The notes below the pieces were generated by a model. That model saw nothing but the letters and a program-made list of their open reading frames with translations, made no database searches and was not told where the DNA came from. Source: Acetohalobium arabaticum DSM 5501 (GTDB lineage Bacteria > Bacillota > Halanaerobiia > Halobacteroidales > Acetohalobiaceae). Taken from it: 64,000 nucleotides of DNA. Within the stretch, counting starts at the first letter, position 1. Each line of letters opens with the position of its first letter. The position numbers and the translations under genes are program-made. Location of the stretch: assembly GCF_000144695.1 (NCBI RefSeq), contig NC_014378.1, positions 310,001 to 374,000 of the forward strand. The letters are read 5' to 3'. Below are positions 1 to 64,000 of the stretch, in pieces.

Positions 1-243
1 CAGACAATAATCAAGCCGGTTAGAGAAGTGCTGCGGCCGGTGGATATGGTAGCTGAAGAGAGCAATGTAGAATACACCACTGAAGAATCAGATGAGAGAG
101 ATCCAGAGGATATGACAGCTGAAGAGATAGAAAAGTTAATAATAGAATTAGAAGCAGAGATGGAAGAAGCATCCGATAATTTAGAATTTGAACTGGCAGC
201 CCAGATTAGAGATGAGATTGAGGAGTTAAATAGTCTATTATAA
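1..243 (+). CDS. uvrB: UvrABC system protein B, C-terminal end (partial)
   Basis: The reading frame is open from the first base and stops at 241-243, so only the last 80 residues are present. They hold an acidic linker followed by a UVR domain (pattern LEAEMEEASDNLEFELAAQI, then RDEIEELN), a helical hairpin that in UvrB contacts the matching UVR motif of UvrC. UvrB is the damage-verifying helicase of nucleotide excision repair. The identification rests on this C-terminal domain plus uvrA and uvrC directly downstream on the same strand. The helicase core lies outside the window. A hairpin terminator follows the stop at once, so uvrA probably has its own promoter. Confidence 0.85.
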   Translation, partial: QTIIKPVREVLRPVDMVAEESNVEYTTEESDERDPEDMTAEEIEKLIIELEAEMEEASDNLEFELAAQIRDEIEELNSLL

Positions 244-268
244 AGGCACCTTAAAATGGTGTCTTTTT
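244..268 (+). terminator. Rho-independent terminator after uvrB
   Basis: A 7-bp stem (AGGCACC / GGTGTCT, with one G-U pair) around an AT loop is followed by a run of T. It starts one base after the uvrB stop codon. The T run is the left boundary of repeat copy 1. Confidence 0.75.
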
Positions 269-692
269 GATATATTGTTGCAGTTTAGAGTTGATATCTT
301 GCAAACGCTCCAGAAATCAGTCCTAGTCACTCAGCAGTAAATAAATCTTAGTGTTATGATTTAAAGATTCCGCTTTATATGTTAACTATTCTCTCTTGTG
401 GGACTGCTTTAAAGTCGCTTTTTGCAAGATATCAACTAAATTGTGCAAAATTATTTGAGGAAGCGTTTAAAACCAGATTAATGAAAATTCTGTGCTATAA
501 ATAGTCAACATTTCTCTGGAGCGACTCTTAAAACTGACTCGGAACCAGGGATGGTGGAGAGTCAGTTTTTGAGAATGAGTGAGACAGGACGTCGAACGAA
601 TGGCAAGCGTAAGAGATTTGTTGACTATAATCTGCAATATCATGAAAGAAAACTATATTAGTTGCAAATGGAAAGTGACACAATATATCAAT
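266..692 (+). mobile_element. Composite intergenic repeat, copy 1 (MITE-like, modules A+B)
   Basis: A noncoding element of about 427 bp fills the uvrB-uvrA gap. It starts TTGATATATTGTTGCAG and ends GTGACACAATATATCAAT, which are imperfect terminal inverted repeats. Module A holds a 16-bp inverted repeat (AGTTGATATCTTGCAA at about 289-304 and its complement at about 422-437). Module B holds an outer stem (502-517 with 612-627, 14 of 16 paired) and an inner perfect 10-bp stem (531-540 with 559-568). Related copies lie at 8802, 30824, 37019, 47027 and 56793. No convincing protein is encoded. It inserts right at the T run of the uvrB terminator. Function is unknown. Confidence 0.75.
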
Positions 693-755
693 AAAGCTAT
701 ATTTAAAATCTCAAATTCATCTGGTATAATAGACTCGAAATTAACAGAAAGAATT

Positions 756-784
756 TTGCAATTAATAACTATTACTGATATAAT
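756..784 (+). promoter_or_regulatory. Promoter of uvrA (sigma-A type)
   Basis: TTGCAA at 756-761 and a perfect TATAAT at 779-784 are separated by 17 bases. The -10 box ends about 70 bases before the uvrA start and lies outside repeat copy 1. A second TATAAT at 725-730 lacks a good -35 box. Confidence 0.7.
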
Positions 785-853
785 AACAGGTAGTATTCTA
801 AAATTAAACCAGAGAATAGACCATTTGGATCTCTTGTAAGGAGGGTGATTAGA

Positions 854-3664
854 ATGGTAAAGGATAAAATAGTTATCAAAGGAGCTCAAGAGCATAATTT
901 AAAGGATCTGGATATAGAGATTCCGCGGAATGAATTAGTAGTGATTACCGGTTTGAGCGGTTCCGGTAAGTCTTCACTGGCCTTTGATACGATTTATGCG
1001 GAGGGACAGCGGAGATATGTAGAGTCGCTTTCAGCCTATGCTCGCCAGTTTTTAGGCCAGATGGAGAAGCCTAAAGTTGAATATATTGAAGGCTTGTCGC
1101 CTTCGATTTCTATTGATCAAAAGAATGCCAGTCAGAATCCCCGTTCTACAGTAGGAACTGTTACTGAAATTTATGACTATCTTCGTTTATTATATGCTAG
1201 AGTAGGGACGCCGCACTGTCCTGAGTGTGATCAGGAGATTACTTCCCAGACAATTGATGAGATTGTAGATCAGGTATTGGAGTTAGAAGAAAGGACCAAG
1301 CTGCAGATTTTAGCTCCGATAGTTAAAGATCGAAAAGGTGAACATAAGGAATTATTAGAAGAGATGCAGCGAGAAGGATATGTGCGGGTTAAAGTCGATG
1401 GTGAAGTTAAAGATTTAGCTGAAGAGATTAATCTAGATTCTAATAAGCGTCACCGGATTGAAGTAGTAATTGATAGACTGATTATTAAAGATGAAATAAA
1501 AGAACGTTTAACTGATTCATTAGAAACTGCTCTGGATTTAGGGGCAGGATTAGTAATTGTGGATGTAATTGATGGTAAGGAGCAGCTTTTTAGTGCCAAT
1601 TTTGCCTGCCCTGATTGTGGAATTAATTTAGAAGAACTGACGCCGAGAATGTTTTCCTTTAACAGTCCCTATGGTGCCTGTTCGACCTGTGATGGACTAG
1701 GAACAAAACGGGAGTTTGATCCGGATTTAATCTTAGATTATGATCAATCAATTAATGATGGAGCAATCATTCCTTGGCGGAGATCGCGCAGTAAGTATTA
1801 TCCACAGTTGTTGGAGGCTTTGGCTGATCATTTTGGTTTTAGCCTGGATACACCGCTTAAGGAATTTGATGAGAAGATTATAGATATATTAATTTATGGT
1901 ACTTCCGAAGAAGTAAGCTTCAGATATACTAATCGCTATAATCGAACTCGAATGCATACTACTAAGTTTAAAGGAGTTATAGGCTATTTGAATCGGAGAT
2001 TAAATGAGGCTAAATCAGATAAAGGCCAGAAAAAATTAGAAAAGTATATGAGCATCGGTAGGTGTCCTGACTGTGAAGGCGGGAGATTAAATCCTAAAAG
2101 TCTGGCTGTAACCGTCGGCGGCCGTTCTATTGATGAAGTAACGGAAATATCTATTGAGGAAGCCTATAACTTCTTTTCTGAGCTGGAGTTAAGTGATAGA
2201 GATAGATTAATCGGAGGTCAGATTCTAAAAGAGATTCGTGAACGGTTAAGCTTTCTTAATAATGTAGGTTTGAATTATTTAACTTTAGGAAGATCAGCCG
2301 GTACATTATCCGGCGGTGAATCACAGCGGATTAGATTAGCAACTCAGATTGGTTCTAGCTTAGTAGGCGTGCTCTATATTCTGGACGAGCCCAGTATCGG
2401 CCTCCATCAGCGGGATAATGAGCGGTTGATTAATACGCTGCAGGACCTGCGGGATGTAGGCAATACAGTAGTAGTCGTCGAACATGATGAAGAGACAATC
2501 AGAGAAGCAGACCATATTATAGATATGGGGCCTGGAGCCGGAAAGAATGGCGGAGAAGTTGTAGCCCAAGGAGATACAGAAGAGATTATGGAAGTAGAGG
2601 AATCGCTAACTGGACAGTATCTCTCCGGTAAACAAGAGATTTCGGTACCGGAAGAGAGGCAGCAGCCGAATGGTGAGTATCTGGAGATTAAAGGAGCCCG
2701 GCAGCATAATCTGAAGGATATCGATGTCAGTCTGCCGCTAGGGCTGTTTACCTGTATTACTGGGGTTTCCGGTTCCGGGAAGAGTACTTTAATTAATGAG
2801 ATTCTGAATAAACGGTTGATGCAGGAGTTCTATCAATCAACAGAGAAGCCGGGCGATCATGATGAAGTGGTGGGACTGGACCAGATAGATAAGGTTGTTA
2901 ATATCGACCAGTCACCGATCGGTCGCACGCCCCGTTCTAATCCAGCGACCTATACTAAGGTCTTTGATTATATTCGCGAAGTCTTTGCCAAGACGCCAGA
3001 AGCCAAGCGGCGCGGTTATAAGAAAGGGCGCTTCAGTTTCAATGTAAAAGGTGGGCGCTGTGAAGCCTGCAGTGGTGATGGTATTATTAAGATAGAGATG
3101 CATTTTTTAGCTGATGTCTATGTCCCCTGTGAAGTCTGCGGCGGCAAGAGGTATAATAGTGAAACATTAGAGATCAAGTATAAAGGTAAAACGATTGCTG
3201 ATGTGCTGGATATGACTATTGAAGAAGCACTGGAATTCTTCGATAATATTCCGAAGATTAAACGGAGGCTGCAGACACTTTATGATGTAGGCTTAGGCTA
3301 TATCAAGTTAGGACAGCCTTCTACTACCTTATCCGGCGGTGAGGCCCAACGAGTTAAGATTGCTAAGGAGTTAAGCAAGCGCAGTACCGGCAGTACTGTT
3401 TATATTCTGGATGAACCGACAACAGGGCTTCACTTTGCTGATGTCAAGAAGCTATTAGAGGTTCTAAAGCGGCTGAGGGAAGGCGGCAATACAGTTATTG
3501 TTATTGAGCATAACTTAGAGGTGATTAAGTCAGCTGATTATATTGTCGATCTTGGTCCCGAGGGCGGCAAAGCAGGCGGTGAAGTAATTGCTACTGGAAC
3601 GCCAGAAGAATTGATTGAAATGGAAGGTTCCTATACAGGAGAGTATTTACAGCAGGTATTATAA
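854..3664 (+). CDS. uvrA: UvrABC system protein A (excinuclease ATPase)
   Basis: UvrA (936 aa) is the DNA-damage sensor that loads UvrB in nucleotide excision repair. Two ABC ATPase modules are visible. The first has Walker [10 protein letters not shown] near the N-terminus and signature [12 protein letters not shown]. The second has Walker [10 protein letters not shown] and signature [12 protein letters not shown]. Zinc-binding cysteine pairs are present (CPEC, CPDC...CSTC, CEAC...CEVC). Length is normal for the family. I chose ATG 854 over an in-frame GTG at 845 because the Shine-Dalgarno AAGGAGG (838-844) runs into that GTG and sits nine bases before the ATG. It is flanked by uvrB and uvrC, and repeat copy 1 separates it from uvrB. 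Confidence 0.97.
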
Positions 3665-3689
3665 ATTAGAGAGCTGATGGAGTGATAAT

Positions 3690-5513
3690 ATGGATCTGAA
3701 AAAACAGTTGGATAATCTTCCTGATGCCTCAGGAGTCTATTTAATGAAGAATAAAGCCGGAGAAGTTATCTATGTCGGCAAGGCTAAATCACTGCGGAAA
3801 AGAGTCCGTTCTTACTTTCAAAAGTCCAGGAATCATTCTTTTAAGACGGAGGCTTTAGTCAAGCGAATAGCTGATATTGATTATATTATCACTGATTCGG
3901 AAGTAGAAGCCTTGATTTTGGAAGCAACAATGATTAAAAAGCATAATCCTAAATTTAATATCAGGTTGAAGGATGATAAGACGTATCCCTATATTAAAGT
4001 AACTACCAATGAAGATTATCCCCGAGTCTTTAAGACGAGGATTGTTAAAAAGGATGGGGACAGATACTTCGGCCCTTATACTGATGTTAATGCTGTCCAT
4101 AAGACTCTGAAGCTACTTAGGGATCTATTTCCCCTGCGTGATTGTAAGAAGAATATTTCCTGCAAGGAGAAGAAGGATAGAGCCTGCCTTAATTACCATA
4201 TTGAAAAATGTCTAGGTCCGTGTGTAAACAGTGTTGATGTTGATGAGTATAAGTCGATGGTGGATGAGGTCTGTCTCTTTTTGAAGGGCAAGCAGCAGAA
4301 TTTAATTGAAGAACTTAAGGAGGAAATGGAGCAGGCGGCTGATAGACAGGAGTTTGAACAGGCAGCTGAATTGAGGGATCAGATAGAAGCTATTAAGAAA
4401 GTAACAGAGAACCAGAAGGTCGTTTCTTCAGACTTTGCTGATCAGGATGTGATGGCCACTTCCCATCAGGATGATTTGGCTTGTGTTCAGGTAATGGCAG
4501 TCAGAAATGGTAGATTAGTAGGTGAAGAGGACTTCATTATGGAAGGGACTACTCCCGAAGCAATTGATGAAACATTGACTGCTTTTCTAAAGCAATACTA
4601 TATGAATATTAATTATATTCCTAAAGAAATATTATTAGAGATTGAGATTGAGGATAAAGAGATAATGGAAGACTGGTTGAATGAAAAGCGGGGTTCTAGA
4701 GTCTATCTCAAGACTCCACAGCATGGGGCCAAGCGCCAGTTAATCAATATGGCCCAGCGAAATGCCAAGTATAATTTGAAGGATTATCTGATTAAATCCG
4801 ATTATAAGAGTCGTAAGCCTCTAAAAGCAGTCAAAGAGCTGCAGACATATCTGGATTTGGAAGAGCCGCCGGTTAGGATTGAAGGTTTTGATATTTCCAA
4901 TATTCAAGGGACTGATCCTGTGGCTTCGCTGGTAGTCTTTGAGAATGGAACTGCTCAGAAAGGAGACTACAGGCGGTTTAAGATTAAGACAGTCGAAGGC
5001 CCAGATGACTTTGGTATGATGCAGGAAGTAGTCAAGAGGCGTTATTCGCGGCTGCTAGAAGAAGATATAAAACTGCCGGATTTAATCTTGATTGACGGCG
5101 GTAAAGGCCAATTAAATGCTGTTTTAGAGGTTCTGGATGAACTCGGCATTGATAATCAGCCAGTTATTGGTTTAGCCAAAAAGGAAGAGGAGATCTTTGT
5201 AGAAGGCCAATCAGAGCCTATAATTCTGCCCCGGGATTCAGAGGCATTATATCTTTTGCAGCGAGTCAGGGATGAAGCCCACCGTTTTGCAGTTAATTAT
5301 CACCGTAAACTGCGGTCACGGCGGGTAACCCATTCTATGTTGGATGATATTCCCGGTATTGGTCAGAAGCGGCGGGAACGATTATTACAGTATTTCGGTT
5401 CGCTGGATAAAGTTCGCAAGGCTTCGGTTGAGGAGTTGAGCGAGGTTAAAGGAATCAGTGAACAGATAGCTACTACTGTTTATAATTATTTGCGGGAGCA
5501 TACGAGACCATAG
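3690..5513 (+). CDS. uvrC: UvrABC system protein C (dual-incision endonuclease)
   Basis: UvrC (607 aa) makes the 3' and 5' cuts during nucleotide excision repair. The domain order is canonical. An N-terminal GIY-YIG nuclease (GVYLMKNKAGEVIYVGKAKS) comes first, followed by a Cys-rich segment (CKKNISCKEKKDRACLNYH). A UVR motif around residues 205-240 pairs with that of UvrB. The RNase-H-like C-terminal nuclease (FDISNIQG, LILIDGGKGQLNA) follows, then tandem helix-hairpin-helix motifs (DDIPGIGQKRRERLL). It starts 25 bases after uvrA with a weak GGAG and is probably co-transcribed with it. Downstream it converges on the antiporter gene. A short hairpin with a T-rich tail near 5560-5580 may end transcription. 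Confidence 0.97.
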   Translation: MDLKKQLDNLPDASGVYLMKNKAGEVIYVGKAKSLRKRVRSYFQKSRNHSFKTEALVKRIADIDYIITDSEVEALILEATMIKKHNPKFNIRLKDDKTYPYIKVTTNEDYPRVFKTRIVKKDGDRYFGPYTDVNAVHKTLKLLRDLFPLRDCKKNISCKEKKDRACLNYHIEKCLGPCVNSVDVDEYKSMVDEVCLFLKGKQQNLIEELKEEMEQAADRQEFEQAAELRDQIEAIKKVTENQKVVSSDFADQDVMATSHQDDLACVQVMAVRNGRLVGEEDFIMEGTTPEAIDETLTAFLKQYYMNINYIPKEILLEIEIEDKEIMEDWLNEKRGSRVYLKTPQHGAKRQLINMAQRNAKYNLKDYLIKSDYKSRKPLKAVKELQTYLDLEEPPVRIEGFDISNIQGTDPVASLVVFENGTAQKGDYRRFKIKTVEGPDDFGMMQEVVKRRYSRLLEEDIKLPDLILIDGGKGQLNAVLEVLDELGIDNQPVIGLAKKEEEIFVEGQSEPIILPRDSEALYLLQRVRDEAHRFAVNYHRKLRSRRVTHSMLDDIPGIGQKRRERLLQYFGSLDKVRKASVEELSEVKGISEQIATTVYNYLREHTRP

Positions 5514-5625
5514 GCGTTTTAAAAATGAATTGGCTCCCTTTGAACAGGAACCAACCTGGTGTGGAACCAGAATTATTTTTGAGAATCCTTTTGACTTTCC
5601 ACAGGGTACAGTTACTAATCCTATT

Positions 5626-6930
5626 TTAAGATGGTTGGTCCTGCTGAATTTCTTGTTGGGCTTCTCCAGCCTGAAAGATAGCATGCTTTGTAGCCAGGGG
5701 ACCGAATACTTCTGTTAAAGCTGATGTGAATAATAGAGTGTTGAATACCAATAAGCCGACTTTAGGTGCTTCAGAAAAACTCTTCTGGACAGTATAGGCT
5801 AGAGCAATTGCTACTCCACTTTGGGGTAATAGACCGAATCCTACATATTTCTTAACTTTTTCAGGGGCATTGGACAGTGAGGCTCCTAAAGAGGCTCCTC
5901 CAATCTTTCCAATCAGTCGGGCTATTGTATAGGTGAAGGCCACTGTTAGGAAGCTAACAGAAGCAATTCCTGTAAATCTAATTTCTGTTCCAGCCAGAAT
6001 AAAGAATAATGCATAAAGAGGGATAGTTAGTGTATCTAGGTAATCTTTTATCCCTAGATTTTTATGAGCAAAATTTCGATAGGCAAAGCCGATTGCCATA
6101 TTAGTAATTAATGGTGATAATTCCACCAGGATTGCTACAGCAGAACCGCCGACAATTGTTGTTGTTACAGTCATTACTTTTTTTGTTTTATCTTCAAAAC
6201 CAACCAGTACTTTCTGAGAAAGATAGCCAAGTAACAATCCTAATGCTATCGAACCTCCAATCTCCACCAAAGGTAGTAACATGGAATTGATCAGTGATAA
6301 ATTTCCGTTGCCTGAATATAGAATTAAAGCGATAGGTTTTATTAAGCTAAAGATGATTAATGCTACAGCATCATCGATTCCTACTATAGCTAAAATCATT
6401 GAAGTCAATACACCTTCTGCATCATATTCTTTAAGGACCATTACTGTAGCTGCCGGTGCAGTAGCTGAAGCAATTGAGCCAAATAACAAAGCCAAATAGA
6501 GGGGTTGACCAATTGCTAATATTCCTAAAGTAACTAGTATAAAAGCTCCAAAGGCTTCTAAGACTACTACATAAAGAATCTTCTTACCTAGGTTCTTCAA
6601 TACTTTAATTGATAATTCACTACCGATAGTAAAGGCTATAAAAGCTAAGGCTAGCTGGGGAATATAATCAAAGCTTTCAATCAAGAATTCATACCATGAT
6701 TTTTGGGCTTTAGTTAGAAAGGGAATCTGATTTATTAATTCCACACTTAAAAGAATTCCTAAGAATACATAGCCTACTACAATGGGAACCTTAGTTTTTT
6801 TAGCAATTAGAACTACTAACCACGCTAGAAAGATCAATAAACCAATCAAATAGATTACTTTATCGCCTACCTGATTAAGAACAAACCATTCTTGAATCTG
6901 ATATAATCCTTCTGTTATTTCACCTGTCAT
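5626..6930 (-). CDS. Cation:proton antiporter, CPA2 (NapA/KefB-like) family
   Basis: This is a polytopic membrane protein of about 434 aa with some 12-13 hydrophobic segments. The family exchanges Na+ or K+ for protons. Visible family marks are the unwound-helix region SATAPAATVMVLKEY and the ion-site motif GIDDAVALIIF, where the Asp pair is expected to bind the cation. The C-terminus is short and Gln-rich, and there is no TrkA/RCK domain. I prefer ATG 6930, which has GGAG eight bases upstream. An earlier in-frame ATG at 6954 overlaps the stop of the CBS gene (ATGA), so translational coupling is also possible. It is the last gene of a minus-strand set with the CBS and PfkB-like genes. Na+ versus K+ specificity cannot be read from the sequence. 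Confidence 0.85.
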   Translation of the reverse strand: MTGEITEGLYQIQEWFVLNQVGDKVIYLIGLLIFLAWLVVLIAKKTKVPIVVGYVFLGILLSVELINQIPFLTKAQKSWYEFLIESFDYIPQLALAFIAFTIGSELSIKVLKNLGKKILYVVVLEAFGAFILVTLGILAIGQPLYLALLFGSIASATAPAATVMVLKEYDAEGVLTSMILAIVGIDDAVALIIFSLIKPIALILYSGNGNLSLINSMLLPLVEIGGSIALGLLLGYLSQKVLVGFEDKTKKVMTVTTTIVGGSAVAILVELSPLITNMAIGFAYRNFAHKNLGIKDYLDTLTIPLYALFFILAGTEIRFTGIASVSFLTVAFTYTIARLIGKIGGASLGASLSNAPEKVKKYVGFGLLPQSGVAIALAYTVQKSFSEAPKVGLLVFNTLLFTSALTEVFGPLATKHAIFQAGEAQQEIQQDQPS

Positions 6931-6950
6931 ATTCTCAACTCCTATCACTA

Positions 6951-7394
6951 TCATTCTTCGGATAAATAATAAAGTAGGTCTCCTCGGGAAATGTATCCTC
7001 TTAATTTTCCTTCTTCATTTACTACGTATAAGTATGATTCTTCATTATCTAACATGATATCAGCTAGATTATTCATATTATCCATTTCCTTAACTACGGA
7101 AGTATTAGTTGACATATATTCTTTTATTTTATTACTTTCAATTTCTTTTAAGTTTTCTGCTGCCTGGTTGATTTCATACAGTAAGCGGTGGCTTTCTAAC
7201 ATACCGTACTGTTCAGGAATGATATTTCTTAAGATATTTTCACCGTAGATACTACCTAAAAATCTGTTTTCTTCATCAACTACAGGCAGTACAGACATTT
7301 CCATTTTATGCATAGCTTTAATTACTTCCTGAACAGTATCTTCTTCAGAAACCGAATTCAATGATCGCATCATATACTTCTTTACTCTACTCAA
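6951..7394 (-). CDS. CBS-domain pair protein
   Basis: The 147-aa soluble protein consists of two CBS domains (about residues 8-65 and 85-145). The repeated pattern is a (V/I)xEVIKAMHKMEMSVLPVVD-type segment, then LG.I, with the second copy ending RGYISRGDLL. CBS pairs usually bind adenosine nucleotides and gate a partner enzyme or transporter. Its stop overlaps the upstream start option of the antiporter, and its start is two bases from the PfkB-like stop. The three genes therefore look like one operon, and the protein may be an energy-state sensor for the antiporter. That role is inference; the domain call is firm. Confidence 0.85.
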   Translation of the reverse strand: MSRVKKYMMRSLNSVSEEDTVQEVIKAMHKMEMSVLPVVDEENRFLGSIYGENILRNIIPEQYGMLESHRLLYEINQAAENLKEIESNKIKEYMSTNTSVVKEMDNMNNLADIMLDNEESYLYVVNEEGKLRGYISRGDLLYYLSEE

Positions 7395-7396
7395 TG

Positions 7397-8344
7397 TTAT
7401 AAATCCACCTCCTCGATATTAATCAGGTCTAGTTTATCTTCAATCTCAGATCTGCTGTTTAGGAATATTTCTTTTTTTTCCGCTACAGCAAGAGCGGCTG
7501 CTCCCGCATATCGGTTAGTTTCTATAACATCGAATCCTTCTCGAAATATATGATCAAAGAAAGCAGCATTATATGCTTCACCGGCTCCTAACCAGTTTAT
7601 TAGATAGAAGTCTTCTGTTGAAATAGAATAGACTCTATTGTTATAAAATACTAATCTATCACAATGAAATGGAATTGATATGTGTTCAACTCCCATTTCC
7701 TGCATCTTCTTTCCTGCTTTAATATAGTCCTCTAGAGACTCTACCTTTTCTTTTAAAATTTTATCAGTATGTTTGAAATAGGGAACTACAAACTGTGGGT
7801 TTTCCTGGAGAGCATAGGTTAAGGTTTCTCCACTGGCATGTAAATAGACCTTTTTTTCTTTCTGATGGGAGATTTTGACTAAGTCTTGATAAATACTGGA
7901 ACTAACTCCTTTAGGAATAGAACCGGAGATCATTATTAGATTGCTATCAGTAATGCTCCGTTTAAATCTCTTTAATAACTGCTTTACATTAGAAGCTCCA
8001 ACATGATATGTATAATCATTATAATGGGTGTAAGTTACTGGTTCTCTACCAATAATATAGATATTATTCCGCATTTCATCTTCAGTATAGATGTAATTAG
8101 TTGTAACTTTATATTCCTGGACCATATTTTCAAAAAATAGCCCCTGCTGACCGCCAACAAAACCGATATTCTGGACATCCGAATAGCCTAAGTATTTCAG
8201 ATTAATCGCACTTATCAATCCTTTACCTCCGGGAGAGACATTAATCTCTTGGTCTTCATAAATATACTGATGATGGCCAGGATTATCATTTTTTACAAAG
8301 TATTCCCGGTCAATCGCTGGATTTAAAGTCACCGTTGTAATCAT
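7397..8344 (-). CDS. PfkB-family carbohydrate kinase-like protein with degraded catalytic motifs
   Basis: The 315-aa protein resembles 1-phosphofructokinase/tagatose-6-phosphate kinase at its N-terminus (TVTLNPAIDREY, then SPGGKGLISAINLKYLGY at about 37-54). Normal members have a GAGD motif whose Asp is the catalytic base; here the motif reads GAGE (253-256). The KPN nucleotide-site region is also changed (VVPYFKHTDK). The segment before the ATP site (ISIPFHCDRLVFYNN) lacks the usual glycines. It may be a weak kinase, one with another substrate, or a pseudokinase that only senses sugar phosphate. It is first in a likely operon with the CBS and antiporter genes. SD AGGAGG lies just upstream (TGGAGGTGAAG on the minus strand). 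Confidence 0.75.
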   Translation of the reverse strand: MITTVTLNPAIDREYFVKNDNPGHHQYIYEDQEINVSPGGKGLISAINLKYLGYSDVQNIGFVGGQQGLFFENMVQEYKVTTNYIYTEDEMRNNIYIIGREPVTYTHYNDYTYHVGASNVKQLLKRFKRSITDSNLIMISGSIPKGVSSSIYQDLVKISHQKEKKVYLHASGETLTYALQENPQFVVPYFKHTDKILKEKVESLEDYIKAGKKMQEMGVEHISIPFHCDRLVFYNNRVYSISTEDFYLINWLGAGEAYNAAFFDHIFREGFDVIETNRYAGAAALAVAEKKEIFLNSRSEIEDKLDLINIEEVDL

Positions 8345-8423
8345 TTAACTTCACCTCCATAAAAAACTATTATTTTAAATTATATTTTAACAAATATTCA
8401 TTTAATAGTCAATAAAAATATCC

Positions 8424-8453
8424 AAAAAGCCTGCAATTTTTAGTTGCAGGCTT
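8424..8453 (-). terminator. Rho-independent terminator of the 80-aa gene
   Basis: A perfect 10-bp stem (AAGCCTGCAA / TTGCAGGCTT, 8427-8436 and 8444-8453) with a 7-base loop is followed on the minus strand by TTTTT. It lies directly downstream of the 80-aa minus-strand gene, separating it from the PfkB-like operon. Confidence 0.85.
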
Positions 8454-8458
8454 AAAGA

Positions 8459-8701
8459 TTAAATACGGCGGTTCTCCTCTACTTGTGCATCCAGCAGTTC
8501 ATCATCAATAGTACTGAAGTCTCCTTCCATAGTAATCATGTCTTCATCTTCTAAAATCTGGACTACCTCTGACCAGCTATCCCGTTTATTTTCAGGAAGA
8601 TTAAGAATAAAGTCATTAATCTCCTCTACTGGAACTTCATTCCTTACTTTCATGCCGCCGAACTTCATATGCTGTTCTATCTGTTTGAATATTGGTTCCA
8701 C
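8459..8701 (-). CDS. Small acidic protein of unknown function (80 aa)
   Basis: I do not recognise this protein. It is 80 aa, strongly acidic, soluble and without Cys pairs, signal or membrane segment. It is predicted mostly helical, with a central winged-helix-like pattern (NLPENKRDSWSEVVQILEDE). It is likely real: an SD (TAGGAGGTGG) precedes the ATG, codon use matches its neighbours, and a strong terminator follows its stop. It is monocistronic, between the PfkB-like operon and repeat copy 2. Confidence 0.6.
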   Translation of the reverse strand: MEPIFKQIEQHMKFGGMKVRNEVPVEEINDFILNLPENKRDSWSEVVQILEDEDMITMEGDFSTIDDELLDAQVEENRRI

Positions 8702-8801
8702 CTCCTATTTAGTAGCGGAGCTATGATTAGTATTTTGTTTAGATAAGCTTTTGATAACTGGAAAGTTTATAGAATTTGGCTCTACTATTTTTTAAAAGGA
8801 T

Positions 8802-9388
8802 ATTGATATATTGTTGCAGTTTAGAGTTGATATCTTGCAAACGCTCCGAAAATCAGCCCTAATTAATTAGCAATAAATTATCCTTATAGCTACATTTGAA
8901 AATTATAGCTTATATGATAATCATTTTCTTTTTTGGGCTACTTTACGACGAACAGGACGTTCTAGTGCTTGCGCTGCAACAGGATGTTGCGGTTAGCGCT
9001 AGTGAAGTCGCTTGTTGCAAGATATCAACTAATTGTGCAAAATTATCTGAGGAAGCGTTTAAAACCAAATCAATGAAAATTTTGTGCTGTAATACTGCAA
9101 ATAGTCAATATATGCTTACAGCAACTCCCATTGGTGATAACCATAGTGATATGTCTATTGCAAGTAGTCAACATTTCTCTGGAGCGACTCTTAAAACTGA
9201 CCTGGAGCCACGGACGGCGGAGGGGCAGTTTTTGAGAATGAGTGAGACAGGACGTCGAACGAATGGCAAGCGCAAGAGATTTGTTGACTATAATCTGCAA
9301 TATCATGAATGAACTCATATTGATTATACTAGGCAATTACAAATAAGAGGTATATACGAAAATATTGCAGGTGACACAATATATCAAT
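8802..9388 (+). mobile_element. Composite intergenic repeat, copy 2 (modules A+B, longest)
   Basis: A 587-bp relative of copy 1 with ATTGATATATTGTTGCAG at the left end and GTGACACAATATATCAAT at the right. Module A has an extra GC-rich palindromic stretch around 8945-9000 (GTTAGCGCTA and nearby) that other copies lack. Module B carries the conserved core GACAGGACGTCGAACGAA. Its inner stem (9194-9203 with 9222-9231) has one mismatch and one G-U pair. Open frames across it (for example 8896-9312) are frame accidents, since other copies are not open there. It separates the minus-strand 80-aa gene from lactate dehydrogenase. Confidence 0.75.
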
Positions 9389-9495
9389 TTAATTATAAAT
9401 TTAACTAGCACAACAAGTGACTTTATTTCTATGCATACTTTTATAAAGCTAAGCCAATGATAAAAGTGAATAAAGATCAGTTAGGAGGAAAACTA

Positions 9496-10455
9496 GTGGT
9501 ATCTGAAAAAGAAGGAGTTAAGATAGGAATTATTGGAGCTGGATTTGTAGGGTCTACGACTGCATTTACTGTTATGATGAACGGGTTGGCTTCAGAAATA
9601 GTATTGGTAGATATAGACCAAGATAAGGCCGAGGGAGAAGCAATGGACTTAAGACATGGTGCTTCCTTTGTAAGTCCGGTTAATATCGAAACTGGTGGGT
9701 ATCAAGAGTGTCAAGATGCTGACATAGTGATTATTACTGCCGGAGCCAGTCAGGAGCCCGGGGAAACAAGGCTTGATTTAACTAAAAGAAACGTAGAGAT
9801 ATTTAAGGATATGATTCCTAAATTAACTGCGGAGATTAATTCTGATACATTGTTATTAGTAGTAACTAATCCTGTTGATATTCTATCCTACGTTACCTGG
9901 AAGTTATCCGATCTGCCAGCGCGTCAAGTAATAGGTTCCGGAACAGTATTGGATAGCTCTCGCTTTAGGTATATTCTAAGCCAGCGCTGTGATATAGATG
10001 CCAGAAATATCCACGGCTATATAATAGGGGAACACGGAGACAGCGAAGTACCTGTTTGGAGTGCTACTAATATTGTCGGTGTACCTTTTGAAGAGTTTGA
10101 TGAAGTTTGTAATCAAAAAAAGAATAATGATGATAAATCGGAACTCATATCTAAAATAAAGAATGTTGCCTATGAAATTATTGACCGCAAGGGAGCAACT
10201 TATTATGCAATTGCTTTGGCTATTAATCGGATTGTAAAAGGCATTATCCGTGATGAAAATTCGATTTTAACTCTTTCTACACTTCTACAGGGCGAATACG
10301 GTTTTTCAGATGTCTATTTAAGTCTGCCCTGTATAATTAACAGAAATGGAATTAGAGAAATATTGGAATTGGAGTTATCTCCTGCAGAACAAGAGGCTTT
10401 GAATACTTCAGCAGAAGTATTACAGGATTTAATTGGAGGAAAGCTGAACATATAA
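9496..10455 (+). CDS. ldh: L-lactate dehydrogenase
   Basis: The NAD-dependent enzyme reduces pyruvate to L-lactate in the cytoplasm. The 319-aa frame has the Rossmann GAGFVGS at 14-20 and VDID at 38-41. The substrate loop GASQEPGETRLDL carries Gln86, where malate dehydrogenases have Arg, which supports lactate over malate. It also carries the catalytic Arg92 and GEHGDSEVPVW with the catalytic His. I chose GTG 9496 because AGGAGG (9483-9488) sits seven bases upstream. The longer frame from ATG 9457 would put that SD inside the gene and add 13 unusual residues. No gene lies close by, so it is probably transcribed alone. Specificity is inferred from the loop residue. Confidence 0.88.
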   Translation: MVSEKEGVKIGIIGAGFVGSTTAFTVMMNGLASEIVLVDIDQDKAEGEAMDLRHGASFVSPVNIETGGYQECQDADIVIITAGASQEPGETRLDLTKRNVEIFKDMIPKLTAEINSDTLLLVVTNPVDILSYVTWKLSDLPARQVIGSGTVLDSSRFRYILSQRCDIDARNIHGYIIGEHGDSEVPVWSATNIVGVPFEEFDEVCNQKKNNDDKSELISKIKNVAYEIIDRKGATYYAIALAINRIVKGIIRDENSILTLSTLLQGEYGFSDVYLSLPCIINRNGIREILELELSPAEQEALNTSAEVLQDLIGGKLNI

Positions 10456-10711
10456 GTAAAGAATGAAATCTAATCCTAATAAATAGGTTTAAATTGGAGA
10501 TGACTTATACTGGTTATTTTTTAGCTGTTAGGTTATTCAGTAGGACATAAGGAGAATTAACCCTGGTCAAAGGATACCCGTTGGTGGTATAATAAATGGA
10601 TAGCTGAAGCCATAGCTAAACAAGTAAATAGTGAAGGATTATTAGCTGTAGTTTTCTTAAGGAGTATTTTTTGATATAATAACTTTAGTAGTGGTGAAAG
10701 GAGGAATAGAG

Positions 10712-11008
10712 TTGAGCAAGAAGACAGAAGAAATGAATTCATACAGTGAAGAAAAAGATGAGCTAATTACTAGATTAAAACGGATAGAAGGACAGGTGCG
10801 GGGGATCCAGCGGATGATTGATGAAGAAAAGTACTGTGTAGATGTTTTGACTCAAGTTGCTGCTGCTAAAGCTGCTTTAAATAAAGTGGGAATGACGGTT
10901 CTGCGGAACCATACTCACGGCTGTGTAAGAGAGGCAGTATCTGAAGGGGAGAATGGAGAAGAGATTATTGATGAATTAATGAGTGTTATTTCTAAGTTTA
11001 CCAATTAA
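10712..11008 (+). CDS. csoR: CsoR-type copper-sensing repressor
   Basis: The 98-aa all-helical protein is of the DUF156 (CsoR/RcnR) family: TRLKRIEGQVRGIQRMIDEE, then the metal site. Cys42, His67 and Cys71 have the same 25- and 4-residue spacing as the Cu(I) ligands of Mycobacterium CsoR (C36-H61-C65). I therefore call it a copper sensor and not a nickel, formaldehyde or persulfide sensor. I chose TTG 10712, which has AAAGGAGG seven bases upstream. A GTG at 10691 would place the SD inside the gene. A TATAAT near 10674 may be the -10 box. No copper exporter is nearby; the next gene is RseC-like, 22 bases away. Confidence 0.82.
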   Translation: MSKKTEEMNSYSEEKDELITRLKRIEGQVRGIQRMIDEEKYCVDVLTQVAAAKAALNKVGMTVLRNHTHGCVREAVSEGENGEEIIDELMSVISKFTN

Positions 11009-11030
11009 AATTAAGATGGGAGGGGAGACT

Positions 11031-11465
11031 ATGCGGGAATATGCTAAAGTTGTAGAAGTGAATGACGAGCTGGCTACAGTCGAAATTCAGCGCCACGGAA
11101 GCTGTGATAAATGCGGTAAATGCGGAGATGATAATGATATAGAAGTAGAAGCTACAAATCCTATCGGAGCTAAGGAGGGAGATGTAGTAGCTATTGAATT
11201 AAGGGATAGTAATGTATTTGGAGCTGCTTTAGTGGTCTATTTTGTACCGCTGCTCAGTCTGTTTCTTGGTTACTTTATAGGCCAGTGGTTCAGTGGGAAT
11301 TATGGATTTGGAAGTAGTGATTTAGTAGGAGCTTTGGTTGGGATTTCTTCTATGGTTATCTCTTTTCTTTTCGTCCGCAAGTATGGAGAGATTAATAATT
11401 CTAAAGGGAAATATCAGCCAGAGATTACGAGAACGGTTGATCCTATCTCTGAAGATTTAGGTTAA
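11031..11465 (+). CDS. SoxR-reducing system RseC-like membrane protein
   Basis: The 144-aa protein starts MREYAKVVEVNDELATVEIQ. It has a Cys cluster (CDKCGKCG at about 24-31) near the N-terminus and two membrane helices (about 64-85 and 95-118), the layout of the RseC/MucC family. Relatives in Firmicutes often accompany Rnf complexes and may help deliver electrons or maintain redox sites; none is visible here. I chose ATG 11031 with GGGAGGGGA upstream. The longer frame from 10983 overlaps csoR. It is co-transcribed with csoR and followed by a strong terminator. Confidence 0.75.
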   Translation: MREYAKVVEVNDELATVEIQRHGSCDKCGKCGDDNDIEVEATNPIGAKEGDVVAIELRDSNVFGAALVVYFVPLLSLFLGYFIGQWFSGNYGFGSSDLVGALVGISSMVISFLFVRKYGEINNSKGKYQPEITRTVDPISEDLG

Positions 11466-11472
11466 TTTGAAG

Positions 11473-11501
11473 GCTCCAGGTATCTTATCTGGAGCTTTTT
11501 T
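11473..11501 (+). terminator. Rho-independent terminator after the csoR-rseC pair
   Basis: GCTCCAG (11473-11479) pairs with CTGGAGC (11489-11495) around a 9-base loop and is followed by a T run. It lies eight bases after the RseC-like stop codon. Confidence 0.85.
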
Positions 11502-11574
11502 AATTAAATAACAAGGAATTGAATTGTTTTCTATTGAAGTAAAAGACAAGTAAATGATTTATGGAGGCCAACAG

Positions 11575-12375
11575 ATGAAATATAAGTTATTAGCAATCGA
11601 TATTGATGATACTTTATTATCAGATGAACTGGTTATATCTTCTCGGGTAAAGAATAAAATAAAGCAGGCAGTTGCTGCTGATACGCTGGTTACAATAGCT
11701 ACCGGCAGAATGTATTCTTCTGCTCTGCCGTATGCTAAACAGTTAGAACTTGATCTGCCCCTTATTACGTATAATGGGGCTTTGATAAAAGAGACTATTT
11801 CAGATAAAGTAATAGATCATCAGCCGGTATCAGTAGAGCTGGCTCAAAAGATTGGTTTTCTGGCTGACCGAGAGGATTGGCATCTGAATATTTATCTGGA
11901 TGATAAGCTGTATGTTACTAAATTAGGTCCAGAAATAAAGAGGTATGAAGAGATTGCAGGGATTGAATCTATACTGGTTGAAGAAGAGATAACGGATTTT
12001 CTGGTTCAGCCGCCTACTAAGCTGTTGATTATAGGTCCGAATCCAGAGCAGACAGATGAGATTTTGACTAAAGTGAGTGACGAGTTTGAAACTGATTTAA
12101 ATATTACCCAATCAAAATCTACCTTTGTGGAGATTATGCAGCAGAATGTATCCAAAGGAGTAGCCCTCAAGCGTTTAGCAGAGAAATTTGAAATTAAAAA
12201 AAATGAAGTTATTGCTATTGGAGATAGCCTGAATGATTTAGAGATGATTGAATATGCAGGATTGGGAGTAGCAGTAGCTAATGGAGCAGATGAATTGAAA
12301 AGAAGGGCCGATTACGTGACTGAGACCAATGAAGAGGATGGAGTAGCAGGGGTGATTGACAAGTTTATATTGTAA
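11575..12375 (+). CDS. HAD-superfamily Cof-type sugar/flavin phosphatase
   Basis: The 266-aa protein has HAD motif I (AIDIDDTLL), whose first Asp is the phosphorylated nucleophile, motif II (TIATGR), a IIB cap domain, a conserved Lys before the cap end (SKGVALKRL), and motif IV (GDSLNDLEMI). These define the Cof subfamily, which dephosphorylates sugar phosphates, FMN or PLP. The substrate cannot be told from sequence. ATG 11575 has GGAGG seven bases upstream; an earlier in-frame ATG at 11554 places this SD inside the coding region. Adenosine deaminase starts 23 bases later. Confidence 0.85.
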   Translation: MKYKLLAIDIDDTLLSDELVISSRVKNKIKQAVAADTLVTIATGRMYSSALPYAKQLELDLPLITYNGALIKETISDKVIDHQPVSVELAQKIGFLADREDWHLNIYLDDKLYVTKLGPEIKRYEEIAGIESILVEEEITDFLVQPPTKLLIIGPNPEQTDEILTKVSDEFETDLNITQSKSTFVEIMQQNVSKGVALKRLAEKFEIKKNEVIAIGDSLNDLEMIEYAGLGVAVANGADELKRRADYVTETNEEDGVAGVIDKFIL

Positions 12376-12398
12376 GTTCGGATTAAAAGGGGGTAATT

Positions 12399-13442
12399 AT
12401 GGAAAAATTAATCAGAAAATTACCTAAAACAGAGCTGCATCTTCATTTGGATGGATCTCTGCGGGTGAAAACTGTACTGGAATTAGCGGAGGATAGAGAG
12501 ATTGAACTGCCTACAGCTGACCAGAAGGGGTTAGCGGAGTATCTGCAGGTGAGTGAGGATTGTGATAGTCTAGCAGAGTATTTAGAGAAGTTTGACCTAC
12601 CGTTAAAGGTAATGCAGACAGAGAAGGCTTTGACTAGAGTTACTTATGAACTGCTTGAAGATGCAGCTTGGGAGAATGTAAAGTATCTGGAGATTAGATT
12701 TGCTCCTTTGTTATTAACAGAAGAATTAAGGCCTGCGGAGGTAGTAGAAGCTGTATTGGCCGGAGTAGAAAAGGGAGAAAATAAATATGAACTGCAGGCT
12801 AATATCATTCTCTGTTGTATGCGCCATCAGGATCCCAGTCGAAGTATCGAAACTGCTCAGTTAGCTGTTGATTATTCGGATCAGGGGGTAGTTGGTCTGG
12901 ATTTAGCCGGGGATGAAGCAAACTTTCCTCCCGAGGAGCATGAAGAGGCCTTTAAGCTGGCTGCAGGAGCAGGGCTTCATAGGACAGTCCATGCTGGAGA
13001 AACAGCAGGAGCTAAAAATGTAAAAAAGGCAATTGATTATCTAAATGCAGAGCGAATAGGCCACGGTATTAGAAGTAAAGAAGATAAAGAAACTTTAGAG
13101 ACTATTAAAGAGGCAGGAGTAACCTTAGAGATCTGTCCTACCAGCAATCTTCATACCAATGCTGTAACAGATTTAGAGCAGCATCCGATTAGAGAATATT
13201 ATGAAGCAGGGATTCCGATAACTGTTAATACAGATAATCGTACAGTGTCTAATTTAACCTTAAGCCAGGAATATTTAATGCTGTATAGAGAATTTGGTTT
13301 TTCACTGGCAGAGATACAGGAATTAATTTTAAGTGGAATCAAGGCAGCCTTTATTTCTGACAAGGAACAGGAGAAATTGATAACAGAATTTAAGTCTGAA
13401 TTTGAGACGATTGCTGGAATTGATAACAAGATATTAGAATAA
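12399..13442 (+). CDS. add: Adenosine deaminase
   Basis: The 347-aa metal-dependent amidohydrolase converts adenosine to inosine in purine salvage. The zinc site is visible as HLHLDGS near the N-terminus, HAGETAG (the catalytic Glu follows His), RIGHGIR and the Asp in VNTDNRTVSN. Length and motif order match bacterial Add. Related adenine and aminodeoxyfutalosine deaminases share the fold, so the exact base is slightly uncertain. It has SD AAAGGGGG and sits between the HAD phosphatase and bshC with short gaps, so it is likely in one transcript with the bacillithiol genes. Confidence 0.85.
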   Translation: MEKLIRKLPKTELHLHLDGSLRVKTVLELAEDREIELPTADQKGLAEYLQVSEDCDSLAEYLEKFDLPLKVMQTEKALTRVTYELLEDAAWENVKYLEIRFAPLLLTEELRPAEVVEAVLAGVEKGENKYELQANIILCCMRHQDPSRSIETAQLAVDYSDQGVVGLDLAGDEANFPPEEHEEAFKLAAGAGLHRTVHAGETAGAKNVKKAIDYLNAERIGHGIRSKEDKETLETIKEAGVTLEICPTSNLHTNAVTDLEQHPIREYYEAGIPITVNTDNRTVSNLTLSQEYLMLYREFGFSLAEIQELILSGIKAAFISDKEQEKLITEFKSEFETIAGIDNKILE

Positions 13443-13458
13443 GTATAGGAGTGTTATA

Positions 13459-15090
13459 ATGGCTGATAATTTAGCAGTAAACAATTCAATTTATGCTGAT
13501 TATCTATCTAATTTTGAGCAGGTAGCTGATTTTTATGAATATATACCGGATAAGTTAGAGGCTTATGAAGTGAGAAGTGATTATTTAAGGGAGAATTATA
13601 GACAGGATAGAGATGAATTGATCGATATTCTCTATAAATATAATCAAAATTTAGAAGCGAGGCAAGAAGTAATAGAGAATATAGAATTGCTGCGCAGGAA
13701 AGAAACAACAGCAGTAGTAACAGGACAGCAGGCCGGTATTTTCACCGGTCCTCTCTATACTGTTTATAAAGCAATTACTGCTATTTTACTGGCTGAAGAG
13801 AAGAAGAAACTGCTGGATGATCCAGTGGTTCCTATCTTCTGGGTAGCTAGTGAAGACCATGATTTTCAGGAGATCAATCATCTTACTTTGGTCAATACTT
13901 CTAATGAGCTGGACAGAATAGAGTTTTCAGATGATTACATAGCTACTTCCATTGGTGATATTGACCCTCAGGAAAAACTCTTTGACTTAATAGATGTTTT
14001 AGAGGAGAAGACTTATAATACAGAATTTAAACCGGAGATAATGGCTGAGCTTAGAGAAGCGGCCCATAAGGCTACTGATCTTGCGGACTGGTTTAGCAGA
14101 GTACTGTTGAATCTATTTGGTAATTATGGCCTAATTATCTTTGATCCTATGTGGCCGGAAGTGCGGGAATTAAGCAGTGAGCTTTACCAGCAATTTATTA
14201 CTAAGCAGTCCAAGCTGCAGCAGCGGTTTAAGGAGACTAATTCTAAATTACAGAATCAGGGTTATTCGCTGCAGATAGAAAAAGAAGAGACTAATTCCCA
14301 TCTTTTTGTCTATCAGGACGGCAAACGCCATTCATTATTGAAGATTGATGGTGAGTTTAGAACAAGAAATTATCAATTTAGAGCCGAGGAAGATGATATA
14401 TTAGAGAGGATTAAAGATAAACCGACAGATTTCAGTCCCAATGTTGTTCTACGGCCGATACTTCAAAACTGGCTGCTGCCCGTAATAGCTTATGTAGGCG
14501 GACCAAGTGAGATAGCTTACCATGCTCAGCTAAAGGAACTATATTCTCTGTTTGGTCTAGAAATGCCTATTTTATATCCCCGACAGAGTATAACGATTGT
14601 AGAAGCCAGACTGGCTGAATATATGGAGAAGTATGGTTTAACTGAGGAAGATATAGTCCAGCAGAGACTGACCGAAAGATTAGAAGAAGAATTGGAAGTT
14701 AGAGATAAACTGGATATTCCTGGAGTTTTCAAGGGGGTTAAGGAGGAGTTTAAAGAGGAGTATCGAAACTTAATCGATAAGATAAGTAAAATAGATAAAA
14801 ATTTAGAAGGTTTAGGAAAGGATAATTTAGAGCGGATTATTGGTCAGGTGGAATATTTAGAGGATAAAACTAAGCAGTTTCACCAGAAGAATAATAAAAT
14901 TCTGCTGCGCCAGTTTAAGAAGTTAAGGAATAATCTGTTGCCGCAGGATAAGCTGCAGGAGCGGGTATTTAATGTTATGCCTTATCTAATTAAGTATGGA
15001 ACCGACTTTATAGATGAATTAGTTGATTACTTTGATTTAAGCTTTGAACATCGATTTTATTATCTAGGCGGTGAAGAGAATGACAGTTGA
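13459..15090 (+). CDS. bshC: Bacillithiol biosynthesis cysteine-adding enzyme BshC
   Basis: The 543-aa protein matches BshC, which adds cysteine to GlcN-malate in the last step of bacillithiol synthesis. The hallmark N-terminal segment VVTGQQAGIFTGPLYTVYKA (about 91-110) is clear, followed by PVFWVASEDHDF-like PIFWVASEDHDFQEI and a coiled-coil near residues 420-490 (KISKIDKNLEGLGKDNLERI). It is nine-plus bases after a TATAGGAGTG ribosome site. bshB1 and bshA follow immediately, which confirms the pathway. The bshC stop lies inside the start of bshB1. Confidence 0.93.
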   Translation: MADNLAVNNSIYADYLSNFEQVADFYEYIPDKLEAYEVRSDYLRENYRQDRDELIDILYKYNQNLEARQEVIENIELLRRKETTAVVTGQQAGIFTGPLYTVYKAITAILLAEEKKKLLDDPVVPIFWVASEDHDFQEINHLTLVNTSNELDRIEFSDDYIATSIGDIDPQEKLFDLIDVLEEKTYNTEFKPEIMAELREAAHKATDLADWFSRVLLNLFGNYGLIIFDPMWPEVRELSSELYQQFITKQSKLQQRFKETNSKLQNQGYSLQIEKEETNSHLFVYQDGKRHSLLKIDGEFRTRNYQFRAEEDDILERIKDKPTDFSPNVVLRPILQNWLLPVIAYVGGPSEIAYHAQLKELYSLFGLEMPILYPRQSITIVEARLAEYMEKYGLTEEDIVQQRLTERLEEELEVRDKLDIPGVFKGVKEEFKEEYRNLIDKISKIDKNLEGLGKDNLERIIGQVEYLEDKTKQFHQKNNKILLRQFKKLRNNLLPQDKLQERVFNVMPYLIKYGTDFIDELVDYFDLSFEHRFYYLGGEENDS

Positions 15091-15790
15091 TCTATTAGCC
15101 TTTGGAGCCCATCCTGATGATGTAGAAATTGGCGCAGGAGGAACCTTAATCAAACATCATTCAGATGGCTATAAGACTGGAATTGTTGATTTAACAGCCG
15201 GTGAAATGGGAAGTAATGGTACACCACAGATAAGAAGAAAGGAAGCTTTAGCTGCTAGTGAAGTGTTGGGAGCAGAATTTAGGCATTGTCTTAAGCTGCC
15301 GGATGCTAAGATTAGCAGAGATGAAGAGGCTATTAAGTCGATTGTGAAAGAAATTAGAGCTGCTAAACCTAAAGTAGTTCTGGCTCCTTATTGGAAAGAC
15401 CGTCATCCTGACCATGTCAATACCAGTAAGTTAGTTACGGAATCCTGTTTTAAAGCAGGATTGAAGAAATTTGAAGCTACTGGCCCCCCTTACCGTCCTC
15501 AAGCAGTAGTTTATTACTTTTTAGCAGCAGTTGATGAACCGGACTTTATAGTCGATATTGCTGAAGAATATGAGACTAAGACTGAAGCATTGCTCTGTCA
15601 TACTTCTCAGGTAAGCTATAATCAGGAACATGATTTTCAGACAGTCTTGAATGATTCTACTTTTCTTGATAAATTGGATGCTAGATTTCGTTATCTAGGA
15701 TCTTTAGTAGATGCCCAATATGGAGAAGGCTTTAAGTATAAACAAACAATAAAAGTATCTGATTTAACTATGCTAGAAGGCGGGGTATAG
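15080..15790 (+). CDS. bshB1: Bacillithiol deacetylase BshB1 (PIG-L family)
   Basis: The PIG-L family zinc deacetylase (236 aa) removes the acetyl group from GlcNAc-malate. The metal-binding motif AHPDD sits in LLAFGAHPDDVEIGAGG and the second metal histidine in WKDRHPDHVNTSKLV. The segment TAGEMGSNGTPQIRRKEA is typical of BshB1. ATG 15080 is preferred to GTG 15071. Either start overlaps the bshC end (15090), which suggests translational coupling. bshA begins two bases after the stop. Confidence 0.92.
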   Translation: MTVDLLAFGAHPDDVEIGAGGTLIKHHSDGYKTGIVDLTAGEMGSNGTPQIRRKEALAASEVLGAEFRHCLKLPDAKISRDEEAIKSIVKEIRAAKPKVVLAPYWKDRHPDHVNTSKLVTESCFKAGLKKFEATGPPYRPQAVVYYFLAAVDEPDFIVDIAEEYETKTEALLCHTSQVSYNQEHDFQTVLNDSTFLDKLDARFRYLGSLVDAQYGEGFKYKQTIKVSDLTMLEGGV

Positions 15791-15792
15791 AA

Positions 15793-16914
15793 ATGAAGAT
15801 TGGAATAGTATGTTATCCTTCCTATGGCGGCAGCGGAGTGGTAGCTACTGAGCTAGGTAAGCAGCTGGCTAAGCAGGGACATAAGATTCACTTTATCAGT
15901 TATGAACCGCCATTTAGGTTGGAACAGTATTATGAGAATATATATTTTCATCAAGTAGAGGTTCCCACCTACCCTTTATTTAAGTTTCCCCCTTATTCAT
16001 TAGTCTTAACTAATAAGATAAATGAATTAATTACGGAAGAAGACTTAGATATCATCCATGCCCATTATGCTATTCCTCATTCCTTAGCAGCCTATTTGGC
16101 CTGTGAAATAACAAAGGGAACTGAGGTAAAGCTGATTACTACTTTACACGGGACCGATATTACTTTAGTTGGCGGACAGAGTTCTTTTAAAAATATAACT
16201 CGATTCAGTATTGGAGCCAGTGATGGAGTTACTGCTGTATCTGATAGTTTGCGCCAGGATGCTATAGATAGATTTGATCTTTCTCCAAAAAAAGTCAAGA
16301 GAATCTATAATTTTATAGATACCACTGAATATAGGAGACAGAAGCCTGAAGAGCCGCTGCAACTGACTGAAGGTGAGGAAAAGATTATTATTCATATCTC
16401 TAATTTCAGGGATGTCAAGAATATTCCTGATGTGATCAAGATTTTTTCTCTGATTAATAAAGAAGTAAGCAGCAAGTTAGTATTGGTAGGAGACGGGCCT
16501 AATCGGCATTCGGCTAAGAAGTTAGTTGATGAATTGGACTTGGCAGATAAAGTTTATTTTTTAGGGAAACAGGATAATATAATTCCTCTTTTATCTGTAT
16601 CTGATCTCTTTTTGCTGCCGTCAGAAAAGGAAAGCTTTGGTTTAGTAGCCCTTGAAGCTATGGCCTGTGAAGTACCGGTAGTTGCTTCTAATAGCGGCGG
16701 GCTACCAGAGGTGGTTATTGATGGCGTTACCGGCTTTTTATCTGATCCGGGGGCTATAGAGGAAATGGCTCACAATGGGATTGAATTATTGGAGAATGTT
16801 GAGCTGCATAATCAATTTGCTCAGAATGCTAGACATAGAGTAGTGACTAACTTTTCGGCAGCGGAGATTGTTGAAGAGTATCAAGAGTATTACCAAAGGT
16901 TAATGAATAATTGA
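15793..16914 (+). CDS. bshA: N-acetyl-alpha-D-glucosaminyl L-malate synthase BshA
   Basis: The GT4 glycosyltransferase (373 aa) joins UDP-GlcNAc and L-malate in the first step of bacillithiol synthesis. The N-terminus [20 protein letters not shown] is diagnostic. The acceptor-side [15 protein letters not shown] and the C-terminal nucleotide-sugar motif [20 protein letters not shown] are present, with the EX7E glutamates in it. It is the last gene of bshC-bshB1-bshA, so the whole thiol pathway is encoded in 3.5 kb. Confidence 0.93.
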
Positions 16915-17009
16915 ATTAATTTCCTGATAAGTTAGTTTTATAACATAATTTTTTAGTGGTTTGGATATAATACATAAAGTATTAGGTAGATAATAAGGAG
17001 GGTTAAATA

Positions 17010-18410
17010 ATGGCAATTGAATTTGGAACTGATGGTTGGCGGGCAGTTATAGCTGATGAATTTACTTTTAGTAACTTCAAGGTAGTAGTGCAGGCAGTAG
17101 CCAACTATTTACAGAATAATGATCAGACAGAATCAGGAATCTTTATCGGGTATGATAACCGCTTTTTGGCTGAAGAATTTGCCCAGACGGCAGCGGAAGT
17201 TTTAACAGCTAATGGTATTCAGGCTATAGTAGCCAAAGAGGCTCTACCGACGCCGGTAACAGCTTTTACTATTCAGGATAATAAGTTGGATGGAGCATTG
17301 ATGCTGACAGCCAGTCATAATCCAGCTTCCTATCAAGGAATTAAGTTTATTCCGCATTATGCAGGGCCGGCATTACCTGAAATCACTGATCAGATTGAAG
17401 AGGAAGTAGTTCAAGTACAGGAAAGTGGTGAAATTCATAGCTGTCAGTCAGAAGAAGCAGCAGAGATTAAAGAGTTTAATCCTAAGGCAGATTATTTAGA
17501 TCATTTACAGGAAATGATAGATTTTTCTGATCAGAAGCTAAAGATTTTAGCCGACCCGATGTATGGACCGGGAGCTGGATATTTGACAGATATCTTTGCT
17601 GATACGGAAGTTGAAATTGAGGAAATCAATGATTATCGTGATCCTCTCTTCGGAGGTGGGATGCCGGAGCCGACTGAGGATGAACTGCCGGAATTAATTG
17701 ATAGAGTTCAGACTGAAGATTATGATTTGGGATTTGCTCTGGATGGTGATGCAGATCGCTTTGGTATTATTACTGAGCAGGGCAAGTATTTAAGTCCTAA
17801 TCAAGTGCTTTTTCTGCTGTTAGATCATTTAGTTGAAAGCAAGGGAGAAACAGGAGGAGTAGTTAGAACAGTAGCTACTACCCATATGTTGGATAAAATA
17901 GCTAAGGAACATGATCTTGATGTCTTTGAGACGCCTGTTGGATTTAAGTATGTTGGTGAGTTAATGATGAATAAAGATATTATTATCGGTGGAGAAGAAA
18001 GCGGCGGTTTAAGTATCAAAGGACATATACCGGAAAAGGATGGATTATTAGCCTGTGCTTTAATAGCTGAGATGGTAATGGATAGAGAAGAGAAACTGTC
18101 AGTGATTCTGGAGAAAGTAGAGAAAAAATATGGAAAATTAATCAGCGAAAGGCTGGATATAGAATGCGGTTCTGAAGAAAAACCAGAGGTTTTAGAACGG
18201 ATTAAAAACTTTGATGTTGATGAGATTGCCGGCTATAAAGTAATTGAACAGATTACCAAGGATGGTATGAAGGTTGTTTTAGAAGACGGCAGCTGGTGTT
18301 TGATGCGTCCTTCCGGAACAGAGCCTTTGATTCGAGTCTATGTTGAAACTTCTGATTATGAATTGATGGAACAGATTCAGGCAGAAGTTAGAGAAGAACT
18401 GCAGATTTAA
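17010..18410 (+). CDS. Alpha-D-phosphohexomutase (phosphoglucomutase/phosphomannomutase family)
   Basis: The 466-aa protein interconverts hexose 1- and 6-phosphates. All four family sites are visible: the substrate loop FGTDGWRAVIADEFT, the phosphoserine loop TASHNP (about 99-104), the metal loop DGDADRFG and the sugar loop GEESGG, then the phosphate-binding RPSGTEP. GEESGG favours phosphoglucomutase-type substrates. GlmM enzymes start with FGTDGVRG, so it is probably not GlmM. It could supply glucose-1-phosphate to the alpha-glucan genes at 23-29 kb, which is inference. It has its own TATAAT near 16966-16971 and a terminator. Confidence 0.87.
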   Translation: MAIEFGTDGWRAVIADEFTFSNFKVVVQAVANYLQNNDQTESGIFIGYDNRFLAEEFAQTAAEVLTANGIQAIVAKEALPTPVTAFTIQDNKLDGALMLTASHNPASYQGIKFIPHYAGPALPEITDQIEEEVVQVQESGEIHSCQSEEAAEIKEFNPKADYLDHLQEMIDFSDQKLKILADPMYGPGAGYLTDIFADTEVEIEEINDYRDPLFGGGMPEPTEDELPELIDRVQTEDYDLGFALDGDADRFGIITEQGKYLSPNQVLFLLLDHLVESKGETGGVVRTVATTHMLDKIAKEHDLDVFETPVGFKYVGELMMNKDIIIGGEESGGLSIKGHIPEKDGLLACALIAEMVMDREEKLSVILEKVEKKYGKLISERLDIECGSEEKPEVLERIKNFDVDEIAGYKVIEQITKDGMKVVLEDGSWCLMRPSGTEPLIRVYVETSDYELMEQIQAEVREELQI

Positions 18411-18427
18411 TTTTTAGATTGATCTTT

Positions 18428-18460
18428 AATCCCCTATTGTTATGATAGGGGATTTTGATT
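18428..18460 (+). terminator. Rho-independent terminator after the phosphohexomutase
   Basis: A perfect 10-bp stem (AATCCCCTAT 18428-18437 with ATAGGGGATT 18445-18454) and a T-rich tail (TTGATTTTT) lie 18 bases after the stop codon. Confidence 0.85.
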
Positions 18461-18568
18461 TTTATAGGCTAAAAAGGAGGAAAGTTATAGGCTAATCCGG
18501 AATAATTTAGTGAAGGAAGAGAAGGTATTATGAGTCAGAGATTAATTGATTAGAGAGGTAGATATTAA

Positions 18569-18976
18569 ATGAGTTCTGAGTTAGAAAGCGGCATTTATAA
18601 TCTAATTATATCTTTAAAAGAAGATTGTAAGATTAAAGTAGGTAGTTTAGGTGAGTTTGAGTTTAAAAGCGGTTATTATATCTATACCGGTACTGCTCAG
18701 CAAAACCTATCTGCCCGGATTGAGCGTCATAGAAGTAAAAATAAGAAGCTGCACTGGCATATTGATTATTTACTACAGAAGGCTGAAGTAATAGAGGTTA
18801 AAACCTGGGCTAAGGATAGAGAGGCTGAGTGTCAGATTCATCAAAAGTTAGCTATAAAGCCAGAGTTTACAGAGCCAGTAGTCGGCTTTGGTGCCAGTGA
18901 TTGCAGCTGTAAGACTCATTTATTATATTCACCACAGAAACCAGAGGTAGAAAAAGAACTGATTGTAGAGGTTTAA
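18569..18976 (+). CDS. GIY-YIG nuclease-fold protein, DUF123 family
   Basis: The 135-aa protein has GIYNLII near the start and [16 protein letters not shown] about 30 residues later, followed by ERHRS...LHWHIDYLL. This is the DUF123 form of the GIY-YIG fold, often found alone or attached to endonuclease III. C-terminal conserved residues include [12 protein letters not shown] with a Cys pair. The biochemical role is not established; a nuclease on small or structured DNA is plausible. It is three bases from the nicotinate phosphoribosyltransferase frame and probably co-transcribed. Confidence 0.8.
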
Positions 18977-19003
18977 TATTTGATAGAAAGGGAGTTAGGG
19001 ATT

Positions 19004-20044
19004 ATGACCAATAGGGAATTGGAGAATTTAGAAGATGTGAATAATGTTACAATTTCTAAGGATAGGATCTTACATTCTGCCAATCATGATGAGATTAAGC
19101 AGGGTCTGACTACTGATGTTTATTTTATTAAGACTCGAGAGATACTTAATGAGCTTGATCTATCCCAGACTGAAGTGGTAGTGGATATCTTTGCCAGCAG
19201 GGAAGGGGTTGCAGCTGGAATAGATGAAGCAGTTAATCTATTACAGGATAAGGATGTTGAAGTCTGGGGTTTAGAAGAAGGCAGTAGAATGGATAAAAAA
19301 GAAGTGATTCTGCGGATAAAGGGAGTCTATAATGAGTTTGGTATTTTTGAAACATCACTGTTAGGTTCGCTGGCCAGTGCTAGCGGATGGGCTACAGCAG
19401 CGGCTGAATGTAAGGAAGCAGCAGATGATATACCTGTACTCTGCTTTGGAGCTCGTCATCTTCATCCAGCAGTGGCACCAGTAATGGAGCGGTCTGCTAT
19501 CATTGGTGGTGCTGATGGAGCTAGCTGTATTTTAGGGGCTAAGCTGGCCGGGCAGAAACCGTCGGGAACAGTACCGCATGCTTTGATTTTGACAGTAGGC
19601 GATACTCTGAAGGTTGCCCAGGCCTATGATGAAGTCATGCCTGATGATGCAGCTCGGATTATAATTGTTGATACCTTTAAAGATGAAGCTGAAGAGAGTC
19701 TGCGTTTAGCCGATAGCTTGAAAGAAAGTCTGGATGGTATTAGACTGGATACTCCTTCAGAACGGGGCGGAGTAACTCCCGATTTAGTCAAAGAAGTTAG
19801 AGCAAGGCTGGACCAGGCTGGACATGACTATGTAAATATATTTGTTTCTGGTGGAATTACTCCAGAACGAATCTTAAATTTAAAGGATTTAGGTGTAGAT
19901 GGCTTTGGAGTTGGAAGCTATATTGCTGGTGCTGAGGCAATCAATATGACAATGGATATTAAAGAGGTAGATGGGAAGGCTATAGCTAAACGGGGTAGAA
20001 TTCCAGGTGTAGCAGAGAATAAACGGTTAAAGAGGCTACTCTAA
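19004..20044 (+). CDS. pncB: Nicotinate phosphoribosyltransferase
   Basis: The 346-aa protein belongs to the short NAPRTase group of the quinolinate/nicotinate phosphoribosyltransferase fold. It makes nicotinate mononucleotide from nicotinate and PRPP in NAD salvage. Features are LTTDVYFIKTREIL at the N-terminus, the CFGARHLHPAV segment, IIGGADGASC, and the phosphate-site strand VFVSGGITPERI-like NIFVSGGITPERIL. I chose ATG 19004 because AAAGGGAG lies nine bases upstream; TTG 18980 is the longer alternative. Glucokinase follows 15 bases after the stop. Confidence 0.82.
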   Translation: MTNRELENLEDVNNVTISKDRILHSANHDEIKQGLTTDVYFIKTREILNELDLSQTEVVVDIFASREGVAAGIDEAVNLLQDKDVEVWGLEEGSRMDKKEVILRIKGVYNEFGIFETSLLGSLASASGWATAAAECKEAADDIPVLCFGARHLHPAVAPVMERSAIIGGADGASCILGAKLAGQKPSGTVPHALILTVGDTLKVAQAYDEVMPDDAARIIIVDTFKDEAEESLRLADSLKESLDGIRLDTPSERGGVTPDLVKEVRARLDQAGHDYVNIFVSGGITPERILNLKDLGVDGFGVGSYIAGAEAINMTMDIKEVDGKAIAKRGRIPGVAENKRLKRLL

Positions 20045-20059
20045 TCAGGAGGGACGAAG

Positions 20060-21031
20060 GTGGCTGGATATGTAATTGGAGTTGATTTAGGCGGTACTAA
20101 GATATTGACAGTTCTAGCCAATCTGCAGGGAGAGATTATAGCAAAGAAGAGATCGGCTACTAAAAGCGAACAGGGTGCAGAGAAGGTAATCGACCGTATA
20201 TTAACTACTATTGACCAGGTTCTTGCTGATTCTGATCTAACTATAGACGAAATAGAGGCTATAGGAGTTGGAGCTCCAGGGCCGTTGAGTGTAAAAGAAG
20301 GAATTATTCATCACGCACCCAATCTAGGCTGGAAGGATCTTAATTTAAAGCAGTTGCTGGAATCGGAATTGAATATTCCGGTCTTTATTGAGAATGATGC
20401 CAATACAGCAGCTTTAGGGAGTAAGTGGTTTGGAGCTGGTAAGGATAAGCAGAATATGATCTATCTTACAGTTAGTACCGGAATTGGCAGCGGAATTATT
20501 ATTGATAATAAATTATACCACGGTATTAGTGATAGTGCCGGAGAAGTAGGCCATATGGTGCTTGATCCTGAGTCGGATGTCAGATGCCGCTGTGGGGACT
20601 ACGGCTGCTGGGAAGCCCTTGCCTCCGGTACTGCTTTGGGAAGATTAGGCCAAAAAGCAGTAAGCTCCAGCAGTTATTCACTAATGGAAGAATTAGTTGA
20701 CAGTACTGACCAGATCGATGGAGCAGTAGTTACTGAAGCAGCAGCTCAGGGTGATAAGACAGCTAAAAAGATTTTAAACCAAGTAACTAATTATTTAGGA
20801 ATCGGTATTGCTAATTTACTTAATATCTTAAATCCAGAGTTGATAGTGGTCGGTGGCGGTGTTTCTCAAGCAGGTGATATAGTTTTAGAACCGGTTAGAG
20901 AGATAGCATTAAAACGGGCTATGGAGACCCCGGCTAAAGAAGTTGAAATAGTTCGAACCCAGCTAGGAGATAATATAGGAGCCATAGGAGCAGTTGCTAA
21001 AGCATTAACTCAGCTTGGAATTTTAAATTAA
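20060..21031 (+). CDS. glk: Glucokinase, ROK family
   Basis: The 323-aa ROK sugar kinase has an N-terminal phosphate loop VIGVDLGGTKI, the catalytic ENDANTAALG region, the ROK zinc site (GHMVLDPESD, then CRCGDYGCWEALASG with CXCGXXGCXE) and the adenosine motif VVGGGVS. No helix-turn-helix precedes it, so it is an enzyme and not a ROK repressor. Glucose is the likeliest substrate; other hexoses are possible. The GTG start has CAGGAGGG seven bases upstream. It is the last gene before a terminator and feeds glucose into the glycolysis genes encoded further along. Confidence 0.87.
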   Translation: MAGYVIGVDLGGTKILTVLANLQGEIIAKKRSATKSEQGAEKVIDRILTTIDQVLADSDLTIDEIEAIGVGAPGPLSVKEGIIHHAPNLGWKDLNLKQLLESELNIPVFIENDANTAALGSKWFGAGKDKQNMIYLTVSTGIGSGIIIDNKLYHGISDSAGEVGHMVLDPESDVRCRCGDYGCWEALASGTALGRLGQKAVSSSSYSLMEELVDSTDQIDGAVVTEAAAQGDKTAKKILNQVTNYLGIGIANLLNILNPELIVVGGGVSQAGDIVLEPVREIALKRAMETPAKEVEIVRTQLGDNIGAIGAVAKALTQLGILN

Positions 21032-21058
21032 TAATAATCAGTTTGATTTAAGAGCAGT

Positions 21059-21087
21059 TAAGACTACCTTAATAGGTAGTCTTTTTA
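21059..21087 (+). terminator. Rho-independent terminator after glucokinase
   Basis: AAGACTACCT pairs with AGGTAGTCTT around a 4-base loop and is followed by TTTTTA. It lies 28 bases after the stop. Confidence 0.88.
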
Positions 21088-21154
21088 TGTAATAATAGTT
21101 ATTTATGATTCATAGGGATTAACTAGATTTAGTTAATTAAATTTAGGAGGTTTC

Positions 21155-22030
21155 ATGGTGGAAAGAAAAGTTAAATTATTAATTGGTTTAATGCTTATAT
21201 TATTGATTAGCGCTTCGGCAGTAACTGCTCAGGAAGCACTCTTTGATATGGAAGATCCTGAAGGTGATGACTACGGTCCCGGCACCTATGTTTATCCGAC
21301 AAGTGAACAGTTTGCTCCTTTTGAAGGATTATTTGATTTAAGGAGGGTTAGAGTTGAGGAGAGAGAGTCGGATTACAGCTTCAGATTTAAATTTGGTACT
21401 GTCACTAATCCCTGGCATGCTCCCTATGGATTCAGCCATCAATTAATTCAAGTTTATATTGATAATCAAGATAGTGGAGCAACTACTGTCTTTAAGAAGG
21501 GAGCTAATGTAAAGTTCAGTAAAGAATCATCCTGGAATAAATTGATTAAAATTACCGGCTGGAATATTAAAGTTTTTGATTATCAGGATGATCTCAGTCA
21601 AGAGACTGAGCCGGTAGTTGATGCAGAAGCTAAAGTGTTAGAAGATAAGCAGACTATTCAAGCTCGGATTCCTAAAGAATTAATTGGTAGTCTAGATTCA
21701 GCTCGCTATTATGTCTTGATAGGTTCACTGGATGGATTCAGTTATGATAATTATAGACCAGTAATTGAAGAAGTGGATGATTGGAAGTTCGGCGGAGGCA
21801 CTGATACTCAGTATAATCCTAATGTACTGGATATTTTAGTTCCAGAAGATAAATCACAGAAAGAGATTTTAAGCGGATATGATGTAGAAGAAGAGGAGTT
21901 AGCTACACTTTATCCAGTGGGTAATGAATCGATAATGTCTTCTAAGTTCTTGTTAACTGTAATTATGTTAGTAGTTATTATAGTGGCTGTTATAATAGTT
22001 AGATATCGCAAAAGAATATTTAATAAATAA
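21155..22030 (+). CDS. Membrane-anchored glucodextranase C-terminal-domain-like protein
   Basis: The 291-aa exported protein has a signal peptide (residues 1-25, ending SAVTAQE). A beta-rich body starts FDMEDPEGDDYGPGTYVYPT and contains DLRRVRVEE and VYIDNQD; this is the pattern of the Glucodextran_C (DOMON-like) sugar-binding domain. A single C-terminal membrane helix (about 264-285) with a basic tail follows, so it should sit on the outer face of the membrane and bind alpha-glucan or a cell-wall sugar. No catalytic domain is attached. It has SD AGGAGG. It is the first gene of the alpha-glucan region. The binding role is inference from the family. Confidence 0.72.
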   Translation: MVERKVKLLIGLMLILLISASAVTAQEALFDMEDPEGDDYGPGTYVYPTSEQFAPFEGLFDLRRVRVEERESDYSFRFKFGTVTNPWHAPYGFSHQLIQVYIDNQDSGATTVFKKGANVKFSKESSWNKLIKITGWNIKVFDYQDDLSQETEPVVDAEAKVLEDKQTIQARIPKELIGSLDSARYYVLIGSLDGFSYDNYRPVIEEVDDWKFGGGTDTQYNPNVLDILVPEDKSQKEILSGYDVEEEELATLYPVGNESIMSSKFLLTVIMLVVIIVAVIIVRYRKRIFNK

Positions 22031-22140
22031 ATTAATTGTAAATAATTACTTTTAATAATTCTGTATGACAAGCGGATTACAGACGCATAATAGAAATAGA
22101 TGATGTAAAAAATCAAATCTTCTAAGGAGGGTAACTAGCT

Positions 22141-22464
22141 ATGGCTGAATTTGATAATGTAAATATTGATCCTACCCCTATTACTGCTGGAGAGAATGTA
22201 ACAATTGAGTATGATGGGTTATTAAGTGAAGCAGGAGCCGAAGAAGTCTATCTCCATGCTGGTGTAGGTAAAGAAGAATGGAATGATGTTAAAACTATTA
22301 GAATGAACCGTGCTCCAGACGGGAGCTGGAAGACAACTGTCAGATTGAATACTACCCAGGACTTTAAGTTCTGCTTCAAAGATGCTGCAGAAAACTGGGA
22401 TAATAATAATGGTCATAACTGGAGCTATCAAGTTCATAACGGTGAACAGCATTCATTCAGTTAA
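22141..22464 (+). CDS. Stand-alone starch/glycogen-binding module (CBM25/26-like)
   Basis: The 107-aa protein is one carbohydrate-binding module: an immunoglobulin-like start (PITAGENVTIEYDGLL), VYLHAGVGKEEWNDV, then a W-bearing strand (DGSWKTTVRL), FKFCFKDAAENWDNNNGHNW and a short end. The last motif is the hallmark of CBM25-like starch binders, where these aromatics stack on alpha-1,4-glucan. There is no signal peptide and no enzyme domain, so it may act in the cytoplasm on a storage glucan, for example as a targeting or priming factor. SD AAGGAGGG. A very strong terminator follows. It is normally a module of larger enzymes, so the free form is unusual. Confidence 0.75.
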   Translation: MAEFDNVNIDPTPITAGENVTIEYDGLLSEAGAEEVYLHAGVGKEEWNDVKTIRMNRAPDGSWKTTVRLNTTQDFKFCFKDAAENWDNNNGHNWSYQVHNGEQHSFS

Positions 22465-22490
22465 ACTTATAATCAAGTACTTGATTTTAG

Positions 22491-22540
22491 CCTGCAAGTA
22501 TGCTGGATATCCAGTATACTTGCAGGTTTTTATATTTAAT
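22491..22540 (+). terminator. Rho-independent terminator (possibly bidirectional)
   Basis: A 16-bp stem with one mismatch (CCTGCAAGTATGCTGG and its partner, 22491-22526) and a short ATAT loop is followed by TTTTTATATTT. It lies between the plus-strand CBM gene and the convergent DUF4912 gene. Confidence 0.88.
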
Positions 22541-22565
22541 CAAAATAAAAAAAGAGGATTGGAAT

Positions 22566-23378
22566 TTACCAATCCTCATTCTGGGGAGAGCTGATATATC
22601 CAGGGGAACTTACATATTCTTCTGGGCCTACAGGAGAGCTGACATTAATTCCAACGCCGGGAAATTCTTCGGCTCCTAGCGGGGAACTACCTGTCTTTAG
22701 CGTACCGTCTGAATTAGAGCTAGGATAACTGCATCTGAATAATTCATCGATGGTCATCCATTCTGGATCATACTTATCAGAAGGTTTATCTCTAGGAGTA
22801 GTAAAGTAATTAGAGCGGGCTAAGAGATTAAACTCACCGTTTTCTTTCTGTAGCCCTAACTCTACAGTATATTTTCTGTTGGCACCTGGTACTTTCAGAT
22901 ACCAGTTTTCAGCTCTCAGATCTATATCTACTGTAAAAGAGTCTTGAGGAGAAGCATGGGGATAGTTTAAACCGGTGATATCCAGTACTTTCAATACTGG
23001 CTGTCCATTCATTTCGAATAACTCAGTAACTTCCCAGTAAAGATAGACCCAGTAGGGATCTCGCACTAAAGCTGTAATTCGATTCTGGTTAAAACTGGTT
23101 TCTAGATCATAATCAGCTAATTCAGGATAGTCATGGGTTGTAAAAAATTCTATATTTGGTTTAATAGCTTCAATTGCTGGGCGCATCTGTATTCTTTCTT
23201 GTTGTTCTTGATTTAAATTAGTACTCAATTCTTCGGACACCTCCCAATTAGAGTTCTGTTCTTTCTGCTGGAATAAGTTTAGAAGTCTTTGGTCCAGTCC
23301 ATCTTCGGTTTGGAACCGGAAAAGATAAAGGATTAATCCCAGAGTTAGAAGAAGGAAAAAATAGAATATAAGGTACAT
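22566..23378 (-). CDS. Membrane-anchored DUF4912 protein with SSP-repeat tail
   Basis: The 270-aa protein has an N-terminal membrane helix (residues 1-20) and an acidic/Gln-rich linker. A DUF4912 domain (about 85-220) contains ITALVRDPYWVYLYWEV and YTVELGLQ, a fold thought to bind carbohydrate. The last 45 residues repeat a short motif: SSPLGAEEF, SSPVGPEEYV, SSPGYI, SSPQNED. I chose ATG 23378 because GAGGTG lies six bases upstream; the longer frame starts with a GTG inside that SD. DUF4912 genes commonly neighbour GH57 alpha-glucan enzymes, as here (27 bases). The tail may be a docking peptide; that is inference. Confidence 0.78.
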   Translation of the reverse strand: MYLIFYFFLLLTLGLILYLFRFQTEDGLDQRLLNLFQQKEQNSNWEVSEELSTNLNQEQQERIQMRPAIEAIKPNIEFFTTHDYPELADYDLETSFNQNRITALVRDPYWVYLYWEVTELFEMNGQPVLKVLDITGLNYPHASPQDSFTVDIDLRAENWYLKVPGANRKYTVELGLQKENGEFNLLARSNYFTTPRDKPSDKYDPEWMTIDELFRCSYPSSNSDGTLKTGSSPLGAEEFPGVGINVSSPVGPEEYVSSPGYISSPQNEDW

Positions 23379-23404
23379 AATCTTCACCTCTTAATCTCCA
23401 GTTT

Positions 23405-25030
23405 TTACTGAATTAATTCTTGGCGTAATTCACTGGAGATATTATCTGAGCGATAGATACGGTAGTCGATCTCTGGAAAAATATTATCATAATGTTGTAA
23501 TTTTCTTAGCACATGAACATCAATATCATCATCCTTAATTTCATGATATAAGCTCTTAAACCTAGTAAGATGTGTTTTAACGCGTCGAACAGCATACTCC
23601 ACCATAGTTCCTGTCTTCATAATGAAGGGCCAATCACTACTTTGGGCTAAGAGTAGTTCACGGGTTAACTGGTTTAAGGCTTCATACTTTAATCCGCTGG
23701 CATGGGGATATTCATTAGCAATTTCCACCATCTTTTCTGTTGCCCAGTGTAGGTGACGGTAGATCCAGTCATTGTCTTCCTGTAACCAGACTTCTCCATA
23801 ACCTTTATATCCCCAGCTGGAGTAAGATGGAGTAGCAACCTGGTTTGTTTTATATTCATTTAAGTAGTCACCAGGACTGGTTAGAGTTATACTGTCGTAA
23901 TCACAGGCTACCTTGCGGATTACAAAATCCAACCATTGAACACCTTCGTACCACCAGTGGCCGTATAATTCTGCATCATAAGGAGAAATAATAATCGGTT
24001 TTCTATCCATCTTATCGGCTAGATAATCAATCTGTTGGACTCGGTTTTGAATAAAGTCTTCAGCATGCATATCTGCTTTATTGGCTGCCCATTCTGGATT
24101 ATAGGGTTCTTTATGATCGCCTTCTCCGGTGATGCGGTGATACTTGATTCCTGTATCCTTCCTTTCACCGCTAGCATGGATATAGGGTTCTATGTAGTCA
24201 TAATCCAGATCATACCCTATATCACGATAGAATTCCCGGTAGTCATAGTCGCCGGGATATCCTTCATTAGCACTCCAGACCTGCTTGGAAGATTCCATAT
24301 CGCGTCCAAAGGCTGCTACTCCGGATTCAGTATAAATTGGAGCATAGACGCCATACTTTGGTCTGGTATCAGCATGTAGAATGCCGTGTGAATCAGTAAA
24401 GAAGTATCTTACATCCTGCTGGGCTAAAAATTCATCATGTCCAGGCTGGTATCCACATTCTGGCAGCCAAAAGCCAGGCGGTTTTTGATCGAAGTGTTTA
24501 TAATATTCATTAATTCCAGTATCAATCTGGCTCTTAACTGCTTCCGGGTATAGATCAAAGAAAGGTAAGAAGGCATGAGTAGCGCTAGAAGTGATAACTT
24601 CTAGGTAACCTTGGTCTTGAAACTTCTTAAAAGCAGAGACTAGATTACGGTCATACTTTTCTGCAAAGACATATCTTGCTTCTTTAAATAAGTAAGCATA
24701 TCGTTTGGCCATCTTATGATGTTCTGGTGCTTCTCTGCTAGTTCTTTCTACCTCTTTTTCTGCTAATTCAATTAACTCATCAAGATGATTTAAGTATCTT
24801 TCCTGTAATAATGGATCAGTCAACATTGCTAGTAAAGGTGGTGAAAGGGATAGAGTTAATTTAAATTCAATACCGTCTTCGATTAGATTATCGAAGGTAT
24901 TAATTAAAGGAATATAAGTTTCGGTGATTGCTTCATAGAGCCACTCTTCCTCCATAACATCTTCATTTTCAGGGTGGCGGACATGGGGAAGATGGGCATG
25001 AAGTACGAAAGATAGATATCCTTGTTCCAC
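23405..25030 (-). CDS. GH57 alpha-glucan enzyme, branching-enzyme type (DUF1957)
   Basis: The 541-aa glycoside hydrolase of family 57 is likely a 1,4-alpha-glucan branching enzyme. The N-terminal barrel motif SFVLHAHLPHVRHPE is followed by the nucleophile motif WLPECGYQPG (Glu191) and the acid/base motif SPYDAELYGHWWYEG (Asp352). The spacing is close to that in archaeal GH57 branching enzymes. The C-terminal helical domain is the DUF1957 region. The GTG start has AGGAGG eight bases upstream. It is divergent from the GT4 synthase, with which it shares a 189-base promoter region, and is probably co-transcribed with DUF4912. An amylase-type role is the main alternative. Confidence 0.85.
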   Translation of the reverse strand: MEQGYLSFVLHAHLPHVRHPENEDVMEEEWLYEAITETYIPLINTFDNLIEDGIEFKLTLSLSPPLLAMLTDPLLQERYLNHLDELIELAEKEVERTSREAPEHHKMAKRYAYLFKEARYVFAEKYDRNLVSAFKKFQDQGYLEVITSSATHAFLPFFDLYPEAVKSQIDTGINEYYKHFDQKPPGFWLPECGYQPGHDEFLAQQDVRYFFTDSHGILHADTRPKYGVYAPIYTESGVAAFGRDMESSKQVWSANEGYPGDYDYREFYRDIGYDLDYDYIEPYIHASGERKDTGIKYHRITGEGDHKEPYNPEWAANKADMHAEDFIQNRVQQIDYLADKMDRKPIIISPYDAELYGHWWYEGVQWLDFVIRKVACDYDSITLTSPGDYLNEYKTNQVATPSYSSWGYKGYGEVWLQEDNDWIYRHLHWATEKMVEIANEYPHASGLKYEALNQLTRELLLAQSSDWPFIMKTGTMVEYAVRRVKTHLTRFKSLYHEIKDDDIDVHVLRKLQHYDNIFPEIDYRIYRSDNISSELRQELIQ

Positions 25031-25114
25031 TATTTTTACCTCCTGATTCTTATTTTTAGTCTGAATTTTTATTTGATTTCTACTCTATATTAATATGACT
25101 GAATCAGGCTTAAC

Positions 25115-25137
25115 TTATTCATCCAGGGAGTGAATAA
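25115..25137. promoter_or_regulatory. Possible operator between the divergent alpha-glucan genes
   Basis: An imperfect palindrome with arms TTATTCA (25115-25121) and TGAATAA (25131-25137) and a 9-base spacer sits mid-way in the GH57/GT4 intergenic region. It could be a repressor site acting on both directions. The matching regulator is not identified. The rest of the gap is AT-rich with no clear -35/-10 pair. Confidence 0.3.
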
Positions 25138-25219
25138 AAAAGATTTGCTTGGAAATATTAATTTTTGAACCGGAAAAAAGTCAGAAAAGCAATAAATAAA
25201 AAGGTTAGGAGGAAGATAA

Positions 25220-26422
25220 ATGCGAGTATTAATGGTGTCCTGGGAATATCCCCCAGTTAGTATTGGTGGTTTGGCCAGCCACGTTGAAGAATTATCCCAA
25301 GCATTGGTTGAAGAAGATGTTGAAGTACATTTAATTACACAGGGTGGAGAAGTAAGCGATAGATATGCTGAAGAGAATGGAGTTTATATTTATCGCGTCG
25401 ATAAACCTGATATTTCTACTCCAGATTTTCTTACCTGGGCTATGTTAGTAAATTATAACTTTTTAGAAGTAGCAAATCGCCTGGTGAATGAGTTAGATTT
25501 TGATTTAATACATATCCATGACTGGTTAGTAGGATTTACTGGTAAGACGTTAAAACATAGCTATCATCTTCCGTTAGTAGTTACCATTCATGCTACAGAA
25601 TCAGGCAGAAACCACGGTATTTATAATTCACATCAGCAGTATATCAATGATGTAGAGTGGTTGCTTGGTTATGAATCCTGGCGAGTGATCTGTTGTAGTG
25701 AATATATGCGGGAAGAGATTCATGGTCTTTTTCAGACTCCAAAGGATAAGATAGATATTATCAATAATGGAGTAAATCTGGATACTTTTGATGTTGAGGT
25801 AGAGTCTGGATTTAAAGATAAGTATACTGATGGTAACTTAGTCTTTTATATTGGACGTCTGGTTCAGGAGAAGGGAGTACAGCATCTGTTAGAAGCAGTT
25901 CCCCAGGTTTTATCAACAGCGCCTAATACGGAATTTGTAATTGCTGGCAAAGGACCTAAGCTTGATGAGCTTAAAGACCAGGCCCATAGAATGGGAATTG
26001 CTGACCATGTTACCTTTCCGGGATATATTTCAGAAGAAGAAAAGGAAAAGTTATATCAAGTAGCCGATACAGCTGTCTTTCCTAGTCTATATGAACCATT
26101 TGGTATTGTTGCTCTAGAAGCTATGGCCAGCAAGACTCCGGTGGTTGTCTCTGGAGTAGGAGGATTTGATGAGATTGTCGATGATGGCCAGGATGGATTG
26201 AAGGCTCTGCCGGGAAATCCCGATTCATTAGCTGAAAAGATTATTAAGTTATTAACTGATCATAATTATGCTGAATCTTTACGTAATAATGGTTACCGTA
26301 AGGCGGTAGAAGAGTACAGTTGGCAGGGTATTGCTCGTCAGACTAAAGAGGTTTACAATCAGGTGCTGACTAAATATTTAGATTCTGACTGGAGACATGT
26401 TGAACCGATAACTACAATATAA
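25220..26422 (+). CDS. GT4-family glycogen/alpha-glucan synthase-like glycosyltransferase
   Basis: The 400-aa GT4 enzyme has the N-terminal glycine loop VSWEYPPVSIGGLASHVEEL, IHIHDWLVG, the donor-domain start FYIGRLVQEKGVQHLLEA, and the EX7E motif FPSLYEPFGIVALEAMASKT. The WEYPP..GGL start is shared with glycogen/starch synthases and with archaeal GT4 glucan synthases. With a GH57 branching enzyme and a nucleotide-sugar gene next to it, alpha-glucan chain extension is the likely job. SD TTAGGAGG. The next gene starts 24 bases later. The donor (ADP- or UDP-glucose) cannot be determined. Confidence 0.83.
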   Translation: MRVLMVSWEYPPVSIGGLASHVEELSQALVEEDVEVHLITQGGEVSDRYAEENGVYIYRVDKPDISTPDFLTWAMLVNYNFLEVANRLVNELDFDLIHIHDWLVGFTGKTLKHSYHLPLVVTIHATESGRNHGIYNSHQQYINDVEWLLGYESWRVICCSEYMREEIHGLFQTPKDKIDIINNGVNLDTFDVEVESGFKDKYTDGNLVFYIGRLVQEKGVQHLLEAVPQVLSTAPNTEFVIAGKGPKLDELKDQAHRMGIADHVTFPGYISEEEKEKLYQVADTAVFPSLYEPFGIVALEAMASKTPVVVSGVGGFDEIVDDGQDGLKALPGNPDSLAEKIIKLLTDHNYAESLRNNGYRKAVEEYSWQGIARQTKEVYNQVLTKYLDSDWRHVEPITTI

Positions 26423-26446
26423 ATAATATTGAGGAGGAATCAAATA

Positions 26447-28918
26447 ATGAAAGCAGTAATTATGGCCGGAGGAAAAGGGACTAGGTTGAGACCTTTAACC
26501 TGTGACTCTCCTAAACCGATGGTACCGATTATGAATAAGCCGGTGATGGAGCATATTATTGATTTATTAAAGCGGCATGGAATTAAAGATATTGCAGTAA
26601 CTACCTTTTATCTGCCGCAGGTGATTGAGGACTATTTTGGTGATGGTTCAGATTTTGGAGTCAATCTCCACTACTTTGTAGAAGAGAGTCCGCTAGGAAC
26701 TGCTGGTAGCGTCAAGAATGCTGAAGAATTTCTCGATGAAACTTTTATTGTTATTAGTGGTGATGCTTTAACAGATGCAGACTTGACTAAGGCTGTTGAT
26801 TATCATCAGAATAAAGAATCAGTAGCTACTTTAGTGTTGACCCAGGAAGATATCCCGCTAGAATACGGAGTAGTTATGACTAATCAAGAAGGAGCCATTA
26901 CTCAGTTTTTGGAAAAGCCTAGCTGGGGTGAAGTCTTTAGTGATACTGTTAATACAGGAATCTATATTTTAGATCCCCATGTATTTAATTACTATGATAA
27001 AGGTGTTAAGTTTGATTTTAGCAAAGATCTCTTCCCTAAATTATTACAGGCCGGTGAATCGATGTACGGCCATGTAATGAAGAATTACTGGTGTGATGTC
27101 GGGAATCTGCAGCAGTATCGTAAGACACATTATGATATAATCAATGGTAAAGTAGAGGTCAATCTCCCTGGAGAGGAGATTAAAGATCAGGTCTGGGTTG
27201 GTGAGGGAACAGAGATAGCTGATACTGCCGAATTATCCGGGCCGCTTTATATCGGTAAGGACTGTACGATTAAAGCTGGAGTTCAGCTGGAAGAATCAAT
27301 TATTGCTGACAACAATATTATTAATGATTCTACCTCAATAAAGAAGAGTATTATCTGGAATAATACCTTTATTGACCAGAATTCGGAGCTTAGAGGAACA
27401 GTAATCTGTGATGATGTAAATATTAAGGACCAGGTTTCTATCTTTGAAGGAGCAGCTATTGGAGACGGAACTTGGGTAGGTAAGAATGCTAAAATAAAGC
27501 CTAATGTTAAGGTCTGGCCTTACAAAGATATCTCTGACTTTACTATTTTAAATAAGAGTTTAGTCTGGGAGACGGAATGGAATCGGACATTATTCGGGAA
27601 CCAAGGGGTAGTAGGTATCAGCAATATTGAAGTAACGCCTGATTTTGTTGCTAAATTAGGAACCGCCTATGGTGCTATGTTAGAGAATGAAACTGTAATT
27701 ACTATTAGCTGTGATACCTACAGTATATCCAAGTTACTTAAGCATTCCTTAGCTTCTGGACTTATGTCTGCTGGGATTAGCGTACGGGATATAGGCGAGA
27801 TGCCTAGCCCTGTAGCTCGATACAGTGTTCGAAGGTTAAAAGCAGAAGGTGGACTCCATATTCGCGCTTGTCAGCAGGAGCCGCAGAATACTGTAATTGA
27901 ATTTCTGAATGAAGATGGAATCAATATCTCTCGTAGTGAAGAAAAAGGAATTGAGAAGATCTTCTTTAGAGAAGACTTTCAGCGGGCAGATATTGAAGCA
28001 GTAGGAGAGATTGATTATATTCCGCAGATGATCGATTCATATATCGGGGGACTCATTGAGGGGATAGATATTGATTCCATTAAAGAGGCCGATTACAGAG
28101 TCGTAGCTGACTATGAGCAGGATAATCTTGATGATCTCTGGACAGCTTTAACTGATAGATTAAATTTTAAGTTACTCAAAACAGATTATGAATCCGGAAC
28201 ATCTAGACCATTAAGTTTTCAAGAGCGGTTGCAGAAACAGGATGCAATATTAAATAAATTTGATAATGAAGATGAGGTTGATTTTGGAATTATTTTAGAC
28301 CACAATGGAGAAGAGATTACTCTAATTACTGAAGAGGGAGAGTTAGTTGGTAGAGAGTTAAATGAGGTAATTAGGGCAATCATTAATCTTAGACAGGGAG
28401 CTAAGAAGATATTTGTACCGGTAACAGCACCGCGGATTATTGAAGAGATAGCTTTAGATTATGGTGCAGATGTAACCTGGACTAAGGCTCAGGATAAAGA
28501 GTTACTATCAAATATGCTGGAGTATAGAAAGAGTAATGGCGAAGATTTTGAAGGTCTACCGGTTGTAGGAGATGCTCTTTCTTTCTTAGTTAAATTGATG
28601 GAGTTTTTAGCTCGCGAAGAGACTACATTATCTGAGCTATTATCATCTATTCCAGAGTTTCACCGAGTAGAGGAGACGATTGAATGTCCCTGGGAAGCTA
28701 AAGGACAGGTGATGCGTAATCTAATTGAAGAGGTGCCTGAAGAACAGGTTGAGTTAATAGATGGAATTAAAGTCTATCATGAAGATCAGGAAAGTTGGAC
28801 TTTGGTACTGCCTGATTCTGAAGAGCCTACATTCCATGTTTATTCTGAAGCTGATACTATTCAGAAAGCAAATAACTTTAATGAAGAGTATGCAGAGATG
28901 ATCAGTGATTTACAATAG
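26447..28918 (+). CDS. Sugar nucleotidyltransferase / left-handed beta-helix / phosphohexomutase-like fusion
   Basis: The 823-aa three-part protein starts with an NTP-transferase domain ([34 protein letters not shown]), residues 1-235. Left-handed beta-helix hexapeptides follow (about 250-370). The rest resembles phosphomannomutase domains. Annotated relatives are called mannose-1-phosphate guanylyltransferase/phosphomannomutase. The mutase part has no TASHNP serine loop: the matching place reads [19 protein letters not shown]. That half is therefore probably not a working mutase and may be a sensor. I chose ATG 26447 with GAGGAGG nine bases upstream. Context suggests it makes the activated sugar for the GT4 enzyme; GDP-mannose is the alternative. 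Confidence 0.8.
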
Positions 28919-29001
28919 TTCCTAGCTTTAAGAAGGAGTTTTGACCTAGACCCAGAAATAGTGTAGCAGTTTAGACTACTTTTATATCTGGGGAGTTAGT
29001 A

Positions 29002-29916
29002 ATGATTAAATTATTCAGTTTAGCGTTATTAATTAATTCAATTAATTTTTTAGAGCGGAGACTAAAATGCAGTAGTTATCGTTATTTGCTGCATCCGATC
29101 TTAGTAGCCCCTCTAGGAGGAGCCCTATTAGGTAATTTATCTACTGGAATCTATATTGGGCTGCTTCTAGAAGTAATCTGGGGTTCAAATTTATTTGACT
29201 ATGATTTTGGACTTCAGTATGTTAATTTAGCAGCTATTCTAACTACTGTACTAACTTTGGTAACAGGAAATATCAGTTTGATTCTTAATTTAACTATTGC
29301 TGTAATTATTACTTACTTGCTGCAGGAAGCAATAATTATGTTAGATTCAAAGACCAATCAATGGATAATTGAAATTGGTTTATTTTTCTTTATTTTTACT
29401 CTCTTAAACTTTACTCCGGTTTTGAAGGGCCTATTAGGAGAGATTCCGGCTCAGTTTCTGGACCAGCTGGCTGTAGCTAGCGGTTTGCTGCCTGGGTTAG
29501 GATTGGCAGTTATTCTGGCTCAGATTATAGTTTCTGAGGATTTGGGGAGTAATCTAAAGCTATCTTATCTATTGGTTCTGGTAATTTTACTCCTGCTTTC
29601 TCAGTGGTTTAATTGGCTGCTGCCGGTATTATTTATAGTAATCTGGGGTGGAGGCTATCTTTTAGTGAAGAAATTCAAAGTTTCCTCTTATTTTTTAAGA
29701 TTAGCAATTGGCGGTTTAGTGATAGCAGCTGCTCCTTTAGTTGTGGAAATAACAGGACCAATGGTAGATTCTCAATTAAAGTTAGTACTCTGGTCAGAAG
29801 CCTTTCTATCTGTATCAACTTTAGGTCTTCTATTATTTAGAATTACCCAATTTGAATTATACTTTATCTGTTTGATTTTAGGAGTTATAGCAAGTAGAGC
29901 TGGATTATTATTATAG
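29002..29916 (+). CDS. PTS EIIC-like (mannose/sorbose family) membrane protein, orphan
   Basis: The 304-aa protein has about 8-9 hydrophobic helices. The N-terminal half matches the sorbose/mannose-type EIIC pattern (VAPLGGALLGNLSTGIYIG, then LLLEVIWG). EIIC subunits form the sugar channel together with EIIA, EIIB and EIID. None of these partners is in this window, and the second half is less conserved. It might be a repurposed transporter. ATG 29002 has GGGGAG upstream. It sits between the alpha-glucan cluster and a PHP phosphatase gene, 13 bases before the latter. Confidence 0.65.
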   Translation: MIKLFSLALLINSINFLERRLKCSSYRYLLHPILVAPLGGALLGNLSTGIYIGLLLEVIWGSNLFDYDFGLQYVNLAAILTTVLTLVTGNISLILNLTIAVIITYLLQEAIIMLDSKTNQWIIEIGLFFFIFTLLNFTPVLKGLLGEIPAQFLDQLAVASGLLPGLGLAVILAQIIVSEDLGSNLKLSYLLVLVILLLLSQWFNWLLPVLFIVIWGGGYLLVKKFKVSSYFLRLAIGGLVIAAAPLVVEITGPMVDSQLKLVLWSEAFLSVSTLGLLLFRITQFELYFICLILGVIASRAGLLL

Positions 29917-29929
29917 GTGGTGATTAAGA

Positions 29930-30661
29930 TTGGAGATTATTGCTGATTTACATACCCACACTATTGCCTGTGGACATGCTTATAGTACCTTAGAAGAAAT
30001 GGTAAGGGGAGCTAAAGAGAAGGGGCTCGAACTTCTAGCAACTACTGATCACGGTCCCTGTATGCCAGGGGGTTGTCATCTGTATTACTTTTATAATTTA
30101 GCTATACTGCCGGAGGTGATTGATGGTATTAGGGTTTTAAAGGGGGTTGAAGCAAATATTACTGATGCCCGCGGTACTCTTGATCTTCCGGTAGCTGTTT
30201 TGAAAGAAATGGATATTGTTTTGGCTGGAATGCATTTTTTAACCGGCTATAATGGAGGAACGAAAGCTGAGAATACTGAAGCTATGATTAATGCTATGAA
30301 GAATTCCTTAGTTGATGTTATTGTCCATCCTGGCAATCCGGAGTTTGAGGTGAATGTTGAACAGGTAGTAGAAACAGCTTTGGAAAATGATGTTCTCTTA
30401 GAGATTAATAATAGTTCTTTTAGAAAGAGTAGGACAGGCAGCTGGGATAACTGTCTAGATATAGCCCATACTGCCAAAGAGGCTGGACTAGAGGTGATTG
30501 TAAGTAGTGATGCTCATTTTTCTCGGGATGTCGGTAGAGTGCAGAAGGCTCTACAGTTAATCGAAAAGGCTGGGTTAGAAGAGAAGGATATATTGAATAC
30601 CTCTTTAGAACGGGTAACTGAGTTTGTTAAAGCTAAAAAAGAATTTAAGGATAGAATGTAG
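29930..30661 (+). CDS. PHP-domain phosphoesterase (YcdX-like)
   Basis: The 243-aa protein is a single PHP domain. Motif I is ADLHTHT, followed by ATTDHGP, the metal Glu in VEANI, the His of GMHFL, IVHPGNP, EINNSS and the C-terminal SSDAHF, enough for a trinuclear metal site as in YcdX-type phosphatases. The substrate is unknown. The TTG start follows AGGTGGTGA. It is linked to the EIIC-like gene. A second, diverged PHP gene lies at 31601, beyond repeat copy 3. Confidence 0.8.
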   Translation: MEIIADLHTHTIACGHAYSTLEEMVRGAKEKGLELLATTDHGPCMPGGCHLYYFYNLAILPEVIDGIRVLKGVEANITDARGTLDLPVAVLKEMDIVLAGMHFLTGYNGGTKAENTEAMINAMKNSLVDVIVHPGNPEFEVNVEQVVETALENDVLLEINNSSFRKSRTGSWDNCLDIAHTAKEAGLEVIVSSDAHFSRDVGRVQKALQLIEKAGLEEKDILNTSLERVTEFVKAKKEFKDRM

Positions 30662-30740
30662 CTGTTATATCTATATTGATAACGGTCAGGACTTATTGGC
30701 GCTTGAGTCTTGTGAATTAGAAGCAATTGAATGACATATT

Positions 30741-30783
30741 AGTCCTGCAGTACAGTTTTTAACTGTGTTGCAGGACTTTTTAG
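30741..30783 (+). terminator. Rho-independent terminator after the first PHP gene
   Basis: AGTCCTGCA (30741-30749) pairs with TGCAGGACT (30769-30777), enclosing a second stem ACAGT/ACTGT, then TTTTTA. Repeat copy 3 begins 41 bases further on. Confidence 0.85.
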
Positions 30784-30823
30784 TTCTGCGGTATAAATAT
30801 CCTTCTTTTAGGATAGATTAAAT

Positions 30824-31357
30824 ATTGATATATTGTTGCAGTTTAGAGTTGATATCTTGCAAACGCTCCAGAAATCAGTCCTAGTCACTTAGCAGTAAAT
30901 AAATCTTAGTATTATGATTTAAAGATTCCGCTTTATATGTTAACTATTCTCTCTTGTGGGACTGCTTTAAAGTCGTTTTTTGCAAGATATCAACTAAATT
31001 GTGCAAAATTATCTGAGAGAAAGCGTTAAAACCCAAACCAATGAAATTTCTGTTCTGTAATACCATAAATAGTCAATATATGCTTTCAATGACTCTCATT
31101 GGTGATAATCACAGCAATATATTTTATTATCAATAGTCAATATGTGTCCAGAGCGACTCTTAAAACTGGCCCGGAATCACGGACGATGGAGGGCCAGTTT
31201 TTGACAGTGAGTGAGACAGGATGTCGAACGAACGGCAAGCGGCGGATACATATTGATTATTCCCGCAATATCATGAATGAGATTATACCGATTATGATAG
31301 AAAATTACAAATAAAGGGTATATACGGAAACATTGTAGAGTGACACAATATATCAAT
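30824..31357 (+). mobile_element. Composite intergenic repeat, copy 3 (modules A+B)
   Basis: A 534-bp copy with ends ATTGATATATTGTTGCAG and TGACACAATATATCAAT. Module A is nearly identical to copy 1. Module B has an outer stem (31132-31149 with 31244-31261) and an inner perfect stem AAACTGGCCC / GGGCCAGTTT (31163-31172 with 31191-31200, loop 18). The same inner stem in copy 1 is AAACTGACTC / GAGTCAGTTT: two positions changed on both sides and pairing was kept. No protein is encoded. Confidence 0.78.
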
Positions 31358-31400
31358 AAGTTGACAGATATGATATTAACTCACAAGCGGAGGTGCAGTC

Positions 31401-31601
31401 ATGAAGCGCCGAATAACAGTTCTCATTATAGTATTAATCATTCTAGTTAGTGGTTGTACAGCTAAAGAAATACCGGGAGAAAAGGATAAACCCAGCCGGG
31501 AAGTACCACAGCCGGATGAATTTAATGATCCCTATGGTTCTGAGGCACAGAGAAAACGGCTTATTCATGAGCTTGATGATTTAATCAGGAGTGATTATTG
31601 A
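31401..31601 (+). CDS. Small predicted lipoprotein
   Basis: The 66-aa protein has a basic start (MKRR), a hydrophobic stretch and a lipobox LVSGC (Cys at residue 19), so it should be lipid-anchored to the outer face of the membrane. The mature part is about 48 charged, Pro-rich residues with no recognised domain. SD GCGGAGGTG is good. Its TGA overlaps the ATG of the next PHP gene (TGATG), implying translational coupling. Function unknown. Confidence 0.7.
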   Translation: MKRRITVLIIVLIILVSGCTAKEIPGEKDKPSREVPQPDEFNDPYGSEAQRKRLIHELDDLIRSDY

Positions 31602-32344
31602 TGTATCTTACAGCAGATTACCATACACATACAAATTATGGCCATGGAGCTGGGCGGATTAAGGATAATATCAGGCAGGCTATTCAGTTTGACTTAGATG
31701 AATTAGCGATTACTGAACATGGTCCTGCTAGCCACAGTTTGACTAGGTTGGGAGTTAAAGATTCTCTACAGCTGCTGGAGATTAAAGAAGAGATTGCTGA
31801 ATATAATCGATATTTTGATGGACTTAATCTTTTAGCAGGGGTAGAAGCCAATGTAATCAACTTAGAAGGAAGACTGGATGTACCAGAAGTAATACTGAAT
31901 GAACTTGATATTGTATTGGCCGGACTGCATCTCTGGATTAAACCTGACAGCTGGCAGGCTGGAAGAAGGATTATCTTTGATAATACTATTGGATATAGGC
32001 TAGGATTGATTCCAAGAGGGAAGGTAAGACAGAATAATACTCAGGCTTTGGTCAATGCTGTCAAAAGATATGATATAGATATCATTACTCATCCTGGTTA
32101 TCAATTGGATATTAATACCTATAGGTTGGCTACTGTCTGTCGAAGGGAGGATACCTGTCTGGAGATCAATAATAGCCATCAGCAGTTATCAGCTGATTTC
32201 ATTGATACAGCAGCTTCGACTGGGGTGGAGTTTGCTGTCAATAGTGATGCTCATACTGCTGGAGGGGTAGGAAGGGTAGATTCAGCATTGGAGTTGATTA
32301 ATGAAGCTGAACTTGATTTAGATCAGGTAATAAATGTTACTTGA
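31601..32344 (+). CDS. PHP-domain phosphoesterase (second paralogue)
   Basis: The 247-aa single PHP domain is a diverged relative of the gene at 29930: YHTHTNYGHGAG, AITEHGPA, GVEANVINLEGRLDVPE, LAGLHLW, IITHPGYQ, EINNSH and NSDAHT. Metal-binding residues are kept. It carries a longer loop in the middle (about residues 108-140). The ATG overlaps the lipoprotein stop. rapZ follows after 62 bases. Its substrate is unknown; a sugar or nucleotide phosphate is typical of the group. Confidence 0.8.
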   Translation: MYLTADYHTHTNYGHGAGRIKDNIRQAIQFDLDELAITEHGPASHSLTRLGVKDSLQLLEIKEEIAEYNRYFDGLNLLAGVEANVINLEGRLDVPEVILNELDIVLAGLHLWIKPDSWQAGRRIIFDNTIGYRLGLIPRGKVRQNNTQALVNAVKRYDIDIITHPGYQLDINTYRLATVCRREDTCLEINNSHQQLSADFIDTAASTGVEFAVNSDAHTAGGVGRVDSALELINEAELDLDQVINVT

Positions 32345-32406
32345 AATTATGGCATGGTATTTGCTACTGGTTAGAAAAGATGATATGATATAGATGAGGT
32401 GGTAAC

Positions 32407-33282
32407 ATGAAAAAAATTAAGTTTGTAATTATTACCGGCATGTCCGGAGCAGGAAAGACAGAAGCAATTAGAATCTTTGAAGATTTAGGTTTTTTCTGTG
32501 TTGATAATCTACCGCCGGTTTTGATTTCAAAGTTTGCTGAGTTATGTTTGCAATCTGATGGTAAGATAAATAAGGTTGCTCTGGTAATAGATATCAGGGG
32601 GGGAGATTTCTTTGATAATTTATTAGGGGAACTATCAAAGTTGGATAAAGAGAAATTTATAGATTATGAAATTCTCTTTTTAGAGGCTGGTAATGATACT
32701 TTAATTCAGCGCTATAAGGAAACAAGACGGCTCCATCCGCTAGCCAAAGAAGAAGGAAGGATTCTTGATGCTATTAAACTGGAGCGCAAAAAGTTAGGGG
32801 CTTTAAGGGGGCAGGCTGATAAGGTAATAGATACTTCAGAGTCGTCAATTAAAGAACTAAAAGAAGAATTGAAGTCAAATTTTGCCCGGGTTGAATTAAC
32901 TGATAAGATTAATATTTCACTTATTTCTTTCGGGTTTAAGTATGGTATGCCGGCAGATTCAGATTTGATGTTTGATGTTCGTTTCTTGCCTAATCCGCAT
33001 TATGTAGATTCTTTGCGTCCTTTAACAGGAAATGATAAGCAGGTTCAAGAATATATTTTAAAGCGGCCGATTACAAGAGAGTTTAGGGAAAAGTTTTTTG
33101 ATTTAATAAATTTTTTGATTCCGCAGTATATTAAAGAAGGAAAGAACCATTTATCCATTGGAATCGGTTGTACTGGTGGTAAACATAGGTCGGTGACCTT
33201 TGTTAATGAATTGTCAGACTTTTTAGAGAATAAGCAGTATCATGTAATTACAGAACATCGCGACATTGATAAGGATAGGTAG
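32407..33282 (+). CDS. rapZ: RNase adapter/nucleotide-binding protein RapZ
   Basis: The 291-aa protein has Walker A GMSGAGKTEA near the N-terminus, ridge motif FCVDNLPP, FLEAGNDTLIQRYKETRRLH and the C-terminal signature GIGCTGGKHRSV. In Proteobacteria RapZ guides RNase E to GlmZ. In Firmicutes YvcJ binds nucleotides and affects competence and [12 protein letters not shown] control. The stop overlaps the yvcK start, and whiA follows, which is the conserved Gram-positive order. Confidence 0.95.
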   Translation: MKKIKFVIITGMSGAGKTEAIRIFEDLGFFCVDNLPPVLISKFAELCLQSDGKINKVALVIDIRGGDFFDNLLGELSKLDKEKFIDYEILFLEAGNDTLIQRYKETRRLHPLAKEEGRILDAIKLERKKLGALRGQADKVIDTSESSIKELKEELKSNFARVELTDKINISLISFGFKYGMPADSDLMFDVRFLPNPHYVDSLRPLTGNDKQVQEYILKRPITREFREKFFDLINFLIPQYIKEGKNHLSIGIGCTGGKHRSVTFVNELSDFLENKQYHVITEHRDIDKDR

Positions 33283-34637
33283 TGATTAAAGTGAAGCTTT
33301 TTAAGTGGTTATATCCAGGATTAAAAATAAAACGGTGGTTGATTTTATCGATTATTGGTATTTTGATGATCAGTATTGGATTGACTGTTATGTTGGGGTT
33401 TGAATTTTTAGGATTATTAGAAGGGAAGCTATTGACTTTTATTTATAGTTTGACTGGTCGTTTTTCTGAATGGATAAATATTATAAGTGGTTTAGTAATT
33501 ATGGGGCTTGGAATTGTTTTTGTTACTTATGGAATTACTAAAATGATTAATTCCATTATTGAAGCTTTACTACCGGAAAATGAAGAGGAATTAGTGGAAT
33601 TAATCTACCAACAGCGTCATCTCAAGCGGGGGCCTGAAATTGTTGTTATCGGCGGCGGTACCGGACTACCTACTATGCTTAGAGGAATCAAGGAGTTTAC
33701 CAGTAATATTACAGCAGTAGTGACTGTAGCTGATGATGGAGGAAGTTCAGGGGTTTTGAGAGATGAATTGAATATCTTACCTCCGGGAGATATTCGTAAC
33801 TGTTTAGTTGCTTTAGCTAATACTGAGGAGTTGATGGAAAGACTATTCCAGTATAGATTTGATACTGGAGAAGAATTGGGCGGCCATAGTTTTGGTAATC
33901 TATTTATAGCTACTCTATCAAAGGTGCTTGGGGATTTTGAAAAGGCGGTTAAGAAGTCAAGTAAGGTATTAGCTATTAAGGGACAAGTTTTACCTTCGAC
34001 TTTAGAAGATGTTGTCTTATCTGCTGAAACTGAAGAGGGAAGTATTATTGAAGGTGAATCTAATATTTCCAAGACTGATGGAAATATTAAAGAAGTATTT
34101 CTGAAACCAAAGGACTGCAGTTCACTACCGGAGGTTATTGAAGCTATTGAAGAAGCTGATGCTGTAGTTTTAGGACCGGGTAGTCTATATACCAGTGTGA
34201 TTCCTAATTTATTAGTTTCTGATCTTACCGAGGCTATCAAAGAAAGTGAGGCTTTGAAGATATACAACTGTAATATTATGACGCAGCCAGGTGAAACTAC
34301 TGGTTATACTGTGTCTGACCATGTTCAAGCTTTATATGATCATGCTGGTTCAGAGATAGTGGATTACGTATTGGTGAATAATGAACAGATTCCAGCTGAA
34401 TTATTGGCCAAATATGAAGAAGAAGGAGCCAGTCCAGTAGAGATTGACTCTAGAGAGTTAGAAAAGCTGAATATTAATCTTGTAGAGGCCCCTTTATTGA
34501 ATAAAGAAGATCTTGTTCGGCATAATTCGTATAAACTGGCTGAGGTTATCATTAAGTTGATTATTAAGTTTAAGGAAGAAGCAGACCAGAGTTCATTGAT
34601 TGATCTTTATTTGCGAGATAAGTACAGAAAGAGATAG
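33282..34637 (+). CDS. yvcK: Gluconeogenesis/[12 protein letters not shown] factor YvcK with N-terminal membrane helices
   Basis: The 451-aa protein has a CofD-like core from about residue 115 (VVIGGGTGLPTMLRGIKEF, VTVADDGGSSGVLRDEL, LPPGDIRNC, VLGPGSLYTSVIPNLLV). In Bacillus and Listeria YvcK binds UDP-sugars and links carbon metabolism to cell-wall synthesis. Here the core is preceded by about 105 residues with two strong hydrophobic helices (about 17-42 and 62-87), so the protein is probably membrane-tethered; the Bacillus form is soluble. The GTG start overlaps the rapZ stop. Confidence 0.92.
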   Translation: MIKVKLFKWLYPGLKIKRWLILSIIGILMISIGLTVMLGFEFLGLLEGKLLTFIYSLTGRFSEWINIISGLVIMGLGIVFVTYGITKMINSIIEALLPENEEELVELIYQQRHLKRGPEIVVIGGGTGLPTMLRGIKEFTSNITAVVTVADDGGSSGVLRDELNILPPGDIRNCLVALANTEELMERLFQYRFDTGEELGGHSFGNLFIATLSKVLGDFEKAVKKSSKVLAIKGQVLPSTLEDVVLSAETEEGSIIEGESNISKTDGNIKEVFLKPKDCSSLPEVIEAIEEADAVVLGPGSLYTSVIPNLLVSDLTEAIKESEALKIYNCNIMTQPGETTGYTVSDHVQALYDHAGSEIVDYVLVNNEQIPAELLAKYEEEGASPVEIDSRELEKLNINLVEAPLLNKEDLVRHNSYKLAEVIIKLIIKFKEEADQSSLIDLYLRDKYRKR

Positions 34638-34646
34638 GTGATGGTA

Positions 34647-35600
34647 ATGTCTTTTAGTGATCAAGTGAAGAATGAAGCAGCAAGAATAAAAGTGGAGAAT
34701 AAATGCTGTGGTTGGGCTCAGCTAGCGGCTTTAATTAAGGTTAATGGTTCTTTGGAGATTGTTAGAAAGAGGTTAGCCTTAAAAATGGTTTCTCAGCATG
34801 CTGCAGTGGCTAGACAGACATACCAATTATTGAAAGAACGATTTAATCTATTGACTAAGATTATGGTAAGAAGGAATATGTATCTCAATAAAGATAATTA
34901 TTATATTATCAAATTACCGCCGCAGAAAGGGATTAAAGAACTATTAATGAATTGTGGTTTAATAGAAAATGATTATAGATTGAATTATAGAATTAAGGAT
35001 AGCTTAGTGACAAATAAGTGTTGTAAGCAGGCTTATCTTAGAGGCAGCTTTTTAGGTGGGGGTTCTGTAAATAATCCTGAATCCAGTTATCACTTAGAGA
35101 TTAGAGTTCATAAACAGGATTATGCTCAACAGCTTGCTGAGTTAGCTATTAATAGTTTTGGTTTAGATTTTGGGATTAGACGTAAGAATAGTGATTCTCT
35201 TCTTTATCTGAAGAATGCTGAAGAAATTGTTAAGGTTTTAAATATTATTGGTGCTCATAATTCATTACTAGATTTTGAAAATACCAGAGTAGTAAAGGAA
35301 GTTAGAAATCAGGTTAATCGAATTGTTAATTGTGAAACGGCAAATTTGAATAAAACTATTGAAGCGGCTCGGGAACAGATTGGAAATATTAAATTGATTG
35401 AAATGATTAAAGGATTGGATTCATTGTCGCCTAGTTTACAGGAGATAGCAGAGTTGAGACTGGAGAATCCATATGCCAGCTTTAAGGAATTAGGAGAATT
35501 ATTGGAACCTACTTTAAGTAAGTCAGGGGTTAATCATAGGCTGCGTCGAATTAATAAGTTGGCAGATAGACTTAGAGATGAACGAAATCTATCAAGTTAA
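34647..35600 (+). CDS. whiA: DNA-binding regulator WhiA
   Basis: The 317-aa protein starts MSFSDQVKNEAARI, as WhiA does. It has a degenerate LAGLIDADG homing-endonuclease-like domain (AYLRGSFLGGGSVNNPE) and a C-terminal helix-turn-helix (SLQEIAELRLENP, then GVNHRLRRINKLA). It affects cell division and chromosome organisation in Gram-positives. I chose ATG 34647; ATG 34641 and GTG 34638 are in frame but sit inside the probable SD (AGGTGA). It is third in rapZ-yvcK-whiA. Confidence 0.93.
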   Translation: MSFSDQVKNEAARIKVENKCCGWAQLAALIKVNGSLEIVRKRLALKMVSQHAAVARQTYQLLKERFNLLTKIMVRRNMYLNKDNYYIIKLPPQKGIKELLMNCGLIENDYRLNYRIKDSLVTNKCCKQAYLRGSFLGGGSVNNPESSYHLEIRVHKQDYAQQLAELAINSFGLDFGIRRKNSDSLLYLKNAEEIVKVLNIIGAHNSLLDFENTRVVKEVRNQVNRIVNCETANLNKTIEAAREQIGNIKLIEMIKGLDSLSPSLQEIAELRLENPYASFKELGELLEPTLSKSGVNHRLRRINKLADRLRDERNLSS

Positions 35601-35618
35601 AAGAGGGTGATAAGTAAT

Positions 35619-37010
35619 ATGAAATTAACTCCTGAAATATCTTTAGAGCAGAAGCAAGAGCTGATCATGACTCCTAAGCTGCAGCAGGCTATTGAATTAT
35701 TACAGCTATCCAAACTGGAATTGAACCAGCGTTTAGAACAGGAGATGTTGGAGAATCCTGTTTTAGAAAGGGCAGAGGAAGAAGGTGAAGAGGTAGAAGA
35801 AGATCTGACAGATGAATTTGAAGATGTAGATTGGGAGGATTATTTTGTAGACTCCAGTTCGAATTATAAAGTTAATAATTATGATCAAGATGAAGATGAG
35901 TATAACTACGAAAATTTTGTTTCAGCTTCGCTTACGCTTGAAGAACATTTACTCCATCAACTACATTTATTACAGCTAAGCTCTCAACAGATAAAGATTG
36001 GAGAATATATTATCGGTTCCCTTGATAATAATGGCTTTTTAGATACTTCTATAACTCAATTAAGTAAGGAATTAAAAGTAGAGGAGAGTGGGGTAGAAGA
36101 GGTTTTAGCTAAGATCCAACAGTTTGACCCAACCGGAGTGGCAGCTAAGGACTTACAGGATTCTCTTTTAATTCAGATTGATAATTTGGTATTAGAGGCT
36201 GAGAAGAAGGAATTAATGAATAAAATTGTAACTGATCACTTTGAATTAGTAAGTAAAAATCAGCTTCGGAAATTATCTAAAGAGTTGAGTATTGGTCTTG
36301 AAAAGATTCAGCAGCTAGTTGATTTAATAAAGATGCTGCATCCGAATCCGGCTAATCTATATACTAAAGAGGTAGATACTAAATATATTGAACCGGATTT
36401 AATAGTTGAAAAGATTAATGGTAGATATGTAGTAACTATGGAACAGGATTCTACTCCTCGGCTTAGAATTAATGCTTACTATCAAAAGTTATTAAAGAAG
36501 TTTAAATCGGATGCTAAGGCTAAAGAATATCTTCAGGAAAAGATTAACTCTGCTCTCTGGTTAATTAAAAGTATTGAGCAGCGAAGAATGACAATTTATC
36601 GCATTGCTGAAGTAATTGTTGATCTTCAGCAGGAGTTTTTAGAACGAGGTCTGAAGTATCTGCGTCCGATGACAATGCAGGATGTAGCTGAAGAGATTGA
36701 TATGCATGAATCAACTGTCAGCCGGGCTACTACCAGCAAATATATACAGACTCCTCGCGGCTTATTTGAATTGAAATTCTTCTTTTCACCAGGACTTGAA
36801 ACTAAGACTGGAGAGGTATTTTCAGCAATCAGTATTAAGAAAATGATCAAGGATATATTAGCTAAAGAGGATAAAAAGAAGCCTTTGAGTGATCAAAAGA
36901 TAGCTGATAAGCTAGAGGAGAGGGGAGTTGAAGTATCACGCCGGACAGTTTCTAAGTATAGAAATGAATTAGAAATTCCCTCTTCTACTCAGCGGAGAAG
37001 ATATAGTTAA
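35619..37010 (+). CDS. rpoN: RNA polymerase sigma-54 factor
   Basis: The 463-aa protein has the Gln/Leu-rich region I (LEQKQELIMTPKLQQAIELL), an acidic region II (about 50-85), the core-binding domain, a helix-turn-helix (TMQDVAEEIDMHESTVSRAT) and the RpoN box VSRRTVSKYRNEL near the C-terminus. Sigma-54 needs an AAA+ activator; none is in the window, and I found no clear -24/-12 promoter here. ATG 35619 is favoured by the SD AAGAGGGTGA. It follows whiA by 18 bases. Repeat copy 4 starts eight bases after the stop. Confidence 0.95.
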   Translation: MKLTPEISLEQKQELIMTPKLQQAIELLQLSKLELNQRLEQEMLENPVLERAEEEGEEVEEDLTDEFEDVDWEDYFVDSSSNYKVNNYDQDEDEYNYENFVSASLTLEEHLLHQLHLLQLSSQQIKIGEYIIGSLDNNGFLDTSITQLSKELKVEESGVEEVLAKIQQFDPTGVAAKDLQDSLLIQIDNLVLEAEKKELMNKIVTDHFELVSKNQLRKLSKELSIGLEKIQQLVDLIKMLHPNPANLYTKEVDTKYIEPDLIVEKINGRYVVTMEQDSTPRLRINAYYQKLLKKFKSDAKAKEYLQEKINSALWLIKSIEQRRMTIYRIAEVIVDLQQEFLERGLKYLRPMTMQDVAEEIDMHESTVSRATTSKYIQTPRGLFELKFFFSPGLETKTGEVFSAISIKKMIKDILAKEDKKKPLSDQKIADKLEERGVEVSRRTVSKYRNELEIPSSTQRRRYS

Positions 37011-37018
37011 AGAGATCA

Positions 37019-37250
37019 ATTGATATATTGTTACAGTTTAGAGTTGATATCTTGCAAATGCTCCAAAAATCAGCCCTAATCAATTAGCAATAAATTAACT
37101 TTATAGCTACGATTTAAAGATTTTACTTTATATGATATTTACCTCTTCTTTTGGGGCTGCTTTAAAGTCGCTTTTTGCAAGATATCAACTAATTGTGCAA
37201 AATTATCGGAGGTGGCGTAAAACCATATTAATGAAATTTTCGTTAAATTG
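37019..37250 (+). mobile_element. Intergenic repeat, copy 4 (module A, 3' truncated)
   Basis: The left end ATTGATATATTGTTACAG and the AGTTGATATCTTGCAA / TTGCAAGATATCAACT inverted repeat are present. Similarity fades about 37250, after the conserved GCAAAATTAT stretch. Module B and the right terminus are missing. It lies right behind rpoN. The right boundary is approximate. Confidence 0.65.
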
Positions 37251-37279
37251 TTTTGGACTTTTGCAGGAGTTTTGATAGA

Positions 37280-37362
37280 CTTCAAGAATAATTTTAATAA
37301 ATATAATTCTATTTTTATTTTGTCGTCATCGGGACAGTTTTGATGCATCGGGAACATTTAAG
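37280..37362 (+). promoter_or_regulatory. Candidate promoter and CggR operator of the glycolytic operon
   Basis: A TATAAT at 37302-37307 (weak TTCAAG -35, 15-base spacer) is followed about 23 bases later by a direct repeat, CATCGGGACAGTTT and CATCGGGAACATTT. The CGGGA cores at 37330 and 37349 are 19 bases apart. Bacillus CggR binds CGGGAC direct repeats placed just after the transcription start and blocks RNA polymerase. Here the period is 19 and the second core is CGGGAA, so it is a candidate only. The remaining 185 bases to the cggR start are AT-rich with nothing else I can name. Confidence 0.45.
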
Positions 37363-37547
37363 TCCCTACATAGAGTTTAAATTATTAGATAAAGATTAGA
37401 TTTAAATTAACAGATTTCTATATAGAAAGACTCCAATTAATATTATACTTATTAATTTCTGGATTACAAATATTATGTTAAAAATTGTTATGAGATTCTT
37501 TTATAATATTCAATTAATTATTAAAGATTAATAATAGGAGAAAAAAC

Positions 37548-38576
37548 ATGAAAGAATTGATTAGATTACAGCAAAAGATTGCTCCTGGATTAATAAAAGT
37601 AGTGGAAAGACGATATAATATATTGCGAACTATCTTTTATAGCCAACCGATAGGTAGAAGGCGGCTGGCAGAAAAGATAGGTGTCAGCGAACGAAAGGTT
37701 AGAAATGACCTTGATTTCTTAAAAGAACGCTATCTTGTCAATTCTACAAGTGCTGGAACTAAAATAACCGAGACTGGCAAGGAATTATTCTATCAATTAG
37801 ATAATTATATTAGGGTTTTACGCGGATTGGATAATTTAGAATCAAAGCTAAAACATGAACTCGGATTGAAAGAAGTCTATATTGTGCCAGGCAGCGAAGA
37901 TGAAGCTAAAGCACAGCAGGAACTAGGTAGAAGAGCAGCCAGATTACTTAAAGAAAAGCTAGAGAACAATGATGTTCTGGCTGTAAATGGCGGTACTACC
38001 TTAGCTGCTGTAGCGGATTTTATGCTTGCCAACAATGGGGCAACAGATATTACTGTAGTACCAGCACGCGGCGGTTTGGGAGAAGAAGTAGAAATTCAGG
38101 CTAATACAATAGCAGCTCAGATAGCCAATAAGCTGGGGGGGAGATATAGGCTTTTACATCTTCCGGATAATCTTGACCAGACAGTGGTTAATACTTTAAT
38201 TCAAAAACCACAGATTAAAGAAGTATTAAATCTGGCTAAAGAAGCGGATATTCTAATCCATGGAATAGGGACTGCTGAAGTTATGGCCCGTCGCCGTCAG
38301 GTTGATTCCTTAGAACTTGAAAAGATTTTAGAGGCTGGAGCTGTAGGAGAAGCCTTTGGCTATTACTTCAATCAAACAGGTGAAATAGTCTATTCTACAA
38401 CTAGCCTGGGGGTTCAACTGGAAGACTTAAAGAAGAAAGTTGGAAAGACTATTGCTGTAGCGGGAGGAAAAAAGAAGGCCGGAGCAATCATTTCAGTAGT
38501 TTCTGATGAATACCAGGATATGTTAATTACAGATAGAGAAGCAGCAGAAGAGATATTGGATCTTTTGAGGGGGTGA
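37548..38576 (+). CDS. cggR: Central glycolytic genes regulator CggR (SorC family)
   Basis: The 342-aa repressor has an N-terminal winged helix (GRRRLAEKIGVSERKVRNDL, about 37-56) and a C-terminal SorC sugar-phosphate-binding domain (NGGTTLAAVADFML, ILIHGIGTAEVMARRR, VAGGKKKAGAI). In Bacillus, fructose-1,6-bisphosphate releases CggR from its operator and opens the gap operon. The position directly before gap-pgk-tpiA-gpmI-eno supports the same role. SD AATAGGAG. A candidate operator lies about 200 bases upstream. Confidence 0.93.
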   Translation: MKELIRLQQKIAPGLIKVVERRYNILRTIFYSQPIGRRRLAEKIGVSERKVRNDLDFLKERYLVNSTSAGTKITETGKELFYQLDNYIRVLRGLDNLESKLKHELGLKEVYIVPGSEDEAKAQQELGRRAARLLKEKLENNDVLAVNGGTTLAAVADFMLANNGATDITVVPARGGLGEEVEIQANTIAAQIANKLGGRYRLLHLPDNLDQTVVNTLIQKPQIKEVLNLAKEADILIHGIGTAEVMARRRQVDSLELEKILEAGAVGEAFGYYFNQTGEIVYSTTSLGVQLEDLKKKVGKTIAVAGGKKKAGAIISVVSDEYQDMLITDREAAEEILDLLRG

Positions 38577-38651
38577 TGGAAGCATACTGGCTCTGAAAAG
38601 ATTTGGTCTGATTTATAATTAGGAAAATCAAATTTTAAAGGAGGAGTTATT

Positions 38652-39650
38652 ATGACAAAAAAGATTGCAATTAATGGATTTGGAAGAATTGGGCGGAATA
38701 TATTCAGAATTATTCAACAGAGAGAAGATGTGGACTTGGAGATAGTAGCCATTAATGATTTAACTGATGCTGATAATCTGGCTTATCTACTTAAGTATGA
38801 TTCTGTTCACGGTAGATATGATGGAGAAGTAGAAGTCGGCGAGAATGGTATCAAAGTTGACGGTAAAGATTATGAGGTTACTTCTGAATCTGATCCGGCT
38901 AATTTAGACTGGTCTGGTAAGGATATCGATATTGTTATTGAAGCTACTGGTGTTTTTCGCCGGCGAGAACAGCTCGAAAAGCATCTAAAGGCGGGGGCTG
39001 ATAAGGTTGTATTGACTGTTCCGGCTAAAGATAAGATTGACAGCACTATTGTCTTAGGAGTTAATGATGATGATTTAGATGAGTCTGACCAGATTGTTTC
39101 CAATGCTTCCTGTACTACTAACTGCTTAGCTCCTATGGCTAAGGTGTTAAATGATGAATTTGGAATTGAAAAAGGGTTAATTACTACTGTTCACGGTTAT
39201 ACAGCTAGTCAATCAATCTTGGATGCACCAGCTAAGAAGACCCGTCGAGGTAGAACAGCTGCTGAAAATATTATTCCTACAACTACTGGTGCTGCTATTG
39301 CTACTACTAAGGTGCTGCCGGAACTAGAAGGTAAAATTAATGGTATGGCTATGCGAGTACCGGTGCCGGATGGTTCTGTAGTTGATGGAGTATTTGATTT
39401 AGAAACAGATGTAACAGTTAAAGAAGTAAATGAAGCCTTTAAGAAAGCAGCTGAAGGAGAAATGGAAGGAATTTTAGGTTATACAGAAGATGAGCTAGTT
39501 TCTCGTGATATTATTGGTTCTCCTTATTCTTCTTTAATTGATGCCCAGTCAACTATGATGATTGCTAATAATCAGATCAAGGTTCTTTCTTGGTATGATA
39601 ATGAATGGGGCTATTCTAATCGAGTAATAGAGTTAGCGGATAGATTATAA
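38652..39650 (+). CDS. gap: Glyceraldehyde-3-phosphate dehydrogenase
   Basis: The 332-aa enzyme has the NAD fold GFGRIGRNIFR, Asp36 in AINDLTD (favouring NAD over NADP) and the catalytic Cys154 in SNASCTTNCLAP, followed by TTVHGYT with the catalytic His region and WYDNEWGYSNRV near the end. It oxidises glyceraldehyde-3-phosphate in glycolysis. SD AAAGGAGGAG. First enzyme gene after cggR. Confidence 0.97.
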   Translation: MTKKIAINGFGRIGRNIFRIIQQREDVDLEIVAINDLTDADNLAYLLKYDSVHGRYDGEVEVGENGIKVDGKDYEVTSESDPANLDWSGKDIDIVIEATGVFRRREQLEKHLKAGADKVVLTVPAKDKIDSTIVLGVNDDDLDESDQIVSNASCTTNCLAPMAKVLNDEFGIEKGLITTVHGYTASQSILDAPAKKTRRGRTAAENIIPTTTGAAIATTKVLPELEGKINGMAMRVPVPDGSVVDGVFDLETDVTVKEVNEAFKKAAEGEMEGILGYTEDELVSRDIIGSPYSSLIDAQSTMMIANNQIKVLSWYDNEWGYSNRVIELADRL

Positions 39651-39726
39651 ATTATTATAGTATGCCGCAGATGAGAATAAACAATTCTCTTCTGCGGTTA
39701 TCTCTAATCTGGAGGTGCAGTTATAG

Positions 39727-40911
39727 ATGGAAAAGAAAACACTTAAGGATGTAGATGTTGAAGATAAACAGGTATTGGTACGCGTGGACTTTAATGTACC
39801 GATGGAAAACGGAGAAGTAACTGATGATAATCGTATTAGAGCTGCTTTACCAACTATTGAATATTTAATGGAGGCTGAAGCAAAAGTAATTTTGATGGCC
39901 CATTTAGGACGGCCTGGTGGTGAGGTTAAAGAAGAATTGAGACTGGATCCAGTAGCCAAAGAATTGGCTAATCTATTGAATGAAGAAGTAGTTAAAGTGG
40001 ATGAAACTGTAGGGCAAGAAGCTAAGAAAGCGGTATCTCAGTTGGAATCTGGGGAAGCATTATTGCTGGAGAATACCCGTTTCAATCCAGGTGAAAAGAA
40101 GAATGATTCTGAATTTGCTCAAAAACTGTCCGAATTAGCTGATGTTTATGTCAATGATGCTTTTGGAGCAACCCATAGAGCCCATGCTTCAACTGCGGGA
40201 GTAGCAGAGTATGTGGAAGAAGCAGTGCCTGGTTTTCTGATTCAGAATGAAATTAAGACTATGAAGGGAGCCATCGATAATCCTGAACGCCCCTTTGTAG
40301 CAATTATTGGTGGAGCAAAAGTTTCTGATAAGATTGAAGTTATTAAATCTTTATTGGATAAGGTGGATTCTCTCTTAATCGGTGGCGGCATGGCCAATAC
40401 TTTTATTGCTGCCCAGGATTATGAAATAGGTGATTCTTTAGTCGAAGAGGATAAGATTGATTTAGCTAAAGAGTTACTTGAATTAGCAGAGGAGAAAGGA
40501 GTTAATCTAGTACTACCAGAGGATGTAGTAATTGCTGATGATTTTGCAGCTGATGCTGAACATAAAGCAGTTGGTATAGATGAAATTGAAGCCGGGTGGC
40601 AGGCTTTAGATATCGGCCCTGAAACAGTAGATGAATTTTCTCAGATAGTGAAGCAGGCTAAAACAATAGTCTGGAATGGACCGATGGGAGTTTTTGAAAT
40701 GGATGCGTTTGCTAAAGGGACCAACCAATTGGCTGAGGTCTTAGCTAAGCTGGAGGCTACTACAATCATTGGCGGCGGCGATTCAGCTGCAGCAGTAAGA
40801 AAGGCTGGATTAGATAAAGAAATGACCCATATTTCTACTGGCGGAGGTGCTTCTTTACAGTTATGGCAGGGCAAGCCTCTACCGGCAGTAGAAGTCTTAG
40901 ATAACAAATAA
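39727..40911 (+). CDS. pgk: Phosphoglycerate kinase
   Basis: The 394-aa enzyme transfers phosphate from 1,3-bisphosphoglycerate to ADP. It has the substrate site [21 protein letters not shown], the hinge region and the nucleotide motif WNGPMGVFE, plus [10 protein letters not shown] and STGGGASL at the end. Length is normal. It follows gap by 76 bases with SD TGGAGGTG. Confidence 0.97.
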
Positions 40912-40938
40912 TAAATTTAATAGGAGGGGAGTCTAATT

Positions 40939-41688
40939 ATGCGGCAACCATTTATTGCTGGTAACTGGAAGATGCATAAGACTAATCAAGAAGCAGTGGA
41001 AATGGTGGAAGAATTAGTAGACTTAGTTGGAGATATAGGCGATGTAGATATTGCTATCTGTGCACCTGCTACTGCTTTGGCACCGCTTAGTGAAGTGACG
41101 GCTGGAACTAATATTGCGTTGGGTGCTGAAGATATGCACTGGGAAGAAGAAGGAGCCTATACCGGTGAAATCTCACCATTAATGCTTAAAGATGTCGGTT
41201 GTGAATATGTAATTTTAGGCCACTCAGAACGGAGAGATTACTTCGGCGAAACTGATGAAGATGTCAATAAGAAGGTGCAGACTGCTTTAAAACACAGCCT
41301 AAAGCCGATTATTTGTGTAGGTGAATCTCTAGCCCAGAGAGAAGCTGAAGGGACTAAGGATGTAGTTAAAAATCAGGTTTTAGCTGCTTTAGATGGAGTA
41401 AACATAGATGATCTAAAAGTAATTACGATTGCTTATGAACCGCTGTGGGCGATTGGGACTGGTAAATCAGCTAGTACAAAAGAAGCTAATGAGGTGATTA
41501 AATATATTAGAAATGTGCTGCGTAATGAATTTGGTAAAGTAGCTGATAGCATGCGGATTCAATACGGCGGCAGTGTAAAGCCGCATAATATTTCTGAATT
41601 TATGGCTACTTCAGATATTGATGGTGCTTTGGTAGGAAGTGCCAGTCTTGAGGCCCAATCTTTTGCAGATATAGTCAAGTTTGAGTAA
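40939..41688 (+). CDS. tpiA: Triosephosphate isomerase
   Basis: The 249-aa TIM barrel interconverts dihydroxyacetone phosphate and glyceraldehyde-3-phosphate. It has GNWKMHK, the catalytic His in LGHSERRDYFGE, the catalytic Glu in YEPLWAIGTGKSAS with its flexible loop, and the phosphate-binding YGGSVKPHN and DGALVGSASL. SD AGGAGGGG. It sits 27 bases after pgk in the glycolytic operon. Confidence 0.97.
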   Translation: MRQPFIAGNWKMHKTNQEAVEMVEELVDLVGDIGDVDIAICAPATALAPLSEVTAGTNIALGAEDMHWEEEGAYTGEISPLMLKDVGCEYVILGHSERRDYFGETDEDVNKKVQTALKHSLKPIICVGESLAQREAEGTKDVVKNQVLAALDGVNIDDLKVITIAYEPLWAIGTGKSASTKEANEVIKYIRNVLRNEFGKVADSMRIQYGGSVKPHNISEFMATSDIDGALVGSASLEAQSFADIVKFE

Positions 41689-41705
41689 TCAAGGAGGTAA
41701 TCTAG

Positions 41706-44551
<2,846 letters not shown>

Positions 44552-44555
44552 TAGG

Positions 44556-44597
44556 ACAAAGGTGACAAGTAGAATTAATTCTACTTGTCACCTTTGT
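44556..44597. repeat. Perfect 42-bp palindrome between eno and secG
   Basis: Two 21-base arms with no loop are exact inverted complements (first arm starts ACAAAGGTGACAAGTAG; the centre is GAATTAATTC). It begins four bases after the eno stop. There is no T run after it, so it is not a standard terminator. As RNA it would form a long hairpin that could protect the glycolytic mRNA 3' end. As DNA it could be a protein-binding site. Confidence 0.7.
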
Positions 44598-44699
44598 AGA
44601 TAATGCCTGGGATTTATTTTGGAATTTTTGTTGTTTTTTTTATGGGATTATGTTAAAATTGATAATGGTAATTTAATTGAGAAAAAGGAGGTAAAAAAT

Positions 44700-44918
44700 G
44701 TGTTTGTACTTAAGGTTATTCATCTTATAATTTCACTGGCCTTAATTGCAGGAGTCTTACTCCAGTCAGGAAAGAGTGCTGGACTTTCAGGAGCAATTGA
44801 CGGTGGTGCATCTTCATTTTTTGATCAAGGACGACAAGCAGAGGAAAAGATAAAGAAGTTAACTACTGTAGCAGCTATTTTATTTATGATTTCATCTTTA
44901 GTATTAGCAGCTTTATAA
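44700..44918 (+). CDS. secG: Preprotein translocase subunit SecG
   Basis: The 72-aa protein has two membrane helices (about 2-22 and 51-71). The linker between them contains the SecG motif LLQSGKSAGLSGAIDGG and FFDQGRQAEEK. It is an accessory subunit of the SecYEG channel. I chose GTG 44700 because AAGGAGG lies eight bases upstream; an open frame from 44619 would add 27 unlikely residues. The eno-secG order is usual in Firmicutes. A 10-bp AT-rich hairpin without a T run (44923-44950) follows. Confidence 0.92.
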   Translation: MFVLKVIHLIISLALIAGVLLQSGKSAGLSGAIDGGASSFFDQGRQAEEKIKKLTTVAAILFMISSLVLAAL

Positions 44919-44987
44919 GTCCTTAATAATTCCCAATTAGGAATTATTAAATATAGATAAAATCAAATTTAAAAGGAGGAATATGTT

Positions 44988-46958
44988 GTGGAGACTTATA
45001 TGATACCCCTTGCTGGAGTAATAGCTTTAATTTTTGCCTTCATGCTTCGTACTAAGATAAGTAAGGAAGATATGGGGACAGAGAAGATGGAGGAATTGAC
45101 TAAAGCTATTAATGAAGGGGCAATGGCGTTTTTAAGTACAGAGTATAAGAATCTTTCTATCTTTGTTATTATTGTAGCAATTATCATTAGTATTTTTCTT
45201 AATATCTATACAGCAGTTGCTTTCATTACGGGAGCGATCTTTTCTGCTTTAGCAGGTTATTTTGGAATGCAGATTGCTACTATATCCAATTCACGAACTA
45301 CTAATGCTGCCCGCAGCGGCATGAATAAAGCATTACAGATTTCATTTTCTGGTGGAGCTGTAATGGGTATGTCAGTAGTTGGCTTAGGACTGTTAGGTTT
45401 AGGAGGACTTTACATATTATTTGATGGGAATGTAGAGTATATCAGAGGTTTTGCCTTTGGAGCCAGTTCAATAGCCTTATTTGCTCGTGTCGGTGGTGGA
45501 ATCTATACCAAGGCTGCTGATGTAGGAGCTGACTTAGTAGGGAAAGTAGAAGCTGGAATCCCTGAAGATGACCCTCGTAATCCGGGTGCAATTGCAGATA
45601 ATGTTGGTGATAATGTAGGTGATGTAGCAGGAATGGGAGCTGACTTATTCGAATCCTATGTCGGTTCTATTGTTGCAGCTATGGCGTTAGGTGTTAGCTT
45701 AGCAGATAAAAATCCAGCCATCGGTGTTAACTTTGTTCTGCTACCTATGTTTATTGCTGCGGCTGGAATTGTAGCTGCTATTATTGGAACTAGATTTGTA
45801 AGAGCCAAAGAAGGATCAAATTTAGGAGCTGCTTTAGAACGCGGTACTTTAGTTAGTGCTGGTTTGAATTTGATTTTTGCTTATCTATTAACTAATACTT
45901 TGTTGGGGCAAACTGGTTATTTCTGGGCTATTTTAGCTGGATTAATTGCTGGAGTATTGATTGGCCGAATTACTGAATATTATACTTCGGATCATAAGCC
46001 TCCGGTACAGCATATTGCTGATCAATCTCAGACAGGAGTAGCTACTAATATTATTAGTGGACTGGCTGTTGGAATGAGAAGTACTACTTTACCGATTATT
46101 GTAATTGCTATTACTATTTTTATTGCTTTTAAATTGGGAGGTTTATACGGAATTGCTTTAGCAGCAGTAGGAATGTTATCTACTACTGGTATTACTTTAG
46201 CAGTCGATGCTTATGGACCGATTGCTGATAATGCTGGTGGAATTGCTGAGATGGCTGAGTTAGATCCGAAAGTTAGAGAGATTACTGACCAGTTAGATGC
46301 TGCGGGGAATACTACAGCAGCTATTGGAAAAGGTTTTGCTATCGGTTCAGCAGCTTTAACATCTCTGGCTTTATTCTCTGCTTTTACTGAAGCAGCTGAC
46401 TTACAGAATATTGTTTTAACCAATCCAAATGTAATTATCGGTCTCTTTATTGGAGCTATGCTGCCTTTCTTATTCTCAGCTATTACCATGGAGGCTGTAG
46501 GAACGGCTGCTTTTGAGATGATTGAAGAGATCAGGCGGCAGTTTAAAGAGATTCCAGGGATTATGGAAGGTGAAAATAGACCGGATTATGCCCGTTGTGT
46601 AGATATCAGTACGGCTGCTGCTTTAAGAGAGATGATTCTACCGGGGGCTTTGGCTGTTATTACTCCAATTCTAGTAGGACTCTGGAGTGCTGAAGCTTTA
46701 GGAGGATTGTTAGCTGGAGCCTTATCAGCTGCAGTTTTAATGGCGATCATGATGTCTAATGCTGGTGGAGCCTGGGATAATGCTAAAAAGTATGTAGAAG
46801 CAGGTAACTTTGGTGGTAAAGGAACAGATACTCATGATGCTACAGTTGTTGGTGATACTGTAGGAGATCCATTTAAGGATACTTCGGGACCTTCTCTGAA
46901 TATATTGATTAAGCTGATGACAATTGTTTCGTTGGTTTTTGCGCCGCTTTTTGGATAA
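44988..46958 (+). CDS. hppA: Membrane-bound pyrophosphatase (K+-dependent, H+ or Na+ pump)
   Basis: The 656-aa protein has about 16 membrane helices. It couples pyrophosphate hydrolysis to ion pumping. The substrate site is conserved ([39 protein letters not shown] and the later [13 protein letters not shown]). The segment [10 protein letters not shown] has Ala where K+-independent pumps have Lys, so K+ dependence is expected. H+ versus Na+ transport cannot be decided safely. The GTG start follows AAAAGGAGGA. It lies between secG and rnr, which are neighbours in many Firmicutes, and ends with a strong terminator. Confidence 0.93.
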
Positions 46959-46983
46959 TGGAGTAAATTTATATCAGAAATTT

Positions 46984-47026
46984 AAGTCCCTTGGTTGGAT
47001 GATTAATTCAATCAAGGGACTTTTTT
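46984..47026 (+). terminator. Rho-independent terminator after hppA
   Basis: AAGTCCCTTG (46984-46993) pairs with CAAGGGACTT (47013-47022), followed by a T run. Repeat copy 5 begins at the last T. Confidence 0.88.
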
Positions 47027-47306
47027 ATTGATATAATGTTGCAGTTTTACACTTTCATGATATTGACTATTTATAGTACAGGAATTTCATTGATCTGGTT
47101 TTAAACACGTTTCCTCAGATAATTTTGCATAATTAGTTGATATCTTGCAACAAGCGACTTTAAAGTAGCCCCATAAAAGAAAATGATTAATATATAAAGT
47201 AGACTCTTTAAATCGTATCTCTAAGATTAGTTTATTGCTGATTGACTAGGGCTGATTTTCGGAGCGTTTGCAAGATATCAACTCTACACTGCAACATTAT
47301 ATCAAT
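47027..47306 (-). mobile_element. Intergenic repeat, copy 5 (short form, module A only, intact ends)
   Basis: A 280-bp copy in reverse orientation with perfect 19-bp terminal inverted repeats (ATTGATATAATGTTGCAGT and its complement). Internal TTGCAAGATATCAACT / AGTTGATATCTTGCAA arms are kept. Module B is absent: where copies 1-3 carry it, this copy reads ATAGTCAATATCATGAAAG, joining the two flanks of module B. It may be the basic unit into which module B inserts, or a copy that lost it. Confidence 0.78.
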
Positions 47307-47419
47307 TAGAAATAAGTATACATTTATGGAAATAATATGTTCTGCATGAAGGTTAAATAAAATAAGTAGAGAAAAACAAATAATGAAAGTATCATCTATC
47401 AGCTAAAGGAGGAATTAAA

Positions 47420-49255
47420 ATGCCGAAGGTTAAAATAATAAGCGGAGCGGAAGAATTGGCTTTAGATGCTGAGGAAGGAAGAAATTTATTATCGCTTCTA
47501 CAGGAGAATAATCTTGAGGTAGATGCTGTCTGCGGGGGGCAGGGTAGGTGCGGCAAATGTAAAGTAAGAGTTAAAGGAGCAGCCTCAGAGCTTACAATTA
47601 AAGAGAGGGACTTGTTATCACAGTTAGAAAGAGAAAGAGGGGTTAGGCTAGCCTGTGAAGTGGAAGTTGAAGGAACTATCGAGGTTGGGTTATTATCCGA
47701 AGGAGATGATGAGACTCTCAGAATTTTAGATGAGGGGGTAGCAGAGGAATTAACTCCTCAAGCAAGTATTGAAAAGGATTATCTAGAATTAAAAGAACCA
47801 ACTTTAGAGGACCAGGCTTCTGATTGGACTAGAATTATTAGAGAATTAGACAGGGAGTTGGAGATTAATCTGGATCTATTACAGCAGCTGCCGGATATTT
47901 TAAGAGAAGCTGGGTATAATATAACTGTAGTTAGAGCAGGCAACCAGGTGCTTCAAATAGAACCGGGAGATACTACAGATTCCCTTTATGGTTTAGCCTT
48001 TGATATTGGAACTACAACAGTAGTTGGATTTCTGCTGGATTTAAATACAGGAAAACAGATTGGTAAAGTAGCTATGGCCAATGCCCAGAAAACTTATGGA
48101 GCTGATGCTTTATCCAGAGTTAATTATACTGTAGAAGAAGACGGAGGTACTTTAGACTTACAGGAAAAGATTATTGGAACTATTAATCAGATTATTGGAC
48201 GAATTATTGATAAATATGGAGTTAACCGAGATAGAATTTATGAATTGGTGTTTGTAGGTAACACAATCATGAATCATCTTTTATTAGGACTTAAGACAGA
48301 GTATTTAGCTAAAGCTCCTTATATTGCTGTAATTAATGAACCACAGTCAATTCCGGCCCATAAGTTGGGGATTGAATTATTAGATGATACAGTAATTACA
48401 TACTTACCTAATGTTGCTAGTTATGTGGGCTCGGATATAGTCTCAGGTTTATTAACAACCAATTTAAATCAAACTGCTGATTATAAATTACTGGTAGATT
48501 TAGGTACGAATAGTGAACTAGTATTAGGAAATAGTGATCAGATGTTAGCCTGTGCAGCGGCGGCAGGACCTGCTTTTGAAGGAGCAGAGATTGAGTTTGG
48601 GATGAATGGGATCGATGGGGCTATAGAAGAAGTCAGGATTACGGACCAACTGGAGATTGATATAATTGGTGATAAGCCTGCTAAAGGCATTTGTGGTTCA
48701 GGGATTATTTCTCTGGTGGCTGAATTAAAGTCTACTGGTATGATGGATGAGAGCGGTAAGTTATTATCAAAGGAAGAGCTTCCGGAGTCAGTTCCTGAAG
48801 AAGTTAAGGAAGGCCTTATTGAAGATGATACCAATAAAAAATTAATTTTGGTTGATGAAGCTGAGGCTGCTGATCAGCCGGTTACTATCAGCCAGAAGGA
48901 TATTAGAGCAATTCAGCTGGCTAAGGGTGCTATTAGGGCTGGAATTAAGATTCTATTAAAGGAGATGGAATTAGAGATTAGTGATATCGATGAAGTTTTG
49001 ATTGCTGGTGGATTTGGTAATTATATTCAGCCGAAGGATGCAGTTACTATTGGAGTCTTGCCGACAGCACCTGATTTAGAGATTCATGGTATCGGTAATG
49101 CTGCCGGCAGCGGTGCTAAAGCAGCTTTATTAAACTGCGGTCAACGGGATGAAGCAGAAGAAATAGCTAAAGAAGTAAATTATTTGGAATTATCCGGCCG
49201 TCAGGACTTTCAGACAGAGTTTATGGACTCTATGGCCTTTAAAGAATTCGAATAA
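47420..49255 (+). CDS. ASKHA-domain ferredoxin protein (RACE-like corrinoid activator family, DUF4445)
   Basis: The 611-aa protein starts with a plant-type [2Fe-2S] domain: Cys38, Cys44, Cys47 and Cys79 in AVCGGQGRCGKC and RLACEVEV. A linker and a two-lobed ASKHA ATPase fold follow (LAFDIGTTTVVGFLLD, VFVGNTIMNHLLLG, LVDLGTNSELVLG, GICGSGIISL, IAGGFGNYIQ). Relatives reactivate oxidised corrinoid proteins of methyltransferase systems (RamA/RACE). No corrinoid protein or methyltransferase gene lies in this window, so its partner is elsewhere or the role differs. SD AAAGGAGG. Confidence 0.85.
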   Translation: MPKVKIISGAEELALDAEEGRNLLSLLQENNLEVDAVCGGQGRCGKCKVRVKGAASELTIKERDLLSQLERERGVRLACEVEVEGTIEVGLLSEGDDETLRILDEGVAEELTPQASIEKDYLELKEPTLEDQASDWTRIIRELDRELEINLDLLQQLPDILREAGYNITVVRAGNQVLQIEPGDTTDSLYGLAFDIGTTTVVGFLLDLNTGKQIGKVAMANAQKTYGADALSRVNYTVEEDGGTLDLQEKIIGTINQIIGRIIDKYGVNRDRIYELVFVGNTIMNHLLLGLKTEYLAKAPYIAVINEPQSIPAHKLGIELLDDTVITYLPNVASYVGSDIVSGLLTTNLNQTADYKLLVDLGTNSELVLGNSDQMLACAAAAGPAFEGAEIEFGMNGIDGAIEEVRITDQLEIDIIGDKPAKGICGSGIISLVAELKSTGMMDESGKLLSKEELPESVPEEVKEGLIEDDTNKKLILVDEAEAADQPVTISQKDIRAIQLAKGAIRAGIKILLKEMELEISDIDEVLIAGGFGNYIQPKDAVTIGVLPTAPDLEIHGIGNAAGSGAKAALLNCGQRDEAEEIAKEVNYLELSGRQDFQTEFMDSMAFKEFE

Positions 49256-49333
49256 AATCAGCTGAAAACAAGGATATTTTCTTTGAGTAGAGAATTAAAT
49301 ACCAGAATAACCCGGGGCAGGAGGAAGATTAAG

Positions 49334-49729
49334 ATGGAAATAGAGGATAGTGAGATGTGTTTTGCTTGTGGCAAAGATAATCCAATCGGGCTAAAATTGG
49401 ATTTTGAATTAAATGATGATGTAGTAGAGACTACGTTTACTCCCCGAAATGTCCATCAGGGTTTTACTGGTATTGTTCACGGAGGTTTACTCTCTACTTT
49501 ATTGGATGAAGCCATGGCCAATCTGCTTTATTTGCAGGATCTGAAGGCCGTTACTGCTAAAATGGAAGTTAAATTTCGACAGCCGGTTTCTATTGGCGAA
49601 GATTTAACTATTACCGGCTGGATTGAAAGAGAGAAGAAGCGGACTATTAATACTGTAGCTAAAATACTTAATCAGGACCAACAGAAAGTAGCCGAAGCAG
49701 AAGCGGTATTCATAAAACAGAATGAGTAA
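49334..49729 (+). CDS. PaaI/HotDog-fold thioesterase
   Basis: The 131-aa hotdog-fold protein has MCFACGKDNPIGLKL at the N-terminus, the thioesterase helix motif GIVHGGLLSTLLDEAMANL and the strand VTAKMEVKFRQPVSIGE. It probably cleaves an acyl-CoA; the acyl group is unknown. I chose ATG 49334 with AGGAGG nine bases upstream; a TTG at 49283 would add 17 basic residues not typical of the family. An HD-domain gene follows after 18 bases. Confidence 0.82.
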   Translation: MEIEDSEMCFACGKDNPIGLKLDFELNDDVVETTFTPRNVHQGFTGIVHGGLLSTLLDEAMANLLYLQDLKAVTAKMEVKFRQPVSIGEDLTITGWIEREKKRTINTVAKILNQDQQKVAEAEAVFIKQNE

Positions 49730-49747
49730 TAAAGGAGAGGATGTTGG

Positions 49748-50299
49748 ATGGAGTGGAGTGAAGCATTAGCTGAATTAAAGGATAACTTAACGAATGAGAA
49801 TTTAGTTAAGCACTGTATAGCAGTTGAAGCTGGAATGGAGGAATTAGCTGAATACTTCGATAAAGACCTAAAGAAGTGGGGGCTGGCTGGACTACTGCAT
49901 GATATAGACTATGATGAGACCAAGGATGATCCAGAGCAGCATAGTCTTTTAGGTGCTGAAATGCTGGAGGATCTAGGACTGGATGAGGATATCGTTTATG
50001 CAGTTAAGGTTCATAATGAAGTCCATGATCTACCGCGTAGAAGTAAGCTGGATAAGGCTCTTTATGCTGTTGATCCGCTAACGGGATTGATTGTAGCAGC
50101 TACTTTAATCCATCCTGATAAAGAACTGGATGCTGTAGATGTGGAGTTTGTGATGAATAGATTTGAGGAAAGCTCTTTTGCTAAAGGGGCAGATCGTGAT
50201 CAGATTAAGTCCTGTAGTGAATTAGGACTTGGGCTAGAGGAGTTTATAGATTTAGTTTTAGCCGGTATGCAGTCTAAAAGTGATGAATTGGGATTATAA
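49748..50299 (+). CDS. HD-domain (HDIG-type) phosphohydrolase
   Basis: The 183-aa protein has the HD signature LLHDIDYDE (about 53-61) preceded by the metal His in LVKHCIAVE, then HSLLGAEML and VKVHNEV. These fit HDIG-type hydrolases acting on nucleotides or phosphates. The substrate is unknown. It is probably co-transcribed with the thioesterase and ends at a terminator. Confidence 0.8.
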   Translation: MEWSEALAELKDNLTNENLVKHCIAVEAGMEELAEYFDKDLKKWGLAGLLHDIDYDETKDDPEQHSLLGAEMLEDLGLDEDIVYAVKVHNEVHDLPRRSKLDKALYAVDPLTGLIVAATLIHPDKELDAVDVEFVMNRFEESSFAKGADRDQIKSCSELGLGLEEFIDLVLAGMQSKSDELGL

Positions 50300-50323
50300 T
50301 TAGTAGTATAAATTCAATGCTAA

Positions 50324-50361
50324 TTAGGCACTCTAATAATAAAGGGTGTCTAATTTTTTTA
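50324..50361 (+). terminator. Rho-independent terminator after the HD gene
   Basis: TTAGGCACTC (50324-50333) pairs with GGGTGTCTAA (50344-50353; the stem includes G-U or mismatched pairs) and runs into a long T tract. rnr starts about 20 bases later. Confidence 0.75.
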
Positions 50362-50381
50362 TAGAGTAATTAAGGGGGATT

Positions 50382-52505
50382 ATGATGAGTGCAAGAGAAG
50401 AAATATTGAATTTCATGAGGAATGAAGCTTATAAGCCGTTAACGGCTGAAGAACTGTTATCTGCTTTTGAAATTTCTGATCAAGAAAAAGGAATATTTTT
50501 AGATTTATTAGATCAGATGGAGCAGGATGGGGAAATAGTACAGACGCGTCGAAATAGATACGGAATTCCAGAAAGGATGAATTTAGTAGTTGGAAGATTG
50601 GAACGACATAGCAAAGGATTCGGCTTCTTATTACCGGATGATGTAGAGAAGGAAGATGTTTATATCAATGCTGGAGATGTAAATGGCGCTATGCATAATG
50701 ATCGGATTATCGCCAGGATTAAAGGTGTTAAAAGCGGTGATAAGCTTTCTGGTGAAGTTATTAGAATTTTGGAGCGGGCTAATCAGACAGTTGTAGGTGA
50801 TTTTGAAGCCAATCGGAATTTTGGTTTTGTTGTGCCTGATGATTCCCATATCTATCATGATATCTTTATACCTAAACATGATACTAATGGGGCCAGTCAG
50901 GGACAGAAGGTAGTAGTAGAGATTACTCGCTGGCCTGAAGAACGCAGGAATCCGGAGGGAAAAGTTGTAGAAATTCTGGGTAATCGTGGAGAACCAGGGG
51001 TAGATATCGAGGCGATTATCCGCAAGTTTGAATTACCAAAGGAGTTTCCAGAAGAGGTTAAAAGATATGTGGATGAGATTCCAGAAGAGATTCCAGCTGA
51101 GGAGATAGAGAGAAGAAGTGATTTACGGGATATAAAGATGGTGACTATAGATGGCGAAGATGCTAAGGATTTTGATGATGCAGTATCTATTGAAAGGTTA
51201 GAGGGAAATAAAGTTAGATTAGGCGTTCATATTGCCGATGTGGCCTATTATGTACCGGAAGATTCTATTCTGGATATGGAGGCTCGAGAGCGGGCTACCA
51301 GTATCTATTTAGTTGATCGGGTAATTCCTATGCTGCCGGAGAAGCTGTCAAATAATCTCTGTAGTCTTCGGGATGATGAGGATAAGTTAGCCATGACTGT
51401 TTTTATGACTTATGATTTAAAGACAGGAGAACTGCTTGACCATGAATTTATGGAGTCTGTAATTGAGATTAATCACCGGTTGACTTATGATAAAGTAAAA
51501 GAGATGTTAGTTAATGAGGATCAGGAATTAATTAATGAATATGAAGACTTTATTGATGAATTGAGATTGATGGAAGAATTATGTCTACAGATTAGAGAGA
51601 ATAGGTTTAATGAAGGAAGCCTTGATTTTGACTTTCCTGAATCAAGAGTAATCTTGGATGATGATGGAAAGCCTGTAGATATAGCTAGAGTGGAACGGAG
51701 TATAGCAGAGAAGTTAATCGAAGAATTTATGATAGCTACTAATCGAGTGGTAGCTAAAGAGATGTTCTGGCGAGAGGTTCCATTTATTTACCGAGTCCAT
51801 GAAACCCCTGATCAGAGTGATTTAGAAGGTTTAAATGAATTTATCCATAATTTTGGTTATCATATTAAAGGTATTAGTCAGGAGACCCATCCTAAGTCAC
51901 TGCAGACAGTATTAGAAAAAGTAAAAGGGGAACAGGAAGAGAGAATAGTCAATACTGTCTTGCTGCGGTCTATGAAGCAGGCCCATTATGAGGTCCAGAA
52001 TATCGGTCATTTCGGTTTGGCAATTGATTATTATTCTCATTTCACTTCACCAATTAGGCGGTATCCGGATCTAATGATACACCGGATTATCAAAGATGTT
52101 ATCAATCAAGGGATTTTAGATCCTAATAGGCACCAGGCTTTAGAGGAGAAGCTGCCGGAGTTAGCTGAACATTCTTCTCTGCGGGAGCGGCAGGCAGAAG
52201 AGGCAGAGTATGAATCTAAGGATCTAAAGAAAGTAGAATATATGGAAGGTGAAGAAGGAGAAGTCTACGAAGGAATCATCAGCGGTATGATGTCCTTTGG
52301 TTTCTTTGTTGAACTGCCGAATTTAATTGAAGGTTTGGTACATGTCAGTAATTTAACTGATGATTACTATATTTATCATGAAGATAAACAGGTCTATATC
52401 GGGGAACGGACTGGAAATATCTATCGATTAGGCGACAGTGTTGAAGTAGAAGTCTATCAGGTTAATTTAGCTGAACGCCAGATTGATCTATTATTACGGA
52501 ATTGA
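50382..52505 (+). CDS. rnr: Ribonuclease R
   Basis: The 707-aa 3'-5' exoribonuclease of the RNB family has an N-terminal winged helix, cold-shock domains (RHSKGFGFLLPDD, EANRNFGFVVPDD), and the RNB catalytic core (IDGEDAKDFDDAVSIE with metal Asp residues, HIADVAYYV). HFTSPIRRYPDLMIHR follows, then a C-terminal S1 domain (GIISGMMSFGFFVEL). It degrades structured RNA and works with tmRNA-SmpB in clearing stalled messages. ATG 50382 and 50385 are both possible. smpB and ssrA follow. Confidence 0.95.
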   Translation: MMSAREEILNFMRNEAYKPLTAEELLSAFEISDQEKGIFLDLLDQMEQDGEIVQTRRNRYGIPERMNLVVGRLERHSKGFGFLLPDDVEKEDVYINAGDVNGAMHNDRIIARIKGVKSGDKLSGEVIRILERANQTVVGDFEANRNFGFVVPDDSHIYHDIFIPKHDTNGASQGQKVVVEITRWPEERRNPEGKVVEILGNRGEPGVDIEAIIRKFELPKEFPEEVKRYVDEIPEEIPAEEIERRSDLRDIKMVTIDGEDAKDFDDAVSIERLEGNKVRLGVHIADVAYYVPEDSILDMEARERATSIYLVDRVIPMLPEKLSNNLCSLRDDEDKLAMTVFMTYDLKTGELLDHEFMESVIEINHRLTYDKVKEMLVNEDQELINEYEDFIDELRLMEELCLQIRENRFNEGSLDFDFPESRVILDDDGKPVDIARVERSIAEKLIEEFMIATNRVVAKEMFWREVPFIYRVHETPDQSDLEGLNEFIHNFGYHIKGISQETHPKSLQTVLEKVKGEQEERIVNTVLLRSMKQAHYEVQNIGHFGLAIDYYSHFTSPIRRYPDLMIHRIIKDVINQGILDPNRHQALEEKLPELAEHSSLRERQAEEAEYESKDLKKVEYMEGEEGEVYEGIISGMMSFGFFVELPNLIEGLVHVSNLTDDYYIYHEDKQVYIGERTGNIYRLGDSVEVEVYQVNLAERQIDLLLRN

Positions 52506-52539
52506 TTAATTTTGGAATTGAATTTTTCTTGTTTAATAC

Positions 52540-52567
52540 TTGACATAGAGTACAAAACTGTTATAAT
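52540..52567 (+). promoter_or_regulatory. Promoter of smpB-ssrA (consensus sigma-A)
   Basis: Perfect TTGACA (52540-52545) and perfect TATAAT (52562-52567) are 16 bases apart, about 37 bases before the smpB start. This is the best housekeeping promoter in the window, as expected for abundant tmRNA. Confidence 0.85.
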
Positions 52568-52604
52568 ATAATGTACACGTTTTTTTGGGAGAGGTGAATA
52601 GGCT

Positions 52605-53078
52605 GTGAGTGAAGAAGGTATTAAAGTAATTGCAAGAAATCGAAAAGCAAAACATGAGTATCATATTGAAGAGACTTATGAAGCAGGAATTGTTCTGCAG
52701 GGTACAGAGGTTAAGTCTATTCGCCAGGGACGAGCTAATCTCAAGGATAGTTTTGCTATAGTTGAAGATGAAGAAGTCTTTTTATATCATCTTCATATTG
52801 CTCCCTACAAGCAGGGTAATCGCTATAATCACAAGCCAGAAAGAGTCAGAAAACTGCTGCTTCATAAAAGACAGATCAGGAGTTTGATTGGTAAGACAAG
52901 AGAGCAGGGCTATACCTTAATTCCTTTGAAACTCTATTTTCGGCGGGGAATAGTTAAAGTAGAACTGGCCTTAGCAGAAGGTAAGAATGTTCATGATAAG
53001 CGTGAAGATATTAAACGCCGCACTGCTCAGCGCGATATTGAGAGAGCCTTTAAGGATAAACAATTGAATAGATATTAA
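52605..53078 (+). CDS. smpB: SsrA-binding protein SmpB
   Basis: The 157-aa protein binds the tRNA-like domain of tmRNA and brings it to stalled ribosomes. It has the signature [38 protein letters not shown], and the basic C-terminal tail [19 protein letters not shown] that enters the mRNA channel. The GTG start follows GGGAGAGGTG. tmRNA begins 14 bases after its stop. Confidence 0.97.
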
Positions 53079-53092
53079 GTTAATAGATTTGT

Positions 53093-53452
53093 GGGGGTGT
53101 ATATGGGACTCGACTTAAGTGTTGACACCAGGACAGCGAGCCGAGGACCCCTTTCACTCGGAAAACACTGGGACTTTTAAAATTATCTGCAAATGATAAT
53201 AGTTACGCACTAGCTGCTGCGTAAGCAGTCAGCTACGCTTGGTTAGGTCTTGTCTGTGGGGCTAGTCAAGTGTCATAATCAGCAGGCTACCTGCTTTCTG
53301 AAGCTTGTAGGAAAGTAGGGAACTTTACAAGCTAACAGCTTTTGATCCTGTCTGTGGGAGCTAAAGCTGTGAACTTAAATCACAGGCTACGCTCGTAGAA
53401 CCCTGAGTGGAAGCACTTAAGGACGGCGGTTCGAATCCGCCCACCTCCACCA
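53093..53452 (+). ncRNA. ssrA: tmRNA (transfer-messenger RNA)
   Basis: The 360-nt RNA has a tRNA-like pair of ends: GGGGGTG at 53093-53099 pairs with CACCTCC before the encoded ACCA, and the T-arm reads GGCGGTTCGAATCCGCC. The tag frame 53189-53224 encodes ANDNSYALAAA and stop, close to the classic ANDNYALAA. Pseudoknot-forming repeats follow the tag. smpB is directly upstream. tmRNA 3' ends are common integrase targets, and an integrase remnant lies about 260 bases away. Confidence 0.95.
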
Positions 53453-53471
53453 AATTAAATTATAGATAATT

Positions 53472-53501
53472 TTGGACTTGCAATTTTATAGATTATATGA
53501 T
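53472..53501 (+). promoter_or_regulatory. Promoter of tRNA-Trp
   Basis: TTGGAC (53472-53477) and TATGAT (53496-53501) with an 18-base spacer lie about 43 bases before the tRNA. Confidence 0.55.
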
Positions 53502-53544
53502 AAAGTATTAACTGTGATTGAAAATAGTATACAGATTTTGATGT

Positions 53545-53621
53545 ACGGGTGTAGCTCAATTGGCTAGAGCACTGGACTCCAAATCCAGGTGCTGCGGGTT
53601 CAAGTCCTGCCACCCGTGCCA
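53545..53621 (+). tRNA. trnW: tRNA-Trp (CCA)
   Basis: A 77-nt cloverleaf with acceptor ACGGGTG / CACCCGT and G discriminator with encoded CCA. The anticodon stem CTGGA / TCCAG has loop CTCCAAA, anticodon CCA, which reads UGG. The T-arm is GCGGGTTCAAGTCCTGC. Confidence 0.96.
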
Positions 53622-53646
53622 TTTTTATTTCCTAACATAACAGTAA

Positions 53647-53678
53647 TGAGAGGCCATTTTGATGATGGCCTCTTTTTT
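53647..53678 (+). terminator. Rho-independent terminator after tRNA-Trp
   Basis: GAGGCCATT/AATGGCCTC-type stem (GAGGCCAT 53649-53656 with ATGGCCTC 53665-53672) and TTTTTT follow tRNA-Trp by about 26 bases. Confidence 0.8.
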
Positions 53679-53689
53679 GATTTAAATAG

Positions 53690-53900
53690 AAATATTGCCA
53701 TTTTGTCGCCATGCTTATTTTTGGAATGTATTTTTGAGCTTTTGGACCGTTTTTTTTGCATACTTAGGATGGACATTTTCTTTTGATATTAAAGTTTCGT
53801 GAGTATGTCTTAGATCATGGATACCAAACTGATTTAAGTCTTTTTTGGTAATCTTATTGAATTTACTTTGTCAATATCTTCTAAATCTTTTGTTTTATTA
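53690..53900 (-). pseudogene. Tyrosine recombinase (phage/ICE integrase) C-terminal remnant
   Basis: On the minus strand, 53861 down to 53715 reads a 48-residue open stretch. It contains DLNQFGIHDLRHTHETLISK, then ENVHPKYAKKTVQKL and a stop. HDLRHTH...VHPKYA is the box-II Arg/His signature of tyrosine recombinases of the phage/ICE type. The frame is stopped by TGA just upstream, the following GH..I and Tyr motif is lost, and the rest of the gene is absent. It sits next to tRNA-Trp and tmRNA, both classic attachment sites, in the expected orientation. It marks a former integrated element. Confidence 0.75.
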
Positions 53901-53966
53901 AACAATTTTCAACTCTTAGTGAGGAGCAAAATAATTATAATAATTACTAATTAAATAATATTTTTA

Positions 53967-55793
53967 TTATTCTTGTAAATTATATATATCGGAAAACTCT
54001 ATCTCTATTCTATTAATTCCATGATTCATATTAGCTTTCTGACTAAGCTCTGATTCCTCTTGTTCTTGTAATCTTCTGATCGGAAGTTTTATATTAAATT
54101 CTGTAAATTCTCCATATGTACTATTAACTGTAATTTCACCATTATGCAACTCCACAAGTAACTTAACAATAGCTAGTCCAATTCCACTACCTTCATTATT
54201 ACGTGTAAACGATTTATCTACTTGTCCAAATCGTTCAAATATTATATTTTGTTTCTTGTTTGGAATACCTATTCCTGTATCCTTTACTGATATTAAAATC
54301 ATCTCTTGTTCGTCAGTTTCAGATACATTTACTGATATTTTATCTCCTGGTTCTGTAAATTTAATAGCATTAGAAAGAAGATTCAATATGATCCGTTCTA
54401 TACTAAAGGGATCACAAGCAATTATCTTTTTTTCTATATTTGAATTAAACTCTAATATTCTATCTTCATTTTCTATATAATTATTAACTGAATAAGTTAT
54501 TTCTCTAACAATTTTTACTATATTGTCATTCTTTAGATTTAAATTAAAGGAATTAGAATTTATTTTAGTTATATCTACTAAATTATTAACTAGTCTTAAT
54601 AATCTATAACTATTCTGCTTAATAGTGCCTGTATACTCACTTAATTTTTGATAAGTTTTAGATTCAAAATTATTTTTTTGGTATAAATCTAATAACTGTA
54701 ATGTTGAAAAAATTAGATTTAATGGAGTTTTTAATTCATGAGATAGATTAGCAAAAAACTGTACTTGCAACCTATTATATTCAAGTTTTTCTTTTAACAA
54801 TTCATAACGATCAATTAACCAATAAAGCAAACCACAGATAATAAAGACTCCTATAATTCCTAAAATAACCATTTTTGAAGTCGTTTCATTTACCGCAGAC
54901 ATAATTTCACTTTGATCCACTGTCATCAAAACTTTCCAATCAGCAATTTCAATAGGAGCATAAGCAATAACTTTATCAAGTTGTTTATTATGTACTACCT
55001 TTACTTGATTAGAACCTACTAATGGCATAAATGCTTCCTCATATTTATCAATTTGATTTAAATATTTAGCTAATAATTTATTTTCATCAGAAGTACCAAT
55101 TACTCTATTCTCCTTACTTAATAAATAAAATCTAGCTGTTTCAAAAGGTTTTAATCCTTTTAGCATCTTTCGAAACTTTGTTAAACGACGATCTATTCCT
55201 GCAATTCCCATAAATTCACCATTAATCTCAATGGGATGAGTAGTTTCTGTAATCATCTCCCCCTCGTAATTATGAGGTTCTGTAATTACTGTTTTACCAG
55301 TCTTTTTAGGCGCTTGATAGTATTCATTTATTGATACATTTACTAATGGTTCTATTTTAATCTCACTTTCTGACCAGTGAACATAAGGTAAAAACTGTCC
55401 ATTAGAATTATGATCCTTCCCTGATGTCCCTGCATACTTACTATCTTGGCCATCAGCATTAGGTTCATAACCAAAATAGACTCCAGCAAAATCAGAATGA
55501 TTATTTAAAAACTTATATAAATAATGTAAACTCTCTTTCCTTTCTCCAAAGTTTCCTATTTCCTGATAATAAGCTAATGTTTCAACTAGATCTATTGTTC
55601 GCTGATTTTGAGCATTAATTTGGTGAGAAACATCAAGGATAATCTTCTTCATTTCTTTGTTGATTTCATGGGTTTGAGCTTGTCTAAAATCAATTACTAC
55701 TAAAGTAAAAATAACTGCTAATAAAACAACTATTGCTACACCTATTTTTAGCGTTATAGAATTTTTTAGAGATTTGTTAAAATTAATTCCCAA
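53967..55793 (-). CDS. Sensor histidine kinase with extracellular Cache-type domain (orphan)
   Basis: The 608-aa membrane kinase has TM1 (about 13-35), a roughly 270-residue extracellular domain of the dCache type (YYQAPKKTGKTVITEPH, IEINGEFMGIAGIDRRL, DWKVLMTV), and TM2 (about 307-328). HisKA follows with the phosphorylated His352 in FFANLSHELKTPLN, then HATPase_c (NLLSNAIKFTEPGD, VKDTGIGIP, GSGIGLAIVKLL). There is no HAMP, PAS or receiver domain. No response regulator is in the window, so it is an orphan. It lies in the island between tRNA-Trp and tRNA-Leu. Similar Cache domains bind small organic acids or amino acids; its ligand is unknown. Confidence 0.88.
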   Translation of the reverse strand: MGINFNKSLKNSITLKIGVAIVVLLAVIFTLVVIDFRQAQTHEINKEMKKIILDVSHQINAQNQRTIDLVETLAYYQEIGNFGERKESLHYLYKFLNNHSDFAGVYFGYEPNADGQDSKYAGTSGKDHNSNGQFLPYVHWSESEIKIEPLVNVSINEYYQAPKKTGKTVITEPHNYEGEMITETTHPIEINGEFMGIAGIDRRLTKFRKMLKGLKPFETARFYLLSKENRVIGTSDENKLLAKYLNQIDKYEEAFMPLVGSNQVKVVHNKQLDKVIAYAPIEIADWKVLMTVDQSEIMSAVNETTSKMVILGIIGVFIICGLLYWLIDRYELLKEKLEYNRLQVQFFANLSHELKTPLNLIFSTLQLLDLYQKNNFESKTYQKLSEYTGTIKQNSYRLLRLVNNLVDITKINSNSFNLNLKNDNIVKIVREITYSVNNYIENEDRILEFNSNIEKKIIACDPFSIERIILNLLSNAIKFTEPGDKISVNVSETDEQEMILISVKDTGIGIPNKKQNIIFERFGQVDKSFTRNNEGSGIGLAIVKLLVELHNGEITVNSTYGEFTEFNIKLPIRRLQEQEESELSQKANMNHGINRIEIEFSDIYNLQE

Positions 55794-55952
55794 TAAACTA
55801 TTTCCTCCTTTCCTCTAATTTTTAATTTGATGAGGAAGCTTCTTCATGAGTATATAACCAATTTATTGTAATAATTTCTATATAAGATAATTATATCCTT
55901 CATTTTAAGATTCATATTATTCTGATTAAATCTGTTAGATAAATTTACTATT

Positions 55953-56573
55953 GTGAAGTACTCTGCGGAAGATATTCCGGCTGAGAATGTAGAGTATCTA
56001 TGTGAATATTCACAGAAACTCTTAGAGCAAGAGCGGATTGAGTTGGAGGATTATGCGGCACTTGCTTACTTAAAGTACAGAATTTATGGGTTTGAGAAGA
56101 AAATCAAGGTAAATAATGTTGTGATGGATGAAGCTCAGGATTATAGTATGTTCCAATTCTATATTTTAAAGGAGATACTGGATACAGATATGTTTACTAT
56201 TCTCGGTGATATAGCCCAGGGAATCCATGCTTATAGAGGAATAAGTGATTGGAATAGAGTTATGGAGGATGTATTTGAAGAAGAAAGTAGCTACAAGACT
56301 TTGGTGCAGAGTTATAGAACGACTATAGTAATGGAGTTAGCCAATGAAATAATAAAGAATATTGATAATGCAGATCTGCCTCTAGCTAAACCTGTTATCC
56401 GACATGGAGAAAAGCCTGAAGTAAGAAATTATGAGCAAGAAAGAGAACTGGATCTCAAGCTGTTATATGTTGCAATGACAAGACCGCTCCATCGGCTTTA
56501 TGTATATCAGCAGAATGATTCAATATCTGTGCTAAATAAGATTGATGATAGTTTTTATGAATGTATTGAGTAG
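55953..56573 (+). pseudogene. HelD-like UvrD-family helicase remnant
   Basis: The 206-residue frame contains motif II VVMDEAQDYSMFQF, motif III TILGDIAQGIHAYRG, SYRTTIVMELANEI (motif IV) and motif VI LYVAMTRPLHRLYVY. It lacks the Walker A half, and about 150 residues seem deleted between RNYEQERELD and LKLLYVAMTR. The DYS-FQF and AQGI-YRGI patterns fit HelD, the RNA-polymerase recycling ATPase. There is no convincing ribosome site at the GTG start. It is a doubly deleted relic. Confidence 0.78.
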
Positions 56574-56577
56574 TATA

Positions 56578-56620
56578 AAGCCCCTGTGATCCCTTGATAA
56601 TACAGGAATTACAGGGGCTT
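56578..56620 (-). terminator. Hairpin after tRNA-Leu / HelD remnant (possible terminator)
   Basis: AAGCCCCTGT (56578-56587) pairs perfectly with ACAGGGGCTT (56611-56620) around a 23-base loop. On the minus strand it follows tRNA-Leu but has only a short T-rich tail (CTTTATA). Confidence 0.45.
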
Positions 56621-56643
56621 ATTATCTTCGCAAAATAAAAAAA

Positions 56644-56731
56644 TGGTGCCGAAGGTGGGAATCGAACCCACACGAGGCGAGGCCCCATTGGATTTTGAAT
56701 CCAACGCGTCTGCCAGTTCCGCCACTTCGGC
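56644..56731 (-). tRNA. trnL: tRNA-Leu (CAA)
   Basis: An 88-nt type II tRNA on the minus strand with acceptor GCCGAAG / CTTCGGC and A discriminator with encoded CCA. The anticodon stem TTGGA / TCCAA has loop TTCAAAA, anticodon CAA, which reads UUG. A long variable arm is present (GGGGCCTCGCCTCGT region), and the T-arm is GTGGGTTCGATTCCCAC. Confidence 0.95.
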
Positions 56732-56792
56732 ACATTTAGTATGATAACATAATGATTTACTTTTTGCAAGGGAAATTTACAAAAAATATTCA

Positions 56793-56960
56793 TTTGAGGT
56801 ATTGCAGTAATAGTCAATATGTATCCGCCGCTTGCCGTTCGTTCGACGTCCTGTCTCCGGGTCAGTTTTAAAAGTCGCTCTGGACACATATTGACTATTG
56901 ATAATAAGATAGATTACTATGATTATCACTAATAAAAGTTGCTGTAAAGGCATATTGATC
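56793..56960 (-). mobile_element. Intergenic repeat, copy 6 (module B remnant)
   Basis: Minus-strand module B with outer arms AATAGTCAATATGT(A/G)TCC (about 56812-56829 and 56880-56903 regions) and the conserved core GACGTCGAACGAACGGCAAG. The inner stem's second arm and its loop are deleted: AAACTGACCCGGA runs straight into GACAGGACGTC. Module A and both element ends are missing. Boundaries are approximate. Confidence 0.6.
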
Positions 56961-57010
56961 ATTTACAATATGATCTTGTAATTACAAAGTAGTTTTATTT
57001 TAATGGTTTT

Positions 57011-57043
57011 GTCTGTGTTTCTGTCTGTGTAAGTCTGTGTCTG
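57011..57043. repeat. Short degenerate tandem repeat (GTCTGTGT)
   Basis: Three copies of GTCTGTGT in 33 bases, spaced 12 and 10 bases apart, in the gap between repeat copy 6 and the SLH gene. No function is apparent. Confidence 0.5.
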
Positions 57044-57087
57044 AAGATGAAATTTATAACAGAGTCACCAATAAGTCATTTTACTTT

Positions 57088-58383
57088 CTATGACAGCAGA
57101 TCACTAGTCAAAACTTCTGCTGTTGCTCGCTGAATCAATTCAATCTCGGCCAGTCTTCGTAGTCTAGTCCAGTTCTGCTCTAAAAGTGCATCTGTTACAT
57201 CAACCGGGAGCCCGGCCTGAATAGCAACTGCTTCTACTAGTCGAGTTTTACCGAAGTCCTCTAAAGCATTCCAATCAGTATCCAGGATTGCTTTTGCTTC
57301 TTCATAGGTTAGACCTTGATTGATTAATTCCATTTCAATTCCTAATCGCATCTTTGGTTTTAGAAGTCCGTACTTTCCATTAGCAATTAGGTCAAGGTCA
57401 TTAGGAGTTACAAAGCCGTTGGTTATTTCGCTGACCTGTTCTTTAGCTTTGGATTCAATAACCTTTAGATCTCCCTGGGATAGATCCTTGACTTCGTCAG
57501 GATTAAAGATACCGCCGGTTAAGTCACTAACTTCAGTAGCTATATCATCAGTAGTAACCATTCCATAAGCTTTAAGATACTTAATCTTATTAAATTCATT
57601 AACGATAAGATGGAGGCTGTCATCAGTCATTAGACTATCTAAGTCTACCAGCCGATTATTGCGGCCGACTAAAGCATTGTTGGCTACATCTATAATTATT
57701 TCCGATCCATCCTGCTTTTGAACTCGGATTTTGTTTGATAGTGGATAAGCTGCTTTTAGGCTCCCGTCAATCACTCTTAATTTCAATGTCTGATTCAACA
57801 TCTTAGCTGCTTCGGCTCTGGTTACTTTATTATTAGGCCTGAAGCTCCCGTCAGGATAGCCGTCAATAATCTCTAATCTGCTAGCTAGATTAATGAAGTT
57901 ATTGGCCCAGTAATCCTCCGCAGGTATATCATCATAATTGATTCCCTTTAAGTTTATCTCCGTTTCAGTTTTATTCAGTTCCAAGGCCCTCATAAGCATA
58001 GTTACTAATTCAGCTCTGGAAATCTGCCGTTCCGGGCGGAAGGTGTTATCCGGATATCCAGTGATTATTTCCTGATGGACCAAAGCTGCAATATATCCTT
58101 TGGCCGGATGTGACTGAATATCAGTTAAATTAGTGACGCTGACTACATCTAAGTCCAGACCTTTAGCCAGTCCAACAGCAAATTCCCCCCTTGTAATCGG
58201 TTGTTGTGGTTTAAACTGTCCATCATAATAGGTTGATAGAATATTGTCTGCTAATAATTCAGTTATATGTGTATTAGCCCAATGCCCTTCGATGTCTGTT
58301 GCATAATTATTTGCCATAATCGGTAAACTGACTGCTACAATGAGTATTGCACTTAATATTATGCTGATTATTTTTTTCTGCAT
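57088..58383 (-). CDS. S-layer-homology (SLH) domain surface protein
   Basis: The 431-aa exported protein has a signal peptide (1-24, ending PIMANN). Three SLH domains follow (about 30-75, 92-135, 155-200), recognised by the repeated TRGEFAVGL / SRAELVTML / TRAEAAKML motifs and GYPDNTFRP / GYPDGSFRP. The remaining 230 residues are a mixed beta/helical region without a recognised domain. SLH triplets bind pyruvylated cell-wall polymer, so this is a cell-surface protein. The gene stands alone; a 220-base divergent region with a nested stem-loop lies upstream. Confidence 0.88.
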   Translation of the reverse strand: MQKKIISIILSAILIVAVSLPIMANNYATDIEGHWANTHITELLADNILSTYYDGQFKPQQPITRGEFAVGLAKGLDLDVVSVTNLTDIQSHPAKGYIAALVHQEIITGYPDNTFRPERQISRAELVTMLMRALELNKTETEINLKGINYDDIPAEDYWANNFINLASRLEIIDGYPDGSFRPNNKVTRAEAAKMLNQTLKLRVIDGSLKAAYPLSNKIRVQKQDGSEIIIDVANNALVGRNNRLVDLDSLMTDDSLHLIVNEFNKIKYLKAYGMVTTDDIATEVSDLTGGIFNPDEVKDLSQGDLKVIESKAKEQVSEITNGFVTPNDLDLIANGKYGLLKPKMRLGIEMELINQGLTYEEAKAILDTDWNALEDFGKTRLVEAVAIQAGLPVDVTDALLEQNWTRLRRLAEIELIQRATAEVLTSDLLS

Positions 58384-58445
58384 AGACAGAACTCCTCTCT
58401 TAAATTCTAATTAGATAATACCATAACAGATAAGTAATATCCATC

Positions 58446-58501
58446 CTTTAGCTAATGTAATTTATAGTCAGATTACAAAATCTGTGCCGGGTTAGCTAAA
58501 G
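58446..58501. other. Nested stem-loop in the SLH divergent promoter region
   Basis: A perfect 10-bp outer stem (CTTTAGCTAA 58446-58455 with TTAGCTAAAG 58492-58501) encloses a 6-bp hairpin (CAGATT 58469-58474 with AATCTG 58479-58484). It has no T run and does not match a riboswitch consensus I know. It could be an operator or the leader of either flanking gene. Confidence 0.4.
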
Positions 58502-58602
58502 AGGGGTAAGGTACCCTAAATTTCTAATTTTAACAGGGATTATTTATTCTTTGCTGAAGTATAATAAAAGGTAATAAATTTGGAATGGTAGGTGATTAAG
58601 TA

Positions 58603-59085
58603 ATGAAGAGGTTGATTATTCTATTTTTAATAATTGGAATGTTATCTTTTATGGTATTTGATTCAGGAGTAAACTTTCCTGCTAAGTTAGAAACAGTCGG
58701 TATTAACTGGACGATTATAGCGGAAGATGTATCACAGGTAGCAATGATGGTTAAGCAAAGTACAGCTAGTTTAATTAATATTATGTTTGGCAAGGATAAG
58801 GAAGTAGAGGAGGATATTGCTCGTTATGATGCAGGAGAAATGCATCTGGAAGGTGAGATAAAAAAGATCTCTGATAATCCACGGGCAATTCATATTAAGT
58901 TGCATATGAGTGATATAAATGATAAAGTAGATAATCCAATAGAGATTGCTTCTAGGGCAGTCTTTAAGATTAAAGAAGATAAGGCAACTTTTCGTAGTTT
59001 ACAGATAGGCGATATAGTAGGAATTATTATTAATCCCCAAGGTAAAGCAAGAAAGATCACCGTTTATAATCGACCACAGCAATAA
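58603..59085 (+). CDS. Unknown membrane-anchored protein (160 aa)
   Basis: I do not recognise this protein. It has an N-terminal hydrophobic helix (residues 3-20), a mixed segment with a second weakly hydrophobic helix (about 36-66) and a charged C-terminal domain (about 78-158). The latter has alternating strands (MHLEGEIKKISDN, IGDIVGIIINPQGKARKITV) that suggest a small beta-barrel. It probably faces outside the cell. SD TAGGTGA. It lies directly upstream of the omegaRNA/IscB element and would be next to polA without it. Confidence 0.65.
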   Translation: MKRLIILFLIIGMLSFMVFDSGVNFPAKLETVGINWTIIAEDVSQVAMMVKQSTASLINIMFGKDKEVEEDIARYDAGEMHLEGEIKKISDNPRAIHIKLHMSDINDKVDNPIEIASRAVFKIKEDKATFRSLQIGDIVGIIINPQGKARKITVYNRPQQ

Positions 59086-59135
59086 AGGAGCTATGAAACA
59101 GCTTGTAAATACCTATTTAATGTCATTTAAAATTA

Positions 59136-59400
59136 GGTAAAGTTCTTCATTGCTCTCCAGGCTCAGCAAGTGTAGAGAGCAGAAATGTTCTTAGCATGAT
59201 GAGCTACGTTATTTGGTTAAAGAGTGTAATGCTCGACAAGGCTATCACACCCTCGAATGTATCCCATCAGTTCTAGGCTCTGTGGCAGTTAGGAAGAACG
59301 CTTACCTAAGTCAACTGATAAGGTAGCCTAACACCGAAACTGCATAAGCCCCATTTGACATTGCCGAGAAGGGAAGTTCCCGTTAAGGAGGTCGCCAGAG
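59136..59400 (+). ncRNA. omegaRNA (HEARO RNA) of the IscB system
   Basis: The 250-300-base noncoding segment directly before iscB matches the omegaRNA/HEARO layout. A first stem GCTCTC (59152-59157) pairs with GAGAGC (59175-59180), several further stems and a pseudoknot-like pairing follow (ATCAGTT near 59268 with AACTGAT near 59314), and the RNA runs into the iscB ribosome site AAGGAGGT (59385-59392). In characterised IscB systems the guide is about 16 nt at the 5' end just before the first stem. By that rule the guide is about 59136-59151 (GGTAAAGTTCTTCATT). The exact 5' end is an estimate. Confidence 0.85.
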
Positions 59401-60657
59401 ATGGCAATTAACTATGCTTTTGTATTAGACAATGAAGGTAAAATGTTAGATCCGACTAAAGCTAAGAAAGCATGGTATTTAATTCGACAAGGTAAAGCTG
59501 AATTAGTCGAAGAGTATCCACTTATTATTCAATTAAATAGGACAGTGCCTAGCAGTCAAATTAATGATGACGAGATAGTACTAGGTATTGATGATGGTGC
59601 TAAATATGTAGGTGTTGCTTTAGTGCAGGATTGCAAGACTAAAAATAAAGTATTATTCAAGGCTAAAATGAAACAGCGCCAAGATGTATCTGCTAAAATG
59701 GAAGAACGAAATGATTACCGTGGATATCGTAGATCACATAAAAGATATCGACCAAAAAGATTCGATAATCGCTTTGCCAGTAAGAGAAAAGGTAGACTAC
59801 CGCCGAGCATTAAACAAAGGAAACAAGCGATTTTGCGAGTAGTTAAACATTTAAGCAAGCATATTCGGTTAGATAAGATAATTTTAGAGGATGTTTCCAT
59901 AGATATTCGTAAACTAACCGAAGGTGAAGAGTTATATAGTTGGCAGTATCAAGAATCTAATCGACTTGATGAAAATCTTCGCAAAGCTACTTTGAAGCGT
60001 GATGATTATACCTGCCAATTATGCGAAGTAGAAGATACTATGCTTCATGCCCACCATATTATACCAGTAAGAGATGGTGGAGCTGACAGTATCTATAATC
60101 TAATTACTTTGTGTGCTGATTGTCATAACAATAAAGTAGATAATAATGAATATAAGTACAAAGATCAACTTTTAACTAAAATTGATGGAAAAGAATTAAA
60201 TTTAAAACCAGCAATGCATGTAATGCAGGGTAAAAGTTGGTTAAGAGAAGAGTTATCAACCATGGCTAAGTTAGAAATTACTACAGGCGGGGATACAGCT
60301 AATCGCAGAATTGATTATAATATTGAGAAAACTCATTCCAATGATGCAATCTGCATTACTGGGTTGTTACCAATAGATAGATTAGATATCAAAGGATACT
60401 TTATCAAGCCGTTGCGTAAGAAAAGAGCAAGCAAGATAGACTCTCTAGGTGATTTTAAGCACCGAGATGTGATTCGCTACATTAAAAGGGATGGAACAAC
60501 TTATCTAGGCTATATTACTGCTTTACGAGTTAAAAACAACAAATATAACTCTAAAGTATGTAATTTTACTACTTTAGATGGTGAAAAGACATTTAGAGGA
60601 TACGGGTTGACCAATTTAACTTTAGTAAATAGACCGCAGGGTCTAATGATTATTTAA
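59401..60657 (+). CDS. iscB: IscB RNA-guided nuclease (RuvC + HNH)
   Basis: The 418-aa Cas9-ancestor nuclease of IS200/IS605-type elements uses omegaRNA to cut DNA. Domain order is complete: an N-terminal PLMP-like segment (LDPTKAKKAWYLIRQGKAEL, 16-35), RuvC-I with Asp64 (LGIDDG), an Arg-rich bridge helix (about 100-131) and RuvC-II with Glu163 (ILEDVS). The HNH follows (CQLC 205-208, HAHHI with His218/219, CADCH 238-242), then RuvC-III (His312, Asp315 in THSNDA) and a C-terminal TAM/RNA-interacting domain. All expected catalytic residues are present, so it looks functional. No tnpA transposase is adjacent, so movement would need one supplied in trans. Confidence 0.93.
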   Translation: MAINYAFVLDNEGKMLDPTKAKKAWYLIRQGKAELVEEYPLIIQLNRTVPSSQINDDEIVLGIDDGAKYVGVALVQDCKTKNKVLFKAKMKQRQDVSAKMEERNDYRGYRRSHKRYRPKRFDNRFASKRKGRLPPSIKQRKQAILRVVKHLSKHIRLDKIILEDVSIDIRKLTEGEELYSWQYQESNRLDENLRKATLKRDDYTCQLCEVEDTMLHAHHIIPVRDGGADSIYNLITLCADCHNNKVDNNEYKYKDQLLTKIDGKELNLKPAMHVMQGKSWLREELSTMAKLEITTGGDTANRRIDYNIEKTHSNDAICITGLLPIDRLDIKGYFIKPLRKKRASKIDSLGDFKHRDVIRYIKRDGTTYLGYITALRVKNNKYNSKVCNFTTLDGEKTFRGYGLTNLTLVNRPQGLMII

Positions 60658-60662
60658 CATTT

Positions 60663-60732
60663 AAAAGGAGGTGTCGAACCTGGTTATAAGTTAATTAGTT
60701 TTGAGTAGCTTTTTATAACCAGGCTAATTATG
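60663..60732 (+). promoter_or_regulatory. polA translation-initiation region with hairpin between SD and ATG
   Basis: The only good Shine-Dalgarno before polA, AAAAGGAGGTG (60663-60673), is 58 bases from the ATG (60730). Between them is a perfect 11-bp hairpin, CCTGGTTATAA (60679-60689) with TTATAACCAGG (60713-60723). Folding it would leave about 13 bases between SD and ATG. It may be the right end of the IscB element or a structural control of polA translation. Confidence 0.6.
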
Positions 60733-63348
60733 GAAGATAAAAAAGAGCTATTCTTATTAGATGGAAGCAGTTTATTACATCGCGCCTTTTATGCTCTGCC
60801 TGAGAGTTTACAGACTTCAGATGGTGAGTATACCAATGGCGTATTTGGATTTACTAAGATGCTTCTGCGTTTAATTGAGGAAGAAGATCCGGACAGTTTA
60901 GCTGTTGCTTTTGATCTGGCCGGTCCTACCTTTCGGCATGAAGAGTATGAAGAGTATAAGGCCAACCGCAAAGAAACGCCGGATAAATTGAAGCCGCAGT
61001 TTGGATTAATGAAAGAAGTTTTAGAGGCTTTCAGAATTCCAGTAGTAGAATTAGAAGGATATGAAGCTGATGATATTATAGGGACTCTGGCCCGCCAGGC
61101 TGAAGAAGAAGGCTATCAGGTAACGATTGTAACCGGAGATCGAGATGCTCTTCAGTTAGTAACCGAGCAGACTAAAATAAGATATACTAAGCGGGGAATT
61201 ACTAATATAGTTGATTATGATCTGGAAAAGGTAGAAGAAGAGTATGAATTAGAACCGCGGAAGTTAATCGATAAAAAAGGATTAATGGGGGATAAATCCG
61301 ATAATATTCCAGGGGTTGACGGTATTGGAAAGAAGACTTCGACTAAGCTCCTCCATCAGTTCGGCAGTTTAGAGGAAGTATTGGATAATATTGATCAAGT
61401 ATCAGGTAAGAAGAGAAAACAGACCTTAAAAGAACAGGCCGATAGAGCAAGGATGAGTAAGAAGTTAGCCACGATTAAGCTCGATGTACCGATAGAATGT
61501 GATTTAGATGAATTTAAGCTAGAAGAGCCTGATCAGGAGAAGTTAATTAATATTCTTAGTAGGTTGGAATTTAATAGTCTGTTGAAGGAATTTGGAGGCC
61601 ATGAAACTCTTAATCTTACTGGTGGTTTCGAAGTTATTACCGATTTAACAGAGATAGATAGGGTATTGTCTATGCTTGATGAGGTAGAGAGCTTTGGGTT
61701 TAAATTCAATTTTGCCAGCACTAAACTGTATCAGCAGAAAGTAGAAGGCTTGACAGTAGCCAGTGATGAAGAAGCTTGCTATATCGATACTTCAGACTTA
61801 GATTTAGCTGAATTAATCGATAAACTGCAGCCTTATTTCGAGGATTATGAGCTTAATAAACTGAGTCTGAATACAAAAGAGAACCTAATTTATTTAAAAG
61901 AACAGGGAGTAGAAGTTAAAGGCATAAGCTTTGATCCACTACTGGCTGATTATCTTCTTCGTCCGTCGGCTAAAGAGCAGGACTTAGAGAGCATTCTAAC
62001 TGATCAACTACAGATGGAGCTAGAGAAGACAGAGAGTGAAGCTGAAACCGAAGTACAGCAGGTGCGGATTCTATTTAAATTACAGGATAAATTAACTGAT
62101 AAGTTAGCCGATAAAGGTTTAATGGAACTCTTTATTGATGTAGAGCTGCCGTTGATTCCTATCCTGGCTCAGATGGAGCTGAATGGAATAGCAGTTGATC
62201 AGGATATGATTCAGGAATTATCAAATAAATTGGAGGAAAAGCTGGATTCGCTCCGCAGTCGGGCTTATGAATTAGCAGGAGAAGAATTCAATCTTAACTC
62301 TCCTAAGCAGTTAGGAGAGATTCTATTTGAGAAACTGGGGCTGCCGGTAATCAAACGGACTAAGACCGGTTATTCGACCAGTGCTTCAGTACTGGAAAAG
62401 CTAGAGGATAAGCATGAGATTGTACCTTTGATTTTAGAATACCGTAAATACCAGAAGTTAAAATCAACCTATGTTGATCCGCTGCCAGATCTAATTAATC
62501 CTAAGACGGAGCGGATTCACACTTCCTTTAATCAGTTGGTGACAGCTACTGGGAGGCTCAGCAGCACTGAACCCAATCTCCAGAATATACCGATTCGGAC
62601 TGAGGAAGGTCGAAGGATTAGAAAGGTATTTGTAGCTGAGGAAAGAAAGGAATTATTGGCTGTTGATTATTCACAGATAGAATTAAGGGTTTTAGCCCAT
62701 ATTTCCCAGGATGAGAACCTGATTGCTGCTTATCGAGAGGGCCAGGATATCCATACCAAAACAGCAGCCGAAGTATTCGGCCTGGAAGCATCTGAAGTTA
62801 GCTATCAGCAGCGCCGTCGGGCTAAAGCAATTAATTTTGGAATTGCCTACGGTATAAGTCCCTGGGGATTAGCAAAAGATATTAATGTCAGCAAACAAGA
62901 GGCTGAAGATTACATAAATCAGTACTTAAACCGTTATCCTAAGGTCAAAGAGTATATGGACCACCAGATCAAGCAGGCCAAAGAAGAAGGTTATGTAACT
63001 ACTATTCTGAACCGCCGCCGCTATCTGCCGGAGATTAACAGCAGCAATTATCACCGCCGCAGCTTTGGCGAACGAATGGCCATTAATACTCCGATTCAGG
63101 GCAGTGCAGCCGATATTATGAAGCTGGCTATGCTGGAGTCGGCCCGAGTTTTAGATGAACGGGAACTGGATACGAAGATACTACTTCAGGTGCATGATGA
63201 ATTGATCTTTGAAGTGCCGCCTGAAGAATTAGAAGAAGTCCAGCAGGTAATTAAAGCAGAGATGGAAGATGTAATTGAGTTGGATGTACCGCTTAAAGTA
63301 GATCTCAAAGTTGGTTCTAACTGGCGGGATATGAATGAAGTCAAGTAG
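60730..63348 (+). CDS. polA: DNA polymerase I
   Basis: The 872-aa protein has a 5' nuclease domain (residues 1-290; LDGSSLLHRAFYALP, VTGDRDALQLV, GDKSDNIPGVDGIGKKTS) and a degenerate 3'-5' exonuclease domain. It ends with a family A polymerase: motif A DYSQIELRVLAHIS, motif B RRRAKAINFGIAYG, motif C LLQVHDELIFEV. The proofreading DXE motif is missing (SFGFKFNFAST at that place), as in many Gram-positive PolA, so it should fill gaps and remove primers without editing. The ATG has no SD at the usual distance. tldD follows 21 bases after the stop. Confidence 0.96.
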   Translation: MEDKKELFLLDGSSLLHRAFYALPESLQTSDGEYTNGVFGFTKMLLRLIEEEDPDSLAVAFDLAGPTFRHEEYEEYKANRKETPDKLKPQFGLMKEVLEAFRIPVVELEGYEADDIIGTLARQAEEEGYQVTIVTGDRDALQLVTEQTKIRYTKRGITNIVDYDLEKVEEEYELEPRKLIDKKGLMGDKSDNIPGVDGIGKKTSTKLLHQFGSLEEVLDNIDQVSGKKRKQTLKEQADRARMSKKLATIKLDVPIECDLDEFKLEEPDQEKLINILSRLEFNSLLKEFGGHETLNLTGGFEVITDLTEIDRVLSMLDEVESFGFKFNFASTKLYQQKVEGLTVASDEEACYIDTSDLDLAELIDKLQPYFEDYELNKLSLNTKENLIYLKEQGVEVKGISFDPLLADYLLRPSAKEQDLESILTDQLQMELEKTESEAETEVQQVRILFKLQDKLTDKLADKGLMELFIDVELPLIPILAQMELNGIAVDQDMIQELSNKLEEKLDSLRSRAYELAGEEFNLNSPKQLGEILFEKLGLPVIKRTKTGYSTSASVLEKLEDKHEIVPLILEYRKYQKLKSTYVDPLPDLINPKTERIHTSFNQLVTATGRLSSTEPNLQNIPIRTEEGRRIRKVFVAEERKELLAVDYSQIELRVLAHISQDENLIAAYREGQDIHTKTAAEVFGLEASEVSYQQRRRAKAINFGIAYGISPWGLAKDINVSKQEAEDYINQYLNRYPKVKEYMDHQIKQAKEEGYVTTILNRRRYLPEINSSNYHRRSFGERMAINTPIQGSAADIMKLAMLESARVLDERELDTKILLQVHDELIFEVPPEELEEVQQVIKAEMEDVIELDVPLKVDLKVGSNWRDMNEVK

Positions 63349-63369
63349 ATTAATTAGGAGGGTAAGTAG

Positions 63370-64000
63370 ATGTTAAGTGAAGAAAGAATTGATAAAGTAC
63401 TAAAGTCTGCCTTGGATAAAGGCGGAGAATTTGCTGAACTCTTCTTCGAAAAGAAAGAGAGTAATCAGCTCAGTATGGAGAGCAGTAGATTGGAAAAAGT
63501 AAAGACAGGATTTGATTTAGGAGTAGGTATCCGCGTGATCAATGGAGATCAGGTTTCCTATGCCTATACGGATGATATTACATTGGATTCACTGTTAAAG
63601 ACAGCTAAGGCAGCCGGAACAGCCAGCAAGTATAATGAAGATGTAACAATTAATAATTTACAGCAGAAGAATACTGATTCAGTCCATCAGATTGAGGTTA
63701 GACCGGAGACAGTAGAGAAGCTGAAGAAGAAAGAAGTACTTAAGACAGCCGATAAATCAGCCCGTAGTGTTGACCAAAGAATTCAACAGGTAATGGTCAG
63801 TTATATAGATTATTATCAACAGGTCTTGATTGCTAACTCAACAGGACTTTTAGTTGAGGATGAGCGGGTAAGAACCCGGCTGATGGTTAATGCAATTGCC
63901 TCCGATGGTAAGATTATTCAAACAGGCCGCGAGACGCCAGGGAAACATGTCGGATTCGAGTTGTTCGATGAGTATTCGCCAGAAGAAGTAGGAAAGAAGG
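63370..64000 (+). CDS. tldD: TldD/PmbA-family metalloprotease, N-terminal part (runs off the window)
   Basis: The frame is open from ATG 63370 (SD TAGGAGGG) to the window end, at least 210 residues of an expected 450 or so. The start MLSEERIDKVLKSALDKGGE, FAELFFEKKESNQLSMES, VGIRVINGDQVSYAYTDDI and ANSTGLLVEDERVRTRL match the N-terminal domain of TldD. TldD with TldE/PmbA forms a protease that processes modified peptides. The HEXXH-type metal site is beyond the window. It is in the same direction as polA with a short gap. Confidence 0.88.
   Translation, partial: MLSEERIDKVLKSALDKGGEFAELFFEKKESNQLSMESSRLEKVKTGFDLGVGIRVINGDQVSYAYTDDITLDSLLKTAKAAGTASKYNEDVTINNLQQKNTDSVHQIEVRPETVEKLKKKEVLKTADKSARSVDQRIQQVMVSYIDYYQQVLIANSTGLLVEDERVRTRLMVNAIASDGKIIQTGRETPGKHVGFELFDEYSPEEVGKK

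What the first reader, a model, noticed from the sequence alone, without database searches (positions are those of the whole stretch)
30824..31357. Intergenic repeat family with compensatory base changes: a possible structured RNA or foldback element
Between copy 1 (266-692) and copy 3, the inner stem changed from AAACTGACTC/GAGTCAGTTT to AAACTGGCCC/GGGCCAGTTT, two base pairs swapped on both sides, with the loop still 18 bases. The outer stem also differs (TAGTCAACATTTCTCT type against TAGTCAATATGTGTCC type), yet each pairs with its own partner. The strand core GACAGGACGTCGAACGAA is nearly invariant in all copies. This is what selection on a fold looks like, and I know no named family with these features.
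Basis: partly seen in the sequence, partly recalled or inferred. Interest (0 to 1): 0.75.

Follow-up and report, generated by a model that had tools for sequence, protein, structure and literature searches.

The report
Mobile repeats carrying a conserved RNA
Dozens of short intergenic repeats in this salt-loving bacterium carry a ~130-base sequence whose folded three-way-junction shape is kept by matched double mutations in distant bacteria, so it looks like an unclassified RNA (or single-stranded DNA) device spread by small transposon-like elements; its job is not known.

Summary
The 534-bp repeat at 30824-31357 is a composite with terminal inverted repeats. Its structured part is a 132-nt module, B (31131-31262), found 93 times in the genome, 65 of them above 100 bits. 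B folds into a three-way junction: outer stem P1, hairpin P2, and hairpin P3 with two tandem G.A pairs. On a structure-blind alignment of 112 members with a tree-based null, 14 column pairs covary significantly, and all 14 are predicted base pairs. B recurs in other Halobacteroidaceae, other Bacillota and Omnitrophota MAGs, often in many copies. No Rfam family reaches its cut-off. The nearest, TwoAYGGAY (RF01731), shares the architecture and GGA loops but matches only one relative, below threshold. In genome G324, copies sit in ~190-bp MITE-like elements, most with 8-11-bp flanking direct repeats; in A. arabaticum no target duplication was found and orientation to genes is unbiased. Best reading: an unclassified structured RNA module dispersed by several kinds of MITE-like vehicle. 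A CsrA-sponge role (proposed for TwoAYGGAY) is possible, but csrA is not enriched (7/9 against 209/299 genomes) and Omnitrophota members mostly lose the GGA loops. Whether it acts as RNA or ssDNA, and what it does, is unproven.

The parts
30824..31357 (+). Composite repeat, copy 3 (A + spacer + B between terminal inverted repeats)
   Evidence: 71 HSPs in own genome; four copies 99-100% identical at unrelated sites
30824..30840 (+). Left terminal inverted repeat ATTGATATATTGTTGCA
   Evidence: 114 matches of TTGATATATTGTNNCA (<=1 mismatch) against 2 for the reversed-pattern control
31341..31357 (-). Right terminal inverted repeat (reads ATTGATATATTGTGTCA on the - strand)
   Evidence: no target-site duplication found outside it
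30846..30996 (-). Module A: inverted-repeat stem AGTTGATATCTTGCAAA; on the - strand it resembles a degenerate B (P1 and P2 5' part kept, P3 lost)
   Evidence: conserved in congener G001; RNAalifold on 51 copies gives few double changes on either strand; R2 only 5.8 bits, E=0.34
31131..31262 (+). Module B: the conserved folded unit (three-way junction)
   Evidence: R2 136.7 bits, E=1.3e-30; covariation
31134..31149 (+). P1 outer stem, 5' strand
   Evidence: alignment A1 and pair counts
31244..31259 (+). P1 outer stem, 3' strand
31157..31172 (+). P2 hairpin, 5' strand
31191..31205 (+). P2 hairpin, 3' strand
31179..31184 (+). P2 apical loop ACGGAC (AYGGAY type; GGA)
   Evidence: GGA in 55/58 of A1, 46/48 of A4, 28/31 of A5
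31207..31233 (+). P3 hairpin with two tandem G.A/A.G mismatches and loop AGGAT (31218-31222)
   Evidence: 6 of 7 pairs change on both sides; loop GGA in 57/58 of A1
499..630 (+). Module B of copy 1
   Evidence: R2 133.3 bits
9162..9293 (+). Module B of copy 2
   Evidence: R2 129.9 bits
56808..56900 (-). Shortened B copy in which most of P2 is missing, upstream of a tRNA on the same strand
   Evidence: R2 59.9 bits, E=3.6e-12; sequence; tRNA 56647-56731

Best explanation
Module B encodes a structured nucleic acid, most likely an RNA of about 130 nt, of a family not in Rfam 15. It is a three-way junction with a closing stem P1, a GGA-looped hairpin P2, and a GGA-looped hairpin P3 with tandem G.A pairs. 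It is dispersed through genomes by non-autonomous MITE-like elements: in A. arabaticum inside a composite with ATTGATATATTGT ends, in other genomes inside elements with other ends. Shown: the fold and its conservation, strand polarity, copy number, phylogenetic spread, and target-site duplications in one genome. Inferred: that it is transcribed, that the RNA rather than ssDNA is the selected form, and that it works by binding a protein at the junction and GGA loops (in Bacillota possibly CsrA or a similar GGA-binding protein, as proposed for TwoAYGGAY) rather than regulating its neighbours in cis. I put about 0.6 on 'RNA module carried by MITEs', and only about 0.2 on the CsrA-type role.
For: Covariation on a structure-blind alignment with a tree-based null: 14/14 significant pairs are base pairs, in all three helices P1, P2 and P3; pair counts. 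Strand polarity: G.U cells outnumber A.C cells 66:33 (A1) and 46:7 (A4), and the opposite strand scores 11.9 bits against 136.6. Spread: Halobacteroidaceae, other families of the class, with >=57 matches in G030 and others in G014, G016, G023, G025, G032, G035, further Bacillota G097, G138, G324, Omnitrophota MAGs. Similar flanks around the copies in congeners G032 and G035 point to an orthologous site, where 12 pairs differ on both sides, which argues for selection after insertion. Mobility: four near-identical copies at unrelated sites; G324 elements flanked by direct repeats such as TAAAATAAAAT, TAAATAACTT and TATTTCTTCA, rare in shuffled pairings. No orientation bias to flanking ORFs in A. 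arabaticum (hand count: about 19 same, 18 opposite in tandem contexts).
Against: No expression data. The conserved fold could act as ssDNA during transposition. No TSD at the A. arabaticum ends and no autonomous partner was identified. CsrA: 7 of 9 R2-positive genomes have csrA over the cut-off against 209 of 299 overall, so there is no enrichment; G138 lacks it and G097 has only a sub-threshold hit. Most Omnitrophota members keep the junction but not the GGA loops.
Confidence: 0.6

Rival explanations
1. B is a single-stranded DNA structure used in the element's own transposition or replication (as hairpin ends are in IS200/IS605 or REP/RAYT systems), not an RNA device.
For: Found mostly as dispersed repeats; repeated unit in G030 is about the size of the folded unit; inverted B pairs are common; a published mobile/repeat motif class is suspected to act as DNA (PMC11109978).
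Against: Y1 transposase PF01797 is absent from G001 and G097, which carry the family; vehicles with different ends share the same core; G324 elements leave TSDs, as DDE transposases do, and those act on duplex ends; IS200/IS605 elements do not (own knowledge).
Confidence: 0.22
2. B is a CsrA-sequestering sRNA (CsrB-like sponge), a Clostridial relative of TwoAYGGAY, multiplied by transposition.
For: GGA kept in both hairpin loops in 54/58, 44/48 and 27/31 sequences; in G324 both loops read CAUGGAUG; PMC4333381 proposes TwoAYGGAY as CsrA-binding and notes two tandem G.A in one stem; csrA is present in A. arabaticum.
Against: No csrA enrichment; multi-copy G097 has no csrA over the cut-off; Omnitrophota members mostly lack GGA loops; TwoAYGGAY membership not met.
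Confidence: 0.2
3. B is an ordinary palindromic repeat (protein-binding duplex or bidirectional terminator) whose pairing is kept only because the DNA is palindromic.
For: Long outer stem; intergenic; both orientations.
Against: Strong G.U over A.C bias; conserved unpaired junction and tandem G.A; 11.9 against 136.6 bits for the two strands.
Confidence: 0.05

Closest known systems
TwoAYGGAY RNA (Rfam RF01731, clan CL00106)
   Same: Two adjacent hairpins with (A)NGGA loops inside a poorly conserved external stem; two tandem G.A in one stem (PMC4333381); occurs in Clostridiales (PMC2864571). L130 aligns over the whole model at 26.9 bits.
   Different: Below the gathering score of 43; no match for the window's own copies; the true TwoAYGGAY of G014 (L137, 51.7 bits) gets no R1 match and only 14.4 bits, E=0.06, from R2 unfiltered; the conserved junction sequences differ.
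bcr1-bcr18 repeats of the Bacillus cereus group
   Same: Intergenic MITE-like repeats; some have conserved secondary structure and are transcribed (PMC3446304).
   Different: As published, bcr1 is specific to the B. cereus group; B spans several families of Bacillota and Omnitrophota. No sequence comparison was made here.
Mobile/repeat structured motifs, e.g. MRSC-65-2 (PMC11109978)
   Same: Covarying structure, dozens of copies per genome, orientation inconsistent with genes, several phyla.
   Different: MRSC-65-2 is described as a single long stem with UYCCGG repeats; B is a three-way junction. The covariance model was not available for a direct test.
REP/REPIN elements with RAYT (Y1) transposases
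   Same: Dispersed structured intergenic repeats, often as inverted pairs.
   Different: REPs are 20-40 bp (PMC3733652 abstract); B is 130 nt; Y1 transposase is not required.

Membership tests
TwoAYGGAY RF01731 | Score at or above the Rfam gathering cut-off (43 bits) | tested here: not met
   Best 26.9 bits on L130; none on own copies
TwoAYGGAY RF01731 | Two hairpin loops AYGGAY | tested here: inconclusive
   Met in G324 (both CAUGGAUG); elsewhere loop 1 AYGGAY and loop 2 mostly AGGAY; mostly lost in Omnitrophota
TwoAYGGAY RF01731 | Two tandem G.A pairs in one stem (PMC4333381) | tested here: met
   P3, alignments A1 and A4; flanking pairs covary
CsrA-binding sRNA (CsrB/RsmZ kind) | GGA in hairpin loops | tested here: met
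   (Bacillota members)
CsrA-binding sRNA (CsrB/RsmZ kind) | csrA in the carrying genomes | tested here: inconclusive
   Present in most, absent from G138 and G054 and sub-threshold in G097; not enriched over background
CsrA-binding sRNA (CsrB/RsmZ kind) | Binds CsrA | not testable with these tools
   needs a binding assay
MITE (non-autonomous DNA transposon) | Terminal inverted repeats, no ORF, many copies | tested here: met
MITE (non-autonomous DNA transposon) | Target-site duplication | tested here: inconclusive
   Met in G324, not met in A. arabaticum
MITE (non-autonomous DNA transposon) | Autonomous partner with the same ends | tested here: inconclusive
   L049 holds an IS3-like insertion between the element ends, G324 an IS with other ends; no partner found
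REP/REPIN-RAYT | Y1 transposase in the carrying genomes | tested here: not met
   none in G001 and G097
Any Rfam 15 family | Match over the gathering score on the element | tested here: not met
   E-value mode

The most novel reading that the evidence does not exclude
B is the founding member of a cross-phylum class of transposon-borne RNAs with a conserved junction active site (a new self-cleaving ribozyme, or an obligate RNA co-factor of transposition). GGA loops would be a clade-specific add-on, and the module would be swapped between unrelated MITE vehicles.
Probability: 0.13. Interest if true: 0.88.

Novelty: new variant of a known kind. Interest (0 to 1): 0.62.

Why it matters
If transcribed, this is an RNA class with up to about 90 copies per genome that no curated RNA library searched here holds, with a well-supported secondary structure. 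It would make two questions testable: whether small bacterial transposons carry RNAs that serve their host or themselves, and whether TwoAYGGAY-like RNAs outside Gammaproteobacteria bind CsrA.

Tried and rejected
Rfam at gathering and permissive thresholds: nothing on the element except sub-threshold TwoAYGGAY. Cis-regulation of neighbours: rejected as the general role in A. arabaticum for want of orientation bias. RAYT/REPIN vehicle: disfavoured. CsrA co-occurrence: no enrichment; proximity of copies to csrA in G016, G032 and G035 (7-11 kb) was noticed but not tested for significance. IS3 in L049 as the autonomous form: looks like an unrelated insertion. The DDE IS in G324: its own ends (CAGGGCAAAATCATTT) and 9-bp TSD enclose a smaller element that has its own flanking repeat, so the RNA is a passenger there. 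Phages and plasmids: no match, and the specific core pattern is absent from viral contigs; a looser viral pattern gave only an uninformative flood. Module A as a second RNA: covariation too weak.

Full report
WHAT IS THERE. The finding lies in a 2,469,596-bp single-contig genome, the length reported for Acetohalobium arabaticum Z-7288T (PMC3035264). The 534-bp unit starts with ATTGATATATTGTTGCA and ends with TGACACAATATATCAAT; these ends occur 114 times in the genome against 2 for the reversed-pattern control. The unit is a composite of module A (a long inverted repeat), a spacer and module B (31131-31262). Copies vary: A+B, A alone, B alone, or two B units back to back.

THE FOLD. Fifty-eight B sequences from this genome and four related ones were aligned by MAFFT without structure. 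With the structure P1/P2/P3, 93.9% of cells pair and 24 of 42 pairs change on both sides; sliding the partners by 1-3 columns drops pairing to 34-44%. P2 exists in many sequence versions (AAACTGGCCC, AAACTGACTC, AAAACAGTTT, AAAAGAACTT, AAGATTAGTCC), each with its own partner. P3 is GU-GA-GU-GA-GAC-AGGAC-GUC-GA-AC-GA-AC, two tandem G.A steps, in which the standard pairs between them switch together. On a covariance-model-fitted alignment of 58 more diverse members, 41 of 42 pairs change on both sides; that alignment leans towards the structure by construction.

SIGNIFICANCE. I wrote an R-scape-like test (G statistic with APC; null by replaying the parsimony substitutions of a FastTree tree at random positions). 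On A1 it found three significant pairs, all base pairs. On a structure-blind MAFFT alignment of 112 non-redundant members it found 14 pairs at E<0.05, all of them predicted base pairs, spread over P1, P2 and P3.

STRAND. G.U cells exceed A.C cells 66 to 33 and 46 to 7, and the reverse strand of the same DNA scores 11.9 bits against 136.6. The + strand of B is the selected one. This argues against a plain duplex palindrome but does not separate RNA from ssDNA.

SPREAD. Model R1 found 93 matches in this genome (65 above 100 bits) and matches in all four related Halobacteroidaceae genomes, none in the other family of the order. In the class, G014, G016, G017, G023, G025, G030 (at least 57), G032 and G035 carry it, with a weaker match in G054. 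The broader model R2 found it in 9 of 299 sampled genomes of the phylum, including G097 (9 matches), G138 and G324 (11 scored, so a lower bound). Because the pattern selected the P3/junction sequence, P1 and P2 pairing is the independent evidence. In most Omnitrophota members the junction is kept but the GGA loops are not. Pattern hits in Anaerolinea, Anaerolineae, Moranbacteria and Conexibacter were not confirmed by R2. The specific pattern is absent from viral contigs, and blastn of B finds nothing in phages or plasmids.

VEHICLE. In A. arabaticum four full copies 99-100% alike sit at unrelated sites, so spread was recent, but no target duplication is seen. In G324 the module lies in ~190-bp elements with ends ATG[AG]CTATATACTT; six of seven are flanked by direct repeats of 8-11 nt such as TAAATAACTT, whereas shuffled pairings give about one. 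Five G324 copies sit inside a 1624-bp IS (ends CAGGGCAAAATCATTT, 9-bp duplication, DDE_Tnp_1 transposase) together with the small element's own flanking repeat, so the RNA element probably inserted into that IS and was carried along. G014 elements have yet other ends, and at three sites hairpin-like sequences occur on both sides. In G030 the repeat is about 138 bp, close to the folded unit. So the core is shared and the vehicles differ. Similar flanks in congeners G032 and G035 suggest an orthologous element, in which 12 pairs differ on both sides, 4 on one, 18 are the same and 4 are broken in at least one.

FUNCTION. Orientation relative to flanking ORFs in A. arabaticum is balanced (hand count), so a general cis role is unlikely. 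The GGA loops suggest CsrA, as proposed for TwoAYGGAY (PMC4333381), and csrA exists here (G000:262089-262241). But csrA is in 209 of 299 phylum genomes and in 7 of 9 carriers over the cut-off: no enrichment, and the sample is small and phylogenetically clumped. I therefore keep the general statement (structured RNA module, probably protein-binding, dispersed by MITEs) at 0.6 and the CsrA role at about 0.2.

COMPARISON. TwoAYGGAY is the nearest named RNA. L130 of G014 aligns across the whole RF01731 model at 26.9 bits; the listed E of 2.8 is for 4227 families, about 7e-4 for this family alone, and the comparison was prompted by the loops, so some selection is involved. The true TwoAYGGAY of G014 does not match R1 and gets 14.4 bits from R2 without filters. 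Membership is not met; kinship is possible. Published mobile/repeat motifs (PMC11109978) and bcr repeats (PMC3446304) show that structured, repeated intergenic elements are a known kind; this one appears to be a new variant. Absence from the open-access papers searched is not proof of absence from the literature.

Noticed in passing
window 30846-30996 (module A), - strand: Module A read on the - strand resembles a decayed B: AGTTGATATCTTGCAAAAAGCGACTTTAAAGCAGCCC against G002's AGTTGATATGTTTCAAAGAGCGACTCTTAAAATAGCCC. The composite may be an inverted B pair with one member degenerate.
   Followed up: partly
window 37019-37239 and 47060-47306: Two more copies of the repeat with module A but no B (loci L069, L070).
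   Followed up: partly
window 8896-9312: A 138-aa ORF in the list lies inside repeat copy 2 and is probably spurious.
   Followed up: no
L164 1501-1634: In G138 a B element sits between the 3' end of 23S rRNA and 5S rRNA, on the same strand.
   Followed up: partly
L209, L211, L212, L225, L227 (Omnitrophota): The P2 apical region and the P3 loop carry complementary GC-rich stretches (e.g. CGCGCC with GGCGCG), a possible loop-loop contact; seen by eye only.
   Followed up: no
L150, L153, L156, L157 (G030) and L085, L096, L098 (G003/G004): Sequence beside B reads TTATCCACA or its complement TGTGGATAA in several copies (one base off in L096), which is the DnaA-box consensus.
   Followed up: no
L049 549-1832: An IS3-like insertion lies between two element ends in A. 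arabaticum.
   Followed up: partly
G016, G032, G035: A copy lies 7-11 kb from csrA on the same contig in each of these genomes.
   Followed up: partly
L130, L206, L207 (G014): Hairpin-like sequences of about 16-24 nt appear on both sides of the elements, as if inserted at and duplicating terminators.
   Followed up: no

What the first reader, a model, noticed from the sequence alone, without database searches (positions are those of the whole stretch)
59136..60657. Intact IscB nuclease with its omegaRNA between an unknown membrane gene and polA
The 418-aa protein keeps every expected RuvC and HNH catalytic residue. The preceding 250-300 bases have the HEARO/omegaRNA arrangement: first stem GCTCTC/GAGAGC, pseudoknot-type pairing, 3' end merging with the ribosome site. 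No tnpA is present. By the known rule, the 16-nt guide would be the chromosomal flank 59136-59151, so this locus may encode a fixed guide. An AT-rich imperfect palindrome (59110-59120 with 59127-59139) just upstream may be the left transposon end. The PLMP motif is divergent (LDPTKAKKAW).
Basis: partly seen in the sequence, partly recalled or inferred. Interest (0 to 1): 0.75.

Follow-up and report, generated by a model that had tools for sequence, protein, structure and literature searches.

The report
IscB element targeting ribosome-binding sites
This is a mobile RNA-guided nuclease gene (an IscB, from the family that gave rise to Cas9) that has inserted exactly into the ribosome-binding site of the DNA polymerase I gene, and its relatives in bacteria and phages do the same at dozens of other genes while bringing a replacement ribosome-binding site with them.

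Summary
In detail: window 59401-60657 encodes an intact IscB, preceded by an omegaRNA with strong covariation, although Rfam's HEARO model scores it only 25 bits. A second genomic copy and an empty site in a congener put the ends at about 59091 and 60723, so 59136-59151 is scaffold. The guide should be the left flank, 59074-59090 (CCACAGCAATAAAGGAG).

The new finding is the target. The element sits inside polA's Shine-Dalgarno (SD) sequence: the congener reads TAAAAGGAGG-CTAATT-ATG, here TAAAGGAG|element|CTAATT-ATG. At 34 of 37 insertion sites of this IscB clade (Halanaerobiales, other Bacillota, Staphylococcus phages, viral contigs) the left flank ends in an SD core. The right end supplies a new SD before the start codon, in some copies followed by a hairpin that would bring the two together. 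Three iscB-less copies sit before rplK, hup and pfkA.

Y1 transposase is absent from the genome with most copies and from the three phages searched. One phage site carries recoded codons that would escape its own guide. I favour transposase-free, self-guided homing into SDs. SD targeting is near-certain; the mechanism is inferred.

The parts
59074..59090 (+). Predicted omegaRNA guide = left flank CCACAGCAATAAAGGAG; its seed UAAAGGAG is the stop codon of the upstream gene plus polA's original Shine-Dalgarno core (3' limit uncertain by about 3 nt)
   Evidence: Empty site in G001, second copy with other flank, guide geometry from PMC9640706
59091..60723 (+). The mobile element (about 1633 bp), inserted in polA's Shine-Dalgarno sequence
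   Evidence: Comparison with empty sites in G001, G002, G004 and with copy 2
59091..59159 (+).
   Evidence: Present in the other copies with different but still pairing stems
59160..59365 (+). omegaRNA core, closed by the nexus stem 59160-59162 / 59363-59365
   Evidence: Covariation in 12 sequences
59366..59400 (+). 3' part of the omegaRNA merging with the iscB ribosome-binding site (AAGGAGG)
   Evidence: Sequence
59401..60657 (+). iscB, 418 aa, intact
60664..60673 (+). Replacement Shine-Dalgarno sequence (AAAAGGAGGT region) carried by the right end
   Evidence: Sequence; same feature in L024, L034, L037, G008, L117, L118
60678..60723 (+). Right-end hairpin CCTGGTTATAA...TTATAACCAGG between the replacement SD and the polA start
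   Evidence: Forms in the minimum-energy fold of all four copies tested, z -1.0 to -2.1
60724..60732 (+). Right flank CTAATT and polA start codon ATG; predicted TAM side of the empty target
   Evidence: Identical CTAATTATGG in the empty site of G001

Best explanation
Shown: the locus belongs to a clade of IscB/omegaRNA elements that insert into Shine-Dalgarno (SD) sequences, keep the left part of the SD as their 5' flank, and supply a new SD (directly, or as SD + hairpin + spacer) before the start codon of the downstream gene. Inferred: the omegaRNA is transcribed from the host operon and takes its guide from the left flank, so that its seed is the SD (here UAAAGGAG). IscB cuts the unoccupied allele (flank + rest of the SD), and repair from the occupied copy spreads the element (homing). 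As every guide ends in an SD and both element ends carry SD-like sequence, occasional cutting or joining at other SDs seeds new sites, where the guide is rewritten automatically. No dedicated transposase is needed. The replacement SD keeps the host gene translated, so sites before essential genes are tolerated. Confidence: SD targeting 0.95; replacement SD 0.8; self-guided homing 0.5. The figure below is for the whole chain.
For: Empty polA site in three relatives with GGAGG before ATG. 15 of 17 first-set left junctions have AGGA at the exact place, chance about 4e-30; in an independent viral-contig set 19 of 20 sites have GGA/GGG/AGG. Solo elements' common right end stops exactly after AAGGAGG before rplK, hup and pfkA; 11 of 11 relatives have nusG-rplK joined with an SD. 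Phage empty alleles at sites B and C. Homing: no Y1 transposase in G006 (three full, three solo copies) or in three phages; SD letters at both junctions; at phage site A four recoding changes in four codons against five in the next 46, on the side where the TAM would make a target, while the left flank keeps the original letters. Intact catalytic residues and covarying omegaRNA.
Against: No cleavage, transcript or mobility was measured. Guides of different copies share only about 5-8 seed-proximal bases, fewer than the 13-14 that known IscBs need, so guide-directed spread to new SDs needs relaxed matching or another route. No clear TAM consensus in the right flanks. This genome has nine Y1 hits, so TnpA in trans is possible here. 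Hairpin fold z-scores are modest.
Confidence: 0.5

Rival explanations
1. An IS200/IS605-type Y1 transposase acting in trans, or since lost, moves the element and recognises a GGA(G) target that happens to be the SD core; IscB only retains the element at its site, as proposed for classic OMEGA systems.
For: Literature places IscB in IS200/IS605-type elements; insertion next to a fixed short motif is typical of that family; nine Y1 hits in this genome and Y1 genes in G003, G008, G012, G087, G276.
Against: No Y1 match in G006, the genome with most copies, nor in the three phages. The fixed motif is on the guide side, opposite to the classic copies in the same genome, whose fixed flank is ATGA at the right. 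Right ends differ widely (hairpin type, TTTTAAAAGG type, solo type), and SD letters recur at both junctions.
Confidence: 0.3
2. Insertion is mediated by another host or phage recombination route (for example end-joining or recombination at SD-like short homologies) and IscB's guide plays no part in choosing sites, only in homing into identical alleles.
For: SD-like letters at both junctions; guides of different copies share too few bases for known IscB cleavage.
Against: Short-homology insertion alone would not explain the precise and repeated choice of SDs over other purine-rich sequence; recoding at phage site A fits guide-directed cutting.
Confidence: 0.12
3. A resident, domesticated IscB controls polA expression or defends the cell, and the SD position is maintained for regulation.
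For: Single intact copy with intact catalytic residues before polA; SD-hairpin-ATG could be regulatory.
Against: Absent at polA in the congener and two other relatives; a 99% identical left half at another locus shows recent movement; relatives sit before many unrelated genes.
Confidence: 0.05

Closest known systems
HfmIscB (PDB 9k2z)
   Same: Closest protein of known structure: E 9e-117 over residues 3-377, compact IscB of the same architecture.
   Different: Its natural insertion site, guide and TAM could not be read here; no paper on it is in the library.
Classic IscB/HEARO elements (Rfam RF02033; OgeuIscB; the two copies at C1:694641 and C1:1176653 of this genome)
   Same: omegaRNA followed by iscB, RuvC/HNH residues, 5' guide taken from the left flank, nexus-type RNA core.
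   Different: 28-34% protein identity; the classic copies score 128.7 bits to HEARO against 25.3 here; their left flanks are free and the right flank is ATGA, whereas here the left flank is an SD and the right end brings a new SD.
IscB-like 'HNH endonucleases' of Staphylococcus Twortvirinae phages
   Same: Same clade (48-51% identity), same omegaRNA core, three of four sites in SDs with the same kind of ends.
   Different: Carried by phages, no hairpin at the right end; one site is inside codons and recoded. Annotated only as HNH or hypothetical proteins, in some records with a HEARO feature.
Free-standing homing endonucleases and self-splicing introns
   Same: Would spread by cutting the empty allele; insertion made harmless to the host gene.
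   Different: Targeting by an RNA guide taken from the flank, and harmlessness through a replacement SD instead of splicing.

Membership tests
IscB (OMEGA RNA-guided endonuclease) | Protein profile: bridge-helix/RuvC with inserted HNH, scoring over the curated cut-off | tested here: met
   guided_IscB 320 bits against 175; RRXRR 187 bits; HNH 46 bits
IscB (OMEGA RNA-guided endonuclease) | Intact RuvC and HNH catalytic residues | tested here: met
   D64, E163, H219, H312, D315 invariant
IscB (OMEGA RNA-guided endonuclease) | omegaRNA 5' of iscB with HEARO-like core | tested here: met
   Covarying structure in 12 clade members; sub-threshold HEARO hit
HEARO RNA, Rfam RF02033 | Score at or above the gathering threshold (83 bits) | tested here: not met
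   25.3 bits; so it is HEARO-like, not an RF02033 member by Rfam's rule
IscB (OMEGA RNA-guided endonuclease) | RNA-guided cleavage of a target given by the left flank, with a TAM | not testable with these tools
   Only indirect: recoded guide match at phage site A
IS200/IS605 transposon | Y1 transposase in the element | tested here: not met
   No such ORF in 59091-60723; none in G006 or three phages
IS200/IS605 transposon | Terminal hairpins and insertion next to a fixed short motif without target duplication | tested here: inconclusive
   Hairpins near both ends of this copy, not of all copies; fixed GGA(G) motif at the left; SD letters recur at the right, so duplication cannot be told from element-borne SD
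Homing element | Present/absent polymorphism at an exact site in near-identical flanks | tested here: met
   Phage site B flanks 99.7% identical, occupied or empty; Silviavirus site A seven occupied and most others empty
Homing element | Nuclease cuts the empty allele and drives conversion | not testable with these tools
   Needs cleavage and cross experiments

The most novel reading that the evidence does not exclude
A clade of IscB elements is a transposase-free, self-guided mobile element whose seed sequence is the Shine-Dalgarno sequence itself: it homes into ribosome-binding sites, rewrites its guide at each insertion, also moves as solo omegaRNA elements served in trans, and rebuilds the ribosome-binding site of the gene it enters.
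Probability: 0.45. Interest if true: 0.9.

Novelty: new variant of a known kind. Interest (0 to 1): 0.8.

Why it matters
If true, IscB gains a clear natural life cycle and a way to spread without a transposase, which bears on how the ancestors of Cas9 lived before CRISPR. It names the ribosome-binding site as a safe harbour used by a mobile element across bacteria and phages, with a built-in repair (a replacement SD, in some copies bridged by a hairpin). It predicts for every member that the guide ends in AAGGA(G) and that the empty allele is its target, which can be tested directly. It also shows that Rfam's HEARO threshold misses a whole group of omegaRNAs.

Tried and rejected
Infernal's placement of the first HEARO stem and nexus at 59125-59140 and my own first reading of GGTAA 59135-59139 with TTGCC: replaced by the covarying nexus 59160-59162/59363-59365. 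The tnpA/tnpB-like genes beside copy 2 (L008) belong to a separate, broken IS200/IS605-type element. Selection alone (random insertion, harmless survivors): rejected because insertion upstream of an intact SD would be just as harmless, yet junctions fall exactly in the SD. 'AGGAG is merely the element's own end': rejected where empty alleles exist, since the SD is in them; not excluded copy by copy for viral contigs. A TAM consensus in the right flanks: none convincing. First viral scan with the single protein found nothing; the alignment query worked. Plasmids gave only distant IscBs. A first DNA alignment was a mis-specified trial and is not used. No paper found on HfmIscB or on IscB with SD targets.

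Full report
WHAT IS THERE. The window lies in a single 2,469,596-base contig, the size published for Acetohalobium arabaticum Z-7288 (PMC3035264). Window 59401-60657 encodes a 418-aa IscB: NCBIfam guided_IscB 320 bits against a cut-off of 175, Pfam RRXRR and HNH. Its best match of known structure is HfmIscB 9k2z. The RuvC and HNH catalytic residues are present and invariant in an alignment that includes a classic IscB of the same genome.

THE OMEGARNA. Rfam's HEARO model gives 25.3 bits, far below the gathering score of 83, whereas two classic HEARO loci in the same genome score 128.7. To test the RNA independently I aligned twelve members of this clade from bacteria and phages. RNAalifold finds 33 pairs, 26 with compensatory change. 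92.1% of cells pair, against 72.0 (sd 1.5) in shuffles and 30-47% in slid structures; the covariation score is 0.602 against 0.223 and 0.036-0.117. The structure came from the same alignment, so the slid controls flatter it somewhat. The nexus stem maps to 59160-59162 with 59363-59365.

WHERE THE ELEMENT ENDS. 538 of 541 bases from window 59083 recur at C1:2135840 with an unrelated left flank. The rest of that copy is gone, and a broken IS200/IS605-type element follows. In the congener G001 the same two genes are joined as CGACCGCAGAAATAAAAGGAGGCTAATTATGGAAGAC. The window has CGACCACAGCAATAAAGGAG on the left and CCAGG|CTAATTATGGAAGAT on the right. The element is thus about 59091-60723, and it split polA's Shine-Dalgarno (SD) sequence. 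G002 and G004 are empty too, with GGAGG before the polA start.

A GENERAL RULE. Copies in G006, G003 (Fuchsiella alkaliacetigena), G012, G008, G276 and G087 begin right after an SD core. Right junctions lie 6-9 nt before a start codon in the bacterial copies. Three copies in G006 have no iscB (solo omegaRNA elements). They sit in front of rplK, a HU gene and pfkA (names from the translated starts), and their common right end ...AACAAGGAGG stops exactly where the three sequences diverge. In eleven relatives nusG and rplK are joined directly with an SD between stop and start codon. Where the upstream gene could be read (window, copy 2, L024, L025, L056, L059, phage sites B and C), it ends just before the element on the same strand; so the guide is probably transcribed by read-through from the host operon (inference).

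PHAGES. Staphylococcus Twortvirinae phages carry 48-51% identical IscBs; these and a deleted copy occupy four sites. At site B, JDF86 is occupied, and phiSA_BS1, with flanks 99.7% identical, reads AACCTATAAAGGAGAAAAGACTATTATGG. The occupied left flank ends TATAAAGGA and the right side is AAGGAGGAGAAAAG...ATG. Site C behaves alike, with empty GACAGTAAGGGGATACTTG in PSU4; there the last A before the element is not in the empty allele, so the exact left limit is uncertain by a base or more. Site D, internally deleted, has AAAAAGGA on the left and AAAAAGGAGGGTAAATAATGG on the right. Site A (Silviavirus) is the exception: insertion in the A-rich first codons of rusA, just before AAGGTGATG. There the right side encodes the same amino acids with AGT changed to TCG and AAA to AAG, four changes in four codons against five in the next 46, while the left flank keeps the original letters. 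That is the stretch the guide would match.

INDEPENDENT TEST. After forming the rule I scanned viral contigs with the clade alignment: 33 loci, of which 22 are full-length at 51-82% identity. Of the 20 distinct sites whose left end can be placed by the conserved start motif, 19 have GGA, GGG or AGG directly before it; the exception (L119) has GAA. Right ends that reach a gene show an SD followed by a start codon. Together with the first set, 34 of 37 sites obey the rule. In the first 17 alone, 15 have AGGA at the exact junction; AGGA occurs at 0.8% of window positions, giving a chance of about 4e-30. Caution: for contigs without an empty allele, GG could belong to the element. Where empty alleles exist (polA, rplK, phage sites B and C), GG is in the target.

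REPLACEMENT RIBOSOME-BINDING SITE. Most right ends finish in ...TTTTAAAAGG(AG) shortly before the start codon. The window, G006 and G008 iscB copies and viral contigs L117 and L118 instead carry an SD, then a hairpin, then a short spacer and ATG. In the window this is AAAAGGAGGTGTCGAA-[CCTGGTTATAA...TTATAACCAGG]-CTAATT-ATG. The hairpin forms in the minimum-energy fold of all four copies tested, with modest z-scores (-1.0 to -2.1), and the stems differ in sequence while staying paired. Folding would bring the SD near the start codon. This role is inferred, not shown.

THE GUIDE. In OgeuIscB the guide is -17 to -1, directly 5' of the guide-adaptor hairpin, with a proposed seed at -8 to -1; mismatches at TAM-proximal positions 1-14 abolish cleavage (PMC9640706). 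Another IscB works best with 14-15 nt and detectably with 13 (PMC13180657). Applied here, the guide is CCACAGCAATAAAGGAG (59074-59090) and the seed UAAAGGAG, exactly the letters shared with the flank of copy 2. Elsewhere in the genome three places match the last 12-14 letters, with mismatches only at the distal end. Two of these are SDs: GAAAGCAATAAAGGAGGCAGTGAGGTATG at C1:1147081 and GCCAGCAATAAAGGAGTTAATTATATATG at C1:740167 on the other strand.

HOW IT PROBABLY MOVES. Y1 transposase genes are absent from the complete G006 genome, which holds three full and three solo copies, and from the three phages searched; this genome has nine Y1 hits. Right ends are varied, and SD letters recur at both junctions. 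I therefore favour self-guided homing, with SD homology at both ends helping rare moves to new SDs. The main difficulty is that guides of different copies share fewer bases than known IscBs require. TnpA in trans remains the strongest rival.

RELATION TO KNOWN SYSTEMS. By protein and RNA core this is an IscB/omegaRNA locus. It fails Rfam's HEARO threshold and lacks the Y1 transposase of IS200/IS605 elements; a survey of HEARO nucleases also found TnpA only rarely (PMC9755519). Classic IscBs in the same genome have free left flanks and a fixed ATGA on the right. I found no paper in the library on SD-targeting IscBs; the library holds open-licence papers only, so earlier reports elsewhere cannot be excluded.

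Noticed in passing
G006 C1:183365, 407289, 1603526 (L056, L059, L058): Three solo omegaRNA elements without iscB, with their own right-end hairpin CCTAGTGG...CCACTAGG, before rplK, pfkA and a HU gene; they may be served in trans by the full copies. L056 lacks part of the nexus (GACATTGCC).
   Followed up: partly
L009 and L010 (C1:1176653 and C1:694641): Two near-identical classic HEARO/IscB elements with sharp ends (GTCACC... to ...CATTTTC|ATGA); the one at 694641 has a frameshifted iscB.
   Followed up: partly
L008 841-3317 (C1:2135840-2138316): Second copy of this element, truncated after 541 bp and followed by a broken IS200/IS605-type element with frameshifted tnpA and tnpB-like genes.
   Followed up: partly
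L063 2230-3790 (Silviavirus VL10, site A): Phage IscB locus whose right side carries synonymous recoding of the first rusA codons and a new start (MLNLTNSKKK).
   Followed up: yes
window 59094-59141: A 15-codon open frame (MKQLVNTYLMSFKIR) starts at the ATG just inside the left end, 4 nt after the split Shine-Dalgarno core; by DNA the ATG is shared by the window, copy 2 and G006 copies but changed in L025, L050 and L056.
   Followed up: no
window 58603-59085: 160-aa gene with an N-terminal hydrophobic stretch, no Pfam or NCBIfam hit, found in four of five Halobacteroidaceae genomes searched, directly upstream of polA in those inspected.
   Followed up: no
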